The notes under the pieces: generated by a model
Seen by the model: only the letters and a program-made list of their open reading frames with translations
What the model was told of the DNA's origin: nothing
Databases searched by the model: none
Source of the DNA: Kiloniellales bacterium
Lineage (GTDB): Bacteria > Pseudomonadota > Alphaproteobacteria > Kiloniellales > JAKSDN01
Assembly (NCBI GenBank): GCA_028280455.1
Contig: JANQLT010000152.1
Coordinates: 1 to 64,000, forward strand
Direction of reading: 5' to 3'
DNA length: 64,000 nt
Made by a program: the position numbers and the translations under genes
Shown: positions 1 through 64,000 of the stretch, in pieces
Layout: every line of letters begins with the position of its first letter
Numbering within the stretch: position 1 is the first letter of the stretch

Positions 1-66
1 GAGCACCCGGCGCACCATCTCGCCTCGACTGTGAAAGGTCAGGCGGGCATTCTTGTGAACGTTCAC
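1..66 (-). CDS. IS481-type transposase, N-terminal fragment (cut by window edge)
   Basis: Reading leftwards from a GTG at 66-64, the first 22 codons give an N-terminus containing NVHKNARLTFHSRGE and then MVRRVL. This matches the usual start of IS481-family DDE transposases (MNVHKNARLTP.GRE.LVRRV), where it begins the DNA-binding helix-turn-helix. A good ribosome binding site (GGGAGGA, about positions 71-77) precedes the GTG. The rest of the gene lies outside the window, so completeness cannot be judged. I could not place the terminal inverted repeat of the element; it should fall between about 80 and 300, before the tyrosinase gene. Nothing else gene-like is visible at 67-319. Confidence 0.68.
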   Translation of the reverse strand, partial: MNVHKNARLTFHSRGEMVRRVL

Positions 67-319
67 TCGGTCCTCCCTCGGAAGCCTTGGATCGGCAAAT
101 TCAGCTTCCTCGGTCAGGGCCGAGCGGACAACCTGTTGGAAGCTCACAGCTAGAGCGTCTCGCCCAAGGCCGCCGCGAAGCGTGGGCGCCTGCGCACCGG
201 CCATGTCCAGCCTCAAGTCGACTACCGAAGACCCACAATTGTCCTAGGTGTTCTACTCATGATAGTATTTCGCGGTGATTATCGCATTCTATCCTCGAAT
301 CACTGGGAGGATTGGAACC

Positions 320-2965
320 ATGTGGACCAATATAAGGCGCAGCATGGTTTTCTCTTCCGTCGCTGCAGTCGCGCTGGCTTTGGCAACGCAAGTCTTTGCG
401 CAGTCGGATCTCTTCGTCCGCGACACGGCAAGCGACAGCGGCGCCGAACCCTATAGCGGGCCGGGGCCGGTCTATCTGAGCCCCGACATCTGGGTCCGCA
501 ATGAGCCGGACCCGAATTTCGATCCCTATCCCTTCAGCACGGCCAGCCCGGCTTGGACGCCGGCGCCGCATCAGAATCCGGAATATCGGGACTCGAAGAC
601 CTCGCGGCCCAATTACGTCTATGTCCGGGTCCACAACCGCGGCAGCTCGGCCTCGAGCGGCACGGAGCGGCTCAGGTTGTATCAAGCCAAGGCAAGCACC
701 GGCCTCAGCTGGCCGTCGGCCTGGAACGACAACATGGCCAACGCCTGCGGACAGAGCCTGCTGCACGGGATCGAAATCACCAAGCCGCGCCGCAACGCCA
801 AGAGCGTGAGCGCCACGGAGCGCCAGGCCTATCGCGATGCGGTCATCGCCATCCAGACGGATCCCGCCTTCCGCTACAGCGACGGGATGCCCTATTTCGA
901 GAAACAGAACGTGGTCCACAACAGCGGCCCGGAGCACGGCAATCCAGCCTTCTTGCCGTGGCACCGCGAGATGGTGAACCGCTTCGAGGAGCGCCTGCGC
1001 GAGCACGACCCCTTGCTCACGCTGCTCTACTGGGCCTTCACCGAAGATCCGACCGCCGGCACGAACCTCTTCACCAACAATTTCATGGGCACCTCGAACG
1101 GCACGGTCGGCGGCCCTCTCGGTGCCGCTCTCCCGACAACGGTGAGTCGCAACGTCGGCGCGCAAAGCTGCATTTTCGACAGCGACGCGACCCTGCTGGG
1201 CTTCGGCGCCTATCCGGGCTTTGCCAACCGGGTCGAGGATTGGCCGCGCAACCACGATTGCGCACACGGGCACATTGGCGGCTTCGGCGGCAACATCAGT
1301 GCCCCATCGACAGCCGTCCAGGATCCGTTCTTTTTTCAGCTTCACGGCAATGTCGACCGACATTGGGCGACGTGGCAGCGCGACGGCGCCGATCCGGCCC
1401 GGCTCGATCCCGTGGCGGTCTACGGCGCGGACAGCAGCAACAGCCGCATCAACGCGGATATGCGCCCCTGGAACGGCAGCTTCGGCGTTCCTCCTTGGAC
1501 CGGCGCCGGGGCCTATGCCAAGACCTCCAAGGATCGCTCGGTCGTCTTCCCGCCGATCTACGACACGGCGCCCCTGAACATCCCGGTCCTTCAGCCGGGT
1601 GAGTCCGTTGTCGTCGAGATCCCCTGGTACCCGCCCAACGTCAACAACTACAACTGCGCCGGCCAGGCCGGGCATTTCTGCCTGCTGGCGAGGATCGAGA
1701 CGCAGACCGGCCCGCCTTTCGGGATGACGGTGCCCGAGACGACGAGCATCTCGGCCAACACGGTCAACAACAACAACATCGCGTGGAAGAACCTGACGAT
1801 CGTCGACAATGTCGTGGAGCCGTCGCTCATGTTCTTGAGCGGAACGGTGATCCAGAACGTCTTCGATCGAGAGACCGTCTTCGTCGTGCGCCTGCTGGAC
1901 CGGACGGTGAAGCGTCGCTTCCTGCTCCAGGAGTTCGCGCACCTGGCGATCGTGGTCCCGGAAGAGATCCTGCGGCGGATCAGCCGCGACGATCGGATCC
2001 TCAGCGACCTGAAAATAGGCGAAATCAAAGGGATAGACCGCAAAGTCCTGCTCGTCACCGGAAAGAGCCCCGGCTTTCGTCTGCCGATGAAGCCGCGCGA
2101 GCGCTTCGTCGCCGAGTTCGCCGTGCGGCTGCGCGACGAGAAGCCCCCCCGTGAGCTCCTCGCGGAGCCCTTCCTCTTCGATATCGAACAAGTCCTGGAC
2201 CTGCCGAAGGAGCACTTCGGCGCGCGCGAGAGCAAGGCGCTGGAGGTGGGCGGTGTCCGGTTCGAATTGGATATCGGCCGGCTGGCGCGGCAAAGGCCTC
2301 AAGCCGAGAGGAAGCTGCAGGTCGCCGATCTGGAGTTGAAGTTCGACCTCGACCGTTTTCGGGCGTTTCGGAGCATCGACAGGCTCGCCTTGGACAACCT
2401 GCACCTGTCGCCGGGCGAGCCTCTGATGGTCACCGCGGGGAATGACGACCCGGCCAAGCCCATGCTGCGGATGATGCTCGAGATCGACGGCAAGCAGATG
2501 GCCACCACGGAAGAGGAGCGATTGTCGGAGGAGATCCGTTTCGACAGGCCCGGCGTGCACACCATCACCATGCGCGCCGTCAACGCCGACGGCGAGCTCG
2601 TGCAGCGCCGCGCGCGGGTGCTGGTGTCCGAGAACATTCCGCCCGTGGTCGCCATCCTGGCTCCCGAGCCCGGCACCAAGCTCAAGCTGGGCGAGCGGAT
2701 CACGGTCCTGGCGGAGACCGCACCGGCGTATCGCCGCGAGGTGGCCCAGGTCACCCTGCACGCCAAGGACGACCGGCTCTTCCAGGGCGGGATGAACCTG
2801 ATCGAAAGCGACTATCCGGTGGTGGCAAGATCCGAGGGCTCCGGCCCCCATGAGCTGACGTTCTCCCCCGAGAAGGCTGGCATGTACATGCTGCAGGTGG
2901 GCGCGCGCGACAGTGCCGGGAACCTCGGCGTATCCGGCCACTTGATGGTCGAGGTGACGGAGTAG
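320..2965 (+). CDS. secreted tyrosinase-family copper oxidase with long C-terminal extension
   Basis: 881 residues. The ATG at 320 follows GGAGG at 306-310 and begins a signal peptide (MWTNIRRSMVFSSVAA..., cleavage near QVFAQS), so the protein is exported. Residues about 160-360 carry the tyrosinase common central domain with all six expected copper ligands. CuA is H200, H206 and H215 (H-x8-H ending PWH). CuB is H312 and H316 (HDCAH) plus H342 in QLHGNVDRHW. This predicts a type-3 copper enzyme that hydroxylates or oxidises phenols to quinones. The remaining ~500 residues are not part of the family core: they hold a linker, a region rich in charged beta-strand-like sequence, and Ig/PKD-like stretches near the end (for example PPVVAILAPEPGTKLKLGE, then RDSAGN). 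The extension may serve surface attachment or act as a lid domain. Function is secure at family level; the substrate is unknown. Confidence 0.9.
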   Translation: MWTNIRRSMVFSSVAAVALALATQVFAQSDLFVRDTASDSGAEPYSGPGPVYLSPDIWVRNEPDPNFDPYPFSTASPAWTPAPHQNPEYRDSKTSRPNYVYVRVHNRGSSASSGTERLRLYQAKASTGLSWPSAWNDNMANACGQSLLHGIEITKPRRNAKSVSATERQAYRDAVIAIQTDPAFRYSDGMPYFEKQNVVHNSGPEHGNPAFLPWHREMVNRFEERLREHDPLLTLLYWAFTEDPTAGTNLFTNNFMGTSNGTVGGPLGAALPTTVSRNVGAQSCIFDSDATLLGFGAYPGFANRVEDWPRNHDCAHGHIGGFGGNISAPSTAVQDPFFFQLHGNVDRHWATWQRDGADPARLDPVAVYGADSSNSRINADMRPWNGSFGVPPWTGAGAYAKTSKDRSVVFPPIYDTAPLNIPVLQPGESVVVEIPWYPPNVNNYNCAGQAGHFCLLARIETQTGPPFGMTVPETTSISANTVNNNNIAWKNLTIVDNVVEPSLMFLSGTVIQNVFDRETVFVVRLLDRTVKRRFLLQEFAHLAIVVPEEILRRISRDDRILSDLKIGEIKGIDRKVLLVTGKSPGFRLPMKPRERFVAEFAVRLRDEKPPRELLAEPFLFDIEQVLDLPKEHFGARESKALEVGGVRFELDIGRLARQRPQAERKLQVADLELKFDLDRFRAFRSIDRLALDNLHLSPGEPLMVTAGNDDPAKPMLRMMLEIDGKQMATTEEERLSEEIRFDRPGVHTITMRAVNADGELVQRRARVLVSENIPPVVAILAPEPGTKLKLGERITVLAETAPAYRREVAQVTLHAKDDRLFQGGMNLIESDYPVVARSEGSGPHELTFSPEKAGMYMLQVGARDSAGNLGVSGHLMVEVTE

Positions 2966-3032
2966 CCGGGCCAGCGATCCCGGGTCGACCCGGATCCGAC
3001 CGACTTTGCCAAGGCCCTAGCCGGGTCTGATA

Positions 3033-3067
3033 CCAAGCTGCGATGAGGGGACCTCATTGAAGCTTGG
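3033..3067. repeat. hairpin downstream of the tyrosinase gene
   Basis: CCAAGCT at 3033-3039 pairs with AGCTTGG at 3061-3067, and an inner GATGAGG pairs with CCTCATT. It shares the GCGATGAGG/CCTCAT core with the stronger hairpin at 3130-3160, so the two look like members of one repeat family. It may act as the tyrosinase transcript end. There is no T tract. Confidence 0.5.
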
Positions 3068-3129
3068 CAAGCGCGACCGCGCGCCCGCAGCGAAGCGAGG
3101 AAAGCCTGCGTGGCGCTTGAACGCCATAC

Positions 3130-3160
3130 GGACTGCGATGAGGCCACCTCATCGCAGTCC
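3130..3160. repeat. perfect 14-bp inverted repeat (REP-like or terminator)
   Basis: GGACTGCGATGAGG at 3130-3143 is the exact reverse complement of 3147-3160, with a 3-base loop. It lies between the tyrosinase and CBS genes, which are both rightward. It could stop readthrough or be a dispersed palindromic repeat; the related hairpin at 3033-3067 favours a repeat. Confidence 0.6.
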
Positions 3161-3263
3161 GGTATAAGCGGCCGTCTCGGCTGGACCGCCTGGAGCGGCG
3201 ATTTTTCGGTTCTGCGCCGGGTCATGGCCGCGTTAAGATTTGTGGCAGCGGGGCGTGACCAGC

Positions 3264-3692
3264 ATGAACCGACGCAAAGTCTCGGATATCGCCAGCGACC
3301 GACCGATCGTTCAGCTCTCGCCGAGCGCGACGGTGCGCGAGGCGAGCCGGCTGATGGCGCGCGAGCGGGTCGGCGCGGTGCTGATCACCGAGAGCGAGCG
3401 CCTGATGGGCATCTTCACCGAGCGCGATGCCTTGGGCCGGGTCCTGGCCCGGCAGCTCGACCCCGAGGCGACCCAGCTCGACAGCGTGATGACCGCCGAC
3501 CCCGTGACCGTCGCCCCGGGGGCCACGGCCATAGAGGCCCTGCGCCTGATGCGCGACGGCGGCTTCCGGCACCTGCCGATCGTCGAGGAGACGAGCATCC
3601 GGGGCGTCATCTCGTTGCGCGACTTCTTCGGCGCCGAGCTCAGCGAGGCCGAGCGCGAGCGCGACTTCCAGGCCGCCATCGCCGAGGGCTAG
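3264..3692 (+). CDS. CBS-domain pair protein
   Basis: 142 residues, almost entirely two tandem CBS motifs (about residues 10-60 and 75-125; typical segments are MARERVGAVLITESERLMG and MRDGGFRHLPIVEE). CBS pairs bind adenosine nucleotides and act as energy or redox sensors, usually on a partner protein. As a free-standing pair it resembles the CBS proteins common in alphaproteobacteria, whose partners are mostly unknown. I chose the ATG at 3264 because AGCGGGG sits upstream and the protein begins cleanly (MNRRKVSDI). A TTG 24 bases upstream is possible but less likely. The next gene is a PilZ protein on the same strand, about 120 bp away. Confidence 0.85.
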   Translation: MNRRKVSDIASDRPIVQLSPSATVREASRLMARERVGAVLITESERLMGIFTERDALGRVLARQLDPEATQLDSVMTADPVTVAPGATAIEALRLMRDGGFRHLPIVEETSIRGVISLRDFFGAELSEAERERDFQAAIAEG

Positions 3693-3811
3693 GCCCGCAA
3701 GCGGGCAAGGCGGGCCGTGGACCCGCGAAAAGTTAAGCGTTCCTAAAGATCTCTCGGGCAGGCTGTGAGACTCCACCACAGGGCTTCGCGACAGGCGAGG
3801 CGTGAGGAGTC

Positions 3812-4162
3812 ATGTCGGAACCCGAGACCCAAGCGGCCGGCGCGGATCGCCGCCAGGAGGCCCGCAAGTCGGTCAGCCTCCCGGGCACGCTGCTCTTCAA
3901 GGGCGGCCAGGCGGACTGTACCGTCTACGACATCTCGCCCGGCGGCGCCCTGGTCTCGGCCAGCGACGCGGTGCCGGATGGCCTGCCGCTCCGGCTCAAG
4001 GTCACGCAAAGCGGCGAGTTCCTCGGCATGATCGCCTGGCGCAAGGAGGACCGGATCGGCCTGCGCTTCGTGCAGTTCCTCGAGGACGGCCTCGAGATGC
4101 CGGAGCGGGCGGCCCCGAAACCCAGGCTGACGGTCACGCCCGTCGCGCAATCCAATCAATAG
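3812..4162 (+). CDS. PilZ-domain protein
   Basis: 116 residues. It has the two PilZ signatures that bind cyclic di-GMP: an RR...R motif near the N-terminus (DRRQEARKSV) and the D-x-S-x-x-G motif (YDISPGGALV). The following strands (LPLRLKV, FLGMIAWRKEDRIGLRFV) fit the small beta-barrel. The length is normal for a stand-alone PilZ protein, which usually passes a c-di-GMP signal to a motility or polysaccharide target. Start: ATG at 3812 with GAGGAG just upstream. No target is obvious among the neighbours; the CBS gene upstream and the sensor kinase downstream suggest a signalling neighbourhood. Confidence 0.85.
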   Translation: MSEPETQAAGADRRQEARKSVSLPGTLLFKGGQADCTVYDISPGGALVSASDAVPDGLPLRLKVTQSGEFLGMIAWRKEDRIGLRFVQFLEDGLEMPERAAPKPRLTVTPVAQSNQ

Positions 4163-4218
4163 ATTAGCGCCCGCTTCTTAGACAGCTTGTCGAATTGCCT
4201 GGCCTGTGGCGGCCGGCC

Positions 4219-4686
4219 CTAGGCGGGGCCGTAGCCGTTGCACTTGATGACCACGTAGTCGCCGGGCCCGATGTTCTCGAAGAAGATCTGGGTGCCCTCG
4301 GAGCGGACCTTGTAGTGGCCGTGGATCGCGGTCTCGCCGACGCCATTGCGGATCGACAGCCGCTGGCCGGGGGAGGGACCCGAGATCGCCTTGTAGTTGT
4401 CGGCCCCGAAGCGGACCTCGGTGTCCTCGCCGAAGAAGTAGCAGCGGATCCGCCGCAAGTTCGGCAGCACGTCGGTCGGCGTCAGGGTGATGATCGCCCG
4501 CTCGCAGTGGCGCGCACCCTGCTCGCTGACCCAGTAGTTGATGTCCACGGGCCCGCACCACGAGTACTTGCGGACGTCGCAGGCCTTCTCCTCCGGCACC
4601 TCGCAGACCTCCTCGGCGGCGCGCGCGGTGCCGGCGAGGGCCAGCAGCAGCATGAACGATAGACCTAGGCTGCGCAGAGGAGTCAT
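4219..4686 (-). CDS. small secreted cysteine-rich protein, function unknown
   Basis: 155 residues from the ATG at 4686. The N-terminus is a clear signal peptide (MTPLRSLGLSFMLLLALAGT, cleaving after ARA). The mature part of about 130 residues has six cysteines (in EVC, KAC, WCG, HCE, IRCYF and IKCNG), which suggests three disulfides in the periplasm or outside the cell. I do not recognise the family. Reading could begin 23 codons further upstream, but that would hide the signal peptide. The gene is convergent with the PilZ gene on its left and divergent from the histidine kinase on its right, so it is probably transcribed alone. Confidence 0.7.
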   Translation of the reverse strand: MTPLRSLGLSFMLLLALAGTARAAEEVCEVPEEKACDVRKYSWCGPVDINYWVSEQGARHCERAIITLTPTDVLPNLRRIRCYFFGEDTEVRFGADNYKAISGPSPGQRLSIRNGVGETAIHGHYKVRSEGTQIFFENIGPGDYVVIKCNGYGPA

Positions 4687-4921
4687 GATCGCCGAGTCGG
4701 CTCCCGGGCTGTCGGATGCGATCAGGCTAGGGCAGAGAAGTTTCAAGACCGTCAATCGCTTGCCCCAGTCTTGTCACGAAAACCGGGGCCGCGCTTGTTC
4801 CCGGCCGGGGCGAGCCGTTAGGCTTGAGCTGTCGCATGAGAGGCGGGCCGACAGCGACCGCCTTTCGCACCGGCCTGGCCGGCAAGGGGGGCCGGACGGC
4901 TTCGCGTGAAGGTATTCGCGC

Positions 4922-6532
<1,611 letters not shown>

Positions 6533-6706
6533 CTTTTTCAGGCCGTTGAGCGATTTTTCTTGTTCATCAGATTAAAAAAATTTCCGCGCGGTGGAAGGTT
6601 ATTCATAGCCAAATTCCATCAAAGCCGACCGCACAATCGATTTCCTCGCGTTGTTCCGGTCCCCATGTGCTAGGCATCTGTGTTTCGAGAGGGGGGGCTT
6701 CTTTCC

Positions 6707-8233
6707 ATGAACGACATGACAACGCCGAAACCCGCATCCGGGGCCGCGCCGGATGCTTCGTCGAGCACCGCCGTGCCGATCACGGTCGCCCACGGCGACG
6801 GCATCGGCCCGGAGATCATGCAGGCGAGCCTGAAGATCCTGGAGGCCGCCGGGGCGCAGCTCGCCATCGAGCAAATCGAGATCGGCGAGAAGGTCTATCG
6901 CGCCGGCCACAGCGCCGGGATCATGCCCGAGGCCTGGGACAGCCTGCGGCGCACCGGGGTCTTCTACAAGGCGCCGATCACCACGCCCCAGGGCGGCGGC
7001 TTCAAGAGCCTCAACGTGACCGTGCGCAAGACCCTCGGGCAGTTCGCCAACGTCCGGCCGTGCCGGGCTTACGCGCCCTTCGTGGCGACCAAGCACCCGG
7101 TCATGGACGTCGTGGTGGTGCGCGAGAACGAGGAAGACCTCTACGCCGGCATCGAGCACCGGCAGAGCGACGAAGTGGTGCAGTGCCTCAAGCTGATCTC
7201 GCGCCCGGGCTGCGAGAAGATCGCCCGCTTCGCCTTCGAATACGCCAAGGCGCACGGCCGCCAGAAGGTGACCTGTTTCACAAAAGACAACATCATGAAG
7301 CTGACCGACGGCCTGTTTCACAAGGTCTTCGATGAGGTCGCCGCGGACTACCCGCAGATCGAGAACGAGCACTGGATCATCGATATCGGCGCCGCCAAGC
7401 TGGCCGACACGCCCGAGGCCTTCGACGTCCTGGTCATGCCGAACCTCTACGGCGACGTGCTGTCCGACGTCGCCGCCCAGATCGCCGGCTCCGTTGGCCT
7501 GGCGCCCTCCGCCAACATCGGCGCCCAGGCCTCCATGTTCGAGGCGATTCACGGCTCGGCGCCGCGCCGCGCGGGTCAAGACCTGGCCAACCCCTCGGGC
7601 CTGCTGCTGGCCGGGGTCATGATGCTGGTCCACATCGGCCAGCCGAAAGCGGCGGAGACCGTGCACAACGCCTGGCTCAAGACCATCGAGGAGGGCATCC
7701 ATACCTACGACATCTTCGCCGACGGCGTGTCCAAGCAGAAGGTCGGCACCGCCGCCTTCGCCGACGCGGTGATCGCGCGCCTCGGCGCTCAGCCCGAGAG
7801 CTTGGCGCCGGTCAGCTACGGCGAGGCGGGGCAGGGTGCCGACGACGGCGGGGGCCAGCGCACCAGCGTGCCGGCGCCGACCCGGCGGCCGCCGGCCCGA
7901 AAGGAGCTGGTGGGCATCGACGTTTTCGTGCACTGGACCGGCAGCGAGCCGGACGGCCTGGCCGAGACCATGCGGCAGGCGGAAGTCGAGGCCTGCTCTC
8001 TGGAGATGATCTCCAATCGCGGGGTCAAGGTCTGGCCGCAGGGCCTGCCCGAGACCTTCTGCACGGACCACTGGCGCTGCCGCTACATGGCGAAGGCCGG
8101 CCAGGCCCTCGACAAGGCGGCCATGGTTCAGCTCCTGCAGCGCCTGACCGAGGCCGGGGTCGACTGGATCAAGACCGAGCAGCTCTACAACTTCGACGGC
8201 GAAGCCGGCTACTCGCTCGGCCAAGGCCAATAG
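6707..8233 (+). CDS. icd: isocitrate dehydrogenase (NADP type, long form)
   Basis: 508 residues, homologous to the Rickettsia/Thermus-type isocitrate dehydrogenases, which carry an extra C-terminal domain of ~150 residues. It oxidises isocitrate to 2-oxoglutarate in the TCA cycle. Visible landmarks are the nucleotide-site start HGDGIGPEI, the substrate loop GGFKSLNVTVRK, the metal-binding segment PNLYGDVLSD, and the cofactor segment HGSAPRRAGQDLANPSG. The C-terminal extra domain starts near residue 390 after a Pro/Arg-rich linker (PAPTRRPPARKELVGIDVFV). The ATG at 6707 follows a G-rich ribosome binding site (about 6688-6697). The AT-rich gap at 6533-6700 probably holds its promoter. A hairpin at 8275-8308 follows the stop. 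Cofactor preference is taken from the family, not proven here. Confidence 0.92.
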   Translation: MNDMTTPKPASGAAPDASSSTAVPITVAHGDGIGPEIMQASLKILEAAGAQLAIEQIEIGEKVYRAGHSAGIMPEAWDSLRRTGVFYKAPITTPQGGGFKSLNVTVRKTLGQFANVRPCRAYAPFVATKHPVMDVVVVRENEEDLYAGIEHRQSDEVVQCLKLISRPGCEKIARFAFEYAKAHGRQKVTCFTKDNIMKLTDGLFHKVFDEVAADYPQIENEHWIIDIGAAKLADTPEAFDVLVMPNLYGDVLSDVAAQIAGSVGLAPSANIGAQASMFEAIHGSAPRRAGQDLANPSGLLLAGVMMLVHIGQPKAAETVHNAWLKTIEEGIHTYDIFADGVSKQKVGTAAFADAVIARLGAQPESLAPVSYGEAGQGADDGGGQRTSVPAPTRRPPARKELVGIDVFVHWTGSEPDGLAETMRQAEVEACSLEMISNRGVKVWPQGLPETFCTDHWRCRYMAKAGQALDKAAMVQLLQRLTEAGVDWIKTEQLYNFDGEAGYSLGQGQ

Positions 8234-8274
8234 GCCGCGCCGGCAGGGCAAATCGGGACCAGGTTTGGGAGACG

Positions 8275-8308
8275 GAAGGCCCCGCGTGCGACCACGCGCG
8301 GGGCCTTC
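8275..8308 (+). terminator. probable transcription terminator of icd
   Basis: A perfect 12-bp stem (GAAGGCCCCGCG at 8275-8286 with CGCGGGGCCTTC at 8297-8308) starts 42 bases after the icd stop. The loop can pair further (CGTG/CACG). There is no run of T after it, so it may work as a weak or Rho-assisted terminator. Confidence 0.6.
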
Positions 8309-8354
8309 GGCCAGGCTGGCTGGGCTGCTGAAAGAGCCCGGCGCACCGGACCAA

Positions 8355-8486
8355 GCTCACCCTTCGTCAGGCTCACCCTTCGTCAGGCTCAGGGTGAGGG
8401 CGAATATAAGCGTTTTCAGTGAGTTGCCTCACCCTGAGCTTGACGAAGGGTGAGCTTCACGAAGGGTGAGCTTCACGAAGGGTGAG
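8355..8486. repeat. two clusters of 16-bp direct repeats in inverted orientation
   Basis: GCTCACCCTTCGTCAG occurs twice in tandem at 8355-8386, then a third half-unit. On the other side of an AT-richer spacer (about 8400-8425) the complementary unit GAAGGGTGAGCTTCAC repeats at 8445-8460 and 8461-8476, plus a partial copy to 8486. The two clusters can fold together into a long hairpin. The motif resembles the (C)CTGAGC.TG.CGAAGG palindromes often scattered in alphaproteobacterial genomes. It lies between the convergent icd and solute-binding protein genes. Confidence 0.8.
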
Positions 8487-8506
8487 GGCGGCCGCCCGCA
8501 CTCCTT

Positions 8507-10462
8507 CTACCCCTTGCCGTCGACCCAGAAGCTGTCGGGCCGGTAGACTCCGAACTGGGCGCCGGGGTTCCAGTTGAAGATGCCCTCGTCGGGGACGTTC
8601 CGCAGCTTCCTGGAGACCACGATCGGCTGCGGGATCTGGGCGACCAGGCCGATGGTGTAGACCTGGTCGGCGTGGATCTCGAGCATCTCCCGCCAGGCCG
8701 CCTCGCGCTCCTCGGCCTTGGTCGCCTTCGACCAGGTCTCGTAGAGCTTCATCAGCGCCATGGGCTTGGGCATGTCGACCGGCTCGCCGGACTTGCCGCT
8801 GGTCTCGTGGTGCTGGCCCCACTTCGGCCAGTGGTAGCTGTGCTGGCCGACCGGGGCGAACTCGGCCGGGCTCATGCCGGGGGTCACCGCGCCGTTCTCG
8901 TAGCCGAACCAGAGGGTCATGACCGTCTCGCCGGTGAAGATCCGGTTGCGCAGGACCTCGCGCTGGGAGGGCTTGATGTGCAGCTTGACCCCGGCCTGCA
9001 GCCAGTAGTCGTGGATCAGCTCGAGAACATCGGTTTCCTGCGTGTTCTCGCCGGCGGACTCGATGACGATCTCCAGGCTGCGGCCGTCCGGCATCAGCCT
9101 GATGCCGTCGTCGTTGCGCTCGCTCAGGCCGATGTCGTCGAGCAGGGCGTTGGCCTGGGCCAGATCGAACTGGGCATAGCGCTGGCGCAGATCCTCGTCG
9201 TAGAGCGGGCTGTCGGGCAGCACCGACTGATTGCCCGGCAGGCCGAGGCCCAGGTAGATCAGGGCGTTGATCTCGTCCCGGTCGATCGCCAGCGACAGCG
9301 CCCGGCGGAAGCGGACGTCGCGGTTCAGCTTCCGGAACGCCGGGTCCGTGGTGTTCATGTTCGGGTAGAGCGCGAAGGCCGAGCCGCGCACGGTGCGCCA
9401 GAGCCGGACCTGATAGTCGCGGTTCGGCTCTTCCGCCTTGAGGAAGGTGAAGTCGCCGAAGTTGATGCCGCGGGCCTGCAGGTCGCTGTCGCCGGCGCCG
9501 GTCTTGGCCGGGATGAGCTGGCTGTTGACCACGTCGAGCAGGAACTCGTCGATGTAGGGAAGCTGCTGCCCGGCGCTGTCGACCCGGTGGTAGTAGGGAT
9601 TGCGCGCCCCGATGAAGCGCTGCGCCGGCGGGGCGGTCGAGTTGATCCAGGGCTGCAGGGTCGGAAGATTCGGGTTGTCGAATCGGTAGAGATTGTCTTT
9701 ACGATTATGGAGCTGTGCCCAGTTTCTAGAGTTGGAGGCCGTAACCGCCTGTTCCAGCGCGGTTTGCTCTGCGTATTTCACGTGGAACGGTTTCAGGTAA
9801 TGGGCCGGCCGATAGATGAACATCGGCCGCGCGCCGGCCAGCGACGGTAGGAAATAGGGGTTCGGCGCGGGCCAGCTATAGCGGATCTGCGTCTCGCTCA
9901 GCACCTCGACCGTCGGCGCGACGCCGTCGACCATCATCAGCTTGGGCGGGCCGGAGGGCGACAGCTCCTCGTTGTTGGCCACGTCCTCCCACCAGTAGCG
10001 CAGATCCTCCGTGGTGAAGGGCTGGCCGTCGGACCACTTGTGGCCCTCGCGCAGGGTGATGGTGAAGATCCGGCCGTCCTCGACCTCGACCGTCTCGGCG
10101 ATGTCCGCCTCGAGCTCGAAGTCCTCGTTGTAGCAGACGATGCGCGCGTAGCCGTAGACCACCAGGAGGCGGGTGTCCTTGGCCCGGCCGACCAGCATGC
10201 GCATCTTGCCGCCCTGCTTGCCGAGGCCGCGCAGGTCGCTCTCGCCGACGATCCTCGGGCTCTTCGGCAGCCTCTGGTCGATCGGCGGCAGCTCGCCGGC
10301 CGCGACCTTGGGCTCGAGCTTGGCTGACTCGGTGAAGCCGGCCGGCATCGGCGCATCGGGCGCGCCGACCGTGACCGTTTCCGCCCGGGCCGCCGTCGCG
10401 GCGGTCAGGCCGGCCGCCAGGCTCGCCGCCACGGCGGCTTTCAGCAGTCTCTGGAGCTGCAT
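8507..10462 (-). CDS. ABC transporter substrate-binding protein, family 5 (peptide/oligopeptide type)
   Basis: 651 residues. The ATG at 10462 begins a signal peptide (MQLQRLLKAAVAASLAAGL..., cleaving after ARA), and GGGGGAC lies about 10 bases upstream. An in-frame GTG two codons earlier is the alternative. The body fits SBP_bac_5: WSDGQPFTTEDLRYWWEDV is the classical signature, and RFRRALSLAIDRDEIN follows. The protein is periplasmic and captures a peptide-like or other polar solute for an ABC permease. No permease or ATPase adjoins it. Its N-terminal block (LPPIDQRLPKSPRIV before the fold) resembles that of the binding protein at 40132-42192, so it may share that transporter, or it may be an orphan receptor. 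The gene is longer than the usual ~530 residues. Confidence 0.88.
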   Translation of the reverse strand: MQLQRLLKAAVAASLAAGLTAATAARAETVTVGAPDAPMPAGFTESAKLEPKVAAGELPPIDQRLPKSPRIVGESDLRGLGKQGGKMRMLVGRAKDTRLLVVYGYARIVCYNEDFELEADIAETVEVEDGRIFTITLREGHKWSDGQPFTTEDLRYWWEDVANNEELSPSGPPKLMMVDGVAPTVEVLSETQIRYSWPAPNPYFLPSLAGARPMFIYRPAHYLKPFHVKYAEQTALEQAVTASNSRNWAQLHNRKDNLYRFDNPNLPTLQPWINSTAPPAQRFIGARNPYYHRVDSAGQQLPYIDEFLLDVVNSQLIPAKTGAGDSDLQARGINFGDFTFLKAEEPNRDYQVRLWRTVRGSAFALYPNMNTTDPAFRKLNRDVRFRRALSLAIDRDEINALIYLGLGLPGNQSVLPDSPLYDEDLRQRYAQFDLAQANALLDDIGLSERNDDGIRLMPDGRSLEIVIESAGENTQETDVLELIHDYWLQAGVKLHIKPSQREVLRNRIFTGETVMTLWFGYENGAVTPGMSPAEFAPVGQHSYHWPKWGQHHETSGKSGEPVDMPKPMALMKLYETWSKATKAEEREAAWREMLEIHADQVYTIGLVAQIPQPIVVSRKLRNVPDEGIFNWNPGAQFGVYRPDSFWVDGKG

Positions 10463-10731
10463 CGTCACTCAGTCCCCCGTTGTCGTGCGCCTTGCCCCGG
10501 AGCCATGCAAAAAGGGCCCGAGTCGGCGCAATTTCTCACCCCCCAAGGTGCTGGCCCAGGTGCCGGGAAAGTCCCGCCGAGCCTCGCCGGCGGCGCATTG
10601 TAGGGCGGCCCCGCAGCGAACCAAGGGCTAAGGCGGCAATGTGTGATGGCCGTCACAGTTTATTCTTCGGAGCGACACGGTCGGGCGTTCCCGACGCCCA
10701 GCGCGCGATCCGGGCCGCCCGTCAGGCGCTG

Positions 10732-11397
10732 TCAGGCGCTCTCGTCCTCGGAGATCGCCCGCAGCGGAATGCCCTGCCAGCGCGGCCGGCTCAGCTTTTC
10801 GACGTAGTCGGCGAACATGGCGTTGAAGCTGATCGAGATCCGCAGGCGCTGGCTCTCGTTGCGCTTGACCGAATGGGTCAGCCAGGCCGGGAAGATCACC
10901 AGGCGGCCGGGCTTCACGGGCATGGAATAGTGCGGCGCGGTGTACTGGCTGAAGCGCTGCACGTGGGGCGCGACGATGTCGACCTGGGTGCGCGGCTCGT
11001 GGAAGGTGATGCTGTCCTGGCCTTCCGTCACCTGCAGGTAGTAGACGCCGCTCAGGAAGTTGTTGGGATGGAAGTGCGGCGGGTGAGGGGCGCCGGGCGG
11101 GTTGATGTTGGCCCAGAGCGCGGTCAGCTCGAAGGCCTCGTGCTCCAGCGCCATGCGCGAGATGACGCCGCGCACAGCCGCCTCGATGATCTCGACCAGC
11201 TCGGCGAACTGCGGGTGCTCGTGCAGGGTCTGCTCGGTCTGCCAGTTCTGGCCCGGCTGGAGCTGCGGCCGCGGCGCGGTCATGCGGTCGATGTCGCGGA
11301 ACATCCGCGCGTTGAGCGCCTCCGCCCGGGCCGGCTCCAGGTCGTGGACCCAGACGAAGGTCGGGAACAGCGCTTCTTCGCTGACGTTGGTGAACAT
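10732..11397 (-). CDS. putative 2OG-Fe(II) oxygenase (TIGR02466-like)
   Basis: 221 residues with a double-stranded beta-helix. The segment HFHPNNFLSGVYYLQV, with ITFHEPR a little later, is typical of the small 2OG-Fe(II) oxygenases grouped as TIGR02466/PF13759. The later stretch GRLVIFPAWLTHSV supplies the distal histidine. Such enzymes use 2-oxoglutarate and O2 to hydroxylate a target; substrates of this group are not established. The ATG at 11397 lies about 35 bases after the stop of the PA14 protein gene, so the two leftward genes probably form an operon. Confidence 0.8.
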   Translation of the reverse strand: MFTNVSEEALFPTFVWVHDLEPARAEALNARMFRDIDRMTAPRPQLQPGQNWQTEQTLHEHPQFAELVEIIEAAVRGVISRMALEHEAFELTALWANINPPGAPHPPHFHPNNFLSGVYYLQVTEGQDSITFHEPRTQVDIVAPHVQRFSQYTAPHYSMPVKPGRLVIFPAWLTHSVKRNESQRLRISISFNAMFADYVEKLSRPRWQGIPLRAISEDESA

Positions 11398-11431
11398 GGC
11401 TGGATCCGGGCTCGTCAGGCCTGCACGCCGC

Positions 11432-12046
11432 TCAGCCGGCCGCCGCTACGTGGCCGAAGACCTCGGCCGGGACGATCGGCATGGTGCCCGGCGGATCGCC
11501 CGGCCGGCGCCAATGGAGCTGCAGGGTCGAGGTGTTCTTGCGCTCGAAGTAGAGCAGCTTGAAGGGATACCAGCCCGGCGTCTCGACCGTGACCTCGCCG
11601 ATCGGCGAGAACTGGTCGGCGTGGACTCCCGGATCGTCGACGATCTGCTCGCCGCCGACCCACAGCCGGATGCCGTCGTTTGAGTTCAGCGCGAAGGCAT
11701 AGGTGCCCGGCTTGTCGAGCTTGATCAGGCCGGTGATCTCGGCGCCGACGCCGTTGTCGACGCCGCTGGTCAGCACGTCGCCCTGGCCGACCGCGTAGTT
11801 CAGCCGCTCGATCGCCGGGCCGGGCTTGCCGTCCTTGTAGTCCTGCCAGTCGATCAGCTCGTCGATGTGGCGGAACATGTGGAAGTAGTACTTCACCGCC
11901 AGCCCAGGCTGCACCGCCTCGGCGGCCGGCTGCGGCAATGCCGGCGAGACCATGACCTGGGCGGCGCCCGGCGAGGCGCCCATCGGGCCGGCCAGAAGGA
12001 CAAGCGACAGGCTTGCCGCCAGGAGCTGAGATCTCGGGACGGGCAT
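11432..12046 (-). CDS. secreted PA14-domain protein
   Basis: 204 residues from the ATG at 12046, beginning with a signal peptide (MPVPRSQLLAASLSLVLLAG..., cleaving near GAAQ). The mature part is essentially one PA14 fold: LKVKYYFH-like opening (AVKYYFHMFRHIDEL), then TYAFALNSNDGIRLWVGG and the closing PFKLLYFERKNTSTLQLHWRRPG, the hallmark of PA14 carbohydrate-binding modules. It is likely periplasmic or surface-exposed and may bind glycans. A 37-codon upstream extension of the frame has no signal peptide logic and was not used. It is the first gene of a two-gene unit with the 2OG oxygenase downstream. Confidence 0.8.
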   Translation of the reverse strand: MPVPRSQLLAASLSLVLLAGPMGASPGAAQVMVSPALPQPAAEAVQPGLAVKYYFHMFRHIDELIDWQDYKDGKPGPAIERLNYAVGQGDVLTSGVDNGVGAEITGLIKLDKPGTYAFALNSNDGIRLWVGGEQIVDDPGVHADQFSPIGEVTVETPGWYPFKLLYFERKNTSTLQLHWRRPGDPPGTMPIVPAEVFGHVAAAG

Positions 12047-12729
12047 GGCAGCGACGCTCTCGGTGGGTGGCGGGAGGGCGATACTAGGGGCGTGCCGCGC
12101 CCCGGTAAACCGTCCGGACGAGGCTCGAGACGGCCTGTGGATTCCTACCTCAACCAATATGACAAGTCTGCCGTCGACCTGGTTAGACTACAGCGACTTG
12201 GACAAGTTTTTTGACATGCCTTTTTAGGATAAAATCGATCTCTTTCGCGGTCGCGGAAGCACGCATGAAGCGATATGCCATCGGCCGGCACACGCGCCTT
12301 GGCGATGGTAGCGTTCCCTGTGCCAACGGCGGGAGTCGGCCTATCCGACCCCCATTCTGGCCCTCGGTCGAGGAGACTCCGTCGACGGAGATCGACGCGA
12401 TCCACTTTGCTGGGGCTCAAGCCGCGGGGTCGAGGGCCTCTGCTTGGGCCTGGAAAATGTGTGAAATCTTGTCGTCCGCACCGAAGGACCGGCCACTTTA
12501 TTTTTTCAAGTTGCGCCCATCCCGAAAACTGCCTGGAATTCAAATACTTGAGAAGGGTGCGCTTGGCAACAGCTATCCATAACGCACAGATCAAGACAAC
12601 TATCCTCTTACTCTATAGAGCGATTCGGGTCGCTGCCGATAGGCCTGTTCCAGGAATGGCCCGGCGGCGGAGCCTTCCTGGCATTGCCTGGTCGTGATAG
12701 GCGTGACCTCGTGTCCCGAGAGGTACGAG
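12047..12729. other. intergenic region without a supported gene
   Basis: About 680 bases between the divergent PA14 and DUF1428 genes. The stretch 12150-12240 and 12480-12640 is AT-richer than the surroundings. Short open frames exist on both strands but none has a ribosome binding site, family resemblance or typical codon bias. A TTGACA at 12211 with TAAAAT at 12230 has only 13 bases between, too short for a normal promoter. It may be decayed coding DNA. Confidence 0.5.
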
Positions 12730-13128
12730 ATGACCTACGTCGACGGTTTCGTGATCCCGGTGCCTGCGGGAAACAGGCAAGCCTTCACGCGCCATGCCGA
12801 AATGGTCGACAGCCTGTTCCTCGAGCTGGGCGCCATCCGGATCCTGGAGGGCTGGGGCGACGATCTGCCCGAGGGCCAGCTCACCGATTTCCGGAAGGCG
12901 GTGCAGGCGAGGGACGACGAAACGGTCGCCTTCTCCTGGATCGAGTGGCCCGACAAGGAGACCCGCGAGGCCGGCATGCGGCGCCTGGGAGAGCTGATGA
13001 AGAGCGATCCGCGCTTCGACCCGGCGAAGAACCCCGTGCCCTTCGACGGCAAGCGCATGATCTTCGGCGGCTTCGCAGCGGTCGTCGATCTGTCACGGGC
13101 GGCGCCGGCGGAATCGCGGGATACTTGA
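12730..13128 (+). CDS. DUF1428 family protein
   Basis: 132 residues and a full-length member of the DUF1428 (YbaA-like) family: it opens MTYVDGFVIPVPAGNR, has the central ILEGWGDDLPEGQLTDF and ends with the KRMIFGGF motif. The fold is a dimeric alpha-beta barrel related to antibiotic-biosynthesis monooxygenase-like proteins; the function is not established. The ATG at 12730 has GAGAGGT just upstream. It precedes phnM on the same strand by about 70 bases, so the two may be co-transcribed, although no functional link is known. Confidence 0.85.
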   Translation: MTYVDGFVIPVPAGNRQAFTRHAEMVDSLFLELGAIRILEGWGDDLPEGQLTDFRKAVQARDDETVAFSWIEWPDKETREAGMRRLGELMKSDPRFDPAKNPVPFDGKRMIFGGFAAVVDLSRAAPAESRDT

Positions 13129-13200
13129 CCGGGATGCCGGCCCGGACGGCATGCGGCGGACCTCCCTCGCAAGCGAAGACCGCGGGATCGGGATAGAGAC

Positions 13201-14337
13201 ATGACGACTGCCTTGAGCCTGACCGGCGGCCGCGTGCTGACCGCCGAGGGAGAGATCGAAAGCGCCGACATCCACGTCGCCGAGGGCCGCATCGTCGAGG
13301 AGCCCGCCGCCGGCGCGCGAAGCGTCGACTGCAACGGCTACCACCTGCTGCCGGGTATCGTCGACGTCCACGGCGACGCCTTCGAGCTCGAGCTGCACCC
13401 GCGGCCCGGCGTCGACATCGCCCTGCCGATCGCCCTGGGCTCGATCGACCGGCAATTGCTGGCCAACGGCATCACCACCGCCTTCCACGGCCTGACGATC
13501 TCCTGGGAGCCGGGCGCGCGCAGCCTCGATGCCGGGCGCCGCTTCATGGCCGGGCTCGAGGCCGCGCGCCCGGCCCTGATGGCTGACCACCGCGTCCAGC
13601 TCCGCTGGGAGACCTTCGCCCACGACGCCATCGACGACCTGGCCCAATGGCTGTCCCAGGACCCGACACCCTCGCTCGCCTTCAACGACCACACGACCTT
13701 GTCCCTGGAGACGATACGAGCCGGCAACCAGGCCAAGCTCGAGCTCTGGGCCCGGCGATCCGGCGTCACCTTGGAGGCCTACGTCGACGAGGCCGAGGCC
13801 GTCGGCGGCCGAGCGCCCGCGGTGCCGGGCAAGGTCCGCGAGGTCGCCGAGCTGGCCCGTGACCGGGGCGCCGTGCTGCTGTCCCACGACGAGCGCAGCC
13901 GCGACGAGCGGGCCGCGTTCCGGGCGCTGGGGGCCGCCGTCTGCGAGTTCCCGCTCGCCGCCGAGGCGGCCGAGGACGCCGCCTCGTGCGGCGAATGGGT
14001 GGTCATGGGCGCGCCGAACGTGGTTCGCGGCGGCAGCCACAACGGCGCCCTGTCGGCCGAAGCCGCCATAGACGAGGGCCTGTGCAGCGTCCTGGCCTCC
14101 GACTACCACTATCCGAGCCCGCTGCACGCCGCCGAGCGCCTGGTCGACCGCGGCGTCAGGCCCCTGGGCGAGGTCTGGAGCCTGGTCTCCCGCAACCCGG
14201 CGGCGGCCATGGGCCTCGACGATCGCGGCATCCTCGAGCCCGGCCGCCGCGCCGACATCGTCGCGATCGACTGCGCCGGCCCCTGGCGCCACGTTCACAC
14301 GGTCGCCGGCGGCAAGCTGATCAGCTTCGGGCGCTGA
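13201..14337 (+). CDS. phnM: alpha-D-ribose 1-methylphosphonate 5-triphosphate diphosphatase
   Basis: 378 residues, the usual PhnM length. It belongs to the amidohydrolase superfamily, with the early metal motif in GIVDVHGDAFE (HGD in place of HxH), the segment FNDHT, the HDE of LLSHDERS and the DYHYPSPLHA loop near the C-terminus. PhnM removes pyrophosphate from the 5-triphosphate intermediate of C-P lyase-dependent phosphonate breakdown. None of the other phn genes (phnG-L) is in the window, so this copy is isolated; phnM is sometimes separated from the C-P lyase operon. The ATG at 13201 is preceded by GGGATAGAG. Identity is well supported; whether a C-P lyase exists elsewhere in the genome cannot be seen. 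Confidence 0.88.
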   Translation: MTTALSLTGGRVLTAEGEIESADIHVAEGRIVEEPAAGARSVDCNGYHLLPGIVDVHGDAFELELHPRPGVDIALPIALGSIDRQLLANGITTAFHGLTISWEPGARSLDAGRRFMAGLEAARPALMADHRVQLRWETFAHDAIDDLAQWLSQDPTPSLAFNDHTTLSLETIRAGNQAKLELWARRSGVTLEAYVDEAEAVGGRAPAVPGKVREVAELARDRGAVLLSHDERSRDERAAFRALGAAVCEFPLAAEAAEDAASCGEWVVMGAPNVVRGGSHNGALSAEAAIDEGLCSVLASDYHYPSPLHAAERLVDRGVRPLGEVWSLVSRNPAAAMGLDDRGILEPGRRADIVAIDCAGPWRHVHTVAGGKLISFGR

Positions 14338-14486
14338 CCTCGGCGCGGGCAGGCTATGAAAAGCGACCCCATGGCCAGAAAGTCGGCGAAGAGACCAGGA
14401 TAAAGTCAGAAAGGAGCCAGCGGCCGACCCGGGGTCGGCGAAGCCCGTCCTGTCGCCGTGAGCCGGGATTGCGTGACGGCACCGCG

Positions 14487-14518
14487 ATGTGTAGAATGAT
14501 GTGTGGAAATCTACACAT
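14487..14518. promoter_or_regulatory. palindromic operator overlapping the vapB start
   Basis: ATGTGTAGA at 14487-14495 is the exact reverse complement of TCTACACAT at 14510-14518, with a 14-base spacer. The right arm contains the first two bases of the vapB ATG (14517). VapB/VapBC complexes usually repress their own promoter at such inverted repeats, so this is the likely autoregulatory site. Confidence 0.62.
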
Positions 14519-14717
14519 GGCGACCAATTTATCCATCGAACCCGAGCTAATTGAACGCGCGCTGCGGGTCAGCGGCGAGCGCACGAAGAAAGCCGCCGTG
14601 ACCAAAGCCTTGCAGGAGTTCATTGCACGCAGGGAACAGAAAGGCTTGCTCGATCTCATGGGTAAGCTCGAATGGGACCCGGTGTTCGACTACAAGTCAG
14701 AGCGCACGCGCGATTGA
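14517..14717 (+). CDS. vapB: type II antitoxin, VapB family
   Basis: 66 residues. The N-terminus (MATNLSIEPELIERALRVSG) and the KKAAVTKALQEFI helix are those of VapB-type ribbon-helix-helix antitoxins, which hold the DNA and neutralise VapC with the C-terminal tail (GLLDLMGKLEWDP...). I chose the ATG at 14517 with GGA at 14505-14507; an ATG at 14487 would add ten unusual residues and start inside the operator palindrome. Its TGA (14715-14717) overlaps the TTG start of vapC, so translation of the two is coupled. Confidence 0.85.
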   Translation: MATNLSIEPELIERALRVSGERTKKAAVTKALQEFIARREQKGLLDLMGKLEWDPVFDYKSERTRD

Positions 14718-15118
14718 GCCTATTTGTCGACACGAGCGTCTGGTCGCTCGCCTTCCGGCGCGATGCACCCCCTGCAGATGGGCCCGTCGGAGAGCTGGTG
14801 CGCGCACTCAATGCCGGGGACACGATCGTGACGACGGGGCTCGTCCTTCAGGAGCTGCTTCAGGGTTTCTCGGGCCCGAAAGATCGAAGGTTGATCGAGG
14901 ACCGATTTGCCGCACTGCCGCTCCTGGTTCCCGACCGGCAGGACCACAGCGACGCGGCGGACCTGCGCAATCACTGCCGCCGTCACGGTGTCCGGATCGG
15001 AACTATCGATGCCCTTCTGGCCCAGCTGTGCATCCGCCACGATTTAGTGATGCTGACGACGGACAAGGATTTCCAGAGCCTGGCAAAACACATCCCATTG
15101 CCACTTTGGAGGGCTTGA
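14714..15118 (+). CDS. vapC: PIN-domain toxin, VapC family
   Basis: 134 residues from a TTG at 14714. The product begins MSLFVDTSVWSLAF, which is the standard VapC start, whereas an upstream frame would add 14 unrelated residues. PIN nuclease residues are present: D6 in FVDTS, E47 in VLQELLQG, D99 in GTIDALLAQ and D117 in TTDKDF. VapC toxins cleave RNA, often initiator tRNA or rRNA, when the antitoxin is lost. The TTG shares two bases with the vapB stop codon. All four acidic residues are intact, so the toxin is probably active. Confidence 0.87.
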   Translation: MSLFVDTSVWSLAFRRDAPPADGPVGELVRALNAGDTIVTTGLVLQELLQGFSGPKDRRLIEDRFAALPLLVPDRQDHSDAADLRNHCRRHGVRIGTIDALLAQLCIRHDLVMLTTDKDFQSLAKHIPLPLWRA

Positions 15119-15417
15119 GCCTGAAGACGGGCGCCATAGCTCCGAGGGCTAGCCTGCTCCTATGTCGTGCCGAGCGTCCAAGCCGGAGTATGTCTGCGAC
15201 ATGCCTTCGTCTAGGTGAAGCTTCGGCTTGGGATCCGCGTCGCACGCGGCAACAGACACATCCGATCATGCTGAATCGAAGTGAAGGCTTGTGGCGGGGA
15301 GCGAGGGAGAGAGCTCGAACGCGTCCTCCTACGCCAAGGCTTCGGAGGACACGCCTAGCTCTACCGATTTCGCGCGGCTTGCTGGCGTAAGCCACCCGAA
15401 GCTCGAAGAGCGTAGGG
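15119..15417. other. intergenic region, no supported gene
   Basis: 299 bases between vapC and the leftward tRNA. Several open frames cross it but none has a ribosome binding site or a recognisable product. It contains short palindromic scraps (for example AAGCTTCGGCTT) and nothing I can name. A small part next to the tRNA could be its 3' trailer. Confidence 0.4.
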
Positions 15418-15507
15418 TGGCGGATGGGGTGGGATTCGAACCCACGAGACGCTCGCGCGCCTGCCGGTTTTCAAGACCGGTGCCTTCAACCACTCGGCCA
15501 CCCATCC
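15418..15507 (-). tRNA. tRNA-Ser (anticodon UGA)
   Basis: On the minus strand the 7-bp acceptor stem GGATGGG (15507-15501) pairs perfectly with CCCATCC, followed by discriminator G and an encoded CCA at 15420-15418. The anticodon arm is CCGGT-CTTGAAA-ACCGG, with anticodon UGA read from 15473-15471. A long variable arm, typical of class II serine tRNAs, lies between it and the T arm (GTGGG-TTCGAAT-CCCAC). It decodes UCA/UCG-type serine codons. Confidence 0.96.
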
Positions 15508-15529
15508 CTGCGGCGGACAATAGGAATCG

Positions 15530-15563
15530 CCGCCCGGGCGGGCAAGCGGTGCTGCCCGGGCGG
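15530..15563 (-). terminator. GC-rich hairpin between protease gene and tRNA-Ser
   Basis: CCGCCCGGGC at 15530-15539 pairs exactly with GCCCGGGCGG at 15554-15563. It lies 43 bases beyond the stop of the leftward protease gene and just before the tRNA gene, so it probably ends the protease transcript. It lacks a T tract. Confidence 0.45.
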
Positions 15564-15606
15564 CGGGGGCCTGAGGCGAGGGCGGAGGACGCAGCCGGGT
15601 GGTGCC

Positions 15607-17329
15607 TCAGGCGGTAATCAGGATCTCGTTGTCCAGCGATGCCTCGGCGCCGGCGCAGGCGCTGCAGCCGCAACAGCCGTCGCCGCCACTACCACCGCCC
15701 GGGCCGCCTTCGCCGAGGGGCAGGCCGCTGTCGAGGTCGATGACGTCGTCGAGGCTGAGCAGGTGGCGCTCGTCAGGGGCATGGTCGTGCCCGTCGTTGT
15801 CGTCCTGGTGCTCCTGGGGGAGGACCGACTCGATGCCGACGTCCTCGAGCAGCAGGTCGGTGACGCCCCAGATCCAGCTCGCGCTCTGGGTCTGCTTGAA
15901 GGTCAGGACGTTCTCGCCCTCGCGCTGCGCGTCGGCGGCGATGAAGAAGCGGTCGCCGCCGTTCAGGGCGTCGTTCGGACCGGCGCTGAGGTAGCCCAGG
16001 TGGTCGCCGTTCAGCAGCACCTCGACCTCGTCGCCGATGTCGATGTCGTAGCCGGTGACCGAGAGAGTCAGATCCTGTTCCGTGCCGGCGAAGCTCGCCA
16101 CGACCTCGCCGTCGGGCTCGCTCCGGCCGGCCCAGCGGTTGCCCCATTGGCCGGTCTCCGCCACGCCCAGGCGCAGGACGAAGTCGCCGACCGTATCGGG
16201 CTCGACGGGCGGATCCGGCTCGGGCTCCACGGGCTCGACCCAGAAGGCGTCGTAGATGTCCTGGAAGGTCTTGAGCACGTCGGTGAACTGGAACAGCTCG
16301 ATGTTGAGGATTGGTGTCGTGGCCCCAGTCGGTGCCGCCGATCGAGGCGGCCTCGATCACGTCCGGCGCCGTGAAGACGAAGTCGAAACTGGCGAAATCG
16401 GCGCCGAACAGCACCGTGTCGGCAGAGCCGGCGCCGCCGTCGAGGTAGTCGTTGCCGAGGCCGCCGGTCAGGCTGTCGTCGCCGGCGTTGCCCCAGAGGC
16501 TGTTGTCGGCGTCGTTGCCGACGATCTCGTCGTCGCCGGACCCGCCCCTGGCGTTCTCGATGACCGCGTCGAAGGCGATGGCCAGGTTGTTGGTCAGATC
16601 GAGGTCGGAGAAGCCGCCCTCGGCCAGCGACAGCGTGAGGTCCCGGGTCAGGCTCGAGCCGTCGAGCTCGTCGATGCCGCCGGCGTCCCAGATGGCCTGG
16701 CGGCCGCCGAGATAGTCGGCGAGGTCGTAGACCGTGTCGCCCGCGTTGGTCGCCTGATTGGCGCCGTAGAGATGCTGCAGGGCGGCGATGTCGTAGATCG
16801 AGAAGGTCTCGACGTAGAGGTTCGAGACCCAGTTGTAGGACATCACCGTGTGGAACTGGTTGTCCTCGCCGGCCGGCAGGTTCGGGTTGCCGTCGAAGGG
16901 GTGCTTGAGGCCCAGCGCATGGCCGATCTCGTGCAGGACGACGGCGTACTCCTGGTCGCCGGGCTCCAGGCCCGGGTTGTTCCGGTAGCGGGTGTCGATG
17001 AAGACGTCGCCCGCGAAGCTCCCGGTGCCGGTGCTGTAGGGGTAGTAGGCGGCGCCGACCACGCTGCCGGAGAAGTCCTCGTAGGAGAACACGATCTGGG
17101 CGCTCTGCGGGTTGGCGACCTCGGTGAAGCTGATGTCGGTCAGCTCCTCGACGTGGGCCATGGCCTGGCGCAGGCCCTCGTGGTGCTGCATCGGGTAGGG
17201 CGTGAAGCTGCTGTAGTAGGCGGGCTGACCCTGGGGGATCGAGAAGGTCAGCTCGACCGGCGCCTGCAGGGGCTGGCCGGCGTTCCAGCGATAGCCGCTG
17301 GTCAAGGCATCGATGTAGTGCTCTGCCAC
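15607..17329 (-). pseudogene. serralysin-like (M10) metalloprotease with RTX repeats and CBM60-like domain, frameshifted
   Basis: The gene starts at the ATG at 17329 (MAEHYIDALTSGYRWNAGQ). The zinc site HEIGHALGLKH is at residues 133-143, with the Met-turn (TVMSYN, M163) 20 residues on, both serralysin hallmarks. Calcium-binding RTX nonapeptides (GGSGDDEIVGN, GNAGDDSLTGGLGND) follow at about 255-305. Near 16300-16320 the reading frame changes: codons for GHDTNPQH give way in the next frame to PILNIELFQFTDVLKTF, which continues the RTX-end module. The C-terminal part (about 16278-15607) is a Ca-dependent xylan-binding, CBM60-like module (FVLRLGVAETGQWGNRW... WIWGVTDLLLE) with a Cys/Gly-rich tail (DGCCGCSACAGAEASL). 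One extra base, or two missing, would explain the shift. Either the gene is broken or the assembly has an error. Secretion would be by a type I system, from the RTX region. Confidence 0.8.
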
Positions 17330-17697
17330 CGTCGTCTCCTAAGGCCTCGAATGGCTCGCTTTCCGGGGGGGGATCGGCGACCGCTCGCTCGCCGTGCGCT
17401 GATTACTAGTAGATCTTAGAATTCTACAAATACTGTTAAGAACAACCTTGTGATTTACTGTGTTATGCTTGAGATAATTCGGTGAATAGCCAGGCGATTT
17501 AACGGAGCTTTTTGGAGGCCTGTGACGTTCTTGTGGCGTCCATTCGGATCTGTGGCGACGGCCCGCGGCGCGGCCGCGCCACGAAGCTGCCGGTCGGCTT
17601 TGTGGGGCTCGGCCGCCGGGGCTATGCTGCGCGGCGGAATCGCGGTTCGTTCCGCGGCGGAGGCGGGGTAGCCAATGAGCGAGCAGGGGAGGCCCGG
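17330..17697. other. divergent promoter region of protease and cyclase genes
   Basis: About 370 bases between the leftward protease and the rightward cyclase. Positions 17400-17480 are AT-rich with imperfect inverted motifs (for example GTAGATCTTAGAATTCTAC at 17409-17427), a plausible site for promoters in both directions. No gene is apparent. Confidence 0.4.
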
Positions 17698-19620
17698 ATG
17701 AGCGGCGGCGGGCGGGCCTGGCATGCCTCGATGTCCGTCGCCCTGGCGCTCGGCCTCGGTTTCTTCGTCCTGACCTCGGTCGCCACGGTGCTCAGCGTCG
17801 GCCTGGTCAGCGGCTACCGCAACACGGTCGAGCTGCTGCGCCAGAAGGCCGAGCTGCTGACCGCGGCGGAGCAGGACCGGGTGATCCGCTACCTCTCGGC
17901 AGCGGAAGACCAGCTCGCCTTCGCCAACCGGATGATCGCCACCGGCGAGGTCGACGCCGCGGGCGCCGGCGAGGACTTCACCAGCCTGCTGCTCGGCGCC
18001 CTGGCCGCGACCCCGCAGATCGTCGCCATCCTCTACATCGACGTGGACTACCAGCTCACCGGCGCCGAGCGGCGGGAGCAGGGCAGCGAGCCGATCTTCG
18101 CCTCGGTCCGGGGCGACGACGACCTGCGGGCGCTGGTCGACCAGGCGCGCCTCGCGGACGGCGGCCGCTGGGGCGGCCTGATCTGGCGGCAGAGCTTCGA
18201 CCAGGCGCTGATGACCTACAGCCTGCCGGTCGGCGGCGGCGAGAGCTTCTCAGGCGTCCTGGTGGCCCTGGTCTCGGTGGTCCAGCTCTCGGAGTTCATC
18301 TCCGACCTGGAGGGCGACTTCGGCGGCAATCCCTTCGTGCTCTACGGCGAGGACCGGGTGCTGGCCCATCCCCTGATGGCCTTCGGCTACGACGGCCTCA
18401 ACCGGCTCAGTCCCTTGCCCGAGCAGGCCCGCTTCGGCGACCCGGTGCTGGCCTCCATGTGGGAGGTCCGCGCGCTCGCCTTCTTCGAGGGCCACGTCCT
18501 GGAGGGCGAGGGCATCCACGCCGCCGCGGTCGGCACCAGCGACTACATCTTCATCTACAACACGGTCGAAGGCTACGCCGACCGTCCACTCTTGATAGGC
18601 AGCGCCTTCCCTTCGAGCGACATGCTGACCGAGGTGCTGCGCTTCAAGTGGGCCGCGCTGTTCTGCCTCCTGGTCTCGCTCGGCTCGGCCGCGGCGGCGG
18701 CGGTGATCGGCCGGCAGATCGCCCAGCCGGTGCGGCGCCTGGGCGAGGGCGCCACGCGGATCTACCACTTCGATCTGGCCCGGGTCACGCCGATGCCGGG
18801 CAACTTCTTCCGCGAGCTCGACGACACGGCGCGCTCCTTCAACACCATGCTCGAGGGCCTGCGCTGGTTCGAGCGCTACGTGCCGCGCAGCCTGGTGGCC
18901 CGGCTGATCAAGGCGCACCCGGACCCGGAGATCGGCTACACCTTCCGGGAAGTCGTCATCATGTTCATCGACATCATGGACTTCACCGGCCTGTCCGAGG
19001 ACATGACCGCGCCGCAGACCGCGGCCTTCCTCAACGAGCACCTGACCATGATCTCCGATGCCGTCGAGGCCGAGGGCGGCATCGTCGACAAGTTCACCGG
19101 CGACGGCGCCATGGCCGTCTGGGGCGCGCCGGAGACCTTTCCCGACATCGCCGACCGGGCCTGCCGGGCCGCCCTGGACATGAAGACGCTCTGGGAGGAG
19201 CGGGGCCGGGCGCCGACGGGGGCCGGGCGCCGCCCGGCGCGCCTCAGGATCGGCCTGCACCAGGGCCGGGTAGTGGTCGGCAACATCGGCAGCCCCGGCC
19301 GCATCGACTACACGGTGGTCGGCGACGCGGTGAACGTCTCCAAGCGCCTGGAGGCCATGAGCCGGACCCTGGGCAACGTCGACGGCCAGGTGAACATCCT
19401 GGTCTCCGGCGCCCTGCGCAGCGCGCTGTCCCAGCCCTTCGACCTGATCCACCTCGGCGCCCACCAGGTTCGCGGCCGGCGCGAGAAGGTCGAGGTCTAC
19501 CTGTTGAACGGCCCGGCCGACGAGACCGACGCCGAGGACGATCTGTCCGACGAGGAGCTATTTGGTGCCGATGGAGAGCAGCTCGAAGAACCGATTGGCC
19601 CAAACACTATTTCCAAATAA
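17698..19620 (+). CDS. membrane adenylate/guanylate cyclase with extracellular dCache-like sensor
   Basis: 640 residues from the ATG at 17698 (AGGGGAGG upstream). TM1 is at about residues 12-35 and TM2 at about 317-338; the ~280 residues between have the long-helix entry and alpha-beta pattern of a dCache-type sensor. HAMP runs from about 339 to 390. The class III cyclase domain begins at about 416 (VVIMFIDIMDFTG), with metal-binding D425 and D469 (KFTGDGAMAVWG), and ends with the GRIDYTVVGDAVNVSKRLE segment that positions the transition state. It should make cAMP (or cGMP) in response to an external ligand. The tail after RREKVEVYLLNGP is acidic (ETDAEDDLSDEEL) and then turns, from about 19561, into AT-rich codons (FGADGEQLEEPIGPNTISK). 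An equivalent acidic tail recurs at 22739-22825, so the true 3' end here may have been replaced by the island. Confidence 0.88.
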   Translation: MSGGGRAWHASMSVALALGLGFFVLTSVATVLSVGLVSGYRNTVELLRQKAELLTAAEQDRVIRYLSAAEDQLAFANRMIATGEVDAAGAGEDFTSLLLGALAATPQIVAILYIDVDYQLTGAERREQGSEPIFASVRGDDDLRALVDQARLADGGRWGGLIWRQSFDQALMTYSLPVGGGESFSGVLVALVSVVQLSEFISDLEGDFGGNPFVLYGEDRVLAHPLMAFGYDGLNRLSPLPEQARFGDPVLASMWEVRALAFFEGHVLEGEGIHAAAVGTSDYIFIYNTVEGYADRPLLIGSAFPSSDMLTEVLRFKWAALFCLLVSLGSAAAAAVIGRQIAQPVRRLGEGATRIYHFDLARVTPMPGNFFRELDDTARSFNTMLEGLRWFERYVPRSLVARLIKAHPDPEIGYTFREVVIMFIDIMDFTGLSEDMTAPQTAAFLNEHLTMISDAVEAEGGIVDKFTGDGAMAVWGAPETFPDIADRACRAALDMKTLWEERGRAPTGAGRRPARLRIGLHQGRVVVGNIGSPGRIDYTVVGDAVNVSKRLEAMSRTLGNVDGQVNILVSGALRSALSQPFDLIHLGAHQVRGRREKVEVYLLNGPADETDAEDDLSDEELFGADGEQLEEPIGPNTISK

Positions 19621-19743
19621 CTTTTCAAATACGCCGCCCCTGGATGGCTACCAAACATCACAAAAAGGGTGATCGGTACAAATTATCTGATCTTAGAATC
19701 TCGCACACAGACAATAAATCATCAAAGTGTATTTGGATACCGA

Positions 19744-20748
19744 TCACACGCCAAGATCACCTCGCAACAAATCAAGCGCTTTACGCGCATCTATACCAAG
19801 AGGTTCAGCGGCACCCTGCCAAAAATCGGAGAAATTGATTCCAGAGTCCACGACCGCACTCTGAACAGAAAAATTGGTAACATCCATACCGACTTGTTGA
19901 AGCTGAGCACTCTCTCCCTCTATATATGAATCAACATCTTGACTATACTTCAATGATGTATCTATAGCTGCAGAAGATAGTCCTTCCTGAGCCTCCTGAG
20001 ACGCTCGCTGCAGAAAATCCTCGGACCCCATGAGAATGACATGTCTAAAAAATAGGGGTGTTACTATCGCAGATTTGGCTGCCTCATAGAATTTCGACGA
20101 TCGGATAACGTCGAGAGGAATGGCAGCTGCATCGATTGCCCCGGTCTGTAGAGATTGGGCGAGTTCTGCAAAAGGCATTCTTTGCGGAACAGCGCCGAGT
20201 GTCTCAGATAGGTTTATTGCAGGTCCGACTGGGACACGAAATCTGAGCCCCTTGAGGTCAGAATGCTCTGCAACTTGTGCTGCAACCACCGCGTAGGGGC
20301 GCACCCCTAGGCCGAGAACTCGCAGTCCTTTAGCTTTGCTCCGGTCCTGAAGGAGCGCCAGAAACTGTCCTCCCTGATAGACTTTAGCCACATCGTCGCT
20401 ATTGTTAACGAGCGCGGGGAACTCCAGTACCGCCACCTCAGGTATGAATTTAACCAAGGTAGAAACCGACATTAGCCCCAATGAAGCTTGTTGTTTACTC
20501 AGAGCTGGAACAAGTTCATATGATGCGTATAGGGATTGCTCAGGGAATATCTTAAATTGTGCCTGCGAATCTACGTTAGTTAGGATCGCTTCTTCAAAGT
20601 TTAACATCCAGCGATGAGCCAACGAACCGGACGAGAAGTTATGCGCTACAAGAAAGGGTTGACACCATTCTCCAATAGCTAGTGCGGTTCCATTTCTCAT
20701 AGAGATGGCAGCAGCCAACATGCTCAGCACAGATCGTCTTCCCAGCAT
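19744..20748 (-). CDS. TRAP-type (DctP-like) periplasmic substrate-binding protein
   Basis: 334 residues from the ATG at 20748, which has a strong ribosome binding site (GGGGGGAGA) four to five bases upstream. The N-terminus MLGRRSVLSMLAAAISMR is a signal peptide with an RR pair, so export may be by Tat. The body fits the DctP family: LAHRWMLNFEEAILTN near the start, then LRVLGLGVRPYAVVAA, and the DLKGLRFRVPVG segment that contains the carboxylate-binding arginine. Such proteins deliver organic acids to DctQ/DctM membrane subunits, but none is present here. It follows the TPR-like gene by 70 bases on the same strand, and both lie in the AT-rich island. It may instead be a receptor for another system. 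Confidence 0.82.
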   Translation of the reverse strand: MLGRRSVLSMLAAAISMRNGTALAIGEWCQPFLVAHNFSSGSLAHRWMLNFEEAILTNVDSQAQFKIFPEQSLYASYELVPALSKQQASLGLMSVSTLVKFIPEVAVLEFPALVNNSDDVAKVYQGGQFLALLQDRSKAKGLRVLGLGVRPYAVVAAQVAEHSDLKGLRFRVPVGPAINLSETLGAVPQRMPFAELAQSLQTGAIDAAAIPLDVIRSSKFYEAAKSAIVTPLFFRHVILMGSEDFLQRASQEAQEGLSSAAIDTSLKYSQDVDSYIEGESAQLQQVGMDVTNFSVQSAVVDSGINFSDFWQGAAEPLGIDARKALDLLRGDLGV

Positions 20749-20818
20749 TCTCTCCCCCCAAACCCAACTCCAAGCAAGTTTTGCTTGATTCACATTCGCG
20801 CATACATCGGTGTTGCAT

Positions 20819-22498
20819 TTATGGTTTTGGCAAGTGACGGGCTTTCCAATCTACGTAACCGCTCCAACTTCTAAAGTCTGACAACAAATGAAGGCGCGAA
20901 ATACCTTCCAGGTAGGCAGGTTCCAGGGCGACGGCTGTTCCAAGAAGCTCTGCCGCCCTCGCGAAATCACCTGAGATCGCGGATCCAACGCCCAAGTTAT
21001 AGTAAACTCGGCGATAGGCCTCTTTGTGAGAAGTTGAGGCATCTGAGAGCTTGGAGGAAACCGTGTCAAGGAGTCGTTTAGCCTCGTCTTTACGGCTCAC
21101 AAGTCCAAGACAAAGCGCCTTCTGGGCTTGACGGTCCAGCAACGTTACAAGGCTATCGGTGGCTGCATTAATAGAGTCGTCCAGCAGATGAAGCGCCTTT
21201 TCGATCCTCTCGATTTCACCATTGTGCCAACGGCAAAGACCAAAGGCATAGGTGGCCAGCCACGCACCATCAGTATCGCTGTGCGGCAGCTTCTCGAACT
21301 CCTCCAAAAGTTGCTCTGCTTCTTCCCGATCTTTAGTACCAAGGAGCCGTGCTGATAGCTCCAGGTTCTTCACGTGGGGCTGGATTGCGATAGGTAGGTC
21401 TCTAATCTTGCCAATAGCCTCAACCGTCGCATCAAAATCAGCATAGACAAAAGACCGTCTAGCTTCTCGATACGCATCTGCGCTATCGATGAAGGTGGGA
21501 GTAACCGCAAAATCTGATAAGCCAGACGTCTGTTGGACCAACTCAGTCCATTCGTCAGTGCTCATTAGATGACTGATGTAGTCGCTCTCGTTCTTTGCAG
21601 AGCTAATATTCGATATTCCCTGCATGAACAACGTTCCGACAGTAGCGGCCGAGGCCCGTGGCAGGAGAATCTGCGCGTGCCGAAGTTGTGCGAGACCCAA
21701 CCCCAATTGCGCGAAGGCATTCTTAGGGTCTGATCCAAGGGCTTCCTTGAACAACGCCTCGATTCTGCCGATGCAGTCTTCGTCAGACTCTGTAGGCCCA
21801 CAGCGCGTGTCACCGCGCCCCTCCAAGAGATACTCGAATGCGTCCACCGTCGTCTCCAGGCTATCGAGACTGTCCGACAACTCGGAAAGACAGAGCTTCA
21901 CTGAGCAGGCCACAGTCCCGTCGAGCGGGTTTGCGAAAGCATCTATGAGGTACTTTGCAATCTTGGCGCGAAATATGGTTTCGGAAAGGCCGCCTGATTC
22001 CGGAATGGCTCGTCCGTGGGTATCGGTGGGGTAGATTCGCAGGAGTGCCTTTGTGTTCTTCTCTCCAGAGGTAGATGTATTTTCGGAGAAATCCCTAACT
22101 ACGACGTAGTAGTCAAAAAAACCAAACGGTTCATACAAGATCTGAAGCAGAATATCTGGTTCAAAATTACCGCTAAACGTTCCATATTTTGACTTTAGTT
22201 CAAAGCTTGCTGTCAGATCGACGATTTCGCCCAGCGTGATGGCCCTTTCCGGTCCGGCTCCAGGTACGGGATTTCTAATCTTCTTTCTATCTATGTCCAG
22301 CTGTAAGCGACTAGCCGATTTAGCAAATCTCTTGGACGCAGCAAGGGCATGGTCGATGTGGCGGATTATGACTTCGGAGTGAACTTCTAAAGATTTGTTG
22401 ATCTCTATATGAAGATCTTCTTTTGGCCTGCTGAAGTACCACGCAGAACCTACAAATAATATTCCAAGTCCTACCCAAAAAATTTTACTCAGGTTCAT
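20819..22498 (-). CDS. membrane-anchored TPR-like protein, possible partner of the TRAP binding protein
   Basis: 559 residues from the ATG at 22498; an ATG at 22546 would add 16 residues, and neither has a clear ribosome binding site. A single N-terminal helix (SKIFWVGLGILFVGSAWYF, residues ~4-22) anchors it, leaving the rest in the periplasm. Residues ~50-200 are an alpha/beta region I do not recognise. The C-terminal two thirds are helical with TPR-like pairs, the clearest being RRVYYNLGVGSAISGDFARA followed by AELLGTAVALEPAYLEG, and an earlier AQLGLGLAQLRHAQ. In Treponema a TPR protein (TatT) binds a TRAP solute-binding protein (TatP) in TPAT systems, and here the gene order is the same: TPR-like gene then binding protein. 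The shared function is an inference. Low-GC codons suggest transfer. Confidence 0.65.
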   Translation of the reverse strand: MNLSKIFWVGLGILFVGSAWYFSRPKEDLHIEINKSLEVHSEVIIRHIDHALAASKRFAKSASRLQLDIDRKKIRNPVPGAGPERAITLGEIVDLTASFELKSKYGTFSGNFEPDILLQILYEPFGFFDYYVVVRDFSENTSTSGEKNTKALLRIYPTDTHGRAIPESGGLSETIFRAKIAKYLIDAFANPLDGTVACSVKLCLSELSDSLDSLETTVDAFEYLLEGRGDTRCGPTESDEDCIGRIEALFKEALGSDPKNAFAQLGLGLAQLRHAQILLPRASAATVGTLFMQGISNISSAKNESDYISHLMSTDEWTELVQQTSGLSDFAVTPTFIDSADAYREARRSFVYADFDATVEAIGKIRDLPIAIQPHVKNLELSARLLGTKDREEAEQLLEEFEKLPHSDTDGAWLATYAFGLCRWHNGEIERIEKALHLLDDSINAATDSLVTLLDRQAQKALCLGLVSRKDEAKRLLDTVSSKLSDASTSHKEAYRRVYYNLGVGSAISGDFARAAELLGTAVALEPAYLEGISRLHLLSDFRSWSGYVDWKARHLPKP

Positions 22499-22561
22499 TG
22501 ATTGCTTGCCGCCACTTGAGTTTGATAGCCCGTTCAGAAGAATCATACCATTCTGTGTCAA

Positions 22562-22610
22562 CTGTCTTAGGTAGATATTATATCCGAAAATCTATTATAG
22601 ATTAAGACAG
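22562..22610. promoter_or_regulatory. inverted repeat in the island promoter region
   Basis: CTGTCTTA at 22562-22569 is the reverse complement of TAAGACAG at 22603-22610; the segment between is AT-rich and lies upstream of the two leftward island genes. It could be an operator, or the terminal repeat of a former mobile element. No similar pair was seen at the left edge. Confidence 0.35.
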
Positions 22611-22726
22611 ATTCTGCGCGAATCACAAAAGGAGGGGACTCAAGAGCAATTGCCGATCGAATCCATTGCCAATGCGCTTGAGCATTGTGCCAGTGGTTTC
22701 AACTCAACAACCAGATCCTGGCTACC

Positions 22727-22927
22727 ATAAATCTGGGCGGCCGCCGCGAGAAGGTCGAGATCTACCTGTTGAACGGCCCAGGCGACGCAGTAGTGGCCGA
22801 AGACGAGCTGTCGGACGAGGAGTTGGCGGCGCTCGAGACCGAAGACCATCCAGCAGAGGCCGGCGAGCCGGAGCCTGGCGATCCGGTGGAGGGCGAGGGG
22901 ACGCCGCTGGAACCGGAGCACGGCTGA
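22727..22927 (+). pseudogene. remnant 3' end of an adenylate cyclase
   Basis: The frame reads NLGGRREKVEIYLLNGPG and DELSDEELAALETED, matching the intact cyclase tail (RGRREKVEVYLLNGPA, DDLSDEEL), and then a longer acidic Pro/Glu-rich end (DHPAEAGEPEPGDPVEG...). No sensor, HAMP or catalytic region precedes it; the DNA before about 22735 is island sequence. It is therefore the tail of a second, paralogous cyclase (or a diverged copy of the first) left after the island replaced the rest. It ends 17 bases from the end of the convergent tetR-like gene. Confidence 0.7.
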
Positions 22928-22943
22928 TGCGGCAGCGTCGTCG

Positions 22944-23507
22944 CTAGCCGGCGTGGGCCTTGAGAAGGCGGAGCGCCGCGACCTTGGCGTCCTGTGCCGG
23001 CGTCTCGGTGTGGCCCAGGTGGGCCGTGACGATCGCGCCCTCCTTCAGGAGCAGAAGCTGGCGGGCGAGGCCTCCCGGGTCCGCCAGCCCCGCCTTCTCG
23101 GCCAGGTCGGTGACGTGGCTCTCCAGCAGGCGCTTGTGGTCGGCGGACTGCTTGTGGATGGGGTGGCTGGCGTCCTGAAACTCGGAGGAGGCCTTGATGA
23201 ACAGGCAGCCTTTGTATTCCGGCTCGGCGAACCACTCCTCGAGGGCGTCGAACATGGCGATCAGCCGCTCGCGCGGCGTGTCGGCCAGCGCTTCCATCCG
23301 ACGGTAGAGCCAGTTGCGGAACTGCTCGTCCCGCAGGCGCAGGACCGCGAGGATCAGGTCCTCCTTGGTGCGGAAGTGCTTGTACATCGAGGTCTTCGAG
23401 ATGCCGGTCTCGGCGACGAGCTTGTCCATGCCCGTCGCGTTGAAGCCGTTCCGGTAGAACGCCTTTAGCGCCTTCTGCAGCAGCTCGCCTCGCTTGGTCG
23501 GCCGCAT
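22944..23507 (-). CDS. TetR/AcrR-family transcriptional regulator
   Basis: 187 residues. The N-terminal helix-turn-helix (KRGELLQKALKAFYRNGFNA, then GISKTSMYKHFRTKEDLI) is that of TetR proteins, and the rest is a helical ligand-binding domain of normal length with a conserved segment FKGCLFI-like (EYKGCLFIKASSEF), seen in regulators of the YxaF/LmrA group. The ATG at 23507 follows GAGAGG. The gene is divergent from the cysteine hydrolase, and copies of one palindromic site lie in between (23523, 23652 and 23685), so it almost certainly represses both itself and that operon. The inducer is unknown. Confidence 0.88.
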   Translation of the reverse strand: MRPTKRGELLQKALKAFYRNGFNATGMDKLVAETGISKTSMYKHFRTKEDLILAVLRLRDEQFRNWLYRRMEALADTPRERLIAMFDALEEWFAEPEYKGCLFIKASSEFQDASHPIHKQSADHKRLLESHVTDLAEKAGLADPGGLARQLLLLKEGAIVTAHLGHTETPAQDAKVAALRLLKAHAG

Positions 23508-23522
23508 CTCAGCCTCTCTTCA

Positions 23523-23538
23523 TGAACCGATCTGTACA
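23523..23538. promoter_or_regulatory. TetR operator copy 1 (tetR side)
   Basis: TGAACCGATCTGTACA lies 16 bases upstream of the tetR start. It shares TGAACCGATCnGTA with the two sites at 23652 and 23685, and the central ACCGATCGGT core is palindromic. Binding here would autorepress the regulator. Confidence 0.65.
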
Positions 23539-23651
23539 TAAATAGGGAGCCATTGGGTCGCAAGGCCGAAATTTTTCTGTCGGCGTTTCAGATCGTTGTC
23601 CCTCGTTTCCTCACCACTTCTGCTGGCTCTCGCGATTCACTCTTGAAGAAG

Positions 23652-23700
23652 TGAACCGATCAGTACATATATCGTCTATCAAAGTGAACCGATCGGTAAA
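23652..23700. promoter_or_regulatory. TetR operator copies 2 and 3 (hydrolase side)
   Basis: TGAACCGATCAGTACA at 23652-23667 and TGAACCGATCGGTAAA at 23685-23700 are 33 bases apart, which is about three turns of the helix, so two dimers could bind the same face. They lie 50-100 bases upstream of the hydrolase start, where they would block its promoter. Confidence 0.7.
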
Positions 23701-23750
23701 CTTTGAGCAACGAGGCAACGCGCCGCGGGCGCAGGCAGAAGGAGGCCACC

Positions 23751-24548
23751 ATGACGGACTTTTCGACCCCGACCTCGCCGGACGAGATCACCACCAGCGA
23801 CGCCGTGCCGGCCGCCGGCGCGCGCCCGGCCTCGCCGCTTCTGGGCGGCAACGACCCGGCGGACGACAGCGGCCTGCCCGACCCCGGCTTCGAGATCGTT
23901 CCGGGCCGGACCGCGCTCCTGGTCATCGATCCGCAGAACGACTTCCTGAGCCCAGAGGGCGTCACCTGGGGCGTGGTCGGCGAGAGCGTCGAAGCCAACG
24001 GGACCGTCGAGCACATCGATCAGCTCTTCGCGGCGGCCAAGGCGGCCGACATGCCGGTCTTCGTTTCGCCGCACTACTACTATCCGCACGATCACGGCTG
24101 GAAGTTCGAGGGCGCCCTCGAGACGCTGATGCACAAGATCGGCATGTTCAATCGCCCGGGACCGCTCAACACCGCCGGTCTCGAAGGCTCCGGCGCCGAT
24201 TGGGTCGAGCGCTACAAGAAGTACATCGACGACGGCAAGACCGTCGTGACCAGCCCGCACAAGGTCTTCGGCCCGGAGAGCAACGACCTCGTCCTGCAGA
24301 TGCGCAAGCACGGCATCGACAAGGTCATCGTCGCCGGCATGTCCGCCAACCTCTGCGTGGAATCCCACATGCGGGCCCTGGTCGAAGGCGGTTTCGAGGT
24401 GGCGATCGTCGCCGACGCCACGGCCGCCGCCCAGGTGCCGGGCTACGACGGCTATCAGGCCGCGCTGACCAACTTCCGGATGATCGCCAGCCACGTCACC
24501 GACACCCGGTCGGTGGTCGCGGCGATCGAGGCCCCGGCGACCAACTGA
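23751..24548 (+). CDS. isochorismatase-family cysteine hydrolase
   Basis: 265 residues. The ATG at 23751 has a textbook AAGGAGG seven bases upstream. The family triad is visible: Asp in [11 protein letters not shown], a lysine in the mid region, and the nucleophile in [18 protein letters not shown] with its preceding cis-peptide position. A ~50-residue N-terminal arm ([12 protein letters not shown]...) precedes the fold, longer than usual. Such enzymes hydrolyse amides or vinyl ethers (for example biuret, nicotinamide, N-carbamoyl compounds, isochorismate); the exact substrate cannot be told. It is controlled by the divergent TetR regulator and followed by a DUF1348 protein about 110 bases on. 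Confidence 0.87.
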
Positions 24549-24661
24549 TCCCAAGAGACGCGCCGTTGCCCCCGGCGCAGACCGCTCCGACCGCCGGAAC
24601 TGTCCCCGCCCGGCGGTCGGAGCCCTTCTTTGCAGAGCGAACGCCCGATAGGAGCCGAGCG

Positions 24662-25126
24662 ATGACCCGTCCGCCTCTACCGCCCTTCAGCGAAGAGACC
24701 GCAATCGCCAAGGTGCGGGCCGCGGAGGATGCCTGGAACGCCCGCGACCCGGCGAAGGTCGCGCTGGCCTATACGGCCGACAGCCAATGGCGCAACCGTT
24801 CCGAGTTCCTCCGGGGCCGCGACGAGATCGAGCGGTTCCTGACGCGCAAGTGGCAGAAGGAGCGCCAGTACCGGCTGATCAAGGAGCTCTGGACCTTCGC
24901 CGGCAATCGCATTGCCGTGCGCTTCGCCTACGAGTGGCAAGACGGCGAGGAGCGCTGGTTCCGCTCCTACGGCAACGAGAACTGGGCGTTCGCCCCCGAC
25001 GGCCTGATGCGCCGCCGCATCGCCAGCATCAACGACCTCGCCATCGACGAAGCCGACAGGAAGTTCCATTGGCCGCAGGGCCGCCGGCCTGACGACCACC
25101 CGAGCCTCTCCGACCTCGGTCTCTGA
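24662..25126 (+). CDS. NTF2-like protein (DUF1348)
   Basis: 154 residues. The cone-shaped NTF2-like family DUF1348 is recognised by [20 protein letters not shown] at the start, then [16 protein letters not shown] and the [17 protein letters not shown] segment. Function is unproven; these proteins are often near hydrolases and TetR regulators, and a detoxification role has been suggested. The ATG at 24662 is preceded by GGAG. Probably co-transcribed with the cysteine hydrolase upstream, so likely under the same TetR control. Confidence 0.88.
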
Positions 25127-25214
25127 GCGGAGGCGCCGGACGATCGGCCGCGCGCCGAGCTCTGTCGTGCTCTTGCCGCCTCAGACGGGCGCGGCGATCG
25201 AAATCTCTCGCTCG

Positions 25215-26339
25215 TCACTGCCCGGCCGCGTTGGCCCGCCAGGCCTCGAAGAGCTCGAGCAGCTCCTGCTGGTCCGCCGACTCGGAGAGGCGTGCCGCCA
25301 CGTCCGGTGCCTGCTCTTCGAGGAAGCGCGCGAAGTCGGCCGCGCGGTCCTCGCTTTGGGCCGCCCCCTCGCTGTTGTTCGCCAGCCAGCGGGCGGCCGG
25401 CTCGAAGCGGTTCCAGCCGGGCACCTCGGCGGCGAGGCTGACCTCCTGCCATTTCCGGTGGCGCGGCGCCTGCAGGAAGGAGTCGAAGCTCGAGAAGAAG
25501 GCGTCGATGAAGCGGCTGACCTTGCGGTGGCGCTCGCCGCCCTCGGCCCAGTTGTAGACCGCCATGACGGCCCCCACGGCGACGGTGCGCACCGGCGCGC
25601 CGTCCGGCACCAGGCCGGGGTAGTCCGCGTTGGTCAGGCGGGAAGGGAAGTAGGTGTCGAGGATCTTCTCCTCCAGGGGGATCGGCAGGAAATGGACGCC
25701 CTGATCGCCGCCCAGGTCGCGGAACAGGCGCGTCGGCTTGCCGGCGACATAGATCAGCCCGTCGATCTCGCCCTTGACCAGCGACTCCAGCGCCAGGGCC
25801 TGGTCGAAGGAGACCGGCTCGGGCTCGATGCCCAGTAGCTCGAAGACCAGGGAGGCGGTCATGTAGGTGCCGCTGCCCTGGACGCCGAAGTTGACCTTCT
25901 TGCCCGCGAGGTCCGCGACCTGCGTGATTTCCTTGCGGGCCAGCAGGTGGAACTCCTCGTTGTAGAGCTTGGTGATGTAGTTGATCCGACTGTCGATCTG
26001 GGGGTGCTTGCCCTGGCGGCGGACGAACTCGAAGACGTCGGACTGGACGATGCCGATGTCGATGCCCTTGAGGTAGAGGATGTCGTCGATGTTCTGGACC
26101 GAGCCCTTGCCCATCACCGGCAGGACGCGCAGGTCGTCGCCGTTGTCGAGCACGGCGGCCAGGTCGGTGGCGATCCGGATATAGGTGCCGTCGACGCCGC
26201 CGGAGATGATCCCGACGGTCCCGCTGTTGATTCGCTCCCGGAACTCGCCGGCCGATTGGGCGCGCAGACCGTCGGCCGCGGCGAAAAGGACCAATGCGCC
26301 GGCGAGCACGGCGCTGGTAAGTCTCGACATCTTGATCAT
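25215..26339 (-). CDS. TAXI-family TRAP transporter substrate-binding protein
   Basis: 374 residues with a signal peptide (MIKMSRLTSAVLAGALVLFA..., cleaving near LRAQ). The TAXI motifs are VGIISGGVDGTYIRIATDLA near the N-terminus, the signature segment LAGKKVNFGVQGSGTYMTA, then GLIYVAGKPTRLF. It binds a solute in the periplasm for a fused DctQM-type membrane protein, which is not in the window. Its neighbour on the upstream side (26411-29842) is transcribed the same way, 71 bases apart. Together with the DctP-like protein at 19744 it makes two orphan TRAP-type receptors in 7 kb. The ATG at 26339 follows AAGGGAACGGGG. Confidence 0.88.
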   Translation of the reverse strand: MIKMSRLTSAVLAGALVLFAAADGLRAQSAGEFRERINSGTVGIISGGVDGTYIRIATDLAAVLDNGDDLRVLPVMGKGSVQNIDDILYLKGIDIGIVQSDVFEFVRRQGKHPQIDSRINYITKLYNEEFHLLARKEITQVADLAGKKVNFGVQGSGTYMTASLVFELLGIEPEPVSFDQALALESLVKGEIDGLIYVAGKPTRLFRDLGGDQGVHFLPIPLEEKILDTYFPSRLTNADYPGLVPDGAPVRTVAVGAVMAVYNWAEGGERHRKVSRFIDAFFSSFDSFLQAPRHRKWQEVSLAAEVPGWNRFEPAARWLANNSEGAAQSEDRAADFARFLEEQAPDVAARLSESADQQELLELFEAWRANAAGQ

Positions 26340-26410
26340 CCCCGTTCCCTTGATCGACTGTTCTTGTCTTGGCTCGTTGGTCTCCAGTGGCGGTCTCTAG
26401 CTCCTGAGTC

Positions 26411-29400
26411 TCACTGGCCGGCGCCCGGCAGGCGGTCGAGCAGGGCGCGGGCCTCGCCGTCGCCGGCCTCCAGCGCGCGGCGATACCAGGCCGCCGCCTT
26501 CTCGGCATCGCCGCGCAGGCCGACGACGCCCAGCGCCGAGAGCACGTTGGGGTCGTAGGTCCGGCCCATGGCCGTCGCCGCGCGCGGGTTCTGCTGTTCC
26601 AGGGCGAGCTCGAAATAGAGCCGCGCCGTGGCCATGTCGCCCCGGGCAAAGTTGTCCTCGCCGCGGCTGATCAGGTCGTCGCCGGCCAGCTCGAGCCGCG
26701 GCGGCTCCGGGGCGGCGGCCGGCGCCGCTTGCGACGGCTCCGCTGCCGCGCTCGGCGGCTCGACGGCCGTCCTGGTGGCGATCTCCACGACCGTCGGCGT
26801 CACGGCGGCTGCCGTCGTCTCGGCTTCTTGCGGCTCCCGCGCCGCCGGTGCCGCAGGGGCCGCCGGTTCGGCACGGGCCAGCTTGAGGGCGGCGTCGAGG
26901 CGCTCGATCTCCTGCCGGGCCGCGGCGACGGCCTTCTCGCGATTGGCCGCCTCGGCGCTGGCCGCGGCCAGCTCATCGGCCAGCGTCTGTCGTTCGAACT
27001 CCGAGGCGGCCAGCTCTTTGCGCAACCTCTCGACCTCGGCGCCCGCCTGATCGGACTCGGCCCGCGCCTGGTCCAAGGCGGTGGAGAGGCGCTCGCTCTC
27101 CTGCTGCGCCGAGGCTAGGGGCTCGCGAAGCGCCGCGGCTTCGGCGAGAGCCGCCTCGCGCCCGGCCTCGGCCTCGGCCAGGGAGGCCGAAAGCCGCTCG
27201 ACCTCCTGGCGCGCGGCGGCAGCGCTGTCGCCGCTGCCTGCCGCCTCGGCGCGGACGGCTTCCAGCTCTTCGATCAGTCGCTCGATCTCCTGTCCCGAGG
27301 CCGCCGCGGCCTCGCGCGACGCCGCGAGCGCGTCGAGGGCCTGGTCGCGGCCGGCCTCGGCCTCGCCGAGGGCAGCCGAGAGGCGTTCGATCTCCTCTGT
27401 CGCCGCGCGCGCCGCCTCGCTGGCGCTGCCGGCTTCGCCGCGCGCCGCCTCGAGCTGCGCGGTCAGCGACTGGGACTCCTGCTGCGCCGCAGCCAGGCCG
27501 GCCTTCGCCTCGGCAAGCTGCGACAGGGCCGCGTCGCGTTCGGCGACTGCAGTCTCGGTCTCCTGCCGCGCGGCGGCCGTGGCCTCGGACGCGCCGCTGG
27601 CCTCGCCGCGCGCCGCCTCGAGCTGCGCGGTCAGCGACTGGGACTCCTCCTGCGCCGTAGCCAGGCCGGCGTTCGCCTCAGCGAGCTGCGACCGGGCTGC
27701 GTCGCGCTCGGCCTCTGCGCTCTCGAGGGCGGCCGAGACGGTCTCGATCTCTTGCCTCGCGGCGGCGGTGGCCTCCGACGCGCTGGCGGCTTCGTCGCGC
27801 AAGGCCTCGACCTGCGCCGCAAGCGCCGCTTTCTCGTCCTCGGAGGCGGCCAGGGCGTCGCTCGACTGGGCCAGATCGGCGATCGCCGCATCCCGCGCGG
27901 CGACCGCCTCCCGCAGCGCCGCGTTGAGGCGCTCGCTTTCCTCGGAGGCGCTCGTGGCCGTCTCGCCGGCGCTGCTCGCCTCGGCGCGCAGGGACTCCAG
28001 CTCCTCCTTCAGGGCGCCGTTCTCCTGCGCCGACGCCGCCATGGCGGCCAGCAGCTCGTCCAGCTCGGCAAGGGCCGCGTCGCGGGCCGCCGAGGCCGAT
28101 CGCAGATCGGCGGTCAACTGCGCCGAGTCCGTGCTCCCCGCGGCGGCGGCTTCCTTGACGCTGGCCAATTCCTCGCGGGTGGCCGCGGCGGCGTCGGACA
28201 GTGCCTGCTTTTCCGTCTCGGCGGCCGCCAGGGCCTGGCGCAGCTCGGTGACCGCGGTCATGGAGGTGACAGCGGCGTCCCGCTCGGCCTCGGTCGCACG
28301 CAGGGCGACGCTCAGGCGCTCGAGCTCGTCGCGTTGCGTGGCCTCGGCGGCGCGCGCGTCCGCCGCGTCGATCTCCGAGGCGACCAGGGCCTCGCGGAGA
28401 GACTCGGCCTCGGCCTTGGCGGCATCCCGTTGGATCTCGGCGCCTTGCAGGGCGTCGGAGAGCCGGTCGATCTCCCGTCCGGCCGAGGCCAGCGATGCGG
28501 CCGTCGCCTCCGGCTCCTTGCGCCCTGTATCGGTCACGGCCGCCGAGCTCTGCTCGGCGTTCACCGGGGTCGCGCGCGTGGCGGGCGGTTCCGTTGCCTC
28601 CTGTTGCCCGTTCGCCGCCGGCTCGACCGCGCTGGCCGCCTCGCGCGTGCTCTGCTCCGCCTTGAGGAAGAGATGGCCGCCGGCGCCGACGACCAGAAGG
28701 ATCAGGACGGCGGCCACGGCGATCCAACGGCCGCGCCGGCGGGCGGCGAAGAGGCGCTTCGGCGGCGCGAGGTAGCGGGGGGCGTCGGGGCCCGCCGCGT
28801 TGCCGTTGGCCATGGCGGCGGCGGCCATCGCGGCCGCGGGCTCACCCGGCGCCTCGCCGAAGGGGGCCTCCGGGATGTCGTCGTCGAAGGCCTCGGGGAT
28901 CGTCTTGGGAATCGCCTCCTCGCGAGGCTGCTCGCGCTGCGGCTCGGCCGCCGCCGCCGGCCGCGGCAGGGGCTTGGCTGCCGGCGCCGGGGGCGCCTGC
29001 GCCGCAGTGGGTGCGGCCGGCTCGCCATCGCCGAGGTCCGCCACGGACTTCTCGCGGACGGCGTCGACCACGGCCTCGGTGACCCTGTCGACCTCCTCCA
29101 GCCAGATGTGGATCAGGCAGAAGTCGCAGAGCCGCTCCAGGGGGCCCGGCAGACCGCCGGTGCAGTCCGCCATGCGCTTGATGGCGTCTTCGGTGAAGAG
29201 CTTCTCCGCGCGGTACTGGGTGCCGCTCAGGATCTGATCGATGAAGGGAGCGATCTCGTCGAGCGTCAAAGGCTTCAGGTGAAGCGCCATCGCGGCCGAG
29301 GGCCTGGCGGAGAGCGCCGCCAGTTGCGGCAGCCAGGGCTCGAGGTCCGGGCTGCCGGCCACGACCAGGGTCTGCGGGCCGATCCGCTTCGCCTCGCCGC

Positions 29401-29842
29401 TCAGCAGGGTCTGGAAGCGCTCGATGGCCTCCCGATGCTCGGGCGCCGCCTGGTCGAGGAAGAACAGGAGCTGGCGCCCCGAGGCGGCCTGCCGCTCGGC
29501 CTGGGCGACGAAGGCACGCTCCGGCCCGATGCGCTCCAGCTCCGCCGGGGCGGTGCCGATCTTGGCGCAAGCTTCGGCCAGGAGGGCGTCGTAGTCCCCG
29601 GGCGTCGCCGCGACCATCGCCGTCCGGTAGCGCCGCTTGCCGAGATCGGCGCGGATCTCGCGCAAGACCGAGGTCTTGCCGGTTCCGGGATCGCCGAGCA
29701 GCAAGGCGACGCCGCCACCGCCTTTTATCAGGCCGCAGATCTCCGACTGGGCTTCGTCAAATGCCTTGTGCGAAACGCAATCTCGATCCGTCCGGCCGGC
29801 AAGATAGGGGTTGCCGAATAGATCCGGTATCGGCTCCGTCAT
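26411..29842 (-). CDS. ExeA-like AAA ATPase fused to a giant coiled coil and Sel1-type repeats
   Basis: 1143 residues. Residues 1-280 form an ExeA/GspA-type AAA ATPase: Walker A GDPGTGKTS at 50-58, Walker B ending LLFFLD at 125-130. An Ala/Pro-rich linker leads to one membrane helix at about 370-392 (WIAVAAVLILLVVGAGGHLF). Then comes ~570 residues of continuous coiled coil, rich in Ala, Glu and Arg, with a 56-residue unit duplicated (offset 168 bp; for example LTAQLEAARGEA in two copies). The C-terminus has Sel1-like repeats (ARLYFELALEQQNPRAATAMG, AAAWYRRALEAGDGEA). The architecture suggests a cytoplasmic motor spanning to a long periplasmic arm with peptidoglycan- or protein-binding ends, as in ExeA/GspA, which assembles secretion pores. 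The ATG at 29842 follows GGTGGGAG. The task is unknown. Confidence 0.82.
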   Translation of the reverse strand: MTEPIPDLFGNPYLAGRTDRDCVSHKAFDEAQSEICGLIKGGGGVALLLGDPGTGKTSVLREIRADLGKRRYRTAMVAATPGDYDALLAEACAKIGTAPAELERIGPERAFVAQAERQAASGRQLLFFLDQAAPEHREAIERFQTLLSGEAKRIGPQTLVVAGSPDLEPWLPQLAALSARPSAAMALHLKPLTLDEIAPFIDQILSGTQYRAEKLFTEDAIKRMADCTGGLPGPLERLCDFCLIHIWLEEVDRVTEAVVDAVREKSVADLGDGEPAAPTAAQAPPAPAAKPLPRPAAAAEPQREQPREEAIPKTIPEAFDDDIPEAPFGEAPGEPAAAMAAAAMANGNAAGPDAPRYLAPPKRLFAARRRGRWIAVAAVLILLVVGAGGHLFLKAEQSTREAASAVEPAANGQQEATEPPATRATPVNAEQSSAAVTDTGRKEPEATAASLASAGREIDRLSDALQGAEIQRDAAKAEAESLREALVASEIDAADARAAEATQRDELERLSVALRATEAERDAAVTSMTAVTELRQALAAAETEKQALSDAAAATREELASVKEAAAAGSTDSAQLTADLRSASAARDAALAELDELLAAMAASAQENGALKEELESLRAEASSAGETATSASEESERLNAALREAVAARDAAIADLAQSSDALAASEDEKAALAAQVEALRDEAASASEATAAARQEIETVSAALESAEAERDAARSQLAEANAGLATAQEESQSLTAQLEAARGEASGASEATAAARQETETAVAERDAALSQLAEAKAGLAAAQQESQSLTAQLEAARGEAGSASEAARAATEEIERLSAALGEAEAGRDQALDALAASREAAAASGQEIERLIEELEAVRAEAAGSGDSAAAARQEVERLSASLAEAEAGREAALAEAAALREPLASAQQESERLSTALDQARAESDQAGAEVERLRKELAASEFERQTLADELAAASAEAANREKAVAAARQEIERLDAALKLARAEPAAPAAPAAREPQEAETTAAAVTPTVVEIATRTAVEPPSAAAEPSQAAPAAAPEPPRLELAGDDLISRGEDNFARGDMATARLYFELALEQQNPRAATAMGRTYDPNVLSALGVVGLRGDAEKAAAWYRRALEAGDGEARALLDRLPGAGQ

Positions 29843-30161
29843 CTCCCACCCAAACAGGCGGACCCGATCTCCTGACGCCTAGGGTCCCGCCGATCCCTGT
29901 TTTGAAATCATTGTATTTTCTTACATTCCCATGACTCTACCGGTTCTTGCGGATGGGGGAAAGTATTCAACCGGCCCTTCCTAGGTGTCCACGCCGGCCA
30001 ATGCCGTCGGCGTCTGGCCCTGGTCTGAGAGTCGGCGAGCCGTTTCACTGGAGGTGACTTGGGATGCCAAGTCGGCAGTGGCACCGACTACGGATAAACC
30101 GCACCGACAGCCGGCCTAATACAGGTCGACTAGGTTGAAACGTGGAGCGGTTCCGTCACGT
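29843..30161. other. intergenic region, no supported gene
   Basis: 319 bases upstream of the AAA gene and beyond the end of the DUF2165 gene, both of which are leftward. The part 29900-29945 is AT-rich and probably holds the promoter of the AAA gene. I see no ORF with a ribosome binding site and no tRNA or strong hairpin. Confidence 0.4.
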
Positions 30162-30653
30162 CTAGTGATGAACCGCAAGAAACACCATCGTGCCAATGCC
30201 CCAGAGCACCATCTGAAAGTGCGTGTTCTGGGCCCACTCGTGGCAATACCAGTAGGCGAAGTGATTGCCGACGATCAGGAAACCGGACCAGATCGAGGTG
30301 AAGCCAAGGGCGCCGGCGAGGGCGGCGATCCTGGCCCGCTCCAGGTCGGCGAGGCCGAACAGGGCAAGCGCCATCCAAAGGGCGGCGCCCCACAAGAGCA
30401 CGCAGGTCAGCACCTCGCAGCAGACGATGAAGACGAAGGCCGCACGCTGGAGCATGGGGCTGGTGATGCGCCGCCGCTCGATCAGCGCATAGGCCTCGGG
30501 ATAGGCCTCCCTGAGGCGCGCCAGATCCAGCACCTCCGCCGTGAACATGCCGTTCATCGAGGGATGGGCAATGTTGTCCCGGACGCCCAGTAAGAGCCAA
30601 GCGCCCAGATAGGCGGTCAGACAGGTCTGCGCGACTGCGATCATCGTTTCCAT
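30162..30653 (-). CDS. DUF2165 integral membrane protein
   Basis: 163 residues with four hydrophobic helices (about residues 3-24, 68-95, 100-122 and 138-160). The opening (MIAVAQTCLTAYLGAWLLLG) and the NIAHPSMN motif, then FVGNHFAYWYCHEW-like ending (LIVGNHFAYWYCHEWAQ), identify the DUF2165 family of small inner-membrane proteins of unknown function. It is the last gene of the leftward catabolic cluster, 27 bases after the creatininase-family gene. The ATG at 30653 follows GGGGA. Confidence 0.8.
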   Translation of the reverse strand: METMIAVAQTCLTAYLGAWLLLGVRDNIAHPSMNGMFTAEVLDLARLREAYPEAYALIERRRITSPMLQRAAFVFIVCCEVLTCVLLWGAALWMALALFGLADLERARIAALAGALGFTSIWSGFLIVGNHFAYWYCHEWAQNTHFQMVLWGIGTMVFLAVHH

Positions 30654-30680
30654 GTCAAATCCCCAGCTCAGAGCCCCGAC

Positions 30681-31475
30681 TCAGGTCCGTGCCTCGGGCG
30701 GCACGGCGGCTTCGACTTCCGCCATCAGCTCGCAGAAGCCGGCGACCATGGAGGCGACGTCCCGTTCGCCCTTGTCGGCGCTCGCGGCCGAGGCGTCGCC
30801 CGCCGGGCCCTTGGGGTTCAGGTCTTCCGATACCCAGGCGAGGTTGGCGTCCGAGCCGTGGTAGCCGATCCGGCGGTGCCGGGCCTTCATGGCCGCCTGC
30901 GCGCTGGCGAAATCCTCGGCCCTAGACATGTCGACCAGATCGGGGCGCAGCGCCAGCATCACCGAGGTTTCGCTGTCGCCGCCATGGATGTCCGTGAAGA
31001 CCGGGCCGTAGTCGTAGATCTCGCGCCATTTGCCGAGGCGCCCCCAGCTCGTGGTGACGACGAGCATGGCGTGCCTGACCCGCAGCTCGCGGGCCACGAT
31101 CTCCATCGGGTGGACGTTGCCGCCATGGCTGGTGACGATGACGAGCTTGCGGACCCCGGCCCGCGCGACGGACTCGCCGATGTCGAGCCAGCCGCGGATT
31201 GTCGTCTCCCAGTCCAGGGTCAAGGTCCCGGCAAACCCGATGTGCTCGTTGGACTTGCAGACCTCCTGCAGCGGCAGGAAGGTGACGGGGCTGTCGGGCG
31301 GCAGCGCGGCGGCGCAGCGCTCGACCAGGCCCTCGGCGATGAAGGCATCGACGCCGACCGGCAGATGCGGCCCGTGCTGCTCGACCGCGGCCAGCGGCAA
31401 GACGGCGATCCAGTCGCCGGTGTCGCCGTCGAACTCGGTGGTGGGCATCTCGCGCCAGAAGCGTTTGCTCGGCAC
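30681..31475 (-). CDS. creatininase-family amidohydrolase
   Basis: 264 residues. The metal-binding signatures are AAVEQHGPHLPVGVDAFIAEG, then SHGGNVHPMEI and HGGDSETSVML. The family cleaves cyclic or linear amides (creatinine, or FAPy and mycofactocin-like peptides); here the substrate is open. The frame has a TTG at 31481 but the GTG at 31475 lies seven bases after GAGGAGG and gives MPSKRFWREM, so I place the start there. The TTG would overlap the RidA stop codon. It is in the middle of the leftward gene chain between ridA and the DUF2165 gene. Confidence 0.87.
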   Translation of the reverse strand: MPSKRFWREMPTTEFDGDTGDWIAVLPLAAVEQHGPHLPVGVDAFIAEGLVERCAAALPPDSPVTFLPLQEVCKSNEHIGFAGTLTLDWETTIRGWLDIGESVARAGVRKLVIVTSHGGNVHPMEIVARELRVRHAMLVVTTSWGRLGKWREIYDYGPVFTDIHGGDSETSVMLALRPDLVDMSRAEDFASAQAAMKARHRRIGYHGSDANLAWVSEDLNPKGPAGDASAASADKGERDVASMVAGFCELMAEVEAAVPPEART

Positions 31476-31477
31476 CC

Positions 31478-31867
31478 TCAATCCTCCTCGGCAGCCAGGG
31501 CTTCGACCTCGACCAGAAACTCCGGACGGCTGAAGCCCGAGACGATCATGAGCGTGGAGGCGGGCTTGTCCGGCCTCTCCGCCAGATAGGCGTCGCGGGC
31601 CGCCATGTAGCCGGCCATGTGCGCGCGGTCGGTCACGTAGGCGTTGAGCCGCAGGATGTGCTCACGGGCGACACCGCCCTCGGCCAGGATCGCGTCGATG
31701 TTCTCGAAGCAGAGCCTGGCCTGCGCCTCGGCCGTCTCGGGAACGGAGCCATCCGCTGCGATGCCGAGCTGGCCGGAGGTGACCACCAAGCGCCGGGCCT
31801 TGGCCTCGACCCCATGGGCGTAGCCCGCAAAAGGCGGCTGGATCGCCGCAGGAGTCAGGCTTCTCAT
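31478..31867 (-). CDS. RidA/YjgF-family enamine/imine deaminase
   Basis: 129 residues, the standard RidA length. Key parts are RRLVVTSGQLGIAADGSVPE, then AQARLCFENIDAILAEGG, and the C-terminal PASTLMIVSGFSRPEFLVEVEALA, where the conserved arginine and glutamate sit. RidA proteins hydrolyse reactive 2-aminoacrylate-like enamines or imines released by other enzymes. The ATG at 31867 overlaps the TGA of the FAD-linked oxidase (4-bp overlap), and the next gene begins within 3-6 bases. In this position it probably removes an imine formed by the oxidase. Confidence 0.9.
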   Translation of the reverse strand: MRSLTPAAIQPPFAGYAHGVEAKARRLVVTSGQLGIAADGSVPETAEAQARLCFENIDAILAEGGVAREHILRLNAYVTDRAHMAGYMAARDAYLAERPDKPASTLMIVSGFSRPEFLVEVEALAAEED

Positions 31868-33273
31868 GGCGCTGCCTTGCGCAGGCCGGGGTATTCGTAG
31901 CCGCCGGCCGGATCGTAGGCATAGTCGGGGTCCTCCCAGCCGATCATCTTGCCGGGGTTCAGGAGCCCCTTCGGATCCGCGCGCCGTTTCAGGTCGAGCC
32001 GCGCCGGGTCGGCACCGCAGCGGTTGCCTTCCTCGTAGGTGTAGACGTGCGGGTTGTAGCAGCCGCAGCCCATCGCCTCGAGCGCGCCCACGACCTCCCG
32101 CAGGCGCGCCTCGCTGCTGTAGCGGTAGAGCGGCAGCAGGCTGGCATAGAGGCGGCCCGCCGAACGCACGAACTCGACATGGCCGACGATCTCGTCGGGA
32201 AAGCGCTGCGCGATCTCCGCCACCGCGGCCATCGGATCCTCCGGCGGCGTGCCGACCTGCAAATAGGTCACTTCGGGGTCGACCTTCAGTGCCTGCAGTG
32301 TCGTGTGGTTCCAGGTCAGGTGATAGAGGGGCGGCAGCCCCTTCTTGTCCTCGTCGCTTGCCGTGTCGGAGCGAAAGGCGACCCGTCCGCCGTCTTTCCG
32401 CAGCAGCTCGAGCAGCGGCCGCACGGCGTTCGGCGCTGCCAGGATGCACAGCAGGTTGTCGCCCTCCCGCAGGAACTTGCGATGGCGCGCGAAGTAGCCG
32501 TGCGGTGCGGGCGCTTGGATGGCCGCGAGCTGCTTCAGCCAAAGGCCTTCGTGATGGGCAAGAGCCCAGCCGGCACGCGCCGCGCTCATCCAGTCGTCGA
32601 AGGCGACCATCAGCTCGACCCAGTCCTGCGCCGGGGCCAAGGGCAGCTCCACTTCGGTGATGATGCCGTTCACGCCGTAGGAGTGATGCACGATCGCGAT
32701 CTCGTCGCCGGTCAGGTCGATCAGGCGAGGCTCTTCCTCGAGGGTCGCCAGGCGCAGGCGAAGGATGTTGCCGGGCTCGCGCAGCATGCCCCAGCGGATC
32801 GAGCCGACACCGCCCGAGCCGCCGGCAATGAAGCCGCCGATGGTCGCGCTTTCGCGGGTCGAGGGATGCATGCGCAGCTCCTGCCCGCTCCGTTCGCGCG
32901 TCTCCGCCTCGATCCGGCTCATCACGGCGCCGGGCTCGACGACGAGAACGCCATCGCCGATCGACTTGATCGCGTTCATCCGTCGCATGTCCAGCACCAC
33001 ACCGCCGGCAAGCGGCATGGCCTGGGCATAGTTCCCGGTGCCGCCGCCGCGAGCCGTGACTGGAATGTCCAGCGCCCAGCAGGCAGCCAGGACCTGCAAT
33101 AACTCCTCCTCGCTATACGGCGAGACAATGGCTTCCGCCGACACGTCCTTGAGCTTCTCTTTGAGAATCGGCGAATACCAGAATGAGTCTCGGCTCTTCC
33201 CAAGGACAACCTTCTCACTCGTGTTGATCGGGATCTCTCCGAGCCTCTCTGTGAGCGCTTCGATACGGCTCAT
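31864..33273 (-). CDS. FAD-linked oxidase (GlcD/FAD-binding PCMH type)
   Basis: 469 residues. The N-terminal FAD-binding domain has PVTARGGGTGNYAQA and a later GGFIAGGSGGVGSIRWG, and the C-terminal flavoprotein domain ends with the KRRADPKGLLNPGKMIG motif typical of GlcD/D-lactate dehydrogenase-like oxidases. It probably oxidises a 2-hydroxy- or 2-amino-type substrate. The start ATG at 33273 has GAAAGGA upstream; its ATG overlaps the stop of the amidohydrolase by 4 bp, and its TGA overlaps the ridA start in the same way. Together these indicate strict translational coupling. Confidence 0.87.
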   Translation of the reverse strand: MSRIEALTERLGEIPINTSEKVVLGKSRDSFWYSPILKEKLKDVSAEAIVSPYSEEELLQVLAACWALDIPVTARGGGTGNYAQAMPLAGGVVLDMRRMNAIKSIGDGVLVVEPGAVMSRIEAETRERSGQELRMHPSTRESATIGGFIAGGSGGVGSIRWGMLREPGNILRLRLATLEEEPRLIDLTGDEIAIVHHSYGVNGIITEVELPLAPAQDWVELMVAFDDWMSAARAGWALAHHEGLWLKQLAAIQAPAPHGYFARHRKFLREGDNLLCILAAPNAVRPLLELLRKDGGRVAFRSDTASDEDKKGLPPLYHLTWNHTTLQALKVDPEVTYLQVGTPPEDPMAAVAEIAQRFPDEIVGHVEFVRSAGRLYASLLPLYRYSSEARLREVVGALEAMGCGCYNPHVYTYEEGNRCGADPARLDLKRRADPKGLLNPGKMIGWEDPDYAYDPAGGYEYPGLRKAAP

Positions 33274-34616
33274 ATTCGCATTCCTTTCATATCGTCTAAG
33301 TCTCGAAAATCCGGCGGCGTCGTATCGATGGGCTTCCCGCCGCGCAGCACGACGCGATCGGACAGCGGGCGCGATACAAACTCGCTCCAATTGCGTGCCG
33401 TGAAGATGATGAGATCGGCCGGCGCGCCCGGGTCCAGCCTGCCGCGATCGGGCAGGCCCATGAGGTCCGCCGCGGTGGTCGTCACGGCCGCCGCCCAGTC
33501 GCCGAGCGGGTGATCGAGCTGCATCATCCGCACGGCGTCGCGAAAGAGCTCGGGGATATCGTGATCGCCGTAGGCGTAGAAGGCGTCGCGGACGTTGTCC
33601 GACGCGATGGCGACCGGAATGCCGTGCCGCCGCATCTCGTGCACCGGCGCAAAGCCTCGATAGCGCGGCGTCTCGCCGCCCCGGCGGTCCATCAGATAGG
33701 CGTTGCAGAGCGGCAGGGAGACGATGCCGATCCCGGCCTTGGCCACCCGCTCGAGCGTCGCCTCGAGCGTGTCTCGCGGCTGCACCGCCAGAGCGCAGCA
33801 ATGCCCGACCAGCACTGGCTGGTCGAAGCCGTTGCGCAGCACCGCGCGGGCGATGGCATCGAGACCCTTGGATGCCGGGTTCAGGTTTTCGTCGGCGTGA
33901 AAGTCGAGCCGCAGACCCTCGCGCCCGGCAATGGCCATGACAGCGTCGAGCGCAGCATCGAGCTCCGGGATCGCATGGACGAAGACACTGAGGATACCGG
34001 CATGCTCGCGGCCCGCGCGGGCCGCCACCTTGCGGATCCAGTCGAGGTCCTCGTCTATGCCCAGGAACGGGCAGAGCTGCAGCGCGATCCGGCCGCGCCA
34101 GTCGTCGGCCAGCTCGGACAGGGTCGCCAAGGCCTGCTCGAAGGCGTGGCGACCGGAATCCACATGGCTGCGGATCGCCGTGGTGCCGTGGGCGAAAGAC
34201 GTTCGGAGCGCGAAATCGGCCCGCCGCCGGATATCCTCCACGCCGTGATGGGCGGCCGCATCTCGAAAGGCGCTCGCCCCGGCGCCGTCGAAGGTGCCGT
34301 CCGCATTGGGCGAGCGCGGCCACGCCAACGCCTTGTCCAGGTGGGTATGGCAATCGACCGTGCCCGGCCAGGCCATGGCCTTGGCCATGTCGGGGCCCGC
34401 CGGCAGGTCGTCGCGGCTTGCCGGCGGGCCGAGCCAGTCGATGCGCCCCTTTGCGATCACCATGTCGGCGGCCAGCAGTCCGTCGCCGGCCGCCGGCAGG
34501 CCGGCTCCCGGCACCGTGCCCAGGGGAAGGCGCAGGTTGCGCAAGGCGAAGGCCGCGCCCGTTTGCGCGGACAGGGCCTGCGCCAACCCGAGTTGCCGTG
34601 GGCTGTCCTGTTTCAT
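33270..34616 (-). CDS. cytosine deaminase-like amidohydrolase
   Basis: 448 residues. The fold is the metal-dependent amidohydrolase barrel of the cytosine deaminase (CodA) group: TVDCHTHLDKALA supplies HxH, LRLDFHADENLNPAS and PVLVGHCCALA give further ligands, and VAIASDNVRDAF holds the catalytic Asp. Such enzymes deaminate cytosine, isocytosine or related N-heterocycles and guanidine-like rings. Start: ATG at 34616, overlapping the TGA of the TauD-like gene by 4 bp. The gene belongs to the five-gene unit tauD-like to creatininase. Actual substrate unknown. Confidence 0.85.
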   Translation of the reverse strand: MKQDSPRQLGLAQALSAQTGAAFALRNLRLPLGTVPGAGLPAAGDGLLAADMVIAKGRIDWLGPPASRDDLPAGPDMAKAMAWPGTVDCHTHLDKALAWPRSPNADGTFDGAGASAFRDAAAHHGVEDIRRRADFALRTSFAHGTTAIRSHVDSGRHAFEQALATLSELADDWRGRIALQLCPFLGIDEDLDWIRKVAARAGREHAGILSVFVHAIPELDAALDAVMAIAGREGLRLDFHADENLNPASKGLDAIARAVLRNGFDQPVLVGHCCALAVQPRDTLEATLERVAKAGIGIVSLPLCNAYLMDRRGGETPRYRGFAPVHEMRRHGIPVAIASDNVRDAFYAYGDHDIPELFRDAVRMMQLDHPLGDWAAAVTTTAADLMGLPDRGRLDPGAPADLIIFTARNWSEFVSRPLSDRVVLRGGKPIDTTPPDFRDLDDMKGMRI

Positions 34617-35530
34617 GGCCGCATCGCGGACAGGCCGTCGGCATCGCCGGCCGAGACGCAACAGCTCACCAGGGTGCGCGCCTGCTCGTAGGGCCAGGGC
34701 CTGCCGCGATGCAGCATGGCGCGCTCGTCCCAGACCAGCACGTCGCCCGGCCGCCAATCGTGGGCATAGACCTGCTCAGGGCGGGTTACCCGCTCGATCA
34801 AACCATCGATGAAGAGCGCGCCTTCCGCCTCATCCATGCCACTGACGGCAAAGGCATGCGAGGCAATGTAGAGCGACTCGTCACCGATGACCGGGTTTCG
34901 CCAGACGGCCTTCCATTCGGTGTCCGGCCACATGGCGATCTTTTCGATGGTCGCGAGTTCCGGCGCGATACGCCGGCGCGACTGGGCGTAGCTGTGATGG
35001 AAGCTCATGCCGCGCAGCCGCGCCTGCAAGTCCGGCTCGAAGGATCGAAACCCGGCCCGCGTCGAAACGAACTCGGTGGCGCCGCCTTCGCTGGGAACGA
35101 CGCGGGCCTGCAGGACATTGGCCAGCGCCGGCACCGGCAGAAAGGTGCTGTCGGTGTGCCAGAGCATGTTGGCCTTCAGGTCGAGCAGGCGCAGGTCGTC
35201 CTCACCGTAGACCCCGCCATCCTCGGTCTCGTTGCTGACGCCGTAGGAGATGCGCGGCTTGCCGTCCATGCGCGCGTTGGAGCGGTCTTCGATGGGCCCG
35301 AAGAGCTGACCGAAGGCCAGGTGGGCCGCGTCGTCGAGATGCTGTGCCGCGAAGAGCAACAGCGAGTGCCGTTCGAACAGGGCCCGGATCGCCGGGTAGA
35401 GGCGCTCCGCCGTGACCTCGCGCAGATCCACATCGTGCACTTCCACGCCGAACGCGGGATGCAACGCGGTCGTCTTCAGATCGGCGGTATCGAGGGGGGT
35501 CGAAACAACTTGGGCCACGCGTTCCTCCAT
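34613..35530 (-). CDS. TauD/TfdA-family 2-oxoglutarate-dependent dioxygenase
   Basis: 305 residues. The metal site is HTDSTF (first His and Asp) and AMLHRGRP (distal His), with R in EQARTLVSC binding 2-oxoglutarate. TauD/TfdA enzymes hydroxylate sulfonates, herbicide acids or amino-acid-like compounds and often release a small group by hydroxylating next to a heteroatom. As the first gene of the coupled leftward unit it probably starts the degradation. The start codon is taken at 35530, which gives MEERVAQVVST. Its upstream region (35531-35620) should hold the promoter and is followed by two strong hairpins. Confidence 0.87.
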   Translation of the reverse strand: MEERVAQVVSTPLDTADLKTTALHPAFGVEVHDVDLREVTAERLYPAIRALFERHSLLLFAAQHLDDAAHLAFGQLFGPIEDRSNARMDGKPRISYGVSNETEDGGVYGEDDLRLLDLKANMLWHTDSTFLPVPALANVLQARVVPSEGGATEFVSTRAGFRSFEPDLQARLRGMSFHHSYAQSRRRIAPELATIEKIAMWPDTEWKAVWRNPVIGDESLYIASHAFAVSGMDEAEGALFIDGLIERVTRPEQVYAHDWRPGDVLVWDERAMLHRGRPWPYEQARTLVSCCVSAGDADGLSAMRP

Positions 35531-35620
35531 AGAGATGGAACTGTGGCCCTGATGTAACCCTATCGCCAGTGGGTGATCCGAAGATGGAGCGATGCCCGAA
35601 GACTGTCAAGGGGCTTGCCT

Positions 35621-35679
35621 AGATCAGACTCCACTGAGATGGAGTCGCGCCACGATGCCATCTCAGTGGAGTCTGATCT
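35621..35679. repeat. 22-bp perfect inverted repeat
   Basis: AGATCAGACTCCACTGAGATGG at 35621-35642 is the exact reverse complement of 35658-35679, with a 15-base loop. It sits between the transporter ATPase gene and the TauD-like gene. It may be a dispersed palindrome or a transcription stop or regulator binding site; the length is more than a normal terminator needs. Confidence 0.7.
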
Positions 35680-35692
35680 AACATGCAAAGTT

Positions 35693-35754
35693 AGAGCGGA
35701 TTCACGAGATTAGGTGGAAGCACGGCGTGCTTCCACCTAATCCCGATCCGCTCT
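35693..35754 (-). terminator. large hairpin at the end of the transporter operon
   Basis: A 17-bp arm at 35708-35724 pairs perfectly with 35726-35742 around a single G, and an outer 9-bp arm (AGAGCGGAT at 35693-35701 with ATCCGCTCT at 35746-35754) encloses it. It ends within the stop codon of the last transporter gene, so it is a likely terminator of that leftward operon. Confidence 0.65.
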
Positions 35755-36784
35755 AGGCCGGCGCGGTCTCCCCGCCGGTCGACATGCCCTCGAGCCGCAG
35801 CTCCTCGGCGAAGTGGCAGGCGACGAAGTGCTCGTGGCCGGCCGGCTCCAGCTTCGGCTCCTCGCGGCGGCAGCGCTCCACCGCATGGGGGCAGCGGGTC
35901 TGGAACTTGCAGCCGGGCGGCGGGTTGGCCGGGCTCGGGATCTCGCCCTCCAGCTTCTGGGCCTGGCCGCTCTGGTCCGGGTCGAGCGAGGGGATCGCCG
36001 ACATCAGGGCCTTGGTATAGGGGTGCTTGGGCTCGCGGAAGAGGTCTCGGGTCGGCGCCGTCTCGACCAGCCGGCCCAGGTACATCACCGCCACGTGGTC
36101 GCAGGTGTGCGCCACCACGCTCAGGTCGTGGCTGATGAACAGGAAGGTGATGTCCATCTCTTTCTGCAGCGATTTCAGCAGGTTCAGGATGTCCGCTTGA
36201 ATCGACACATCAAGCGCGGCGACGCTCTCGTCGGCGACCAGGAACTTGGGCCGGCAGACCAGCGCCCGGGCGATGGAGATGCGCTGCCGCTGGCCGCCGG
36301 AGAAGGCGTGCGGGAAGCGCCGGAGGTGCTCCAGGTTGAGCCGGCACATGCCGGCGATCTCGCGCACCCGGGCGTCGGTCTCCTCGCGCGACTTGGTCAG
36401 CTTCATCACCTCCAGGGGCTCGGCGATGATGTCGCGCACGGTCATGCGCGGGCTCAGCGCCGCGTAGGGATCCTGGAAGATGAGCTGGGCGCGCTTGCGG
36501 TAGTCCTTCAGCTCGGCCTTGCCGATCTCGGCGACGTCGTAGTCGACCTCGCCGTCGTGGTAGCCGACCTTGCCGCTGGTGATCGGCACGGCCTTGAGGA
36601 TCGCCCGGCCGAGGGTGGTCTTGCCCGAGCCGCTTTCGCCGACCAGGCCGAAGAAGGAGCCGCGCGGAATGTCCAGGGTGATGTTCTCGACGGCGCGGAC
36701 CACCAGGTTGTCGCCCAGCCACTTGTTGCCGAGCTTGAAGTGGACGCAGAGGTCGCGGACGGAGACGGTCGGCCGCTCGCTCAT
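35753..36784 (-). CDS. oligopeptide-type ABC transporter ATPase (DppF/OppF class)
   Basis: 343 residues. Walker [15 protein letters not shown], the signature FSGGQRQRISIARAL and Walker B KFLVADESVAALD are intact, and the C-terminus has the oligopeptide-transporter HPY extension with the CKFQTRCPHAVERC cysteine motif. It pairs with the preceding ATPase. The ATG at 36784 overlaps the stop of that gene by 4 bp. The frame continues upstream on the same strand, but that part is the DppD-type gene in another frame. Ends in a hairpin terminator. Confidence 0.93.
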   Translation of the reverse strand: MSERPTVSVRDLCVHFKLGNKWLGDNLVVRAVENITLDIPRGSFFGLVGESGSGKTTLGRAILKAVPITSGKVGYHDGEVDYDVAEIGKAELKDYRKRAQLIFQDPYAALSPRMTVRDIIAEPLEVMKLTKSREETDARVREIAGMCRLNLEHLRRFPHAFSGGQRQRISIARALVCRPKFLVADESVAALDVSIQADILNLLKSLQKEMDITFLFISHDLSVVAHTCDHVAVMYLGRLVETAPTRDLFREPKHPYTKALMSAIPSLDPDQSGQAQKLEGEIPSPANPPPGCKFQTRCPHAVERCRREEPKLEPAGHEHFVACHFAEELRLEGMSTGGETAPA

Positions 36785-37794
36785 GCCGAGGCCCTCGTCT
36801 CGCCGGGGTCGCCGGCCTCGACCGCGAAGCAGGCGGCCTCGTGGCCGTCCGGCAGCCGGGTCGGGCCCGGCACGCTGCTCTCGCAGGTGCCGGCGATGCG
36901 CTGCGGGCAGCGGGTATGGAAGACGCAGCCGGCCGGCCGCTCGAGCGGGCTCGGGATGTCGCCCGGCACCGGCGTCAACGGCCGGTCCAGGTCCTCGAGC
37001 TTGGGCAGGGCGTTGAGCAGGCCTTGCGTGTAGGGATGGGCCGGCCGGCGGATCACCTGGCGCACCGCGCCGGTCTCCACCAGCTTGCCGAGGTACATCA
37101 CCGCGACCCGGTCGGCGGTCTGGGCGATCACGCCGAGGTCGTGGGTGATGAAGAGGATGCCCATGCCGAACTCGGACACCAGGTCCTTCATCAGGTCGAT
37201 GACCTGGGCCTGGATGGTCACGTCGAGCGCCGTGGTCGGCTCGTCGGCGATCAGCAGCTTCGGCTTGGTCGAAAGCGCCATGGCGATCATGGCCCGCTGG
37301 CGCATGCCGCCGGAGAACTCGAAGGCATACTGATCGAAGCGCCGCGCCGGCTCGGGGATCGAGACCCGGGCCAGCATGTCGATCGACAGCGCCTTGGCCT
37401 GCTTCTTGGTCATGTCGCTGTGCAGCATGAGCTGCTCGACCATCTGGTCGCCGATGGTGATGGCCGGGGCGAAGCTGGCCATGGGCTCCTGGAAGATCAT
37501 CGAGATGGCGCCGCCGCGCACGACCTTGAGCTCCCGCGAGGTCTTGAGCGACAGCACGTCGACCGGGCCGTCGTCGAGCATCAGGGTGATGCGGCTCTCC
37601 GGGCTGTAGTGCGCGTTGTCCGGGTTGAGCTGCATCAGCGACTTGGCGGTGACCGACTTGCCGGAGCCGGACTCGCCGACCAGGCCCAGGACCTCGCCCG
37701 GCTGGATCTCGAAGGAGACGCCGTCGACGGCGGTGACGCGGCCTTCGTCCGTGTCGAAGGCGAGGGTCAGGTTCTCGACGCGCAGCAGGGTCAT
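36781..37794 (-). CDS. oligopeptide-type ABC transporter ATPase (DppD/OppD class)
   Basis: 337 residues. Walker [16 protein letters not shown], signature [15 protein letters not shown], Walker [14 protein letters not shown], and the HPY end with [13 protein letters not shown]. Together with the DppF-type subunit it powers import through the two permeases upstream. The ATG at 37794 overlaps the stop of the permease gene (ATGA), and its own stop overlaps the start of the next ATPase. The order binding protein, permease, permease, ATPase, ATPase is canonical. Confidence 0.93.
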
Positions 37795-38993
37795 TTGCGG
37801 GTGTCCGCATAGGGATCGGCCGCGTCGCGCAGCCCGTCGCCGACGAAGACGAAGGCCAGGACCAGCACGATGAAGAAGACCGCGGGGATGAAGTACCACT
37901 GGTAATTCAGCAGCACGTCGGCCTTGGAGACGTTCTGCAGCAGCACGCCGAGGCTGTTGACCGGGTCCTTGAGGCCGAGGCCGATGAAGCTCAGCGCGGT
38001 CTCGGAGAGCACCATGTAGGGGAAGGAGATCACCAGGTCGACGATGATGTAGCTGGTGAAGCTCGGCAGCAGGTGGCGGCGGATGACGTGGTTCGCCGGC
38101 GCGCCGCAGAGCTGGGCGGCCAGCACGTATTCCTGATTGCGCTCGGAGAGCAGGTGGGTGCGCACCCGCCGCGCCAGGGTCGGCCAGCCGATGAAGCCGA
38201 GGATGATGGAGATGAAGAAGAAGCGCGTCTCCGAGCTCCACTCCTGCGGCACGAAGGCGGCCAGGGCCATGAACAGCGGGATCGCCGGCACGGTTCGGAC
38301 AGCATCGGTGATCATCTGCAGCACGGAATCGATCCAGCCGCCGTAGTAGCCGGAGACGCCGCCGATCACGAGCGCCATGATGAAGGCGATGAAGACGCCG
38401 ATCGTGCCGACCGCGAGCGAGGTGTAGATGGCGTGCAGGGTCCGCGAGAAGATGTCCTTGCCCGAGGCGTCGGTGCCGAAGATGTGGATCTTGCCGTCCC
38501 GGACCCCGAAGAGGTGGGTCGTCGAGGTGAAGAGCTTGAACTGCAGGTCGAAGCTGTCGCCCGGCATGTCGAAGTTGAAGTCGATCAGGCTGTACTCCCA
38601 GCCGTCGACGAAGAACTCGAGATAGAGCCGCTCCTCGGTGTTGATCTTGGTGACCCAGCGGAAATTGGTCTCGATGGAGCGGGTGCGCTCGACGCCGTAG
38701 ATGAAGGGCCGCGCCGAGAAGCCGTTGTGGTCCCAGAACATCGGGATCTGCGGCGCGCCGTTCTCGTAGTCCTTGTTGCGGCCGGCGATGGTCGGGTCGT
38801 AGGGCGACAGGAAGGGCGCGAAGATACCCATCAGGACCAGGACGACGAGCACGGCGCCGGCGATCATGGCCGAGCGGTTCTTGCGGAAACGGGCCCAGAT
38901 GAGCTGCGTCTGGGAGGCCGTGAAGTAGGCTTCCTTGCGCTTGCGCTCGCTGGCGCTTTCGAGCCCGCCCGGCGTCTCGGTGATGTCGGTCAT
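37791..38993 (-). CDS. oligopeptide-type ABC transporter permease (DppC class) with large periplasmic insertion
   Basis: 400 residues, about 100 more than normal DppC. The first helix is at residues ~40-62 (SAMIAGAVLVVLVLMGIFAPF), then a ~120-residue loop (from the PYDPTIAG region to GTDASGKDIFSR) precedes the remaining helices and the EAA loop (FIGWPTLARRVRTHLLSE). The TDASGKDIFSR segment is typical of DppC. The long loop, which holds FYWDH-like and beta-strand-rich sequence, probably faces the periplasm and could touch the binding protein. Overlaps both neighbours by 4 bp. Confidence 0.9.
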   Translation of the reverse strand: MTDITETPGGLESASERKRKEAYFTASQTQLIWARFRKNRSAMIAGAVLVVLVLMGIFAPFLSPYDPTIAGRNKDYENGAPQIPMFWDHNGFSARPFIYGVERTRSIETNFRWVTKINTEERLYLEFFVDGWEYSLIDFNFDMPGDSFDLQFKLFTSTTHLFGVRDGKIHIFGTDASGKDIFSRTLHAIYTSLAVGTIGVFIAFIMALVIGGVSGYYGGWIDSVLQMITDAVRTVPAIPLFMALAAFVPQEWSSETRFFFISIILGFIGWPTLARRVRTHLLSERNQEYVLAAQLCGAPANHVIRRHLLPSFTSYIIVDLVISFPYMVLSETALSFIGLGLKDPVNSLGVLLQNVSKADVLLNYQWYFIPAVFFIVLVLAFVFVGDGLRDAADPYADTRK

Positions 38994-39997
38994 GCCAGCA
39001 TCCCCTTGCGGACCCGCGGATCGACCAGCGCCAGCAGCACGTCGGTCATGAAGTTGAGGGCGACGATGGAAGCGGTCAGCAGGAAGATGATCGCCCCGGC
39101 GAGCTGCTGGTCGTTGGAGCGGGCCAGCGCCTCGATCAGCAGCGCGCCGGAATCGGTCAGGGTCATGATCAGCGCCACGATCGGCAGCTCGTTGAAGATG
39201 CGGTTCAGGTCGAAGCCCAGGGAGTTGAAGATCGGCCCGAGGGCGTGGCGCGCCGGGTAGCGCCAGAGCAGGCGCCGGCCGGAGATGCCGCGGGCCGCGG
39301 CGGCCGTGACGTAGAGCTTGCCGATCTCGTCCGACATCAGGGCGCGCACGGTCTGCAGCGCGAAGGCCGTCGCCGACCAGCCGAGGATGATCACCGGCAG
39401 CCAGGCGCGGCTCAGGAAGTCGAGGAACTTGTCGAACGACCAGGGGGCGTCGCGGAACTCCTTACTGAACAGGCCGGTCAGGGTGTCGCCGAACATCACG
39501 GTGGAGATCAGGATGATGATCAGCGCCAGCAGGAAGTTCGGCATCGCCAGGCCCAGGTAGCTGACGAAGCGCAGCACGTTGTTCAGGAAGGGGCTCTTGG
39601 AGGTCGCCGCCAGGATGCCGACGGGGATGGCGATGAGGTAGGCGAAGACCAGGGCGGCGAGGCAGATGCCGAGGCTGATCAGGAACTTGTCGCCGAGCAG
39701 GTTGTTGATCTGCATGCGCAAGATGCAGCTTTCGCCGAAATCGCCATGCATGAAGACGTTGCCGAGCCAGGTCACCCAGCGCTCGATAAAGGGCCGGTCG
39801 AGGCCGAGGCGAATCCGCTCCGCCTCGATGTCCTCGACGGTGATCGACTGGCCTTGGGTGTTCTTGAAGGCGAGATAGCGCTCGGCGCAGTCGCCGGGCA
39901 CCATCTCCATCAGCGTGAAGACGATCAGCGAGACCAGCAGCAGCGTGAAGACCGCCATGGCGGCCCGTCTGACGGCGAAGCGGGCGAACACCAGCAT
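38990..39997 (-). CDS. oligopeptide-type ABC transporter permease (DppB class)
   Basis: 335 residues with six helices; the N-terminal RRAAMAVFTLLLVSLIVFTLM is the usual first helix of DppB-type permeases, and the ALQTVRALMSDEIGKLYVTAA region includes the EAA loop that contacts the ATPase. It is 134 bases after the binding-protein gene, with a hairpin at 40068-40098 in between, and overlaps the start of the second permease by 4 bp. It forms the translocation channel in the inner membrane. Confidence 0.92.
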   Translation of the reverse strand: MLVFARFAVRRAAMAVFTLLLVSLIVFTLMEMVPGDCAERYLAFKNTQGQSITVEDIEAERIRLGLDRPFIERWVTWLGNVFMHGDFGESCILRMQINNLLGDKFLISLGICLAALVFAYLIAIPVGILAATSKSPFLNNVLRFVSYLGLAMPNFLLALIIILISTVMFGDTLTGLFSKEFRDAPWSFDKFLDFLSRAWLPVIILGWSATAFALQTVRALMSDEIGKLYVTAAAARGISGRRLLWRYPARHALGPIFNSLGFDLNRIFNELPIVALIMTLTDSGALLIEALARSNDQQLAGAIIFLLTASIVALNFMTDVLLALVDPRVRKGMLA

Positions 39998-40067
39998 CCG
40001 CGACCGTCCTCCTAGCCCTCTAGCGATCCCCGACCGAACACTCTAGGACCGCAATGCCGCTTGAGGA

Positions 40068-40098
40068 AGCGGGCGCCCCCGAGAAGAGGGCGCCCGCT
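40068..40098 (-). terminator. intercistronic hairpin after the binding-protein gene
   Basis: AGCGGGCGCCC at 40068-40078 pairs exactly with GGGCGCCCGCT at 40088-40098, 34 bases beyond the binding-protein stop. In such operons a hairpin here stabilises the upstream mRNA or stops part of the transcription, giving more binding protein than permease. Confidence 0.55.
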
Positions 40099-40131
40099 CC
40101 AGATCCGGCTTGGCGCGCGGTCCCTGGCCCC

Positions 40132-42192
40132 TCAGCTCTCGTCAGCCAGGTACCACTGCTGCGGACGGTAGGGGTAGGTCCGGTAGTACTCGTAGGACCA
40201 GGTCTTGAACTCCGGGAAGTTGGTCAGCGCGTTGCGGTGATAGATCGGGTTCGGCGCCTGCACGACGCCGAGGAACAGCAGGTTCCCGGTCATGTTCTCG
40301 ACCAGCCGCGCGCCCAGCGTGGACTGCTCGTCGCTGCCCGGCTGGCTCGACTGGAAGGCGTTGATGTCGGCGATAAGCTGATCGACGAAGGGCGGCGGCT
40401 TGACGCCCTTGGCGCCGTTGGAGTCGATGTACTCGGCCCACAGCATGCCGGTGCGATGGTCGAAATAGCCATCGTAGGGCGGCACGAAGAGCGTATTGTT
40501 GCCGAGCACGATGGACAGGGGCTGGCCCTTGATCCACATGCCGACGTCGAGCTGGTTGGAGGACTGCGCCGAGCGGTACTCGTCCGGCGTGACCTCCTTC
40601 ACGGCGGTCTTGATGCCGACGTTGGCCCAGTGCTGGCCGACCAGCTCGACCACCTGGCCGGGCAGGCCCTGGGTGGCGAACTGCAGGTTCAGGGCCAGCT
40701 TCTGGCCGTTCGGCAGCTCGCGGAAGCCGTCGCCGTCCTTGTCCATCATGCCGATCTCGTCCAACAGCTTGTTGGCCTGATCGGGGTCATGCTGGGCGTA
40801 GAACTTCAGCCACTTGGGATCGACGAAGTCCGGCTCCGGCGCGAAGCCGACATACTGCCGCGGCACGCCGAGACCGAAGTAGGCCAGCTCGTTGATCTCC
40901 TCGCGGTTCATCGCCAGCGACATGGCCTTGCGGAAGCGGATGTCGCCGAAGACCTTGCGCTTCTCCTCGTCGAAGGAGGTGACGTTGAAGGAGAAGGTCG
41001 GCGAGGCGATGGTCGGCTTGAGGTGGACGGTGTAGTCGCCCTTCTCCTGGTTCTCCAGGAGCAACGGGGCCGAGGGAAGCTGCAGGGACTGCGACTTGTA
41101 GTCCACCTCGGCGTTGACCAGCTTCAGGATCCGGACCTCGTTCTCGTTGATGTAGACCTCGTCCTGACGGTCGATGTAGGGGAGCTGGTTGCCGGCCGTG
41201 TCGACCATGTGGAAGTAGGGGTTGGCCACCAGGTGCCGGCCCTCGGTGTTCTCCTTCACCATGATGTGGCTTTCGAGGGTCGGCGCGGTCGCCTTGGGCA
41301 GGCTGGCGACCTGGTCCGGCAGGCTCAGCATGGGCGTCGCCGTGTCGGTCCAGTCGGAGCTGCCGTAGTAGGCGGCGATGGCCGCGTAGCCGTTCTCGAA
41401 GCCGAGCGCCTGGGCCGCCTTGTCGGCGTCACCGCTGATATCCGGGTGGAACTGACCCAGGAAGTGCTTCGGCTGGAAGGGCTGGGCGTAGGAGGTCGCG
41501 AAGTGCGCCAGCAGGCCCGGCTTGGGGGCGGGCAGGTTGAAGCGCACCGTCTGCGCGTCGATCACGTCGACTGTCATGGGCTCGCCGGCGACCAGGACGT
41601 AGTCCTTGGGCTTGGCGATGACGTTCTCGTCGAGCGCCAGGTTGTCGTACCAGAACTTGACGTCGTCGGCCGTGAAGGGCGCGCCGTCCGACCACTTGTG
41701 GCCCTTGCGCAGGGTGAAGGTGATCTGGGTGAAGTCGTCGTTCCATTGCCAGCTCTTGGCGACGTTGGGGACGATGGTCACCAGGTCGTCGGCGTAGCGC
41801 ACCAGGTTGACGTGGCGGACCGACAGGAAGTCGGAGGTGCCGGCCTCGCTGGCGTTGGACAGAGCGTCGAGGGTGCCGCCATAGCGGCCGATCTCCTCGT
41901 ATGGCGCCACGACCAGAGGCTCTTCCGGCAAGCGCTCGGCGAGCGGCGGCAGCGACGGGTTGCCCTGGATCTCGCCGTTGAGCTCGGCGATAGACGGGTT
42001 CTCCTGGAAGCTCAGCGTGCAGCCGGCGGCCGACTCGAACTCCTTCAGATCGAACTGCTGGGGAAAGGCGCTGGACAGGCCCTTCATGTCAGCGACCGTG
42101 ACTTGCGGGCAATCGGCGGCCGAAGCCGTGCCGAAGGACGCCAGGTAAAGGCACGCGGCGGAGACGCCCGCGATGAGAGTCGCGCGTTTCAT
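40132..42192 (-). CDS. family-5 ABC transporter substrate-binding protein of the operon
   Basis: 686 residues, starting at the ATG at 42192 with GGGAGGTAG upstream, and a signal peptide (MKRATLIAGVSAACLYLASF..., cleaving after ASA). The family signature is WSDGAPFTADDVKFWYDN, and the LPEEPLVVAPYEEIGRYGG stretch is the start of the fold. It is longer than typical because of an N-terminal domain of about 70 residues, also seen in the orphan protein at 8507-10462 (LPPIDQRLPKSPRIV). It likely captures a small peptide or amide and hands it to the permeases downstream. The putative TPP decarboxylase lies upstream on the same strand. Confidence 0.92.
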   Translation of the reverse strand: MKRATLIAGVSAACLYLASFGTASAADCPQVTVADMKGLSSAFPQQFDLKEFESAAGCTLSFQENPSIAELNGEIQGNPSLPPLAERLPEEPLVVAPYEEIGRYGGTLDALSNASEAGTSDFLSVRHVNLVRYADDLVTIVPNVAKSWQWNDDFTQITFTLRKGHKWSDGAPFTADDVKFWYDNLALDENVIAKPKDYVLVAGEPMTVDVIDAQTVRFNLPAPKPGLLAHFATSYAQPFQPKHFLGQFHPDISGDADKAAQALGFENGYAAIAAYYGSSDWTDTATPMLSLPDQVASLPKATAPTLESHIMVKENTEGRHLVANPYFHMVDTAGNQLPYIDRQDEVYINENEVRILKLVNAEVDYKSQSLQLPSAPLLLENQEKGDYTVHLKPTIASPTFSFNVTSFDEEKRKVFGDIRFRKAMSLAMNREEINELAYFGLGVPRQYVGFAPEPDFVDPKWLKFYAQHDPDQANKLLDEIGMMDKDGDGFRELPNGQKLALNLQFATQGLPGQVVELVGQHWANVGIKTAVKEVTPDEYRSAQSSNQLDVGMWIKGQPLSIVLGNNTLFVPPYDGYFDHRTGMLWAEYIDSNGAKGVKPPPFVDQLIADINAFQSSQPGSDEQSTLGARLVENMTGNLLFLGVVQAPNPIYHRNALTNFPEFKTWSYEYYRTYPYRPQQWYLADES

Positions 42193-42373
42193 TGCAACTA
42201 CCTCCCGGTTGGAGATCTGGGTTGATTTGTGGCCGAGCTGAAGGCGGTCGAAGCCCCGAAAACCCCCCTTCGACGGCGGTACTCTAGGTCTCAAACATGA
42301 CAGTTACGTGACAGAACGATAACAGCTTGGCGCGCCCTTGGATAGCCTCCAAAATCTCCAAGCCTGCGACTAA

Positions 42374-42396
42374 CTATTTGAAATCGTTAAATAGTC
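42374..42396. promoter_or_regulatory. possible operator upstream of the binding-protein gene
   Basis: ACTATTT at 42374-42380 is the reverse complement of AAATAGT at 42390-42396 in an AT-rich stretch about 180 bases upstream of the transporter start. It could be a regulator site or an upstream promoter element; there is no other support. Confidence 0.3.
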
Positions 42397-42404
42397 TACA
42401 GCAG

Positions 42405-44054
42405 CTAAGTGCGATCGGCGAGCCCCTCGCGCAGCTCGATCAGGGTCGGGCCGTCCTTTTGTGACAGCGCCTCGGCGAGATCGGCCCGGAAGGCTTCGAG
42501 GCTCTCCGGCCGGCGGCTGCGGCAGCCGTAGGCCTCGGCCAGGGCGCAGAAATCGGGGCTGTGCAGGTCGACCCCGAGGGGCGGGATGCCTTTCTGCAGC
42601 ATCTCGTCACGAATCTGGCCCAAGCGGTTGTTATTCCACAGAACGATGGCGATCGGCAGGCGCTGCTCGACGGCCGTCGCCAGCTCCTGGCCGGTGTAGA
42701 GCAGGCCGTGGTCGCCGACCAGGGCGACGACCGGCCGCTCCGGCGCCGCCAGGGCGCCGCCGACCGCCGCCGGCACGGCGTAGCCCAGGGTCCCGAAGCC
42801 GGCCGGGTAGTTCCAGCCGCCCTGGCTGCGCACCGGGAAGAGCAGGTTGGCGCTGTAGGCGATCTGGGTCATGTCGGCGAAGACGGCGGCCTCGTCGGGC
42901 AGCACGGCGCGCAGGCTGTTCAGGATCCGCTCGTGCTCCCGCTCGGCCTCGCCGAGCTCGCCGCGCAGGCCGCGGCGCAGCGCCTCGACCGTCTCGACGG
43001 CACCCTCGGCGCGCGCCGGCGGCGGGCCATCGCCAAGGCCCTCCAGCAGCGCCGCGAGCGTGCTGCCGGCATCGGCGAGCAGGGCGACCTCGGCCGGATA
43101 GAGGTCCGACATCTTGGCCGGGTCGAGGTCGACGCGGATGATCCGGCCGCTGATCTCCAGGCTGTCCTGCAGGCTATCGGTCGGCGCCATCTCGCTGCCG
43201 ACCACCAGCAGGACGTCGGCCTCGGCCACCAGGTCGCGGCCGAAGCGGCTCCAAAGCACGAAGCCCGCGCAGCGGCTCGAGTCGTCCGGGACCAGGCCCT
43301 TGCCGGCGATGCTGGCCAGCAGCGGCGCGTCGAGGCGCTCGGCCAGGCGCTGCAGGGCCGGGCCGCAGTCCCGGGCGCCGCCGCCGAACAGGATCACCGG
43401 GCGCCGGGCGCCGCGCAGCAGGGCGAGGGCACTCTCGACCGCGGCCGGCTGCGGCGCCGGCGGGCCGGCCGGCCGGCGGACGCGCCAATCGCCCTCGGCC
43501 GGCAGCTCCTGGAGGTCGATCGGCAGCTCGATGTGCACCGGCCGCGGCCGGCCGCTCTCGAAGACGGTGAAGGCCCGGGCCATCAGGTCGGGCAGGTCGG
43601 CGGGCGACAGGGCCGTGGCGCTGAAGGCGGTGATCGGCGCGGTCAGGGCGCGCTGGTCGCTGATCTCGTGCAGGTGGCCCCAGCCCTTGCCGAGATGATG
43701 GCGCGCGTTGACCGCCGAGATCGCCAGCAGCGGGATCGAGTCCGCGTAGGCCTCGCCGATCGCCGTCGCCGCGTTGGTCACGCCCGGCCCGGTGATCAGG
43801 CAGCAGACGCCGGGCTTGCCGGACAGCCGGGCATAGCCGTCGGCCATGAAGGCGGCGCCTTGCTCGTGTCGGGTGAGGACGTGGCGGATGCCGCTACCGG
43901 CGAGCCCGCGGTAGAGCTCGAGGCTATGCACGCCGGGAATACCGAATACCAGCTCGACGCCGTAGGCCTCGAGCAGCGCCGCCAGGGCCTGGCCGCAATT
44001 GGCCAGAGATTCCGGGCCTCTCGGCCCCAATTCGCTGATTGCCGCGTCGCTCAT
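42405..44054 (-). CDS. TPP-dependent enzyme, probably 5-guanidino-2-oxopentanoate decarboxylase-like
   Basis: 549 residues of the acetolactate synthase/pyruvate oxidase fold. The N-terminal part has VELVFGIPGVHSLELYRGL and the RHEQGAAFMADGYAR motif with the catalytic glutamate. The C-terminal part has the TPP site starting GDHGLLYTGQELATAVEQ and ending in IVLWNNNRLGQI. This size and the G(I/N)P-x-H-SLELYRG form resemble AruI, which decarboxylates 5-guanidino-2-oxopentanoate in the arginine transaminase pathway; acetolactate synthase would be another possibility, but no small subunit is present. Leftward, 210 bases before the transporter genes. The start ATG at 44054 has no strong ribosome binding site. 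Confidence 0.78.
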   Translation of the reverse strand: MSDAAISELGPRGPESLANCGQALAALLEAYGVELVFGIPGVHSLELYRGLAGSGIRHVLTRHEQGAAFMADGYARLSGKPGVCCLITGPGVTNAATAIGEAYADSIPLLAISAVNARHHLGKGWGHLHEISDQRALTAPITAFSATALSPADLPDLMARAFTVFESGRPRPVHIELPIDLQELPAEGDWRVRRPAGPPAPQPAAVESALALLRGARRPVILFGGGARDCGPALQRLAERLDAPLLASIAGKGLVPDDSSRCAGFVLWSRFGRDLVAEADVLLVVGSEMAPTDSLQDSLEISGRIIRVDLDPAKMSDLYPAEVALLADAGSTLAALLEGLGDGPPPARAEGAVETVEALRRGLRGELGEAEREHERILNSLRAVLPDEAAVFADMTQIAYSANLLFPVRSQGGWNYPAGFGTLGYAVPAAVGGALAAPERPVVALVGDHGLLYTGQELATAVEQRLPIAIVLWNNNRLGQIRDEMLQKGIPPLGVDLHSPDFCALAEAYGCRSRRPESLEAFRADLAEALSQKDGPTLIELREGLADRT

Positions 44055-44172
44055 GGCTCGTCGCTCCAGGCCCTCTGATTTCCGATCGCGAGCTTAAGGA
44101 AGCATCATCCTTAACGCAGCGGAAAGACTCTTTCGGCACAATGGCGATCTGGCCGGGCAAAGGAGTGCCGCC

Positions 44173-44352
44173 ATGGACCGCAAGCTCGAGACTCTGATCG
44201 CCGCCTTGAAGCTGATCGAACAGCATGGCGACGCGGCCTATGCCTACGCCAACCGCCGGGAAGCCAGCCGCGCGGCCGACGGCCGGGCCGACCTGGCCGA
44301 GCTCTGGAAGATGGTCAAGCAGGCGATCCTGGAAGTCCGCGCCACCGCCTGA
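44173..44352 (+). CDS. small conserved-looking protein of 59 residues
   Basis: Not recognised. AAAGGAG sits ten bases before the ATG at 44173, codon bias is typical of the surrounding genes, and the product (MDRKLETLIAALKLIEQHGD at the start, then an Arg/Ala-rich middle and WKMVKQAILEVRATA) is predicted to be helical. It stands alone between the TPP enzyme (divergent) and the OmpA-type lipoprotein. No signal peptide, so cytoplasmic. Confidence 0.62.
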   Translation: MDRKLETLIAALKLIEQHGDAAYAYANRREASRAADGRADLAELWKMVKQAILEVRATA

Positions 44353-44483
44353 GCGCGCCCCGACCCCGACAAGGCCCCCGACGTTTCGCGACGAGAGGCC
44401 CCGGCGCCCCGATTGCCGGGCTTTGAGCGTTGGCGTAGTCTGCCGACGGCAATAGGATTCGGCAGTGAACGGGGGGAGCCGGC

Positions 44484-45335
44484 ATGCGGGGTTGGAGAAA
44501 TGCAGGCGTCGCCGGGCTGGCGCTCGGCCTGCTGGCGAGCTGCACCTGGATCGAGTTCGCCGACATCGAGCGTCGGCCGCAGCAAGGCACCACCTTCGAT
44601 CGCGCGCTCTACGACGGCTATCTGGCGCTCTCCCGCACGGAGTACGAGGAGGGCGACCTGGTCGACCAGCACCGCTTCGCCGACCGGGCCCGCCTGGCCG
44701 CCGCCGGCACGCCCTTCGAGCCGGAAGCCCTGTCGTTCCGCGAGCTCGACGCGGCCCAGCGCGGCCGGCTCGGCGATGCCCGCTTCCGCCTGATGAAGGC
44801 CTTCGATGCCGGCATCCGCGAGAACGCGCCGGTCGACGCCGCCAAGGCCCAGGTCGCCTTCGACTGCTGGATGCAGGAGGCGGAGGAGGGCCACGGCGCC
44901 GACTCCGAGCGCTGCCGGTCGGACTTCGAGGCGGCCCTGGCCCGGGCCGTCGCCGGCGAGGGCGCCATGGCCAAGGAGATGGCCGAGGACATGCCGGCCC
45001 TGCCGGCCCCGCGGACGATCTTCTTCGCCTTCAACAGCGACGCCCTGACCGGCAACGCCAAGGCGGTGCTGGACCAGGCGCTGGCCGACTGGCTGGACAC
45101 CCAGGGCGTGCAGATGGTGGTCAGCGGCTTCACCGACCTGGCCGGCGACCCGGTCTACAACAAGGCGCTCTCGGAACGCCGGGCCAAGGCGGCCGTCGCC
45201 TACCTGGTCGAGCAGGGCTTCCCGGCCGGGCGCGTCTCCACCCGCAGCTTCGGCGAGGACGATCCGGCCGTGCAGACCGCCAACGACAAGGCGGAGACCG
45301 CCAATCGGCGGGTCGTGATCAGCTTCGAGAAATAG
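44484..45335 (+). CDS. OmpA-family lipoprotein
   Basis: 283 residues. The signal peptide ends in a lipobox, LALGLLASC, so the protein is lipid-anchored, probably in the outer membrane. The C-terminal ~110 residues are an OmpA-like peptidoglycan-binding domain (FFAFNSDALTGNAKAVLDQA, then GFTDLAGDPVYNKALSERRA and ANRRVVISF). The ~150-residue middle part is not recognised. It would tether the envelope. Ribosome binding site GGGGGGAG precedes the ATG at 44484. Followed 170 bases later by a transglycosylase, so it may belong to a cell-wall cluster. Confidence 0.9.
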   Translation: MRGWRNAGVAGLALGLLASCTWIEFADIERRPQQGTTFDRALYDGYLALSRTEYEEGDLVDQHRFADRARLAAAGTPFEPEALSFRELDAAQRGRLGDARFRLMKAFDAGIRENAPVDAAKAQVAFDCWMQEAEEGHGADSERCRSDFEAALARAVAGEGAMAKEMAEDMPALPAPRTIFFAFNSDALTGNAKAVLDQALADWLDTQGVQMVVSGFTDLAGDPVYNKALSERRAKAAVAYLVEQGFPAGRVSTRSFGEDDPAVQTANDKAETANRRVVISFEK

Positions 45336-45501
45336 GCCTCGATCGAGGGGCGCCGCCGCGACGGCCGCGCGCCGTTGCCTTCCCGGGGCCTTATTTGTCC
45401 CTAAGCTCCGTTGCCGGCCCGAGCGGTCCTATGGCAGAAGGGCGGATGCAGCCCGCGCCGAGTCTGCCCCCGCGACCCGTGCCACGGAGATCGAGCCGAG
45501 C

Positions 45502-46740
45502 GTGACCCGAACCGTCAAGATTGCACAGTTCGCCCTCGCGCTCTCCTTGGTTTGCGGGGCTCCGGCGACCGCCGCTCAGCAAGAGGCACGGCAGACGGCT
45601 GAGCAGGCCAGGCCCTTCGGCGCCTGGCTCGAGGAGGTCAAGCGGGAGGCCGCCGCCCAGGGCATCTCAGCGGGCACCATCGAGCGCGCCTTGAACCTGC
45701 AACAGCCGGCCGCCCGGGTGGTCGAGCTCGACCGCCGCCAGCCCGAGTTCTCGCTGACCTTCTGGGACTATCTCTCGCGCACCGTCTCCGAGGCGCGGGT
45801 CACCCAGGGCCGGCGGCTGCTGGCCCAGCACCGGCGGCTGCTGCAGCGCACCGCCGCGCGCTACGGCGTGCAGCCGCGCTTCCTGGTGGCCTTCTGGGGC
45901 CTGGAGAGCAACTTCGGCGAGAACATGGGCGGCTTCCCGGTGGTCCAGTCGGTGGCCAGCCTGGCCTACGACGGCCGCCGCGAAGAGCTGTTCCGCGCCG
46001 AGCTCTTCGCCGCCCTGCGGATCATCGACCAGGGCCACATCACCCCGGGCCGCATGCTCGGCTCCTGGGCCGGCGCCATGGGCCAGCCGCAGTTCCTGCC
46101 GACGACCTTCCTGCAGCACGCGGTCGACGACGACGGCGACGGCCGGCGCGACATCTGGGGCACGCTCGACGACGTCTTCGGCTCGGCGGCCAACTATCTG
46201 CGCGCCATCGGCTGGAAGGGCGCCGAGCGCTGGGGCCGGGAAGTGCGCCTGCCGGCCGGCTTCGACCTCAACCAGAGTGGCCTCGACAGCCGCCTGACCG
46301 CCGGCCAGTGGCGGGCCAAGGGCGTCACCAAGGCCGATGGCACGGCCCTGCCGGGCCAGACCATCCGCGGCGCCATCGTCCTGCCGGCCGGCCACAAGGG
46401 CCCGGCCTTCCTGGTCTATGACAACTTCGACGTCATAATGCGCTGGAATCGCTCGATCTTCTACGCGCTGACCATCGGCCATCTGTCGGACCGCATCGCC
46501 GGCGGGCCGCCCCTGGTGGCCAAGCGGCCGGCCGACGACCGGCCCATGGCCCGCCGCGAGATCGAGGAGCTGCAGCGCATCCTGGCCGCCCTGGGCCACG
46601 ACGTCGGCGAGGCTGACGGCGTGGTCGGCGCCCAGACGCGGGCCGCGCTCCGGGAATACCAGCGCAGCGTCGGCCTGCCCGCCGACGGCTATCCGACCCC
46701 GCTGGTGCTGCAGCGCCTCCGGCGCTCGCGGGACGGCTAG
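45502..46740 (+). CDS. MltB-type lytic murein transglycosylase with peptidoglycan-binding domain
   Basis: 412 residues starting at a GTG (45502). The signal peptide (MTRTVKIAQFALALSLVCGAP, cleaving near ATAA) sends it to the periplasm. The SLT_2 catalytic domain shows the GLESNFGENMGGFPVVQSVA segment, whose glutamate is catalytic, and GSWAGAMGQPQFLPTTF. A PG_binding_1 domain closes the protein (AALGHDVGEADGVVGAQTRA, then RQ-like YQRSVGLPADG). It cuts glycan strands during growth or division. Downstream of it rlpA, whose product also acts on septal glycan, is about 195 bases away. Confidence 0.92.
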   Translation: MTRTVKIAQFALALSLVCGAPATAAQQEARQTAEQARPFGAWLEEVKREAAAQGISAGTIERALNLQQPAARVVELDRRQPEFSLTFWDYLSRTVSEARVTQGRRLLAQHRRLLQRTAARYGVQPRFLVAFWGLESNFGENMGGFPVVQSVASLAYDGRREELFRAELFAALRIIDQGHITPGRMLGSWAGAMGQPQFLPTTFLQHAVDDDGDGRRDIWGTLDDVFGSAANYLRAIGWKGAERWGREVRLPAGFDLNQSGLDSRLTAGQWRAKGVTKADGTALPGQTIRGAIVLPAGHKGPAFLVYDNFDVIMRWNRSIFYALTIGHLSDRIAGGPPLVAKRPADDRPMARREIEELQRILAALGHDVGEADGVVGAQTRAALREYQRSVGLPADGYPTPLVLQRLRRSRDG

Positions 46741-46799
46741 GGTGGACCGGGGGCAGGGGGAGCGATGACGGCGGCTCGGACCCGAGTCTCTCCTATCTT

Positions 46800-46907
46800 G
46801 TCATCCTCGGGCAAGTGCCGCGCAGCGGCACGCCGACCCGAGGATCCATGGCGCCCGGCTTGGGACATGGATCCCCGGGTCTCCGCTGCGCTCCGCCCGA
46901 GGATGAC
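46800..46907. repeat. palindrome-ended repeat, copy 1
   Basis: GTCATCCTCGGGC at 46800-46812 is the exact reverse complement of 46895-46907; the interior contains GACCCGAGGATCCATGGCG and related palindromes. A second copy with the same ends is at 54156-54271. It is of the kind often found between alphaproteobacterial genes. It lies between the transglycosylase and rlpA. Confidence 0.75.
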
Positions 46908-46934
46908 AGTGATGGCTGGCATGGTGGCAGGGCG

Positions 46935-47891
46935 ATGAGGGCGGCTCGGACTTGCAGTATCGCGCCGAGGATCCGGCGGACGGCCCGCCTGGGGCTCTGC
47001 CTGGCCCTGGTCGGGCTGCTGGCGGCCTGCGGCACGGACCGGGTGGTCGGCACGGCCGAGGAGCTGCCGGTCGAGCGCTCGATCGGCCGCTACAAGGTCG
47101 GCAAGCCCTACCAGATCGGCGGCGTCTGGTACTACCCGAAGGTCGACTACGACTACGACGTCACCGGGATCGCCTCCTGGTACGGCCCGGGCTTCCACGG
47201 CCGCCAGACCGCCAACGGCGAGATCTTCGACCAGAACGCGCTCTCCGCCGCCCATCCGACACTGCCGATGCCGAGCGTCGTCGAGGTCACCAACCTGGAG
47301 AACGGCCGGGTCCTGGCGGTGCGGATCAACGACCGCGGGCCCTTCAAGTACGGCCGGATCATCGACATGTCGCGCCGCGGCGCCCAGCTCCTCGGCTTCG
47401 AGCGCCAGGGCACGGCCAAGGTGCGGGTGCGGATCCTCGAGGACGAGAGCCGGCAGCACGCCCTGGCGGCCCAGAACAAGAGCCCGCCGCCGGCCTTGGC
47501 GGCGCCCAGCGCGGCGCCGGTGACCTCGGTCTCGGCCGCGCCGCTCAACGCCGACGGCAGCCAGGCCGGCGCCGCGACGACGCCCGGCGAGCAGCAGCAG
47601 GCCAAGCGCGAGCTGGTGGTCGACTGGCCGGACGGCCAGGTCTCCAGCCAGGCGGTGGGCCGCAGCAACATCTACATCCAGACCGGCGCCTTCCTGCGCC
47701 GCGACAACGCCACGCGGCTCTCCATCAAGCTCTCGCAGTTCGGCCGGACGCGGGTCGTGCCCCAGGTGGTCGGCGCGCAGAACTTCTTCCGGGTGCGCCT
47801 CGGCCCGATCGACACGGTGTCGCGGGCCGACGGCCTCCTGCAGCGGCTCGTCAACCAGGGACACAACGATGCCCATGTCGTCATCGAATAG
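46935..47891 (+). CDS. rlpA: septal ring lytic transglycosylase RlpA family lipoprotein
   Basis: 318 residues. The ATG at 46935 (GGCAGGG upstream) starts a signal peptide ending in the lipobox LVGLLAACG. The double-psi beta-barrel domain is clear (GIASWYGPGFHGRQTANGE, with the RINDRGPFKYGRIIDMS segment that includes the active-site Asp), and a SPOR domain at the C-terminus (SNIYIQTGAFLRRDNA... FRVRLGPIDTVSRADGLL) binds denuded septal glycan. A Gln/Ala/Pro-rich linker connects them. Stop codon lies inside a tandem 15-bp repeat (47877-47921), and the next gene starts within this one. Confidence 0.93.
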   Translation: MRAARTCSIAPRIRRTARLGLCLALVGLLAACGTDRVVGTAEELPVERSIGRYKVGKPYQIGGVWYYPKVDYDYDVTGIASWYGPGFHGRQTANGEIFDQNALSAAHPTLPMPSVVEVTNLENGRVLAVRINDRGPFKYGRIIDMSRRGAQLLGFERQGTAKVRVRILEDESRQHALAAQNKSPPPALAAPSAAPVTSVSAAPLNADGSQAGAATTPGEQQQAKRELVVDWPDGQVSSQAVGRSNIYIQTGAFLRRDNATRLSIKLSQFGRTRVVPQVVGAQNFFRVRLGPIDTVSRADGLLQRLVNQGHNDAHVVIE

Positions 47892-49062
47892 GTCGTCATC
47901 GAGTAGGTCGTTATCGAATAGAGCAGCCCGCAGCCTGCTGGCGCTGGTCGGCTTCGGACTCGCTGTCGGGCTGACGGCGCCCGCTGCCCAGGCCATCGAG
48001 GTCAAGGCGCGCGAGGCGATCCTGATCGAGGCGGAGAGCGGCACGGTGCTGCTGGCGAAGGACGCCGACGTGCCGGTGCCGCCGGCCTCGATGAGCAAGA
48101 TCATGACCATCTACAAGGTCTTCACCCACATCAAGGACGGCCGGCTGTCGCTCGACGACGAGCTGCCGGTCTCCGAGAAGGCCTGGCGCATGGGCGGCTC
48201 GAAGATGTTCGTCGAGGTCGGCACCCAGGTGAAGGTCAGCGACCTGCTGCGCGGCATCATCGTGCAGTCCGGCAACGACGCCTGCATCGTCGTCGCCGAG
48301 GCGCTTTCAGGCAGCGAGGAGGCCTTCGCCCAGGAGCTGAACGAGCTGGCGCCCGAGCTCGGCCTGCTGGACTCGACCTTCGCCAACGCCACCGGCTGGC
48401 CGCACGCCAACCACCGCATGTCGGCGCGCGACCTGGCGACCCTGGCCCGGCGGATCATCTTCGACTTCCCCGAGCTCTATAAGATCTACAGCGAGACCGA
48501 GTTCACCTACCACGACATCCGCCAGGGCAACCGCAACCCGCTGCTCTACAAGGCGCTCGGCGCCGACGGCCTGAAGACCGGCCACACCTCGGAGGCCGGC
48601 TACGGCCTGACCGCCTCGGCCAAGCGCGGCGACATGCGGGTGATCCTGGTGGTCGGCGGCCTGCCGAGCGCCCGGGCCCGGGCCGAGGAGGCCGAGCGGC
48701 TGATCAGCTGGGCCTTCCGCGAGTTCAAGACCTACAAGCTCTTCGAGGCCGGCGAGACGGTCGAGGATGCCGGGGTCTGGCAGGGCGCTCGGGAGGAGGT
48801 GCCCCTGGTCGTCGGCGACGACGTCAAGGTCACCATGTCGCGGGCCGCGCGCAAGGACATGAAGGTGAGCGTGCGCTACAGCGAGCCGCTACCGGCGCCG
48901 ATCGAGCAAGGCCAGGAGGTCGGCAGGCTGATCGTCGAGACCGGGCAGGACGAGCCCCAGAGCTACCCGTTGCTGGCCGGCGGCTCGGTCGAGCGCCTCG
49001 GCCGCTTCTCGCGGCTCTGGTCGAGCGTCATGTACATGGTCTTCGAATCGGGGATCGAGTAG
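47869..49062 (+). CDS. D-alanyl-D-alanine carboxypeptidase (PBP5/6 family)
   Basis: 397 residues. The catalytic motifs are all present: PPASMSKIMT (SxxK with the nucleophile), VQSGNDACI (SxN) and LKTGHTSEAGYG (KTG). The C-terminal domain (ending SRLWSSVMYMVFESG) has an amphipathic membrane-binding helix, as in DacA/DacC. The N-terminal sequence before the signal-like LLALVGFGLAVGLTAP is Ser/Arg-rich and comes from the tandem repeat. The start is an ATG at 47869 inside rlpA (23-bp overlap), so the two are translated together. It trims pentapeptides in the periplasm. Confidence 0.92.
   Translation: MPMSSSNRSSSSRSLSNRAARSLLALVGFGLAVGLTAPAAQAIEVKAREAILIEAESGTVLLAKDADVPVPPASMSKIMTIYKVFTHIKDGRLSLDDELPVSEKAWRMGGSKMFVEVGTQVKVSDLLRGIIVQSGNDACIVVAEALSGSEEAFAQELNELAPELGLLDSTFANATGWPHANHRMSARDLATLARRIIFDFPELYKIYSETEFTYHDIRQGNRNPLLYKALGADGLKTGHTSEAGYGLTASAKRGDMRVILVVGGLPSARARAEEAERLISWAFREFKTYKLFEAGETVEDAGVWQGAREEVPLVVGDDVKVTMSRAARKDMKVSVRYSEPLPAPIEQGQEVGRLIVETGQDEPQSYPLLAGGSVERLGRFSRLWSSVMYMVFESGIE
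47877..47921. repeat. three tandem 15-bp units covering the rlpA stop
   Basis: GTCGTCATCGAATAG at 47877-47891, GTCGTCATCGAGTAG at 47892-47906 and GTCGTTATCGAATAG at 47907-47921. Each unit ends in TAG in the rlpA frame, so a slip by one unit would leave the rlpA product unchanged, while it changes the N-terminus of the carboxypeptidase by five residues (SSSNR-like). Confidence 0.9.
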
Positions 49063-49076
49063 GCGGGCGGGCCGCC

Positions 49077-49730
49077 ATGGCAGCGCGCGGCACTTTCATC
49101 ACCCTGGAAGGCGGCGAGGGGGCCGGCAAGTCGACCCAGGTCGCGCTGCTGGCCAAGGCCCTGCGCGCCGCCGGCAAGGAGATCGTCGAGACCCGCGAGC
49201 CGGGCGGCGCGACCGGCGCCGAGGAGATCCGCGCGCTCCTGGTGCGCGGCGCGCCGGAGCGCTGGGACCCCATGACCGAGGCCCTGCTGCACTTCGCGGC
49301 CCGGCGCGAGCACCTGACCCGGCTGATCGAGCCGGCCCTGGCCCAGGGCCGCTGGGTGATCTCCGACCGCTTCGCGGACTCCACCCTGGTCTACCAGGGC
49401 CTCGGCCAAGGCCTGGGCCGGCCGGCCTTCCAAACGCTCTACGACCTGGTGGTCGGCGCGCTGGGCCCGGATCTGACGCTGATCCTCGACCTGCCGGTGA
49501 CCAAGGGCCTGGCCCGCGCGCGGGCGCGCGACGGCGGGCCGGGCGGCGGCGGCGAGACCCGCTACGAGGCCATGGACGTCGCCTTCCACGAGCGCCTGCG
49601 CCAGGGCTTCCGGGAGGTCGCCGAGGCGGAGCCGGGGCGCTGCGTGGTGATCGACGCCTCGGGCCCGGTCGAGGCCGTGCAGGCCGCGATCCGCAGCGCC
49701 GTGACCCAGCGCCTCGGGGTCGCGCTCTGA
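49077..49730 (+). CDS. tmk: thymidylate kinase
   Basis: 217 residues, the standard length. P-loop TLEGGEGAGKSTQV, the DR motif in VISDRFADSTLVYQGLGQGL, and the LID region GGPGGGGETRYEAM all match. It phosphorylates dTMP to dTDP. The ATG at 49077 follows a G-rich stretch 14 bases after the carboxypeptidase stop. It overlaps holB by one base (TGATG), a common pairing in proteobacteria. Confidence 0.95.
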   Translation: MAARGTFITLEGGEGAGKSTQVALLAKALRAAGKEIVETREPGGATGAEEIRALLVRGAPERWDPMTEALLHFAARREHLTRLIEPALAQGRWVISDRFADSTLVYQGLGQGLGRPAFQTLYDLVVGALGPDLTLILDLPVTKGLARARARDGGPGGGGETRYEAMDVAFHERLRQGFREVAEAEPGRCVVIDASGPVEAVQAAIRSAVTQRLGVAL

Positions 49731-50890
49731 TGGCCAAGCGCACCCGCAAGACCGAGAAGGCGGACACCGGCCCGAAGATCCCGGCGCCGCGCGAGAACCC
49801 CGAGCTGTTCGGCCAGGACGAGGCCGAGGCCCGCCTGGCCCGGGCCTGGCGCTCCGGCCGGCTGCCCCATGCCTGGCTGCTGACCGGGCCGCGCGGCGTC
49901 GGCAAGGCGACCCTGGCCTACCGCTTCGCGCGGCAAGTGCTCGCCGGCGCGCCGGCGGAGGCCGGGCTGTTCGGTGACGCGGCGCCGGCCGAGGGCCCGG
50001 GCTCGGCCTTGGCCCTGGCCTCCGACCACCCGGTGTTCCGCCAGGTCGCCGCCGCCGGCCACGCCGACCTGATGACCGTCGAGCGCAGCGCTAACCCGCG
50101 CACCGACAAGCTGCGCGAGGAGATCGTCGTCGAGGACGTCCGCGCCGTGCGCGACTTCATGCACCTGACGGCGGCCGGCGGCGGCTGGCGGGTGGTGGTC
50201 GTCGACGCCGCCGACGAGCTCAACCGCAACGCCGCAAACGCCCTGCTCAAGGTGCTCGAGGAGCCGCCGGCGCGCGGCCTGCTGCTGCTGGTCAGCCACG
50301 CCCCGGGCCGGCTGCTGCCGACCATCCGCTCGCGCTGCTGCGTCCTGCCAATGGCCGTCCTCGAGGACGCGGCGATCGCCGGCCTGCTCGGCCGCCACTG
50401 GCCCGAGCTGGGCGAGGCCGACCGGCTCGCCCTGGCGCGGCTCGCCGAGGGCTCGGCCGGGCGCGCCCTGGCCCTGACGGCCGGCGGCGGCCTCGATCTC
50501 TACCGCGAGCTGACCGGCCTGCTCGCCGGCCTGCCGCGGCTCGACGCCAAGGCCCTGCACGCCCTGGCCGAGCGCTGGGCCCGCGACAGCTCCGGCGAGG
50601 CCTTCCGCACCGGCATGGAGCTGCTGGTCTGGTGGCTCGGCCGGCTGGTCCGCACCGCCGCCACCTGCCGGCAGGGCGGCGAGCCGGCGGGCGGCGAGGT
50701 GGCGGGCGGCGAGGTGGTGGCGGGCGAGGCGGCGCTGATCGCCGGCCTGGCGGCCCGGGCTCGCCTTGATCAATGGCTCGGCCTATGGGACAAGGTCAGC
50801 CGCCTGCCGGCCCGCGCGAGCGGCCTCAACCTCGACCGTAAGCAGGTCGTCTTGACCGCCTTTTTCGAGCTGGAGGCCGTGGCGCGCTGA
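49730..50890 (+). CDS. holB: DNA polymerase III delta-prime subunit
   Basis: 386 residues. The AAA fold of the clamp-loader delta' subunit is recognised from the start GQDEAEARLARAWRSGRLPHA with LLTGPRGVGKATLAYRFA, then DAADELNRNAANALLKVLEE with the PARGLLLLVSH that follows. The P-loop lacks the usual functional residues in many HolB proteins and none is needed, since delta' is a rigid stator. It is part of the clamp loader that places the beta ring. Overlaps tmk by one base; metG follows 48 bases on. Confidence 0.92.
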   Translation: MAKRTRKTEKADTGPKIPAPRENPELFGQDEAEARLARAWRSGRLPHAWLLTGPRGVGKATLAYRFARQVLAGAPAEAGLFGDAAPAEGPGSALALASDHPVFRQVAAAGHADLMTVERSANPRTDKLREEIVVEDVRAVRDFMHLTAAGGGWRVVVVDAADELNRNAANALLKVLEEPPARGLLLLVSHAPGRLLPTIRSRCCVLPMAVLEDAAIAGLLGRHWPELGEADRLALARLAEGSAGRALALTAGGGLDLYRELTGLLAGLPRLDAKALHALAERWARDSSGEAFRTGMELLVWWLGRLVRTAATCRQGGEPAGGEVAGGEVVAGEAALIAGLAARARLDQWLGLWDKVSRLPARASGLNLDRKQVVLTAFFELEAVAR

Positions 50891-50938
50891 TCCGCCCCGC
50901 GAGGCGAGGGCGGCCGCCAATCCCGCAAGGAGCGACCG

Positions 50939-52504
50939 ATGGCCGGGCCGAGCAAGACCCCGTACTACGTCACGACCCCGATCTACTACGTCAACGACGT
51001 GCCGCACATCGGGCACGCCTACACGACGCTCGCCTGCGACGCGCTGGCCCGCTTCATGCGCCTGGACGGCCACCCGGTGAAGTTCCTGACCGGCACCGAC
51101 GAGCACGGCCAGAAGGTCGCCAAGTCGGCCGGCGCCGCCGACATGGACCCGCAGGCCTTCACCGACAAGGTCTCGCAGAACTTCCGCGCCCTGGCCGAGG
51201 CCTGGCAGATCACCAACGACGACTTCATCCGTACGACCGAGGCGCGCCACGTCCGCTCCTGCCAGGCGATCTGGCGCAAGCTGGTCGAGAACGGCGACCT
51301 CTACCTCGGCAGCTACGGCGGCTGGTACGCGGTCGACGACGAGGCCTTCTACGGCGAGAACGAGCTGAGCGAGGAGAGCGCCAGCGGAAAGAAGATCGCG
51401 CCCAGCGGCGCCACGGTGGAGTGGGTCGAGGAGCCCTCCTATTTCTTCCGGCTCTCGGCCTGGCAGGAGCGGCTGCTCGAGCTCTACGAGCGCAACCCGG
51501 GCTTCATCCTGCCGGAGAGCCGGCGCAACGAGGTGCTGTCCTTCGTGCGCGGCGGCCTCAAGGACCTCTCGGTCAGCCGCACCACCTTCGACTGGGGCGT
51601 GCCGGTGCCCGACGATCCCGAGCACGTCATGTATGTCTGGCTCGACGCCCTGACCAACTACATCACCGCCGCCGGCTACCCGGAGGAAGGCTCCGAGGAC
51701 TTCACGACCTTCTGGCCGGCGAGCCTGCACATGGTCGGCAAGGACATCCTGCGCTTCCACGCGGTCTACTGGCCGGCCTTCCTGATGAGCGCCGGCGTGG
51801 CGCCGCCGAAGCGGGTCTTCGCCCACGGCTGGTGGACCAGCGAGGGCCAGAAGATCTCCAAGCGCCTGGGCAACGTCATCGACCCCATGGAGATCGTCGA
51901 GCGCTACGGCCTCGACCAGGTCCGCTACTTCCTGCTGCGCGAGGTGCCCTTCGGCAACGACGGCGACTTCTCGCACAAGGCCATGGTCGGCCGGATGAAC
52001 AACGACCTGGCCAACGACTTCGGCAACCTGGCCCAGCGCGTGCTGTCGATGATCAACAAGAACTGCGGCGCCGCGCTGCCCGAGCCCGGTCCGCGCACGC
52101 CGGCCGACGAGGCCCTGCTCGGCGCCGCCCAGGGGCTGCTCGCGGGCCTGCGCGAGGACTACGGCGGCCAGCAGTTCCACGCCGCGCTGATCCGCACCTG
52201 GGAGCTGGTCGGCGCCGCCAACCGCTACGTCGACGAGCAGGCGCCCTGGGCCCTGCGCAAGAGCGACCCGGCGCGCATGGCGACGGTGCTCTACCTGCTG
52301 GCCGAGTGCATCCGGCACCTGGCGATCGTCACCCAGCCGGTCATGCCGACGGCCTGCGGCAAGATCCTCGACCAGCTCGGGGTGCCCGCGGATCGGCGCG
52401 ACTTCGCCGCCCTGGCCGAGCCGCTGGCGCCCGGCACGGCCCTGCCGAAGCCCGAGGGCGTGTTCCCGCGCTACGTCGAGGAAGCGGCGGCGGAGGCCTC
52501 CTGA
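50939..52504 (+). CDS. metG: methionyl-tRNA synthetase
   Basis: 521 residues. Class I motifs: HIGHAYTT near the start (after TTPIYYVNDVP) and GQKISKRLGN in the place of KMSKS, with R instead of the second S. No zinc knuckle is present, so it is the short, zinc-free type. The anticodon-binding helical bundle follows. It charges tRNA-Met and initiator tRNA in the cytoplasm. The ATG at 50939 follows AAGGAGCGA. The R is a deviation, but KxSKx variants are known. The gene is followed by tatD within two bases. Confidence 0.95.
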   Translation: MAGPSKTPYYVTTPIYYVNDVPHIGHAYTTLACDALARFMRLDGHPVKFLTGTDEHGQKVAKSAGAADMDPQAFTDKVSQNFRALAEAWQITNDDFIRTTEARHVRSCQAIWRKLVENGDLYLGSYGGWYAVDDEAFYGENELSEESASGKKIAPSGATVEWVEEPSYFFRLSAWQERLLELYERNPGFILPESRRNEVLSFVRGGLKDLSVSRTTFDWGVPVPDDPEHVMYVWLDALTNYITAAGYPEEGSEDFTTFWPASLHMVGKDILRFHAVYWPAFLMSAGVAPPKRVFAHGWWTSEGQKISKRLGNVIDPMEIVERYGLDQVRYFLLREVPFGNDGDFSHKAMVGRMNNDLANDFGNLAQRVLSMINKNCGAALPEPGPRTPADEALLGAAQGLLAGLREDYGGQQFHAALIRTWELVGAANRYVDEQAPWALRKSDPARMATVLYLLAECIRHLAIVTQPVMPTACGKILDQLGVPADRRDFAALAEPLAPGTALPKPEGVFPRYVEEAAAEAS

Positions 52505-52505
52505 G

Positions 52506-53291
52506 GTGCTGATCGATTCCCACTGCCACCTGGACTACCTGGCCCGCGACGGCGAGATCGACCCGGTCGTCGAGCGCGCCCGGGCGGCCGGGGTCAGCGG
52601 CATGCTGACCATCTCGACCACCCTGAGCGGCTTTCCGACGGTGCGGGAGATCGCCGAGCGCTACGACGACGTCTGGTGCTCGGTCGGCGTGCACCCGCAC
52701 GAGGCCGCGGCGGAGGGGCAGGAGGAAGCTGAACGACTGGTCAAGTTGACCGATCATTCAAAAGTGGTCGGAATCGGCGAAACCGGGCTGGACTACTTCT
52801 ACGAACACAGCCCTCGGAAAGCCCAGCAGGCCAGTTTCCGGGCGCACATCGCCGCGGCACGGCGGACCGGCCTGCCGGTCATCGTCCACACCCGCGACGC
52901 CGAAGAAGACACCATCGCCATCCTGGCCGAGGAGATGGCCGCCGGCCCCTTCAGCGGCGTGATCCACTGCTTCTCCTCGGACCGCAGCCTGGCCGAGGCC
53001 GCGCTCGCGCTCGGTCTCTACATCTCCGTCGCCGGCATCGTCACCTTCAAGAAGGCCGAGGCTATCCGCGAGGCCGTGGCGGCGGTGCCGCTCGACAAGC
53101 TGCTGGTCGAGACCGACGCGCCCTACCTCTCGCCGGTGCCGCTGCGCGGCAAGCGCAACGAGCCGGCCCATGTCGTGCACACCGCGGCCAAGCTCGCCGA
53201 GATCAAGGGGGTCTCGGCCGAGACCCTGGCCGCCGCGACGCGCGAGAACTTCCACAGGCTCTTCGCCCGGACCCAGCCCGGCACCGCATGA
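52506..53291 (+). CDS. TatD-family metal-dependent hydrolase
   Basis: 261 residues from a GTG at 52506, two bases after the metG stop. The opening MLIDSHCHLDYL, the middle VGIGETGLDYFY and VIHCFSSD, and ETDAPYLSPVPLRGKRNEPAH are TatD signatures of a metal-dependent nuclease or deoxyribonuclease barrel. Location next to metG is widely conserved (YcfH in E. coli). Its end overlaps the MBL hydrolase start by 4 bp. The cellular role is DNA or D-Tyr-tRNA quality control, depending on the report. Confidence 0.93.
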   Translation: MLIDSHCHLDYLARDGEIDPVVERARAAGVSGMLTISTTLSGFPTVREIAERYDDVWCSVGVHPHEAAAEGQEEAERLVKLTDHSKVVGIGETGLDYFYEHSPRKAQQASFRAHIAAARRTGLPVIVHTRDAEEDTIAILAEEMAAGPFSGVIHCFSSDRSLAEAALALGLYISVAGIVTFKKAEAIREAVAAVPLDKLLVETDAPYLSPVPLRGKRNEPAHVVHTAAKLAEIKGVSAETLAAATRENFHRLFARTQPGTA

Positions 53292-54070
53292 AGGTCACCA
53301 TCCTGGGCTGCGGCGGCTCCGGCGGGGTGCCGCTGGCGGACGGCTCGCCGGGCGGCGACTGGGGCGCCTGCGACCCGGCCGAGCCGCGCAACCGCCGCCT
53401 GCGGGTCTCGGTGCTGGTCGAGGCCGGCGGCCGGGCGATCCTGATCGACACCTCGCCCGACCTGCGCCGGCAGATCCTCGACTTCGGCGTCTCGCGGGTC
53501 GACGCGCTGCTCTACACCCACGCCCACGCAGACCACTGCCACGGCATGGACGAGCTGCGGACCATCGCCTACCGCCAGGGCAGCCCGATCCCGGCCTACA
53601 TGTCGGCCAGGACCCGGGAACACCTGACCGAGCGCTTCGGCTACGCCCTTGCCTCGAGCGCCGACCCCGGCAGCCTCTATCGGCCCCTGCTCGACGACCG
53701 CGAGATCGACGGTCCGGCCGAGATCGCCGGCATGACCGTCGAGCCCTTCGTCCAGCAGCACGGCCCCGAGACCACGCTCGGCTTCCGGATCGGCGGCTTC
53801 GCCTATTCGACCGACGTCTCGGCGCTGGACGAGGCGGCCTTCGCCGCGCTCGAGGGCCTCGACCTCTGGGTGCTCGACGCCCTGCGCTACCGGCCCCACC
53901 CGACCCACGCCCACATCGCCCAGAGCCTCGCGTGGATCGCCCGCGTCCGCCCCCGCCGCGCCGTGCTGACCCACCTCAACCACGAGGTCGACTACGCCGA
54001 GCTGGCCGCCCGCTGCCCCGAGGGCGTCGAGCCGGGCTACGACGGCCTGGCCATCGAGCTGCCGGGGTGA
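53288..54070 (+). CDS. MBL-fold hydrolase of the PhnP type
   Basis: 260 residues. It has the metallo-beta-lactamase site THAHADHCHGMDELR, and the start MKVTILGCGGSGGVPLADG, with DWGACDPAEPRNRR, is the typical PhnP-like/YfhI opening. The family includes a cyclic phosphodiesterase of the C-P lyase pathway (PhnP) as well as many of unknown role that lie after tatD. The latter is more likely here, although phnM also occurs in the window. Starts with ATG overlapping the tatD stop by 4 bp and ends the operon. Confidence 0.87.
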   Translation: MKVTILGCGGSGGVPLADGSPGGDWGACDPAEPRNRRLRVSVLVEAGGRAILIDTSPDLRRQILDFGVSRVDALLYTHAHADHCHGMDELRTIAYRQGSPIPAYMSARTREHLTERFGYALASSADPGSLYRPLLDDREIDGPAEIAGMTVEPFVQQHGPETTLGFRIGGFAYSTDVSALDEAAFAALEGLDLWVLDALRYRPHPTHAHIAQSLAWIARVRPRRAVLTHLNHEVDYAELAARCPEGVEPGYDGLAIELPG

Positions 54071-54155
54071 AGCGGGGCAGGGGGCTGGCGATCGCCCGCG
54101 CGGGTCGACGACCGCCCCCCACTCGGCACATCCCACCCCCCGCGTCTCTTTTTCG

Positions 54156-54271
54156 GTCATCCTCGGGCGCAGCGCAGCGGAGACCCGAGGATCCACCGAT
54201 GGGTCTGGCGCCAAGCCGCCCATGGAGTCGCGGGTCGGCGCAGCGCTGGGCGCTGCTTGCCCGAGAATGAC
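54156..54271. repeat. palindrome-ended repeat, copy 2
   Basis: GTCATCCTCGGGC at 54156-54168 pairs with GCCCGAGAATGAC at 54259-54271 (one mismatch). The interior contains CAGCGGAGACCCGAGGATCCA, like copy 1 at 46800. It lies between the MBL gene and the end of the leftward membrane gene. Confidence 0.72.
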
Positions 54272-54341
54272 AAATGAGAAAGGGCGGGCAGGCCAGCTCT
54301 GTCAGGAAGCCAAAGCGCCGAACCGCCGAAGCGCCCGCGCC

Positions 54342-54863
54342 TCACCGCACCCGCGCGCCGAGACGGCCGCGGCCGGCGGCGGCGGCGCGGCGCGCGCGGC
54401 GGCCGCGGGGGCGGGGCGGGCGGCGGATCGTTCGGGCCTTGCCGAGGCGCCGGCCGAGGGGCAGGGCGCCGTTGCCGTTGCTCTTGGCCGCGCCCGCGAC
54501 GCTCTCGGGCGCCTGCGCACCGGCGGCGCCGTTGTCGCGCGCCGGGCGCCGGTAGCGGCCGGTGAGCAAGGCGACCAGCCGGGGATCGGCCCCGGAATCG
54601 CCCCCAGAACCGCTCCGGGAATCGCCGTCGGCCGCCCCGTCGAGAGCCGGGCCGACCCGCTCGCGCAGCAGGTCCTTGGCGGCGGCGAGCTGGCTGCGCA
54701 CCTGGTAGAGCGCCTCGTTCTTGTTGTCGATCTCGGCCTGCAAAGCGGCCAGCCGGTGCTTGGCGCCCGTCTCGTCGCCGCCGCGGATGAGCCAGCCGCA
54801 GACCAGGCCGAGCAGCCCGGCCAGGATCACGAAGGCGAGAATCTCGATGACCAGATAGAGCAA
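54342..54863 (-). CDS. small membrane protein with coiled coil, function unknown
   Basis: 173 residues from a TTG at 54863 (MLYLVIEILAFVILAGLLGL). One helix near the N-terminus (residues ~3-24) is followed by a coiled coil (LAALQAEIDNKNEALYQVRSQ...) and a disordered, very basic tail of ~80 residues rich in Arg/Ala/Pro (RRPPRPRGRRARR). This resembles proteins that bind DNA or polyphosphate, or the LapA-type membrane anchors, but no family is certain. It is the second gene of a leftward pair, 66 bases after the OmpA-like gene. Confidence 0.65.
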   Translation of the reverse strand: MLYLVIEILAFVILAGLLGLVCGWLIRGGDETGAKHRLAALQAEIDNKNEALYQVRSQLAAAKDLLRERVGPALDGAADGDSRSGSGGDSGADPRLVALLTGRYRRPARDNGAAGAQAPESVAGAAKSNGNGALPLGRRLGKARTIRRPPRPRGRRARRAAAAGRGRLGARVR

Positions 54864-54929
54864 ACCGCTTCGCCCCGCTTCCGCCCCGTTCTGCCGACCC
54901 GTTCTTCCGAACCGTACTTCCGCTGGGCC

Positions 54930-56015
54930 CTAGCGCAGGACCGTCAGCTCGATCCGCCGGTTCTTGGCCCGTCCGACCGCCGTCGCGTTGTCCGCGATCG
55001 GCCGGGAGGGGCCGTAGCCCACGGCGGTCAGGCGCTCGGCCGCGACACCGGCGTCTTCCAGAGCCTCGGCGACGGCCTCGGCCCGGGCCTGGCTGAGGCG
55101 CCGGTTCATGTCGGCGTCGCCCCGGGAGTCGGTGTGGCCGGCGACCTCGATCTTGGCGTCCGGGCAGCGCCGGACCAGGGCGGCAAGGCCCTCGACCAGG
55201 GCGGCGCTGGCCTCGGTCAGCCGGGCGCTGCCGCGCCCGAAGCCGATGGCCCTCTCGGCAAGCCGGTCCTCGACCTGCCGACGGCAGGCGCCGATCGAGA
55301 GCAACTGTTCCGGGGCGACGACGATCTCGCGGGCCTTGAGCGACAGCTCGAAGGTGAAGGGCTCGTCGACCAGGTCGTCCTTGGTCGCCTGCCGCAGCCG
55401 CTTGGCCGCCGCCTTGCCGCGCGGCTCGCCGCTGACCCGCAGCGCGGCGTCCTGCAGCACGGCTTCGCCCTCGCTCAGCTCGGCGACCTGCTTGATGGCG
55501 AAGGCGGCGGTGGCGAACCAGTCGCCATCGGGCGCGCCGCGGGCGACCCGGGTCTCGTCGGTCACCGGCCGGCCGAAGCTGAACTGGGCCAGGTCGCGCA
55601 GGCGCCGCTTCTGCGCCTTGTCCGGCACCACGCCGCTCAGGATGATCGCCGTCTCGTTGCGGGCCAGGCGCCAGATGTAGGGCGAGACCACGGGGTCGAC
55701 CGCGGCGAAGCTCTTGACCCGCCGCACGCCGTGGAGGTCGTCGAGCAGCGCCACGACCTGCGCCTCGGCCTCTCGGTCCGGCGCCGAGCCGCGCAGCTCG
55801 ATCCCCCGGCCGCGCGCCTTGGCCGTCGCCCAATGGGCCTCGGCCTCGCGCAAAGCGGCCTCGGCCCGCCATTGCAGGTCGTCCTGAATCGCTTCGGCGC
55901 GAGAGACCAAGGCTTGGTAGGCAATCGCGCTCAGCAGGACGACGGCCGGCAGGCCGACCAACAGAATTCTCAGCAATATCGAAATCCCGCAGCTTCCCCG
56001 TCCAGACCATAACAC
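54930..56015 (-). CDS. membrane-anchored OmpA-family protein
   Basis: The leftward frame reaches up to 56186, but that would overlap the divergent DUF2726 gene; a GTG at 56015 just before the membrane helix (ILLRILLVGLPAVVLLSAIAY) is the likelier start, about 361 residues. The helix is followed by a BON/OmpA-like series: coiled coil, two BON-like stretches (RRVKSFAAVDPVVSPYIW, IILSGVVPDKAQKRRLRD), and a C-terminal OmpA domain (CPDAKIEVAGHTDSRGDADM, LSQARAEAVAEAL, RAKNRRIELTVL). It is anchored in the inner membrane and probably binds peptidoglycan. Precedes the small membrane protein on the same strand. Confidence 0.78.
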   Translation of the reverse strand: MLWSGRGSCGISILLRILLVGLPAVVLLSAIAYQALVSRAEAIQDDLQWRAEAALREAEAHWATAKARGRGIELRGSAPDREAEAQVVALLDDLHGVRRVKSFAAVDPVVSPYIWRLARNETAIILSGVVPDKAQKRRLRDLAQFSFGRPVTDETRVARGAPDGDWFATAAFAIKQVAELSEGEAVLQDAALRVSGEPRGKAAAKRLRQATKDDLVDEPFTFELSLKAREIVVAPEQLLSIGACRRQVEDRLAERAIGFGRGSARLTEASAALVEGLAALVRRCPDAKIEVAGHTDSRGDADMNRRLSQARAEAVAEALEDAGVAAERLTAVGYGPSRPIADNATAVGRAKNRRIELTVLR

Positions 56016-56155
56016 GGATCGCCCGGCGATTGGCGGACGAGGGGCCAAGAATTGCTCAGGGAGCCACTGTTCGGCTTGCTGTGGAACCCCGACGATTGCA
56101 GTCGCCGACCCCTCCTTTAACCTTGCATCGTCACGGGGAGGCCCGGGGTGCGCCG

Positions 56156-56740
56156 ATGCTGCAGAATCTGACAGAGACGCCGACATCGCTGGTCGCGTTG
56201 GCCGTCGTCTGCCTGTTAATGGTTTGCCTTGTCTATCGGCGCCAACTTCATGATATCTGGGACAAACTCTCTCACGACGAGCCGCGCTACGCGGGCCGCC
56301 CGGCGCTTTTGACCGCCGCCGAGAGACGCTTCTACGAGGTTCTCCGCGCCGCCCTGGAGGCCGATGGCCTGGCGCAGCAAGCCGTGGTCTGCTGTCAGGT
56401 CCGGCTGGCCGACCTCGTCGAGGTCGCCGGCGAGAAGACCGGCTCGCCGTCCTGGTGGCGCGCCTATCGACGGGTGTCCCAGAAGCACGTCGACTTCGTG
56501 CTCTGCGACCGCGAGAGCTTCGCGATCCGCTGCGTCATCGAGCTGCAGGACCGCAGCCACGTCACGGATCGGAGACGGCGGGCCCGCGACGAAGAGGTGC
56601 GCGGCGTCCTCGGGCAAGCCGGCATTCCGCTGCTCGAGATCCCGGTCCAGGCGCGCTACGACCAGATCGATCTGATGCTGGCCTTGCGACGCATTCTCGA
56701 CAGTCAGGGGACCGGCAAAGCCAGCGCCACTGCGAGATAG
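56156..56740 (+). CDS. DUF2726-domain membrane protein
   Basis: 194 residues. A single helix at residues ~12-28 (LVALAVVCLLMVCLVYR) is followed by the DUF2726 domain, whose marks are LTAAERRFYEVLRAAL, the KHVDFVLCD and CVIELQDRSH segments, and GIPLLEIPVQARYD. DUF2726 is related to the PD-(D/E)xK nuclease fold (D in FVLCD and E-x-Q in IELQD), so a DNA-related role is possible, but it is not shown. The start at 56156 is the ATG after GGGGAGG; longer upstream starts overlap the divergent gene. Confidence 0.85.
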   Translation: MLQNLTETPTSLVALAVVCLLMVCLVYRRQLHDIWDKLSHDEPRYAGRPALLTAAERRFYEVLRAALEADGLAQQAVVCCQVRLADLVEVAGEKTGSPSWWRAYRRVSQKHVDFVLCDRESFAIRCVIELQDRSHVTDRRRRARDEEVRGVLGQAGIPLLEIPVQARYDQIDLMLALRRILDSQGTGKASATAR

Positions 56741-56900
56741 TTTGTATTTACCATAATATACATTATGCGAATAACGTAGCTGGGTGTTTCGAGATGGAAG
56801 TTTGGCGTCAGATACCTTTCCCCCGCCGGGCAGCTATCCACAGAATGACGCCCGCCCCGGCGAGCCAGTGCAGCAAGCCCGTCCTGTCCCGCACGCGATC

Positions 56901-57087
56901 ATCATCGGCGACTCAGCGAACCGGACCGCCCCCCTTGAAAGCCTGTTGGCGGTGTTGGCGCGGCTGCTCGATCCGGAGGGCCGCTGCTCCTGCGTATCGA
57001 GCAGAGCTACGGGACCGTATCGCCCCCTACGCCATCGAGGAGGCCTACGAAGTCGCCGACGACATCGAGCCGGCGGGATTGCGCGAC
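56901..57087 (+). pseudogene. broken 5' copy of mazG
   Basis: The sequence follows the first 60 codons of intact mazG (58049 on). In frame it reads DSANRTAPLESLLAVLARLL, against DAPNRSDSLERLLAVMARLR, and later IAPYAIEEAYEVADDIE, against IAPYTIEEAYEVADAIE. The start codon aligned with the mazG ATG is ATC, there is a one-base deletion after GCTCCTGCG and a two-base insertion before TATCGCC, so no protein can be made. It ends where the PEP-CTERM-like gene begins (57110), and the intact mazG lies beyond that gene. Confidence 0.82.
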
Positions 57088-57109
57088 AGGCCCGCACCCA
57101 AGGGGCCCG

Positions 57110-57838
57110 CTAGGCCACGCCCTCGTGTTGCCTGCGCCTCCCGATGAGCCAGACGGCAAGCAGCCCGGCGCCGAAAAGCGGGAATGTCGCCGGCGATGGC
57201 ACGGCCACGGCGCTTGAGAGTGAGAAGTCCAATGTCGGGGGATCGAAAGAGCTTACGGGAATGAACCAGCCGGCGAGGCCGCCGGGCTGTGTGATGTCGT
57301 TCGAGAACCTCATGTTGCCGGGGTTCGAGATGGGACTGGAGATGCCCCAGGTCCATTCCGTCGCCGTTAGCGCCGTCGCCTCGTTGAACAGCGAGATCCA
57401 AAGCGTATCGCCGGCTGTGATGCCGACCGGCGTTGACAGGTCCAAGCTGTAGGCAAAGGGAGCGAACCCGTTCCCCGACGCCGTGCGTGTCACTGTCTGG
57501 GTTTCGCTGGCAAGCGGCGTTGTCGACGGCAGTCCGCCGTTGTCGGTGAAGATCCTGACGGTGAAGACATCGCTGCCGACCGCGGGGGCTGCCCCGGCGA
57601 TGTAGTTGCCGGTCCATGACACGCCGCCCAGAGTCGAAACACCGACGGGAACGACAAAGTCATCGGCGATCAACTGGTTGTTGAACCCCGCAAAAGCGAT
57701 GCCGACGACCGGAAAGGCGCCGCCGATATTGTCGTAGAAGGGCACGGCATTTGCCGTCGCGCCTGCCAGAGAAATGCCCGCTGCGGCCAAGAGGGCCAGG
57801 CTCAGGTTCGCCAAGCGTCGCAAGGTAACGTCCCCCAT
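57110..57838 (-). CDS. PEP-CTERM-like sorting-signal protein
   Basis: 242 residues. N-terminal signal peptide (LANLSLALLAAAGISLAGA) and a C-terminal VPSPATFPLFGAGLLAVWLIGRRR, i.e. a V-P-x-P-like motif, hydrophobic helix and Arg cluster, the tripartite PEP-CTERM signal that exosortase-type systems cut. The beta-rich body (SWTGNYIAG, WTWGISSPIS, and FIPVSSFDPPTLDFSLS at the end) is predicted secreted; its function is unknown. No exosortase gene is in the window. It sits exactly between the broken and the intact mazG. ATG at 57838; an alternative TTG lies one codon upstream. Confidence 0.8.
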   Translation of the reverse strand: MGDVTLRRLANLSLALLAAAGISLAGATANAVPFYDNIGGAFPVVGIAFAGFNNQLIADDFVVPVGVSTLGGVSWTGNYIAGAAPAVGSDVFTVRIFTDNGGLPSTTPLASETQTVTRTASGNGFAPFAYSLDLSTPVGITAGDTLWISLFNEATALTATEWTWGISSPISNPGNMRFSNDITQPGGLAGWFIPVSSFDPPTLDFSLSSAVAVPSPATFPLFGAGLLAVWLIGRRRQHEGVA

Positions 57839-57880
57839 CAAGTGCTACGGCGAGTCCGCGAGGCCGGCGCCGCAAAAAAA

Positions 57881-57904
57881 GGCCGAATTGCGGTTCATTC
57901 GGCC
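57881..57904 (-). terminator. intrinsic terminator, or attenuator upstream of the PEP-CTERM-like gene
   Basis: GGCCGAAT at 57881-57888 pairs with ATTCGGCC at 57897-57904, and seven A's at 57874-57880 give a run of T's on the minus strand. It is therefore a leftward intrinsic terminator. It lies 40 bases upstream of the leftward PEP-CTERM-like gene, and no leftward gene lies to its right, so it is either a leader attenuator or a relic of the cargo's earlier context. Confidence 0.72.
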
Positions 57905-58048
57905 CTATCCTTCGAATTATACAGACATCCTAGCACATACTGGCCAAAGTGCCGATAAAGCGCCCGTGAAGGCCCCTTCCCGGCTATCCACAGGCGCGCT
58001 CGTGGCCCGGCTTGCCAGCCTCCCGTGCCGGCCTATTCTGCCGGCACC

Positions 58049-58876
58049 ATGACCGACGACGCCCCGAACAGATCCGACTCCCTCGAACGCCTCTTGGCGG
58101 TGATGGCACGGCTGCGCGATCGTGACGGCGGCTGCCCCTGGGACATCGAGCAGAGCTACGAGACCATCGCCCCCTACACCATCGAGGAGGCCTACGAGGT
58201 GGCCGACGCCATCGAGCGGCGGGACTTCGAGGGCCTCAAGGAGGAGCTGGGCGACCTGCTGCTGCAGGTGGTCTATCACGCGCGCATGGCCGAGGAGGAA
58301 CGGCGCTTCGACTTCGAGGCCGTGGCCGCCGCCATCGCCGACAAGATGATCCGCCGGCATCCCCACGTCTTCGGCGACGAGAGCGTCGAGACCGCCGCGG
58401 CGCAGACCCTGGCCTGGGAAGACCAGAAGGCCGCCGAGCGCGCCGCCAAGGCCGGCGGCGGCAACGGCGCCGAGCCGGCCTCGGTGCTCGACGGCGTGCC
58501 CCTCGCCCTGCCCGCCCTGACCCGCGCCGAGAAGCTGCAGAAACGCGCCGCTCGGATCCGCTTCGACTGGCCCCAGGCGCTGAGAGTCTTCGAGAAGATC
58601 GAGGAAGAGCTCGCTGAGATCAAAGAAGAAATGGCCGGCAAGGAGCGGCCGGTGAAGCTCGAGGAGGAGGTCGGCGACCTGCTCTTCACCGTGGCCAACC
58701 TGGCCCGCCACCTGGGCGTCGACCCGGAGACCGCCCTGCGCGGCTGCAACGCCAAGTTCGAGCGGCGCTTCCGCTGGATCGAGCGTGACTACGCGGCGCG
58801 CGACGAGAACCCGGCCGAGGCGCCGCTTGACGAGCTCGAAGAGGCCTGGCAGCGGGCCAAGCGGGCGGAGAGCTGA
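58049..58876 (+). CDS. mazG: nucleoside triphosphate pyrophosphohydrolase
   Basis: 275 residues with two MazG domains. The first has CPWDIEQSYETIAPYTIEEA and EELGDLLLQVVYHA, the second KLEEEVGDLLFTVANLARHLG with the FEKIEEELAEIKEEM helix upstream. The acidic residues bind magnesium and cut NTPs to NMP and pyrophosphate, lowering alarmone or damaged nucleotide levels. I used the ATG at 58049; a GTG at 58025 is possible. There is a partial, broken copy at 56901-57087, so the gene has been duplicated across the PEP-CTERM-like gene. The stop is followed by a 6-bp microsatellite. Confidence 0.94.
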   Translation: MTDDAPNRSDSLERLLAVMARLRDRDGGCPWDIEQSYETIAPYTIEEAYEVADAIERRDFEGLKEELGDLLLQVVYHARMAEEERRFDFEAVAAAIADKMIRRHPHVFGDESVETAAAQTLAWEDQKAAERAAKAGGGNGAEPASVLDGVPLALPALTRAEKLQKRAARIRFDWPQALRVFEKIEEELAEIKEEMAGKERPVKLEEEVGDLLFTVANLARHLGVDPETALRGCNAKFERRFRWIERDYAARDENPAEAPLDELEEAWQRAKRAES

Positions 58877-58880
58877 GGGG

Positions 58881-58910
58881 AAACAGAAACAGAAACAGAA
58901 ACAGAAACAA
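58881..58910. repeat. AAACAG microsatellite
   Basis: Five 6-bp units (AAACAG four times, then AAACAA) follow just after the mazG stop. Such a tract can expand or shrink by slippage, but it lies outside any coding region, so an effect on expression is uncertain. Confidence 0.85.
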
Positions 58911-58923
58911 GAACGAAGATTCT

Positions 58924-59050
58924 ACACGGATGGACACGGATCAAGCACGGATGAACACGGATAACCAAAACAAGAAAACCAACTCTTTTGTTTCTTGGTA
59001 TTTGTTATCCGTGTTCATCCGTGAGACATCCGTGTTCATCCGTGCAAGCT
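58924..59050. repeat. ACACGGATG-type palindromic element, copy A
   Basis: The left side has ACACGGATGGACACGGAT followed by GCACGGATGAACACGGATAAC. The right side is nearly complementary, with GTTATCCGTGTTCATCCGTG and a second ATCCGTG unit, ending GCAAGCTTGTC. It lies between convergent mazG and gst. Compare 60582-60738, 62642-62769 and 62901-63028. Confidence 0.85.
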
Positions 59051-59062
59051 TGTCTTCGTTCC

Positions 59063-59692
59063 TCACCCGAAGTGCTGGTCCCAGACGGGCGCGATGGCCG
59101 GGCGCGAGCGGACCTGCTCGCAGAGGCGGCCGATGGCGGGGTGTCGGGCGCAGACCTCGGCGGGGGCCGGGTGCCATTGGATCAGCATGGCCAGGTAGGG
59201 GTCGAGGGCGCTGAAGGACTCGCCCATCAGGAAGGGGCCGCCGGACTCGCCGAGCCGGTCCTCGAGGATCGTCAGGCCGCGGTCCATGGCGGCCAGGCCG
59301 GCGCGCTTGACGGCCTCGGCGCCGGCCGGGTCGTCGGTGAAGCGCTCCGGGTAGTAGACGTGGAGATCGGCGCTGTAGACGTCGACCGCCATGTAGAGCA
59401 GCCAGCGGTCGAAGACCGCGCGCGCCGGGCTGCCGGGCGCGGGCGCCAGGCCGGCCGCCGGATGGGCGTCGACCAGGTGCAGGACCATGGCCGCGGACTC
59501 GGTCATGACCGTGCCGTCCGGCAGGGCCAGCGCCGGGACCTGGCCGCGCGGGTTGACCGCCAGATAGGCCGCCTGGTGCTGCTCGCCCTTGGAGGTGTCG
59601 ATCGGCACGGTCTCGTAGGCGATGCCGGCCTCCTCGAAGATCGCCTGGGGCGCGAAGGCCCCGGTGTCCCGGCACCAATAGAGCTTGTACAT
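59063..59692 (-). CDS. glutathione S-transferase family protein
   Basis: 209 residues. The thioredoxin-like N-terminus (YWCRDTGAFAPQAIFEEAGI, then NPRGQVPALALPDG and ESAAMVLHLVDAHP) gives the glutathione site with the conserved cis-Pro in QVPAL and the ESAA loop. The C-terminal domain is all-helical. It conjugates or reduces with glutathione in the cytosol; the substrate is unknown. ATG at 59692 after GAGGAGGGC. Flanked by the two repeat elements A and B. Confidence 0.88.
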   Translation of the reverse strand: MYKLYWCRDTGAFAPQAIFEEAGIAYETVPIDTSKGEQHQAAYLAVNPRGQVPALALPDGTVMTESAAMVLHLVDAHPAAGLAPAPGSPARAVFDRWLLYMAVDVYSADLHVYYPERFTDDPAGAEAVKRAGLAAMDRGLTILEDRLGESGGPFLMGESFSALDPYLAMLIQWHPAPAEVCARHPAIGRLCEQVRSRPAIAPVWDQHFG

Positions 59693-59803
59693 GGCCTGCC
59701 CTCCTCACCGCGCGTCGCGTCAGGCGCGCAGACTGACGCCACGCCACCCCGCGCCGCAAGCCCCGGATAGATCGCGCGTGCCGGGCATAGCATCATTGCT
59801 GCC

Positions 59804-60544
59804 ATGCCCCTGTCGGACCCGCAGATCGACGAGACCCCGCGTATCGCCGCCCGCCTCGAGGCCATCGATTGGCGCGCCGTCGAGCAGGCCATCGAGACGG
59901 AGGGGCATGCGCGCATTCCGGGCTTGCTGGGCGCCGAGGACTGCCGGGCGCTGGCGGCGCTCTACGACCGGGAGGCGCGCTTCCGCAGCACCGTCGTCAT
60001 GACCCGGCACGGTTTCGGCTCGGGCGAATACCGCTACTTCGACCGGCCCCTGCCCCGCCTGGTCACTGACTTGCGCCGCGGCCTCTACAAGCGCCTGGCG
60101 CCGCTGGCCGCGCGCTGGCGCGAGCCGCTCGGGTTGGCGCACGAGATCCCGCCCGGCCTCGAGGCCTTCCTGAAGATCTGCGCCGACGCGGGTCAGGGCA
60201 AGCCGACGCCGCTGCTGCTGCGCTACGGGCCCGGCGACTACAACTGCCTGCACCAGGACGTCTACGGTGCCGTCGCCTTTCCGCTGCAGGTGGCCATCGG
60301 GCTGTCGCGTCCCGGGGCGGACTTCGAAGGCGGCGAGTTCCTGCTGGTCGAGCAGCGGCCGCGCATGCAGTCCCGCGGCGAGGCCATCGCCCTACGACAG
60401 GGCGAGGCGCTGATCTTCCCGAACCAGGCGCGGCCGGTCCAAGGCAAGCGCGGCACCTACCGGGTCAAGGTCCGCCACGGCGTCAGCCGGGTGCGCTCGG
60501 GGCGCCGCTTCACGCTCGGTGTGATCTTCCACGATGCGGCGTGA
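59804..60544 (+). CDS. 2OG-Fe(II) oxygenase, prolyl-hydroxylase-like
   Basis: 246 residues. The double-stranded beta-helix shows the first two metal ligands in CLHQDVYGAV and the distal His in KVRHGVSRV, with the arginine in SGRRFTLGVIFHDA that binds 2-oxoglutarate. This is the group of bacterial 2OG oxygenases related to prolyl 4-hydroxylase. It probably hydroxylates a protein or small molecule; no partner is apparent. The start ATG at 59804 lies 111 bases from the divergent GST start. Confidence 0.85.
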   Translation: MPLSDPQIDETPRIAARLEAIDWRAVEQAIETEGHARIPGLLGAEDCRALAALYDREARFRSTVVMTRHGFGSGEYRYFDRPLPRLVTDLRRGLYKRLAPLAARWREPLGLAHEIPPGLEAFLKICADAGQGKPTPLLLRYGPGDYNCLHQDVYGAVAFPLQVAIGLSRPGADFEGGEFLLVEQRPRMQSRGEAIALRQGEALIFPNQARPVQGKRGTYRVKVRHGVSRVRSGRRFTLGVIFHDAA

Positions 60545-60581
60545 GTCCGCGCAGGAGGCGCTCGGTCATTGCCGACTCAAC

Positions 60582-60738
60582 GGAGAACAAGAAGCTTGCA
60601 CGGATGGACACGGATTGAGCACGGATGAACACGGATAGCAGATACCCAAAAAAAACCATCTAAGTGGCTTTGTTACATTGGTTATCCGTGTTCATCCGTG
60701 GGACATCCGTGTCCATCCGTGCAAGCTTCTTGTTCTCC
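60582..60738. repeat. ACACGGATG-type palindromic element, copy B (34-bp perfect arms)
   Basis: The left arm 60582-60615 (starting GGAGAACAAGAAGCTTGCAC) is the exact reverse complement of the right arm 60705-60738. Inside, CACGGATGAACACGGATA also pairs with TATCCGTGTTCATCCGTG. The whole 157 bp can fold into one long hairpin with an AAAAACCATCTAAGTGGCTTT-like tip. No ORF. It resembles a miniature inverted-repeat element. The 2OG oxygenase gene ends 37 bases before it. Confidence 0.9.
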
Positions 60739-60762
60739 ATTAGACCAGGCGGCCTAAAGACG

Positions 60763-60792
60763 AGACCCCGGCCGCCGAAACGACCGGGGTCT
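60763..60792 (-). terminator. terminator downstream of the phosphodiesterase gene
   Basis: AGACCCCGG at 60763-60771 pairs with CCGGGGTCT at 60784-60792, and the stem can extend with one interruption (AGACG/CGTCT). On the minus strand it follows the GDPD stop by about 35 bases and is followed by CGTCTTT. A probable end for that transcript. Confidence 0.55.
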
Positions 60793-60828
60793 TTCGTCTC
60801 ACAGCCAGCCTAGGCCGGCGAGCGGTGC

Positions 60829-62190
60829 TCAATCGTCGTCGTCGTCATCGCCCCGGTGGCGCTTCTTCTTCGCCCCGTGGTGCTGGCCGACGCGGACCTT
60901 CTTGCAGTTGGCATAGAAGGTCGTGGTCGAGGGCCAGTCGGAGAACAGGCCGATGATGCCGACCTTCTGCGCCAGCACGTCGACGGTGCGCATGATGTCG
61001 CCGTCGTTGTGCAGGGAGTCGAGCGTGGTCTGGTAGTAGAAGGCGCTTTCGGGCACGCCGTCGATGATCCGGCCGGAGCGCTCCAGGGTCCAGGTGATGA
61101 TGTCGAGCTTGGCCCGCTTGGCGCGCTTGGCGTAGGTCGAGGGCACGATGTTCTCGCCGCTCGACTTGAGCAGGACGGGCATCGGCGGCGCGATGATGTT
61201 CAGGCCGGCCTTCTTGAGGGCGCGGAACTCCGAGAGCGGCGGCGGGTTGTCGGCCTGGACCTGCACCGGGCGGCCGTCGAGGAAGACCGCCTGCTTGCCG
61301 TAGCGCGGGTACTCCTCGATCCAGAGCATGACGTCGTCGAGGTTGAAGGACTGCGCCCAGACCCAGCGCGGGTCGATGCCGGCGTCGATGTATTCCTCGA
61401 TCATCGCCCGGGCGTAGTTCTCCTGGCTGCCGAAGACATCGGCGATGTCGTCCGGGTCGCCGCCCTTGAGCTCCGGCGTGTAGCCGGTGCCGAGCTCGTC
61501 GAACAGCTCGATGCTCTCGGCGTGGGTCAGCAAGGTGCCCTTGTTGGTGTAGAGGTCGGTGCGCCAGCGCGCCGTGCCGCCGAGGTAGCCTTCGACGGTC
61601 GTGGCGTTGCGGTCGGCGGCGTCCATCTTGCCGTTGAGGGTCTTGAACTGGGCGAGGGTCAGGTCGCTGGTGCAGCAGCGGATCTGCGGGCCGTTGGTCA
61701 GCGCGCCGGAGACCGGATCGAACTCGGGCGGCACCTTGCAGTGCTGCCGCAGGTCGGGCCGGGCGACGATGTCGGTCGTGGTGTGCAGGTCGCACTGGGC
61801 ATGGCGGCAAACCAGCTCGGCATCCTTGGTGAAGGTGACGTCGCACTCCAGGATGCCCGCGCCGCTGCGGGCGGCCGCGACATAGGACTCCTTGGTGTGC
61901 TCGGGGAACTGCAGCGGCGCGCCGCGGTGCCCGATCGAGAACAGCTTCGGCGTGAACTGCTCCTTGTTCTCCGCGCAGTGCTGCAGCTCCCGCTTGAGCT
62001 TGCCGGGCTTCAGCGCGTCGACCAGGTACCAGGGCCGCGGGCCGAGCTGCACGTTGACCGGCGAGCCCTTGCCGTAGCCGCGCCCCCCGTCGTCGTCGTC
62101 ATCGTCGTCCGCGGCCAACGGCCCGGAGACCGCCAGGGCCGCGACCATCGCGGTCAAGGCGATGGCCTTTCTCACGTCAGCGATTCGCAT
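60829..62190 (-). CDS. secreted glycerophosphodiester phosphodiesterase family protein
   Basis: 453 residues. The signal peptide (MRIADVRKAIALTAMVAALA, ending in SGPLA) is followed by an Asp run (ADDDDDDDGG) that is mirrored by another Asp run at the C-terminus (RHRGDDDDDD). The GDPD motifs are FSIGHRGAPLQFPEHTKES, GILECDVTFTKD and LVCRHAQCDLHTTT, which bind the metals. It hydrolyses glycerophosphodiesters to glycerol phosphate and an alcohol in the periplasm or outside. The acidic ends are unusual and may bind calcium. The gene is leftward with a terminator at 60763. Confidence 0.88.
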   Translation of the reverse strand: MRIADVRKAIALTAMVAALAVSGPLAADDDDDDDGGRGYGKGSPVNVQLGPRPWYLVDALKPGKLKRELQHCAENKEQFTPKLFSIGHRGAPLQFPEHTKESYVAAARSGAGILECDVTFTKDAELVCRHAQCDLHTTTDIVARPDLRQHCKVPPEFDPVSGALTNGPQIRCCTSDLTLAQFKTLNGKMDAADRNATTVEGYLGGTARWRTDLYTNKGTLLTHAESIELFDELGTGYTPELKGGDPDDIADVFGSQENYARAMIEEYIDAGIDPRWVWAQSFNLDDVMLWIEEYPRYGKQAVFLDGRPVQVQADNPPPLSEFRALKKAGLNIIAPPMPVLLKSSGENIVPSTYAKRAKRAKLDIITWTLERSGRIIDGVPESAFYYQTTLDSLHNDGDIMRTVDVLAQKVGIIGLFSDWPSTTTFYANCKKVRVGQHHGAKKKRHRGDDDDDD

Positions 62191-62210
62191 GTTTCTCTCC
62201 CCGAAGTGCG

Positions 62211-62573
62211 AGATTCACTTGGAAGAGAGCTCTTAGAGTCTTCGTAAGGGCTTTTGCTTTGCGCCGACTTGAAGATTGGATGACGTCAAGACAGCAAGCG
62301 CCTGTGCAATACAGGTGTTACAGCGAGCGCTCTTACTTGATGAAGCTTTCGTGCCGTTGACGCGCCTCCCCTGGACAAGTCGCCTCACCCGGCCGGCCGC
62401 TCTTCGAGCGCGCGCAGCTCGTGCCGACTACGAGCACGCGCCGCAGGTCGGCGTCTGGTTCGGCCGCCATGGCCCCGGCCTGGTCGTTGTGTCTCTTCCA
62501 CAGCGCCCGCCATCGAGAACGCAACGACGCGATCCAGTCTTCACTTTTCTCACCGGCGACACTGCATCGCCGC
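62211..62573. other. intergenic region without a supported gene
   Basis: About 360 bases upstream of the phosphodiesterase gene start. It has open frames on both strands but no recognisable product. It contains the gdpd promoter region at its left end and runs into the first direct-repeat unit at 62574. Confidence 0.4.
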
Positions 62574-62779
62574 GCCGGCTCGCGATGACAACGCGTGGCA
62601 CGCGCCGGCCAGCGAGAAGGCGAATGGAGAACGATAGATTTACACGGATGGACGCGGATGTCCCACGGATGAACACGGATAACAGAAACCTGAAAACCAC
62701 CTAAGTGGTTTTGTTTCATTGGTTATCCGTGTTCATCCGTGAGACATCCGTGTCCATCCGTGCAAGCTTCTGGTTTGCC
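62574..62779. repeat. 206-bp direct repeat, unit 1 (contains hairpin element copy C)
   Basis: The unit begins GCCGGCTCGCGATGACAACG and ends at GGTTTGCC. The same sequence returns exactly 259 bp later (62833-63038) without indels and with only a few base changes. Within it, 62642-62769 is copy C of the ACACGGATG-type element, with a tip hairpin CCACCTAAGTGG. The outer parts (GGCACGCGCCGGCC and GAGAAGGCGAATGGAGAACG) are not shared with copies A and B. Confidence 0.9.
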
Positions 62780-62832
62780 TCTGAACCGCTCAGATCCAAG
62801 GGAGGACTCGCTGGATCGCCGTGCCGGCCGAC

Positions 62833-63038
62833 GCCGGCTCGCGATGACAACGCGTGGCACGCGCCGGCCAGCGAGAAGGCGAATGGAGAACGATAAATTT
62901 ACACGGATGGACGCGGATGTCTCACGGATGAACACGGATAACAGAAACCTGAAGACCACCTAAGTGGTTTTGTTTCATTGGTTATCCGTGTTCATCCGTG
63001 TGCTATCCGTGTCCATCCGTGCAAGCTTCTGGTTTGCC
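62833..63038. repeat. 206-bp direct repeat, unit 2 (contains hairpin element copy D)
   Basis: Same as unit 1, shifted by 259 bp. The element proper is 62901-63028. A difference is ATCCGTGTGCTATCCGTG instead of ATCCGTGAGACATCCGTG on the right. The spacer between the two units (62780-62832) is unrelated to anything here. No gene is seen in 62191-63093. Confidence 0.9.
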
Positions 63039-63093
63039 GCTCGACCGCTCGGACCTCCTGGATGCCTCAAGGCAACGCCGTGGCGGCCTGGGC

Positions 63094-63963
63094 TCAGTCG
63101 TGGGCCAGGAGGTGCATCAGGCTGGAGGTGTCCCAGCGGCGGCCGCCGCGAGCCTGGACCTGGGCGTAGAGCTGGTCGACCAGGGCGGCCACGGGCAGGC
63201 GGGCGCCGTTCTTGCGGGCCTCCTCGAAGCAGATGCCGAGGTCCTTGCGCATCCAGTCGACCGCGAAGCCGAACTCGAACTCGTCGCGCACCATGGTCTT
63301 GCCGCGGTTGTCCATCTGCCAGGACTGCGCCGCGCCCTTGCCGATGACGTCGAGCACCAGGTCCATGTCGAGGCCGGCCTTCTGGCCGAAGTTCATGCCC
63401 TCGGCCAGGCCCTGGACCAGGCCGGCGATGCAGATCTGGTTGACCATCTTGGTGAGCTGGCCGGCGCCCGGCTTGCCCATCAGGGTGGTGGCCTTGGCGA
63501 AGCAGTCGATCACCGGCTTGGCGGTCTTGAAGGGCTTCTTGTCGCCGCCGCACATGACGGTCAGCACGCCGTTCTCGGCGCCCGCCTGGCCGCCGGAGAC
63601 CGGCGCGTCGATCGCCGCGATGCCGAGCTTCTTGGCCTCGGCGTGGATCTCGCGGGCGACCTCGGCCGAGGCCGTGGTGTGGTCGACGAAGATGGCGCCC
63701 TTGCCGAGCCCGGCGAGGATGCCGTCCTTGCCGTAGACCACCGAGCGCAGGTCGTCGTCGTTGCCGACGCAGGAGAAGGCGATCGCGCAGCCCCGCGCCG
63801 CCTCGCGCGGGGTCTTGGCGGCCTTGCCGCCGTGCTGCTTGGCCCAGGCCTGGGCCTTCTTGGCCGTCCGGTTGTAGACGGTCACCTGGTGTCCGCCGGC
63901 GGCCAGATGCCCGGCCATCGGATAGCCCATGACCCCGAGACCGATGAAGCAAACCTTCGCCAT
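63094..63963 (-). CDS. 3-hydroxyisobutyrate dehydrogenase-type NAD(P)-dependent oxidoreductase
   Basis: 289 residues. Rossmann start VCFIGLGVMGYPMAGHLAAG, the family signature DAPVSGGQAGAENGVLTVM and the catalytic lysine region GAGQLTKMVNQICIAG are all clear. Such beta-hydroxyacid dehydrogenases reduce tartronate semialdehyde or oxidise 3-hydroxyisobutyrate and related acids; the exact substrate cannot be told. ATG at 63963 preceded by GGGAGGG. The neighbouring gene on the right is out of the window. Confidence 0.93.
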   Translation of the reverse strand: MAKVCFIGLGVMGYPMAGHLAAGGHQVTVYNRTAKKAQAWAKQHGGKAAKTPREAARGCAIAFSCVGNDDDLRSVVYGKDGILAGLGKGAIFVDHTTASAEVAREIHAEAKKLGIAAIDAPVSGGQAGAENGVLTVMCGGDKKPFKTAKPVIDCFAKATTLMGKPGAGQLTKMVNQICIAGLVQGLAEGMNFGQKAGLDMDLVLDVIGKGAAQSWQMDNRGKTMVRDEFEFGFAVDWMRKDLGICFEEARKNGARLPVAALVDQLYAQVQARGGRRWDTSSLMHLLAHD

Positions 63964-64000
63964 GCCGCGCCCCTCCCTGCTCGCGTTTGAAAGCGGCCGG

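Follow-up and report, generated by a model that had tools for sequence, protein, structure and literature searches.

An AT-rich island between two diverged copies of a cyclase gene end in a Kiloniellales bacterium, consistent with recapping of a single gene

Introduction

In a 64,000-nucleotide stretch of a Kiloniellales bacterium genome (contig JANQLT010000152.1 of assembly GCA_028280455.1, positions 1 to 64,000; the window), an intact cyclase gene runs into AT-rich DNA, on the far side of which lies a second, diverged copy of the same gene end. How did this DNA come to lie between two cyclase ends, and which of the two is the older? The kind of event proposed here, insertion with replacement of a gene end, is already known; the points of interest are the small size, the absent integrase and the recurrence. 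An insertion that recaps its target keeps the gene alive, which makes the fixation of foreign DNA cheap. Should small integrase-free cassettes do this repeatedly, gene 3′ ends would be general docking sites beyond the known phages and integrative elements, and AT-rich blocks between diverged in-frame gene tails would offer a direct search target in genomes; the integrase-free, recurrent form merits a systematic scan.

The features of the locus, as we read them, are:

17698-19620, + strand: membrane receptor cyclase, 640 codons, with dCache-like, HAMP and class III cyclase domains
19472-19557, + strand: left repeat copy, the 3′ end of the intact cyclase (residues 592-620), 84% identical to the right copy
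19558-22736, no strand: AT-rich foreign island, 3179 bp (maximum-likelihood block 19559-22734)
19744-20793, − strand: orphan DctP-type TRAP solute-binding protein, 349 aa (PF03480, E=4.2e-37; GC3 0.43)
20819-22501, − strand: membrane-anchored TPR-like protein, 560 aa (weak TPR matches; GC3 0.53)
22737-22822, + strand: right repeat copy, the beginning of the displaced old cyclase 3′ end (GC3 0.86, native-like)
22823-22927, + strand: rest of the old cyclase 3′ end, open in frame, GC 0.735, with the original stop TGA at 22925-22927

Two diverged gene ends bracket an AT-rich block

The two copies form an ungapped 86-bp direct repeat, 83.7% identical with 14 mismatches, and no other pair of such length and identity exists in the region or in the whole genome. 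A first-pass annotation of this DNA had aligned the tails over 87 bases without indels at about four-fifths identity, and 71 of these 87 positions do match, with no gaps. Fitting a maximum-likelihood two-level GC model to composition alone placed the AT-rich block at 19559-22734 (3-lnL ranges 19519-19609 for the left edge and 22709-22776 for the right), with a GC content of 0.488 as compared to ~0.68 outside. The block edges thus fall within 3 bp of the inner repeat ends and, since the fit was made without the alignment, this coincidence is independent of it. The 3.18-kb block agrees with the annotated ~3.2 kb of AT-richer DNA whose left edge lies in the last cyclase codons and whose right edge lies just before the remnant.

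As a test of chance, we made 2,500 random placements across the same genome. Four showed a repeat of at least 60 bp at 78% identity or more, one of the four being the second (mttB) island described below, and none of the 2,500 had repeat ends at the edges of the placement, which excludes chance. The island itself is present once in its own genome. Together, these data support the view that the 3.2-kb AT-rich block between the repeats is a foreign insertion.

The present cyclase end and the old one

The cyclase carries catalytic-type motifs and matches PF00211 at residues 416-605 (Pfam, E=8e-22), where the catalytic domain ends, and its frame stays open through the left repeat to a stop inside the island. 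Third-position GC (GC3) is 0.97 in the cyclase body and 0.96 in the left repeat, as compared to 0.40 in the last 20 codons: composition is native up to about codon 620, and the last 20 codons and the stop are island-like. The gene therefore now ends in island DNA, and its former end is found on the other side, where the right repeat has a GC3 of 0.86 and the old tail one of 0.79. When the flanks are joined at the repeat (17698-19471 with 22737-22927), the result is an uninterrupted cyclase reading frame of 654 codons ending at the stop at 22925-22927. Because the repeat spans residues 592-620 and the cyclase domain ends at 605, the exchange would have concerned mainly a noncatalytic acidic tail. 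The right-hand tail could instead have been a normal small gene, but no convincing start was found for it; the sole in-frame start is a TTG at 22685, within island DNA.

A cargo of two genes

Both leftward genes of the earlier annotation, dctP and the TPR-like gene, are present, and they leave only 123 and 235 bp of noncoding DNA at the island ends. No integrase or transposase was found in the 3.18-kb island, as had been noted before, and neither would fit, since no coding room is left for it. The DctP protein scores above the cut-off of the TRAP_S1 profile, its best DctP matches being 23-29% identical. The TPR-like protein has an N-terminal hydrophobic helix and, in a predicted structure of low confidence (pLDDT 47), a helical-hairpin C-terminal half; the fold matches of this model included none that was meaningful. 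The TPR-like gene is likely the first gene of an operon with dctP, and the gene order invites the guess that DctP might capture its ligand while docked on the membrane-anchored TPR-like partner. In cargo only, the island resembles TPAT (TatT-TatP) TRAP systems (PMC5812351), where a TPR-type gene likewise adjoins a DctP-type gene. Unlike those systems, the island contains no TatQM permease, nor any other TRAP permease gene, and its 560-aa TPR-like protein has no sequence match to TatT in a PDB search; with the permease missing, we do not assign it to the TPAT family. A second TRAP binding protein, of the TAXI type, is encoded near the island within positions 25215-29842 of the window, where its gene neighbours one whose 1143-aa product begins in an ATPase-like manner and includes a long stretch resembling a coiled coil.

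A second case at mttB

Interior AT-rich islands of at least 700 bp were sought in 2.07 Mb (35%) of this genome. Edge repeats longer than 60 bp were found at two of the 22 islands so defined: the cyclase island and one on contig C152, at the 3′ end of an mttB gene (PF06253, E=1e-194):

C152 4252-4324 and 5671-5743: 73-bp repeat pair, 89% identical, with the same orientation logic as in the cyclase case
C152 4327-5668: second cassette, AT-rich, 1.35 kb (C152 4252-5743 with its repeats; locus L115)

The two pairs also have the strongest AT-rich interiors, a contig-end artefact apart, among all direct-repeat pairs of 35-400 bp spaced 0.4-15 kb in the scanned DNA. The second cassette encodes a RES-domain protein (PF08808, E=4e-19) and a 117-aa protein of no assigned family; the RES partner is Xre/MbcA/ParS-like, below that family's cut-off, and from these sequence matches the pair is predicted to be a RES/Xre toxin-antitoxin cassette. 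It supplies the last codons and the stop of mttB, and beyond it lies the displaced old mttB 3′ end, which now contains an in-frame TAG. Neither island contains an integrase, relaxase or phage gene or has room for one, and the two share no terminal sequence. The remaining 20 islands lack such edge repeats, and foreign DNA therefore has other routes into this genome too. Thus the mttB case lends some support to the earlier suggestion that foreign DNA is generally fixed in this way, while 20 of the 22 AT-rich islands sampled do not fit it.

Proposed recapping of one gene, and its rivals

On balance we lean towards a single insertion into one cyclase 3′ end, in which a cassette with its own diverged tail recombined and recapped the gene. 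An incoming AT-rich cassette would have carried the TPR-like gene, dctP and its own version of the cyclase 3′ end; recombination inside the shared 86 bp would have joined the recipient cyclase body to the incoming tail, which would run on into the island and so provide a new stop codon; and the recipient's old tail would have been left on the far side, the cyclase being recapped rather than broken. This explanation is favoured by the repeat, by the match between its inner ends and the composition edges, by a reading frame that is open on either side, by the single-gene empty site obtained by joining and by the second locus; against it, neither an empty site nor a donor was found in the collections searched, and no circular form was seen. 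Since both tails are GC-rich and the island is AT-rich, the carried tail would have to come from a GC-rich host.

That the left tail probably arrived with the island is suggested by a case whose history is known. Prophage e14 of E. coli K-12 substituted its own version for the final 165 bp of icd and left the displaced tail as icdC (PMC11148124); icd and icdC differ at 12 of the 165 bp, 11 of them third positions. The cyclase locus shares with it an insertion at the 3′ end of a protein gene, an element-borne, diverged, in-frame end, an old end beyond the element, and tail differences mainly at third codon positions. By contrast, e14 is 15 kb long, encodes an integrase and an excisionase and has tails 93% identical, whereas the islands described here are 3.2 and 1.35 kb, carry no mobility genes and have tails 84% and 89% identical. 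The cyclase island thus has end repeats of which one completes the target 3′ end in frame, as e14-type elements do, but no integrase gene, and therefore we do not class it as an intact integrative element. By analogy with e14, an integrase that was later lost, or that acted in trans, may have made the joint; repeat identities of 84-89%, with longest exact runs of 19 and 17 bp, are low for attL/attR and speak against this. A RecA-dependent single crossover with a circle is a close second, and needs no integrase in the cassette. Elsewhere, the genome encodes six tyrosine recombinases. A 38.9-kb AT-rich block (C34 23709-62572, GC 0.55), which has one tyrosine recombinase at the left edge and another inside, is likely an integrative element and a possible source of recombinase in trans.

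Two other known systems bear comparison. A CIME is a decayed integrative element that has kept attL and attR (PMC5704250); like one, the island is foreign DNA at the 3′ end of a gene, flanked by direct repeats and devoid of integration and transfer genes, its repeats being only putative recombinase sites. Unlike a CIME, it has no identified intact parent element or functional att site, and its repeats exceed the usual 8-60 bp sites of tyrosine recombinases in both length and divergence. In Rhs C-terminal displacement, for which recombination with circular intermediates has been proposed (PMC2935791), a GC-rich core likewise acquires a new AT-rich end and the old end is left downstream; here, by contrast, the target is an enzyme, only its noncatalytic tail changed, and the cargo is unrelated to the target gene.

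The differences between copies fall at third codon positions in 8 of 14 cases at the cyclase and 6 of 8 at mttB, together 14 of 22 (binomial test against an expectation of one third, P=0.0035; with so few sites the P values are guides only). This bias indicates that both tails diverged as coding sequence, in keeping with the annotated view of them as diverged homologues, and the pattern is compatible with paralogues as well. It counts against a target-site duplication followed by drift, as would arise if a staggered break had been filled in around captured foreign DNA: such an 86-bp duplication would need no mobility genes, would explain the one-gene empty site and would suit the mttB remnant, which is drifting and has its in-frame TAG, but a dead copy should drift without preference for third positions, and the packing of 7 of the 14 cyclase mismatches into 9 bp (P=0.001) does not sit well with this rival either. 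We also found no Ku gene in the genome, which counts against end-joining capture and led us to reject the Ku-dependent form. Such a fill-in is, in our judgement, improbable. The cyclase mismatches are moreover distributed 3 to 11 between the 5′ and 3′ halves of the repeat (Fisher P=0.038), as expected if the crossover core lay at its 5′ end, as in e14. The longest exact runs between copies are 19 and 15 bp at the cyclase and 17 and 15 bp at mttB. A 19-bp exact match is too short for usual assembly k-mers, which makes a chimera of two strains, one with the island and one without, a poor explanation, even in a draft of 241 contigs with an estimated contamination of 4.9%; the same structure at two loci and the frames kept across the junctions also argue against it, and we give an assembly artefact very little credence.

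The first-pass annotation had preferred two tandem paralogous cyclases, the island having taken the place of the first gene's end, of the spacer and of almost the whole second gene. Such paralogues would account for the 16% tail divergence and its coding-like character. Yet the 654-codon join gives one full cyclase, so that no tandem second gene is needed; breaks would have to fall at nearly the same codons in two genes, a coincidence repeated at mttB; the tail occurs nowhere else in this genome and has no match around the related cyclases examined; and upstream of the right repeat there is no cyclase match, only island DNA. We therefore abandon this history, which would be needed twice, as having little chance of being correct. 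A stronger contender, which we still hold to be unlikely, is homology-facilitated illegitimate recombination (HFIR), in which linear DNA from a congener with the island already downstream of its cyclase paired within the cyclase, the illegitimate joint of its non-homologous end falling just upstream of where the anchor ends, so that the 86 bp were duplicated as a donor and a recipient copy. Such joints are known in transformable bacteria and occur at low frequency during conjugation in E. coli (PMC3240628); they have also been invoked for displaced gene ends at Vibrio T6SS loci (PMC5361080). HFIR requires no recombinase, and so accounts for the absent integrase, as well as for the diverged GC-rich tails and the third-position differences. 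It does, however, require a donor in which the cassette was already fused to a cyclase end, which shifts the question to the donor without answering it, and its joints are very rare, yet two loci here have similar repeats (73 and 86 bp) of the same polarity. Beyond recapping at this one gene, a wider proposal, that small integrase-free cassettes with host-gene 3′ fragments spread among related bacteria and recap genes recurrently in this lineage, toxin-antitoxin pairs included, seems to us distinctly doubtful.

Relatives and other repeats

Among 38 relatives, examined for an empty site, the nearest cyclases were ~53% identical or less, the best match being partial, and a close scan of GTDB r220 gave no close relative. 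Close relatives of the island genes were absent from the order, class and phylum samples and from GTDB r220: DctP had none in GTDB r220 or among the 385 genomes of the class and 398 of the phylum, only distant relatives on plasmids and none on viral contigs, and the TPR-like protein had none in 61 order and 385 class genomes. The cyclase tail was not found in phages or plasmids. A conserved cyclase-TRAP cassette was rejected, since the related cyclases examined have neither a DctP nor a TPR gene nearby.

Two further repeat pairs were considered and set aside. A third candidate (L167; C78 5339-6021) consists of tandem intergenic repeats of at least 113 bp, 94% identical and rich in CACGGAT-like motifs. 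At L199 (C100 3769-3823 and 6999-7053), near-identical 55-bp palindromes bracket a lower-GC permease/LysR/HAD block; this is another kind of thing, and its repeats look like a palindromic mobile or regulatory element. Within the window, 56900-58224 and 58910-63034 contain several diverged direct repeats of 140-180 bp, 80-85% identical, with no AT-rich interior.
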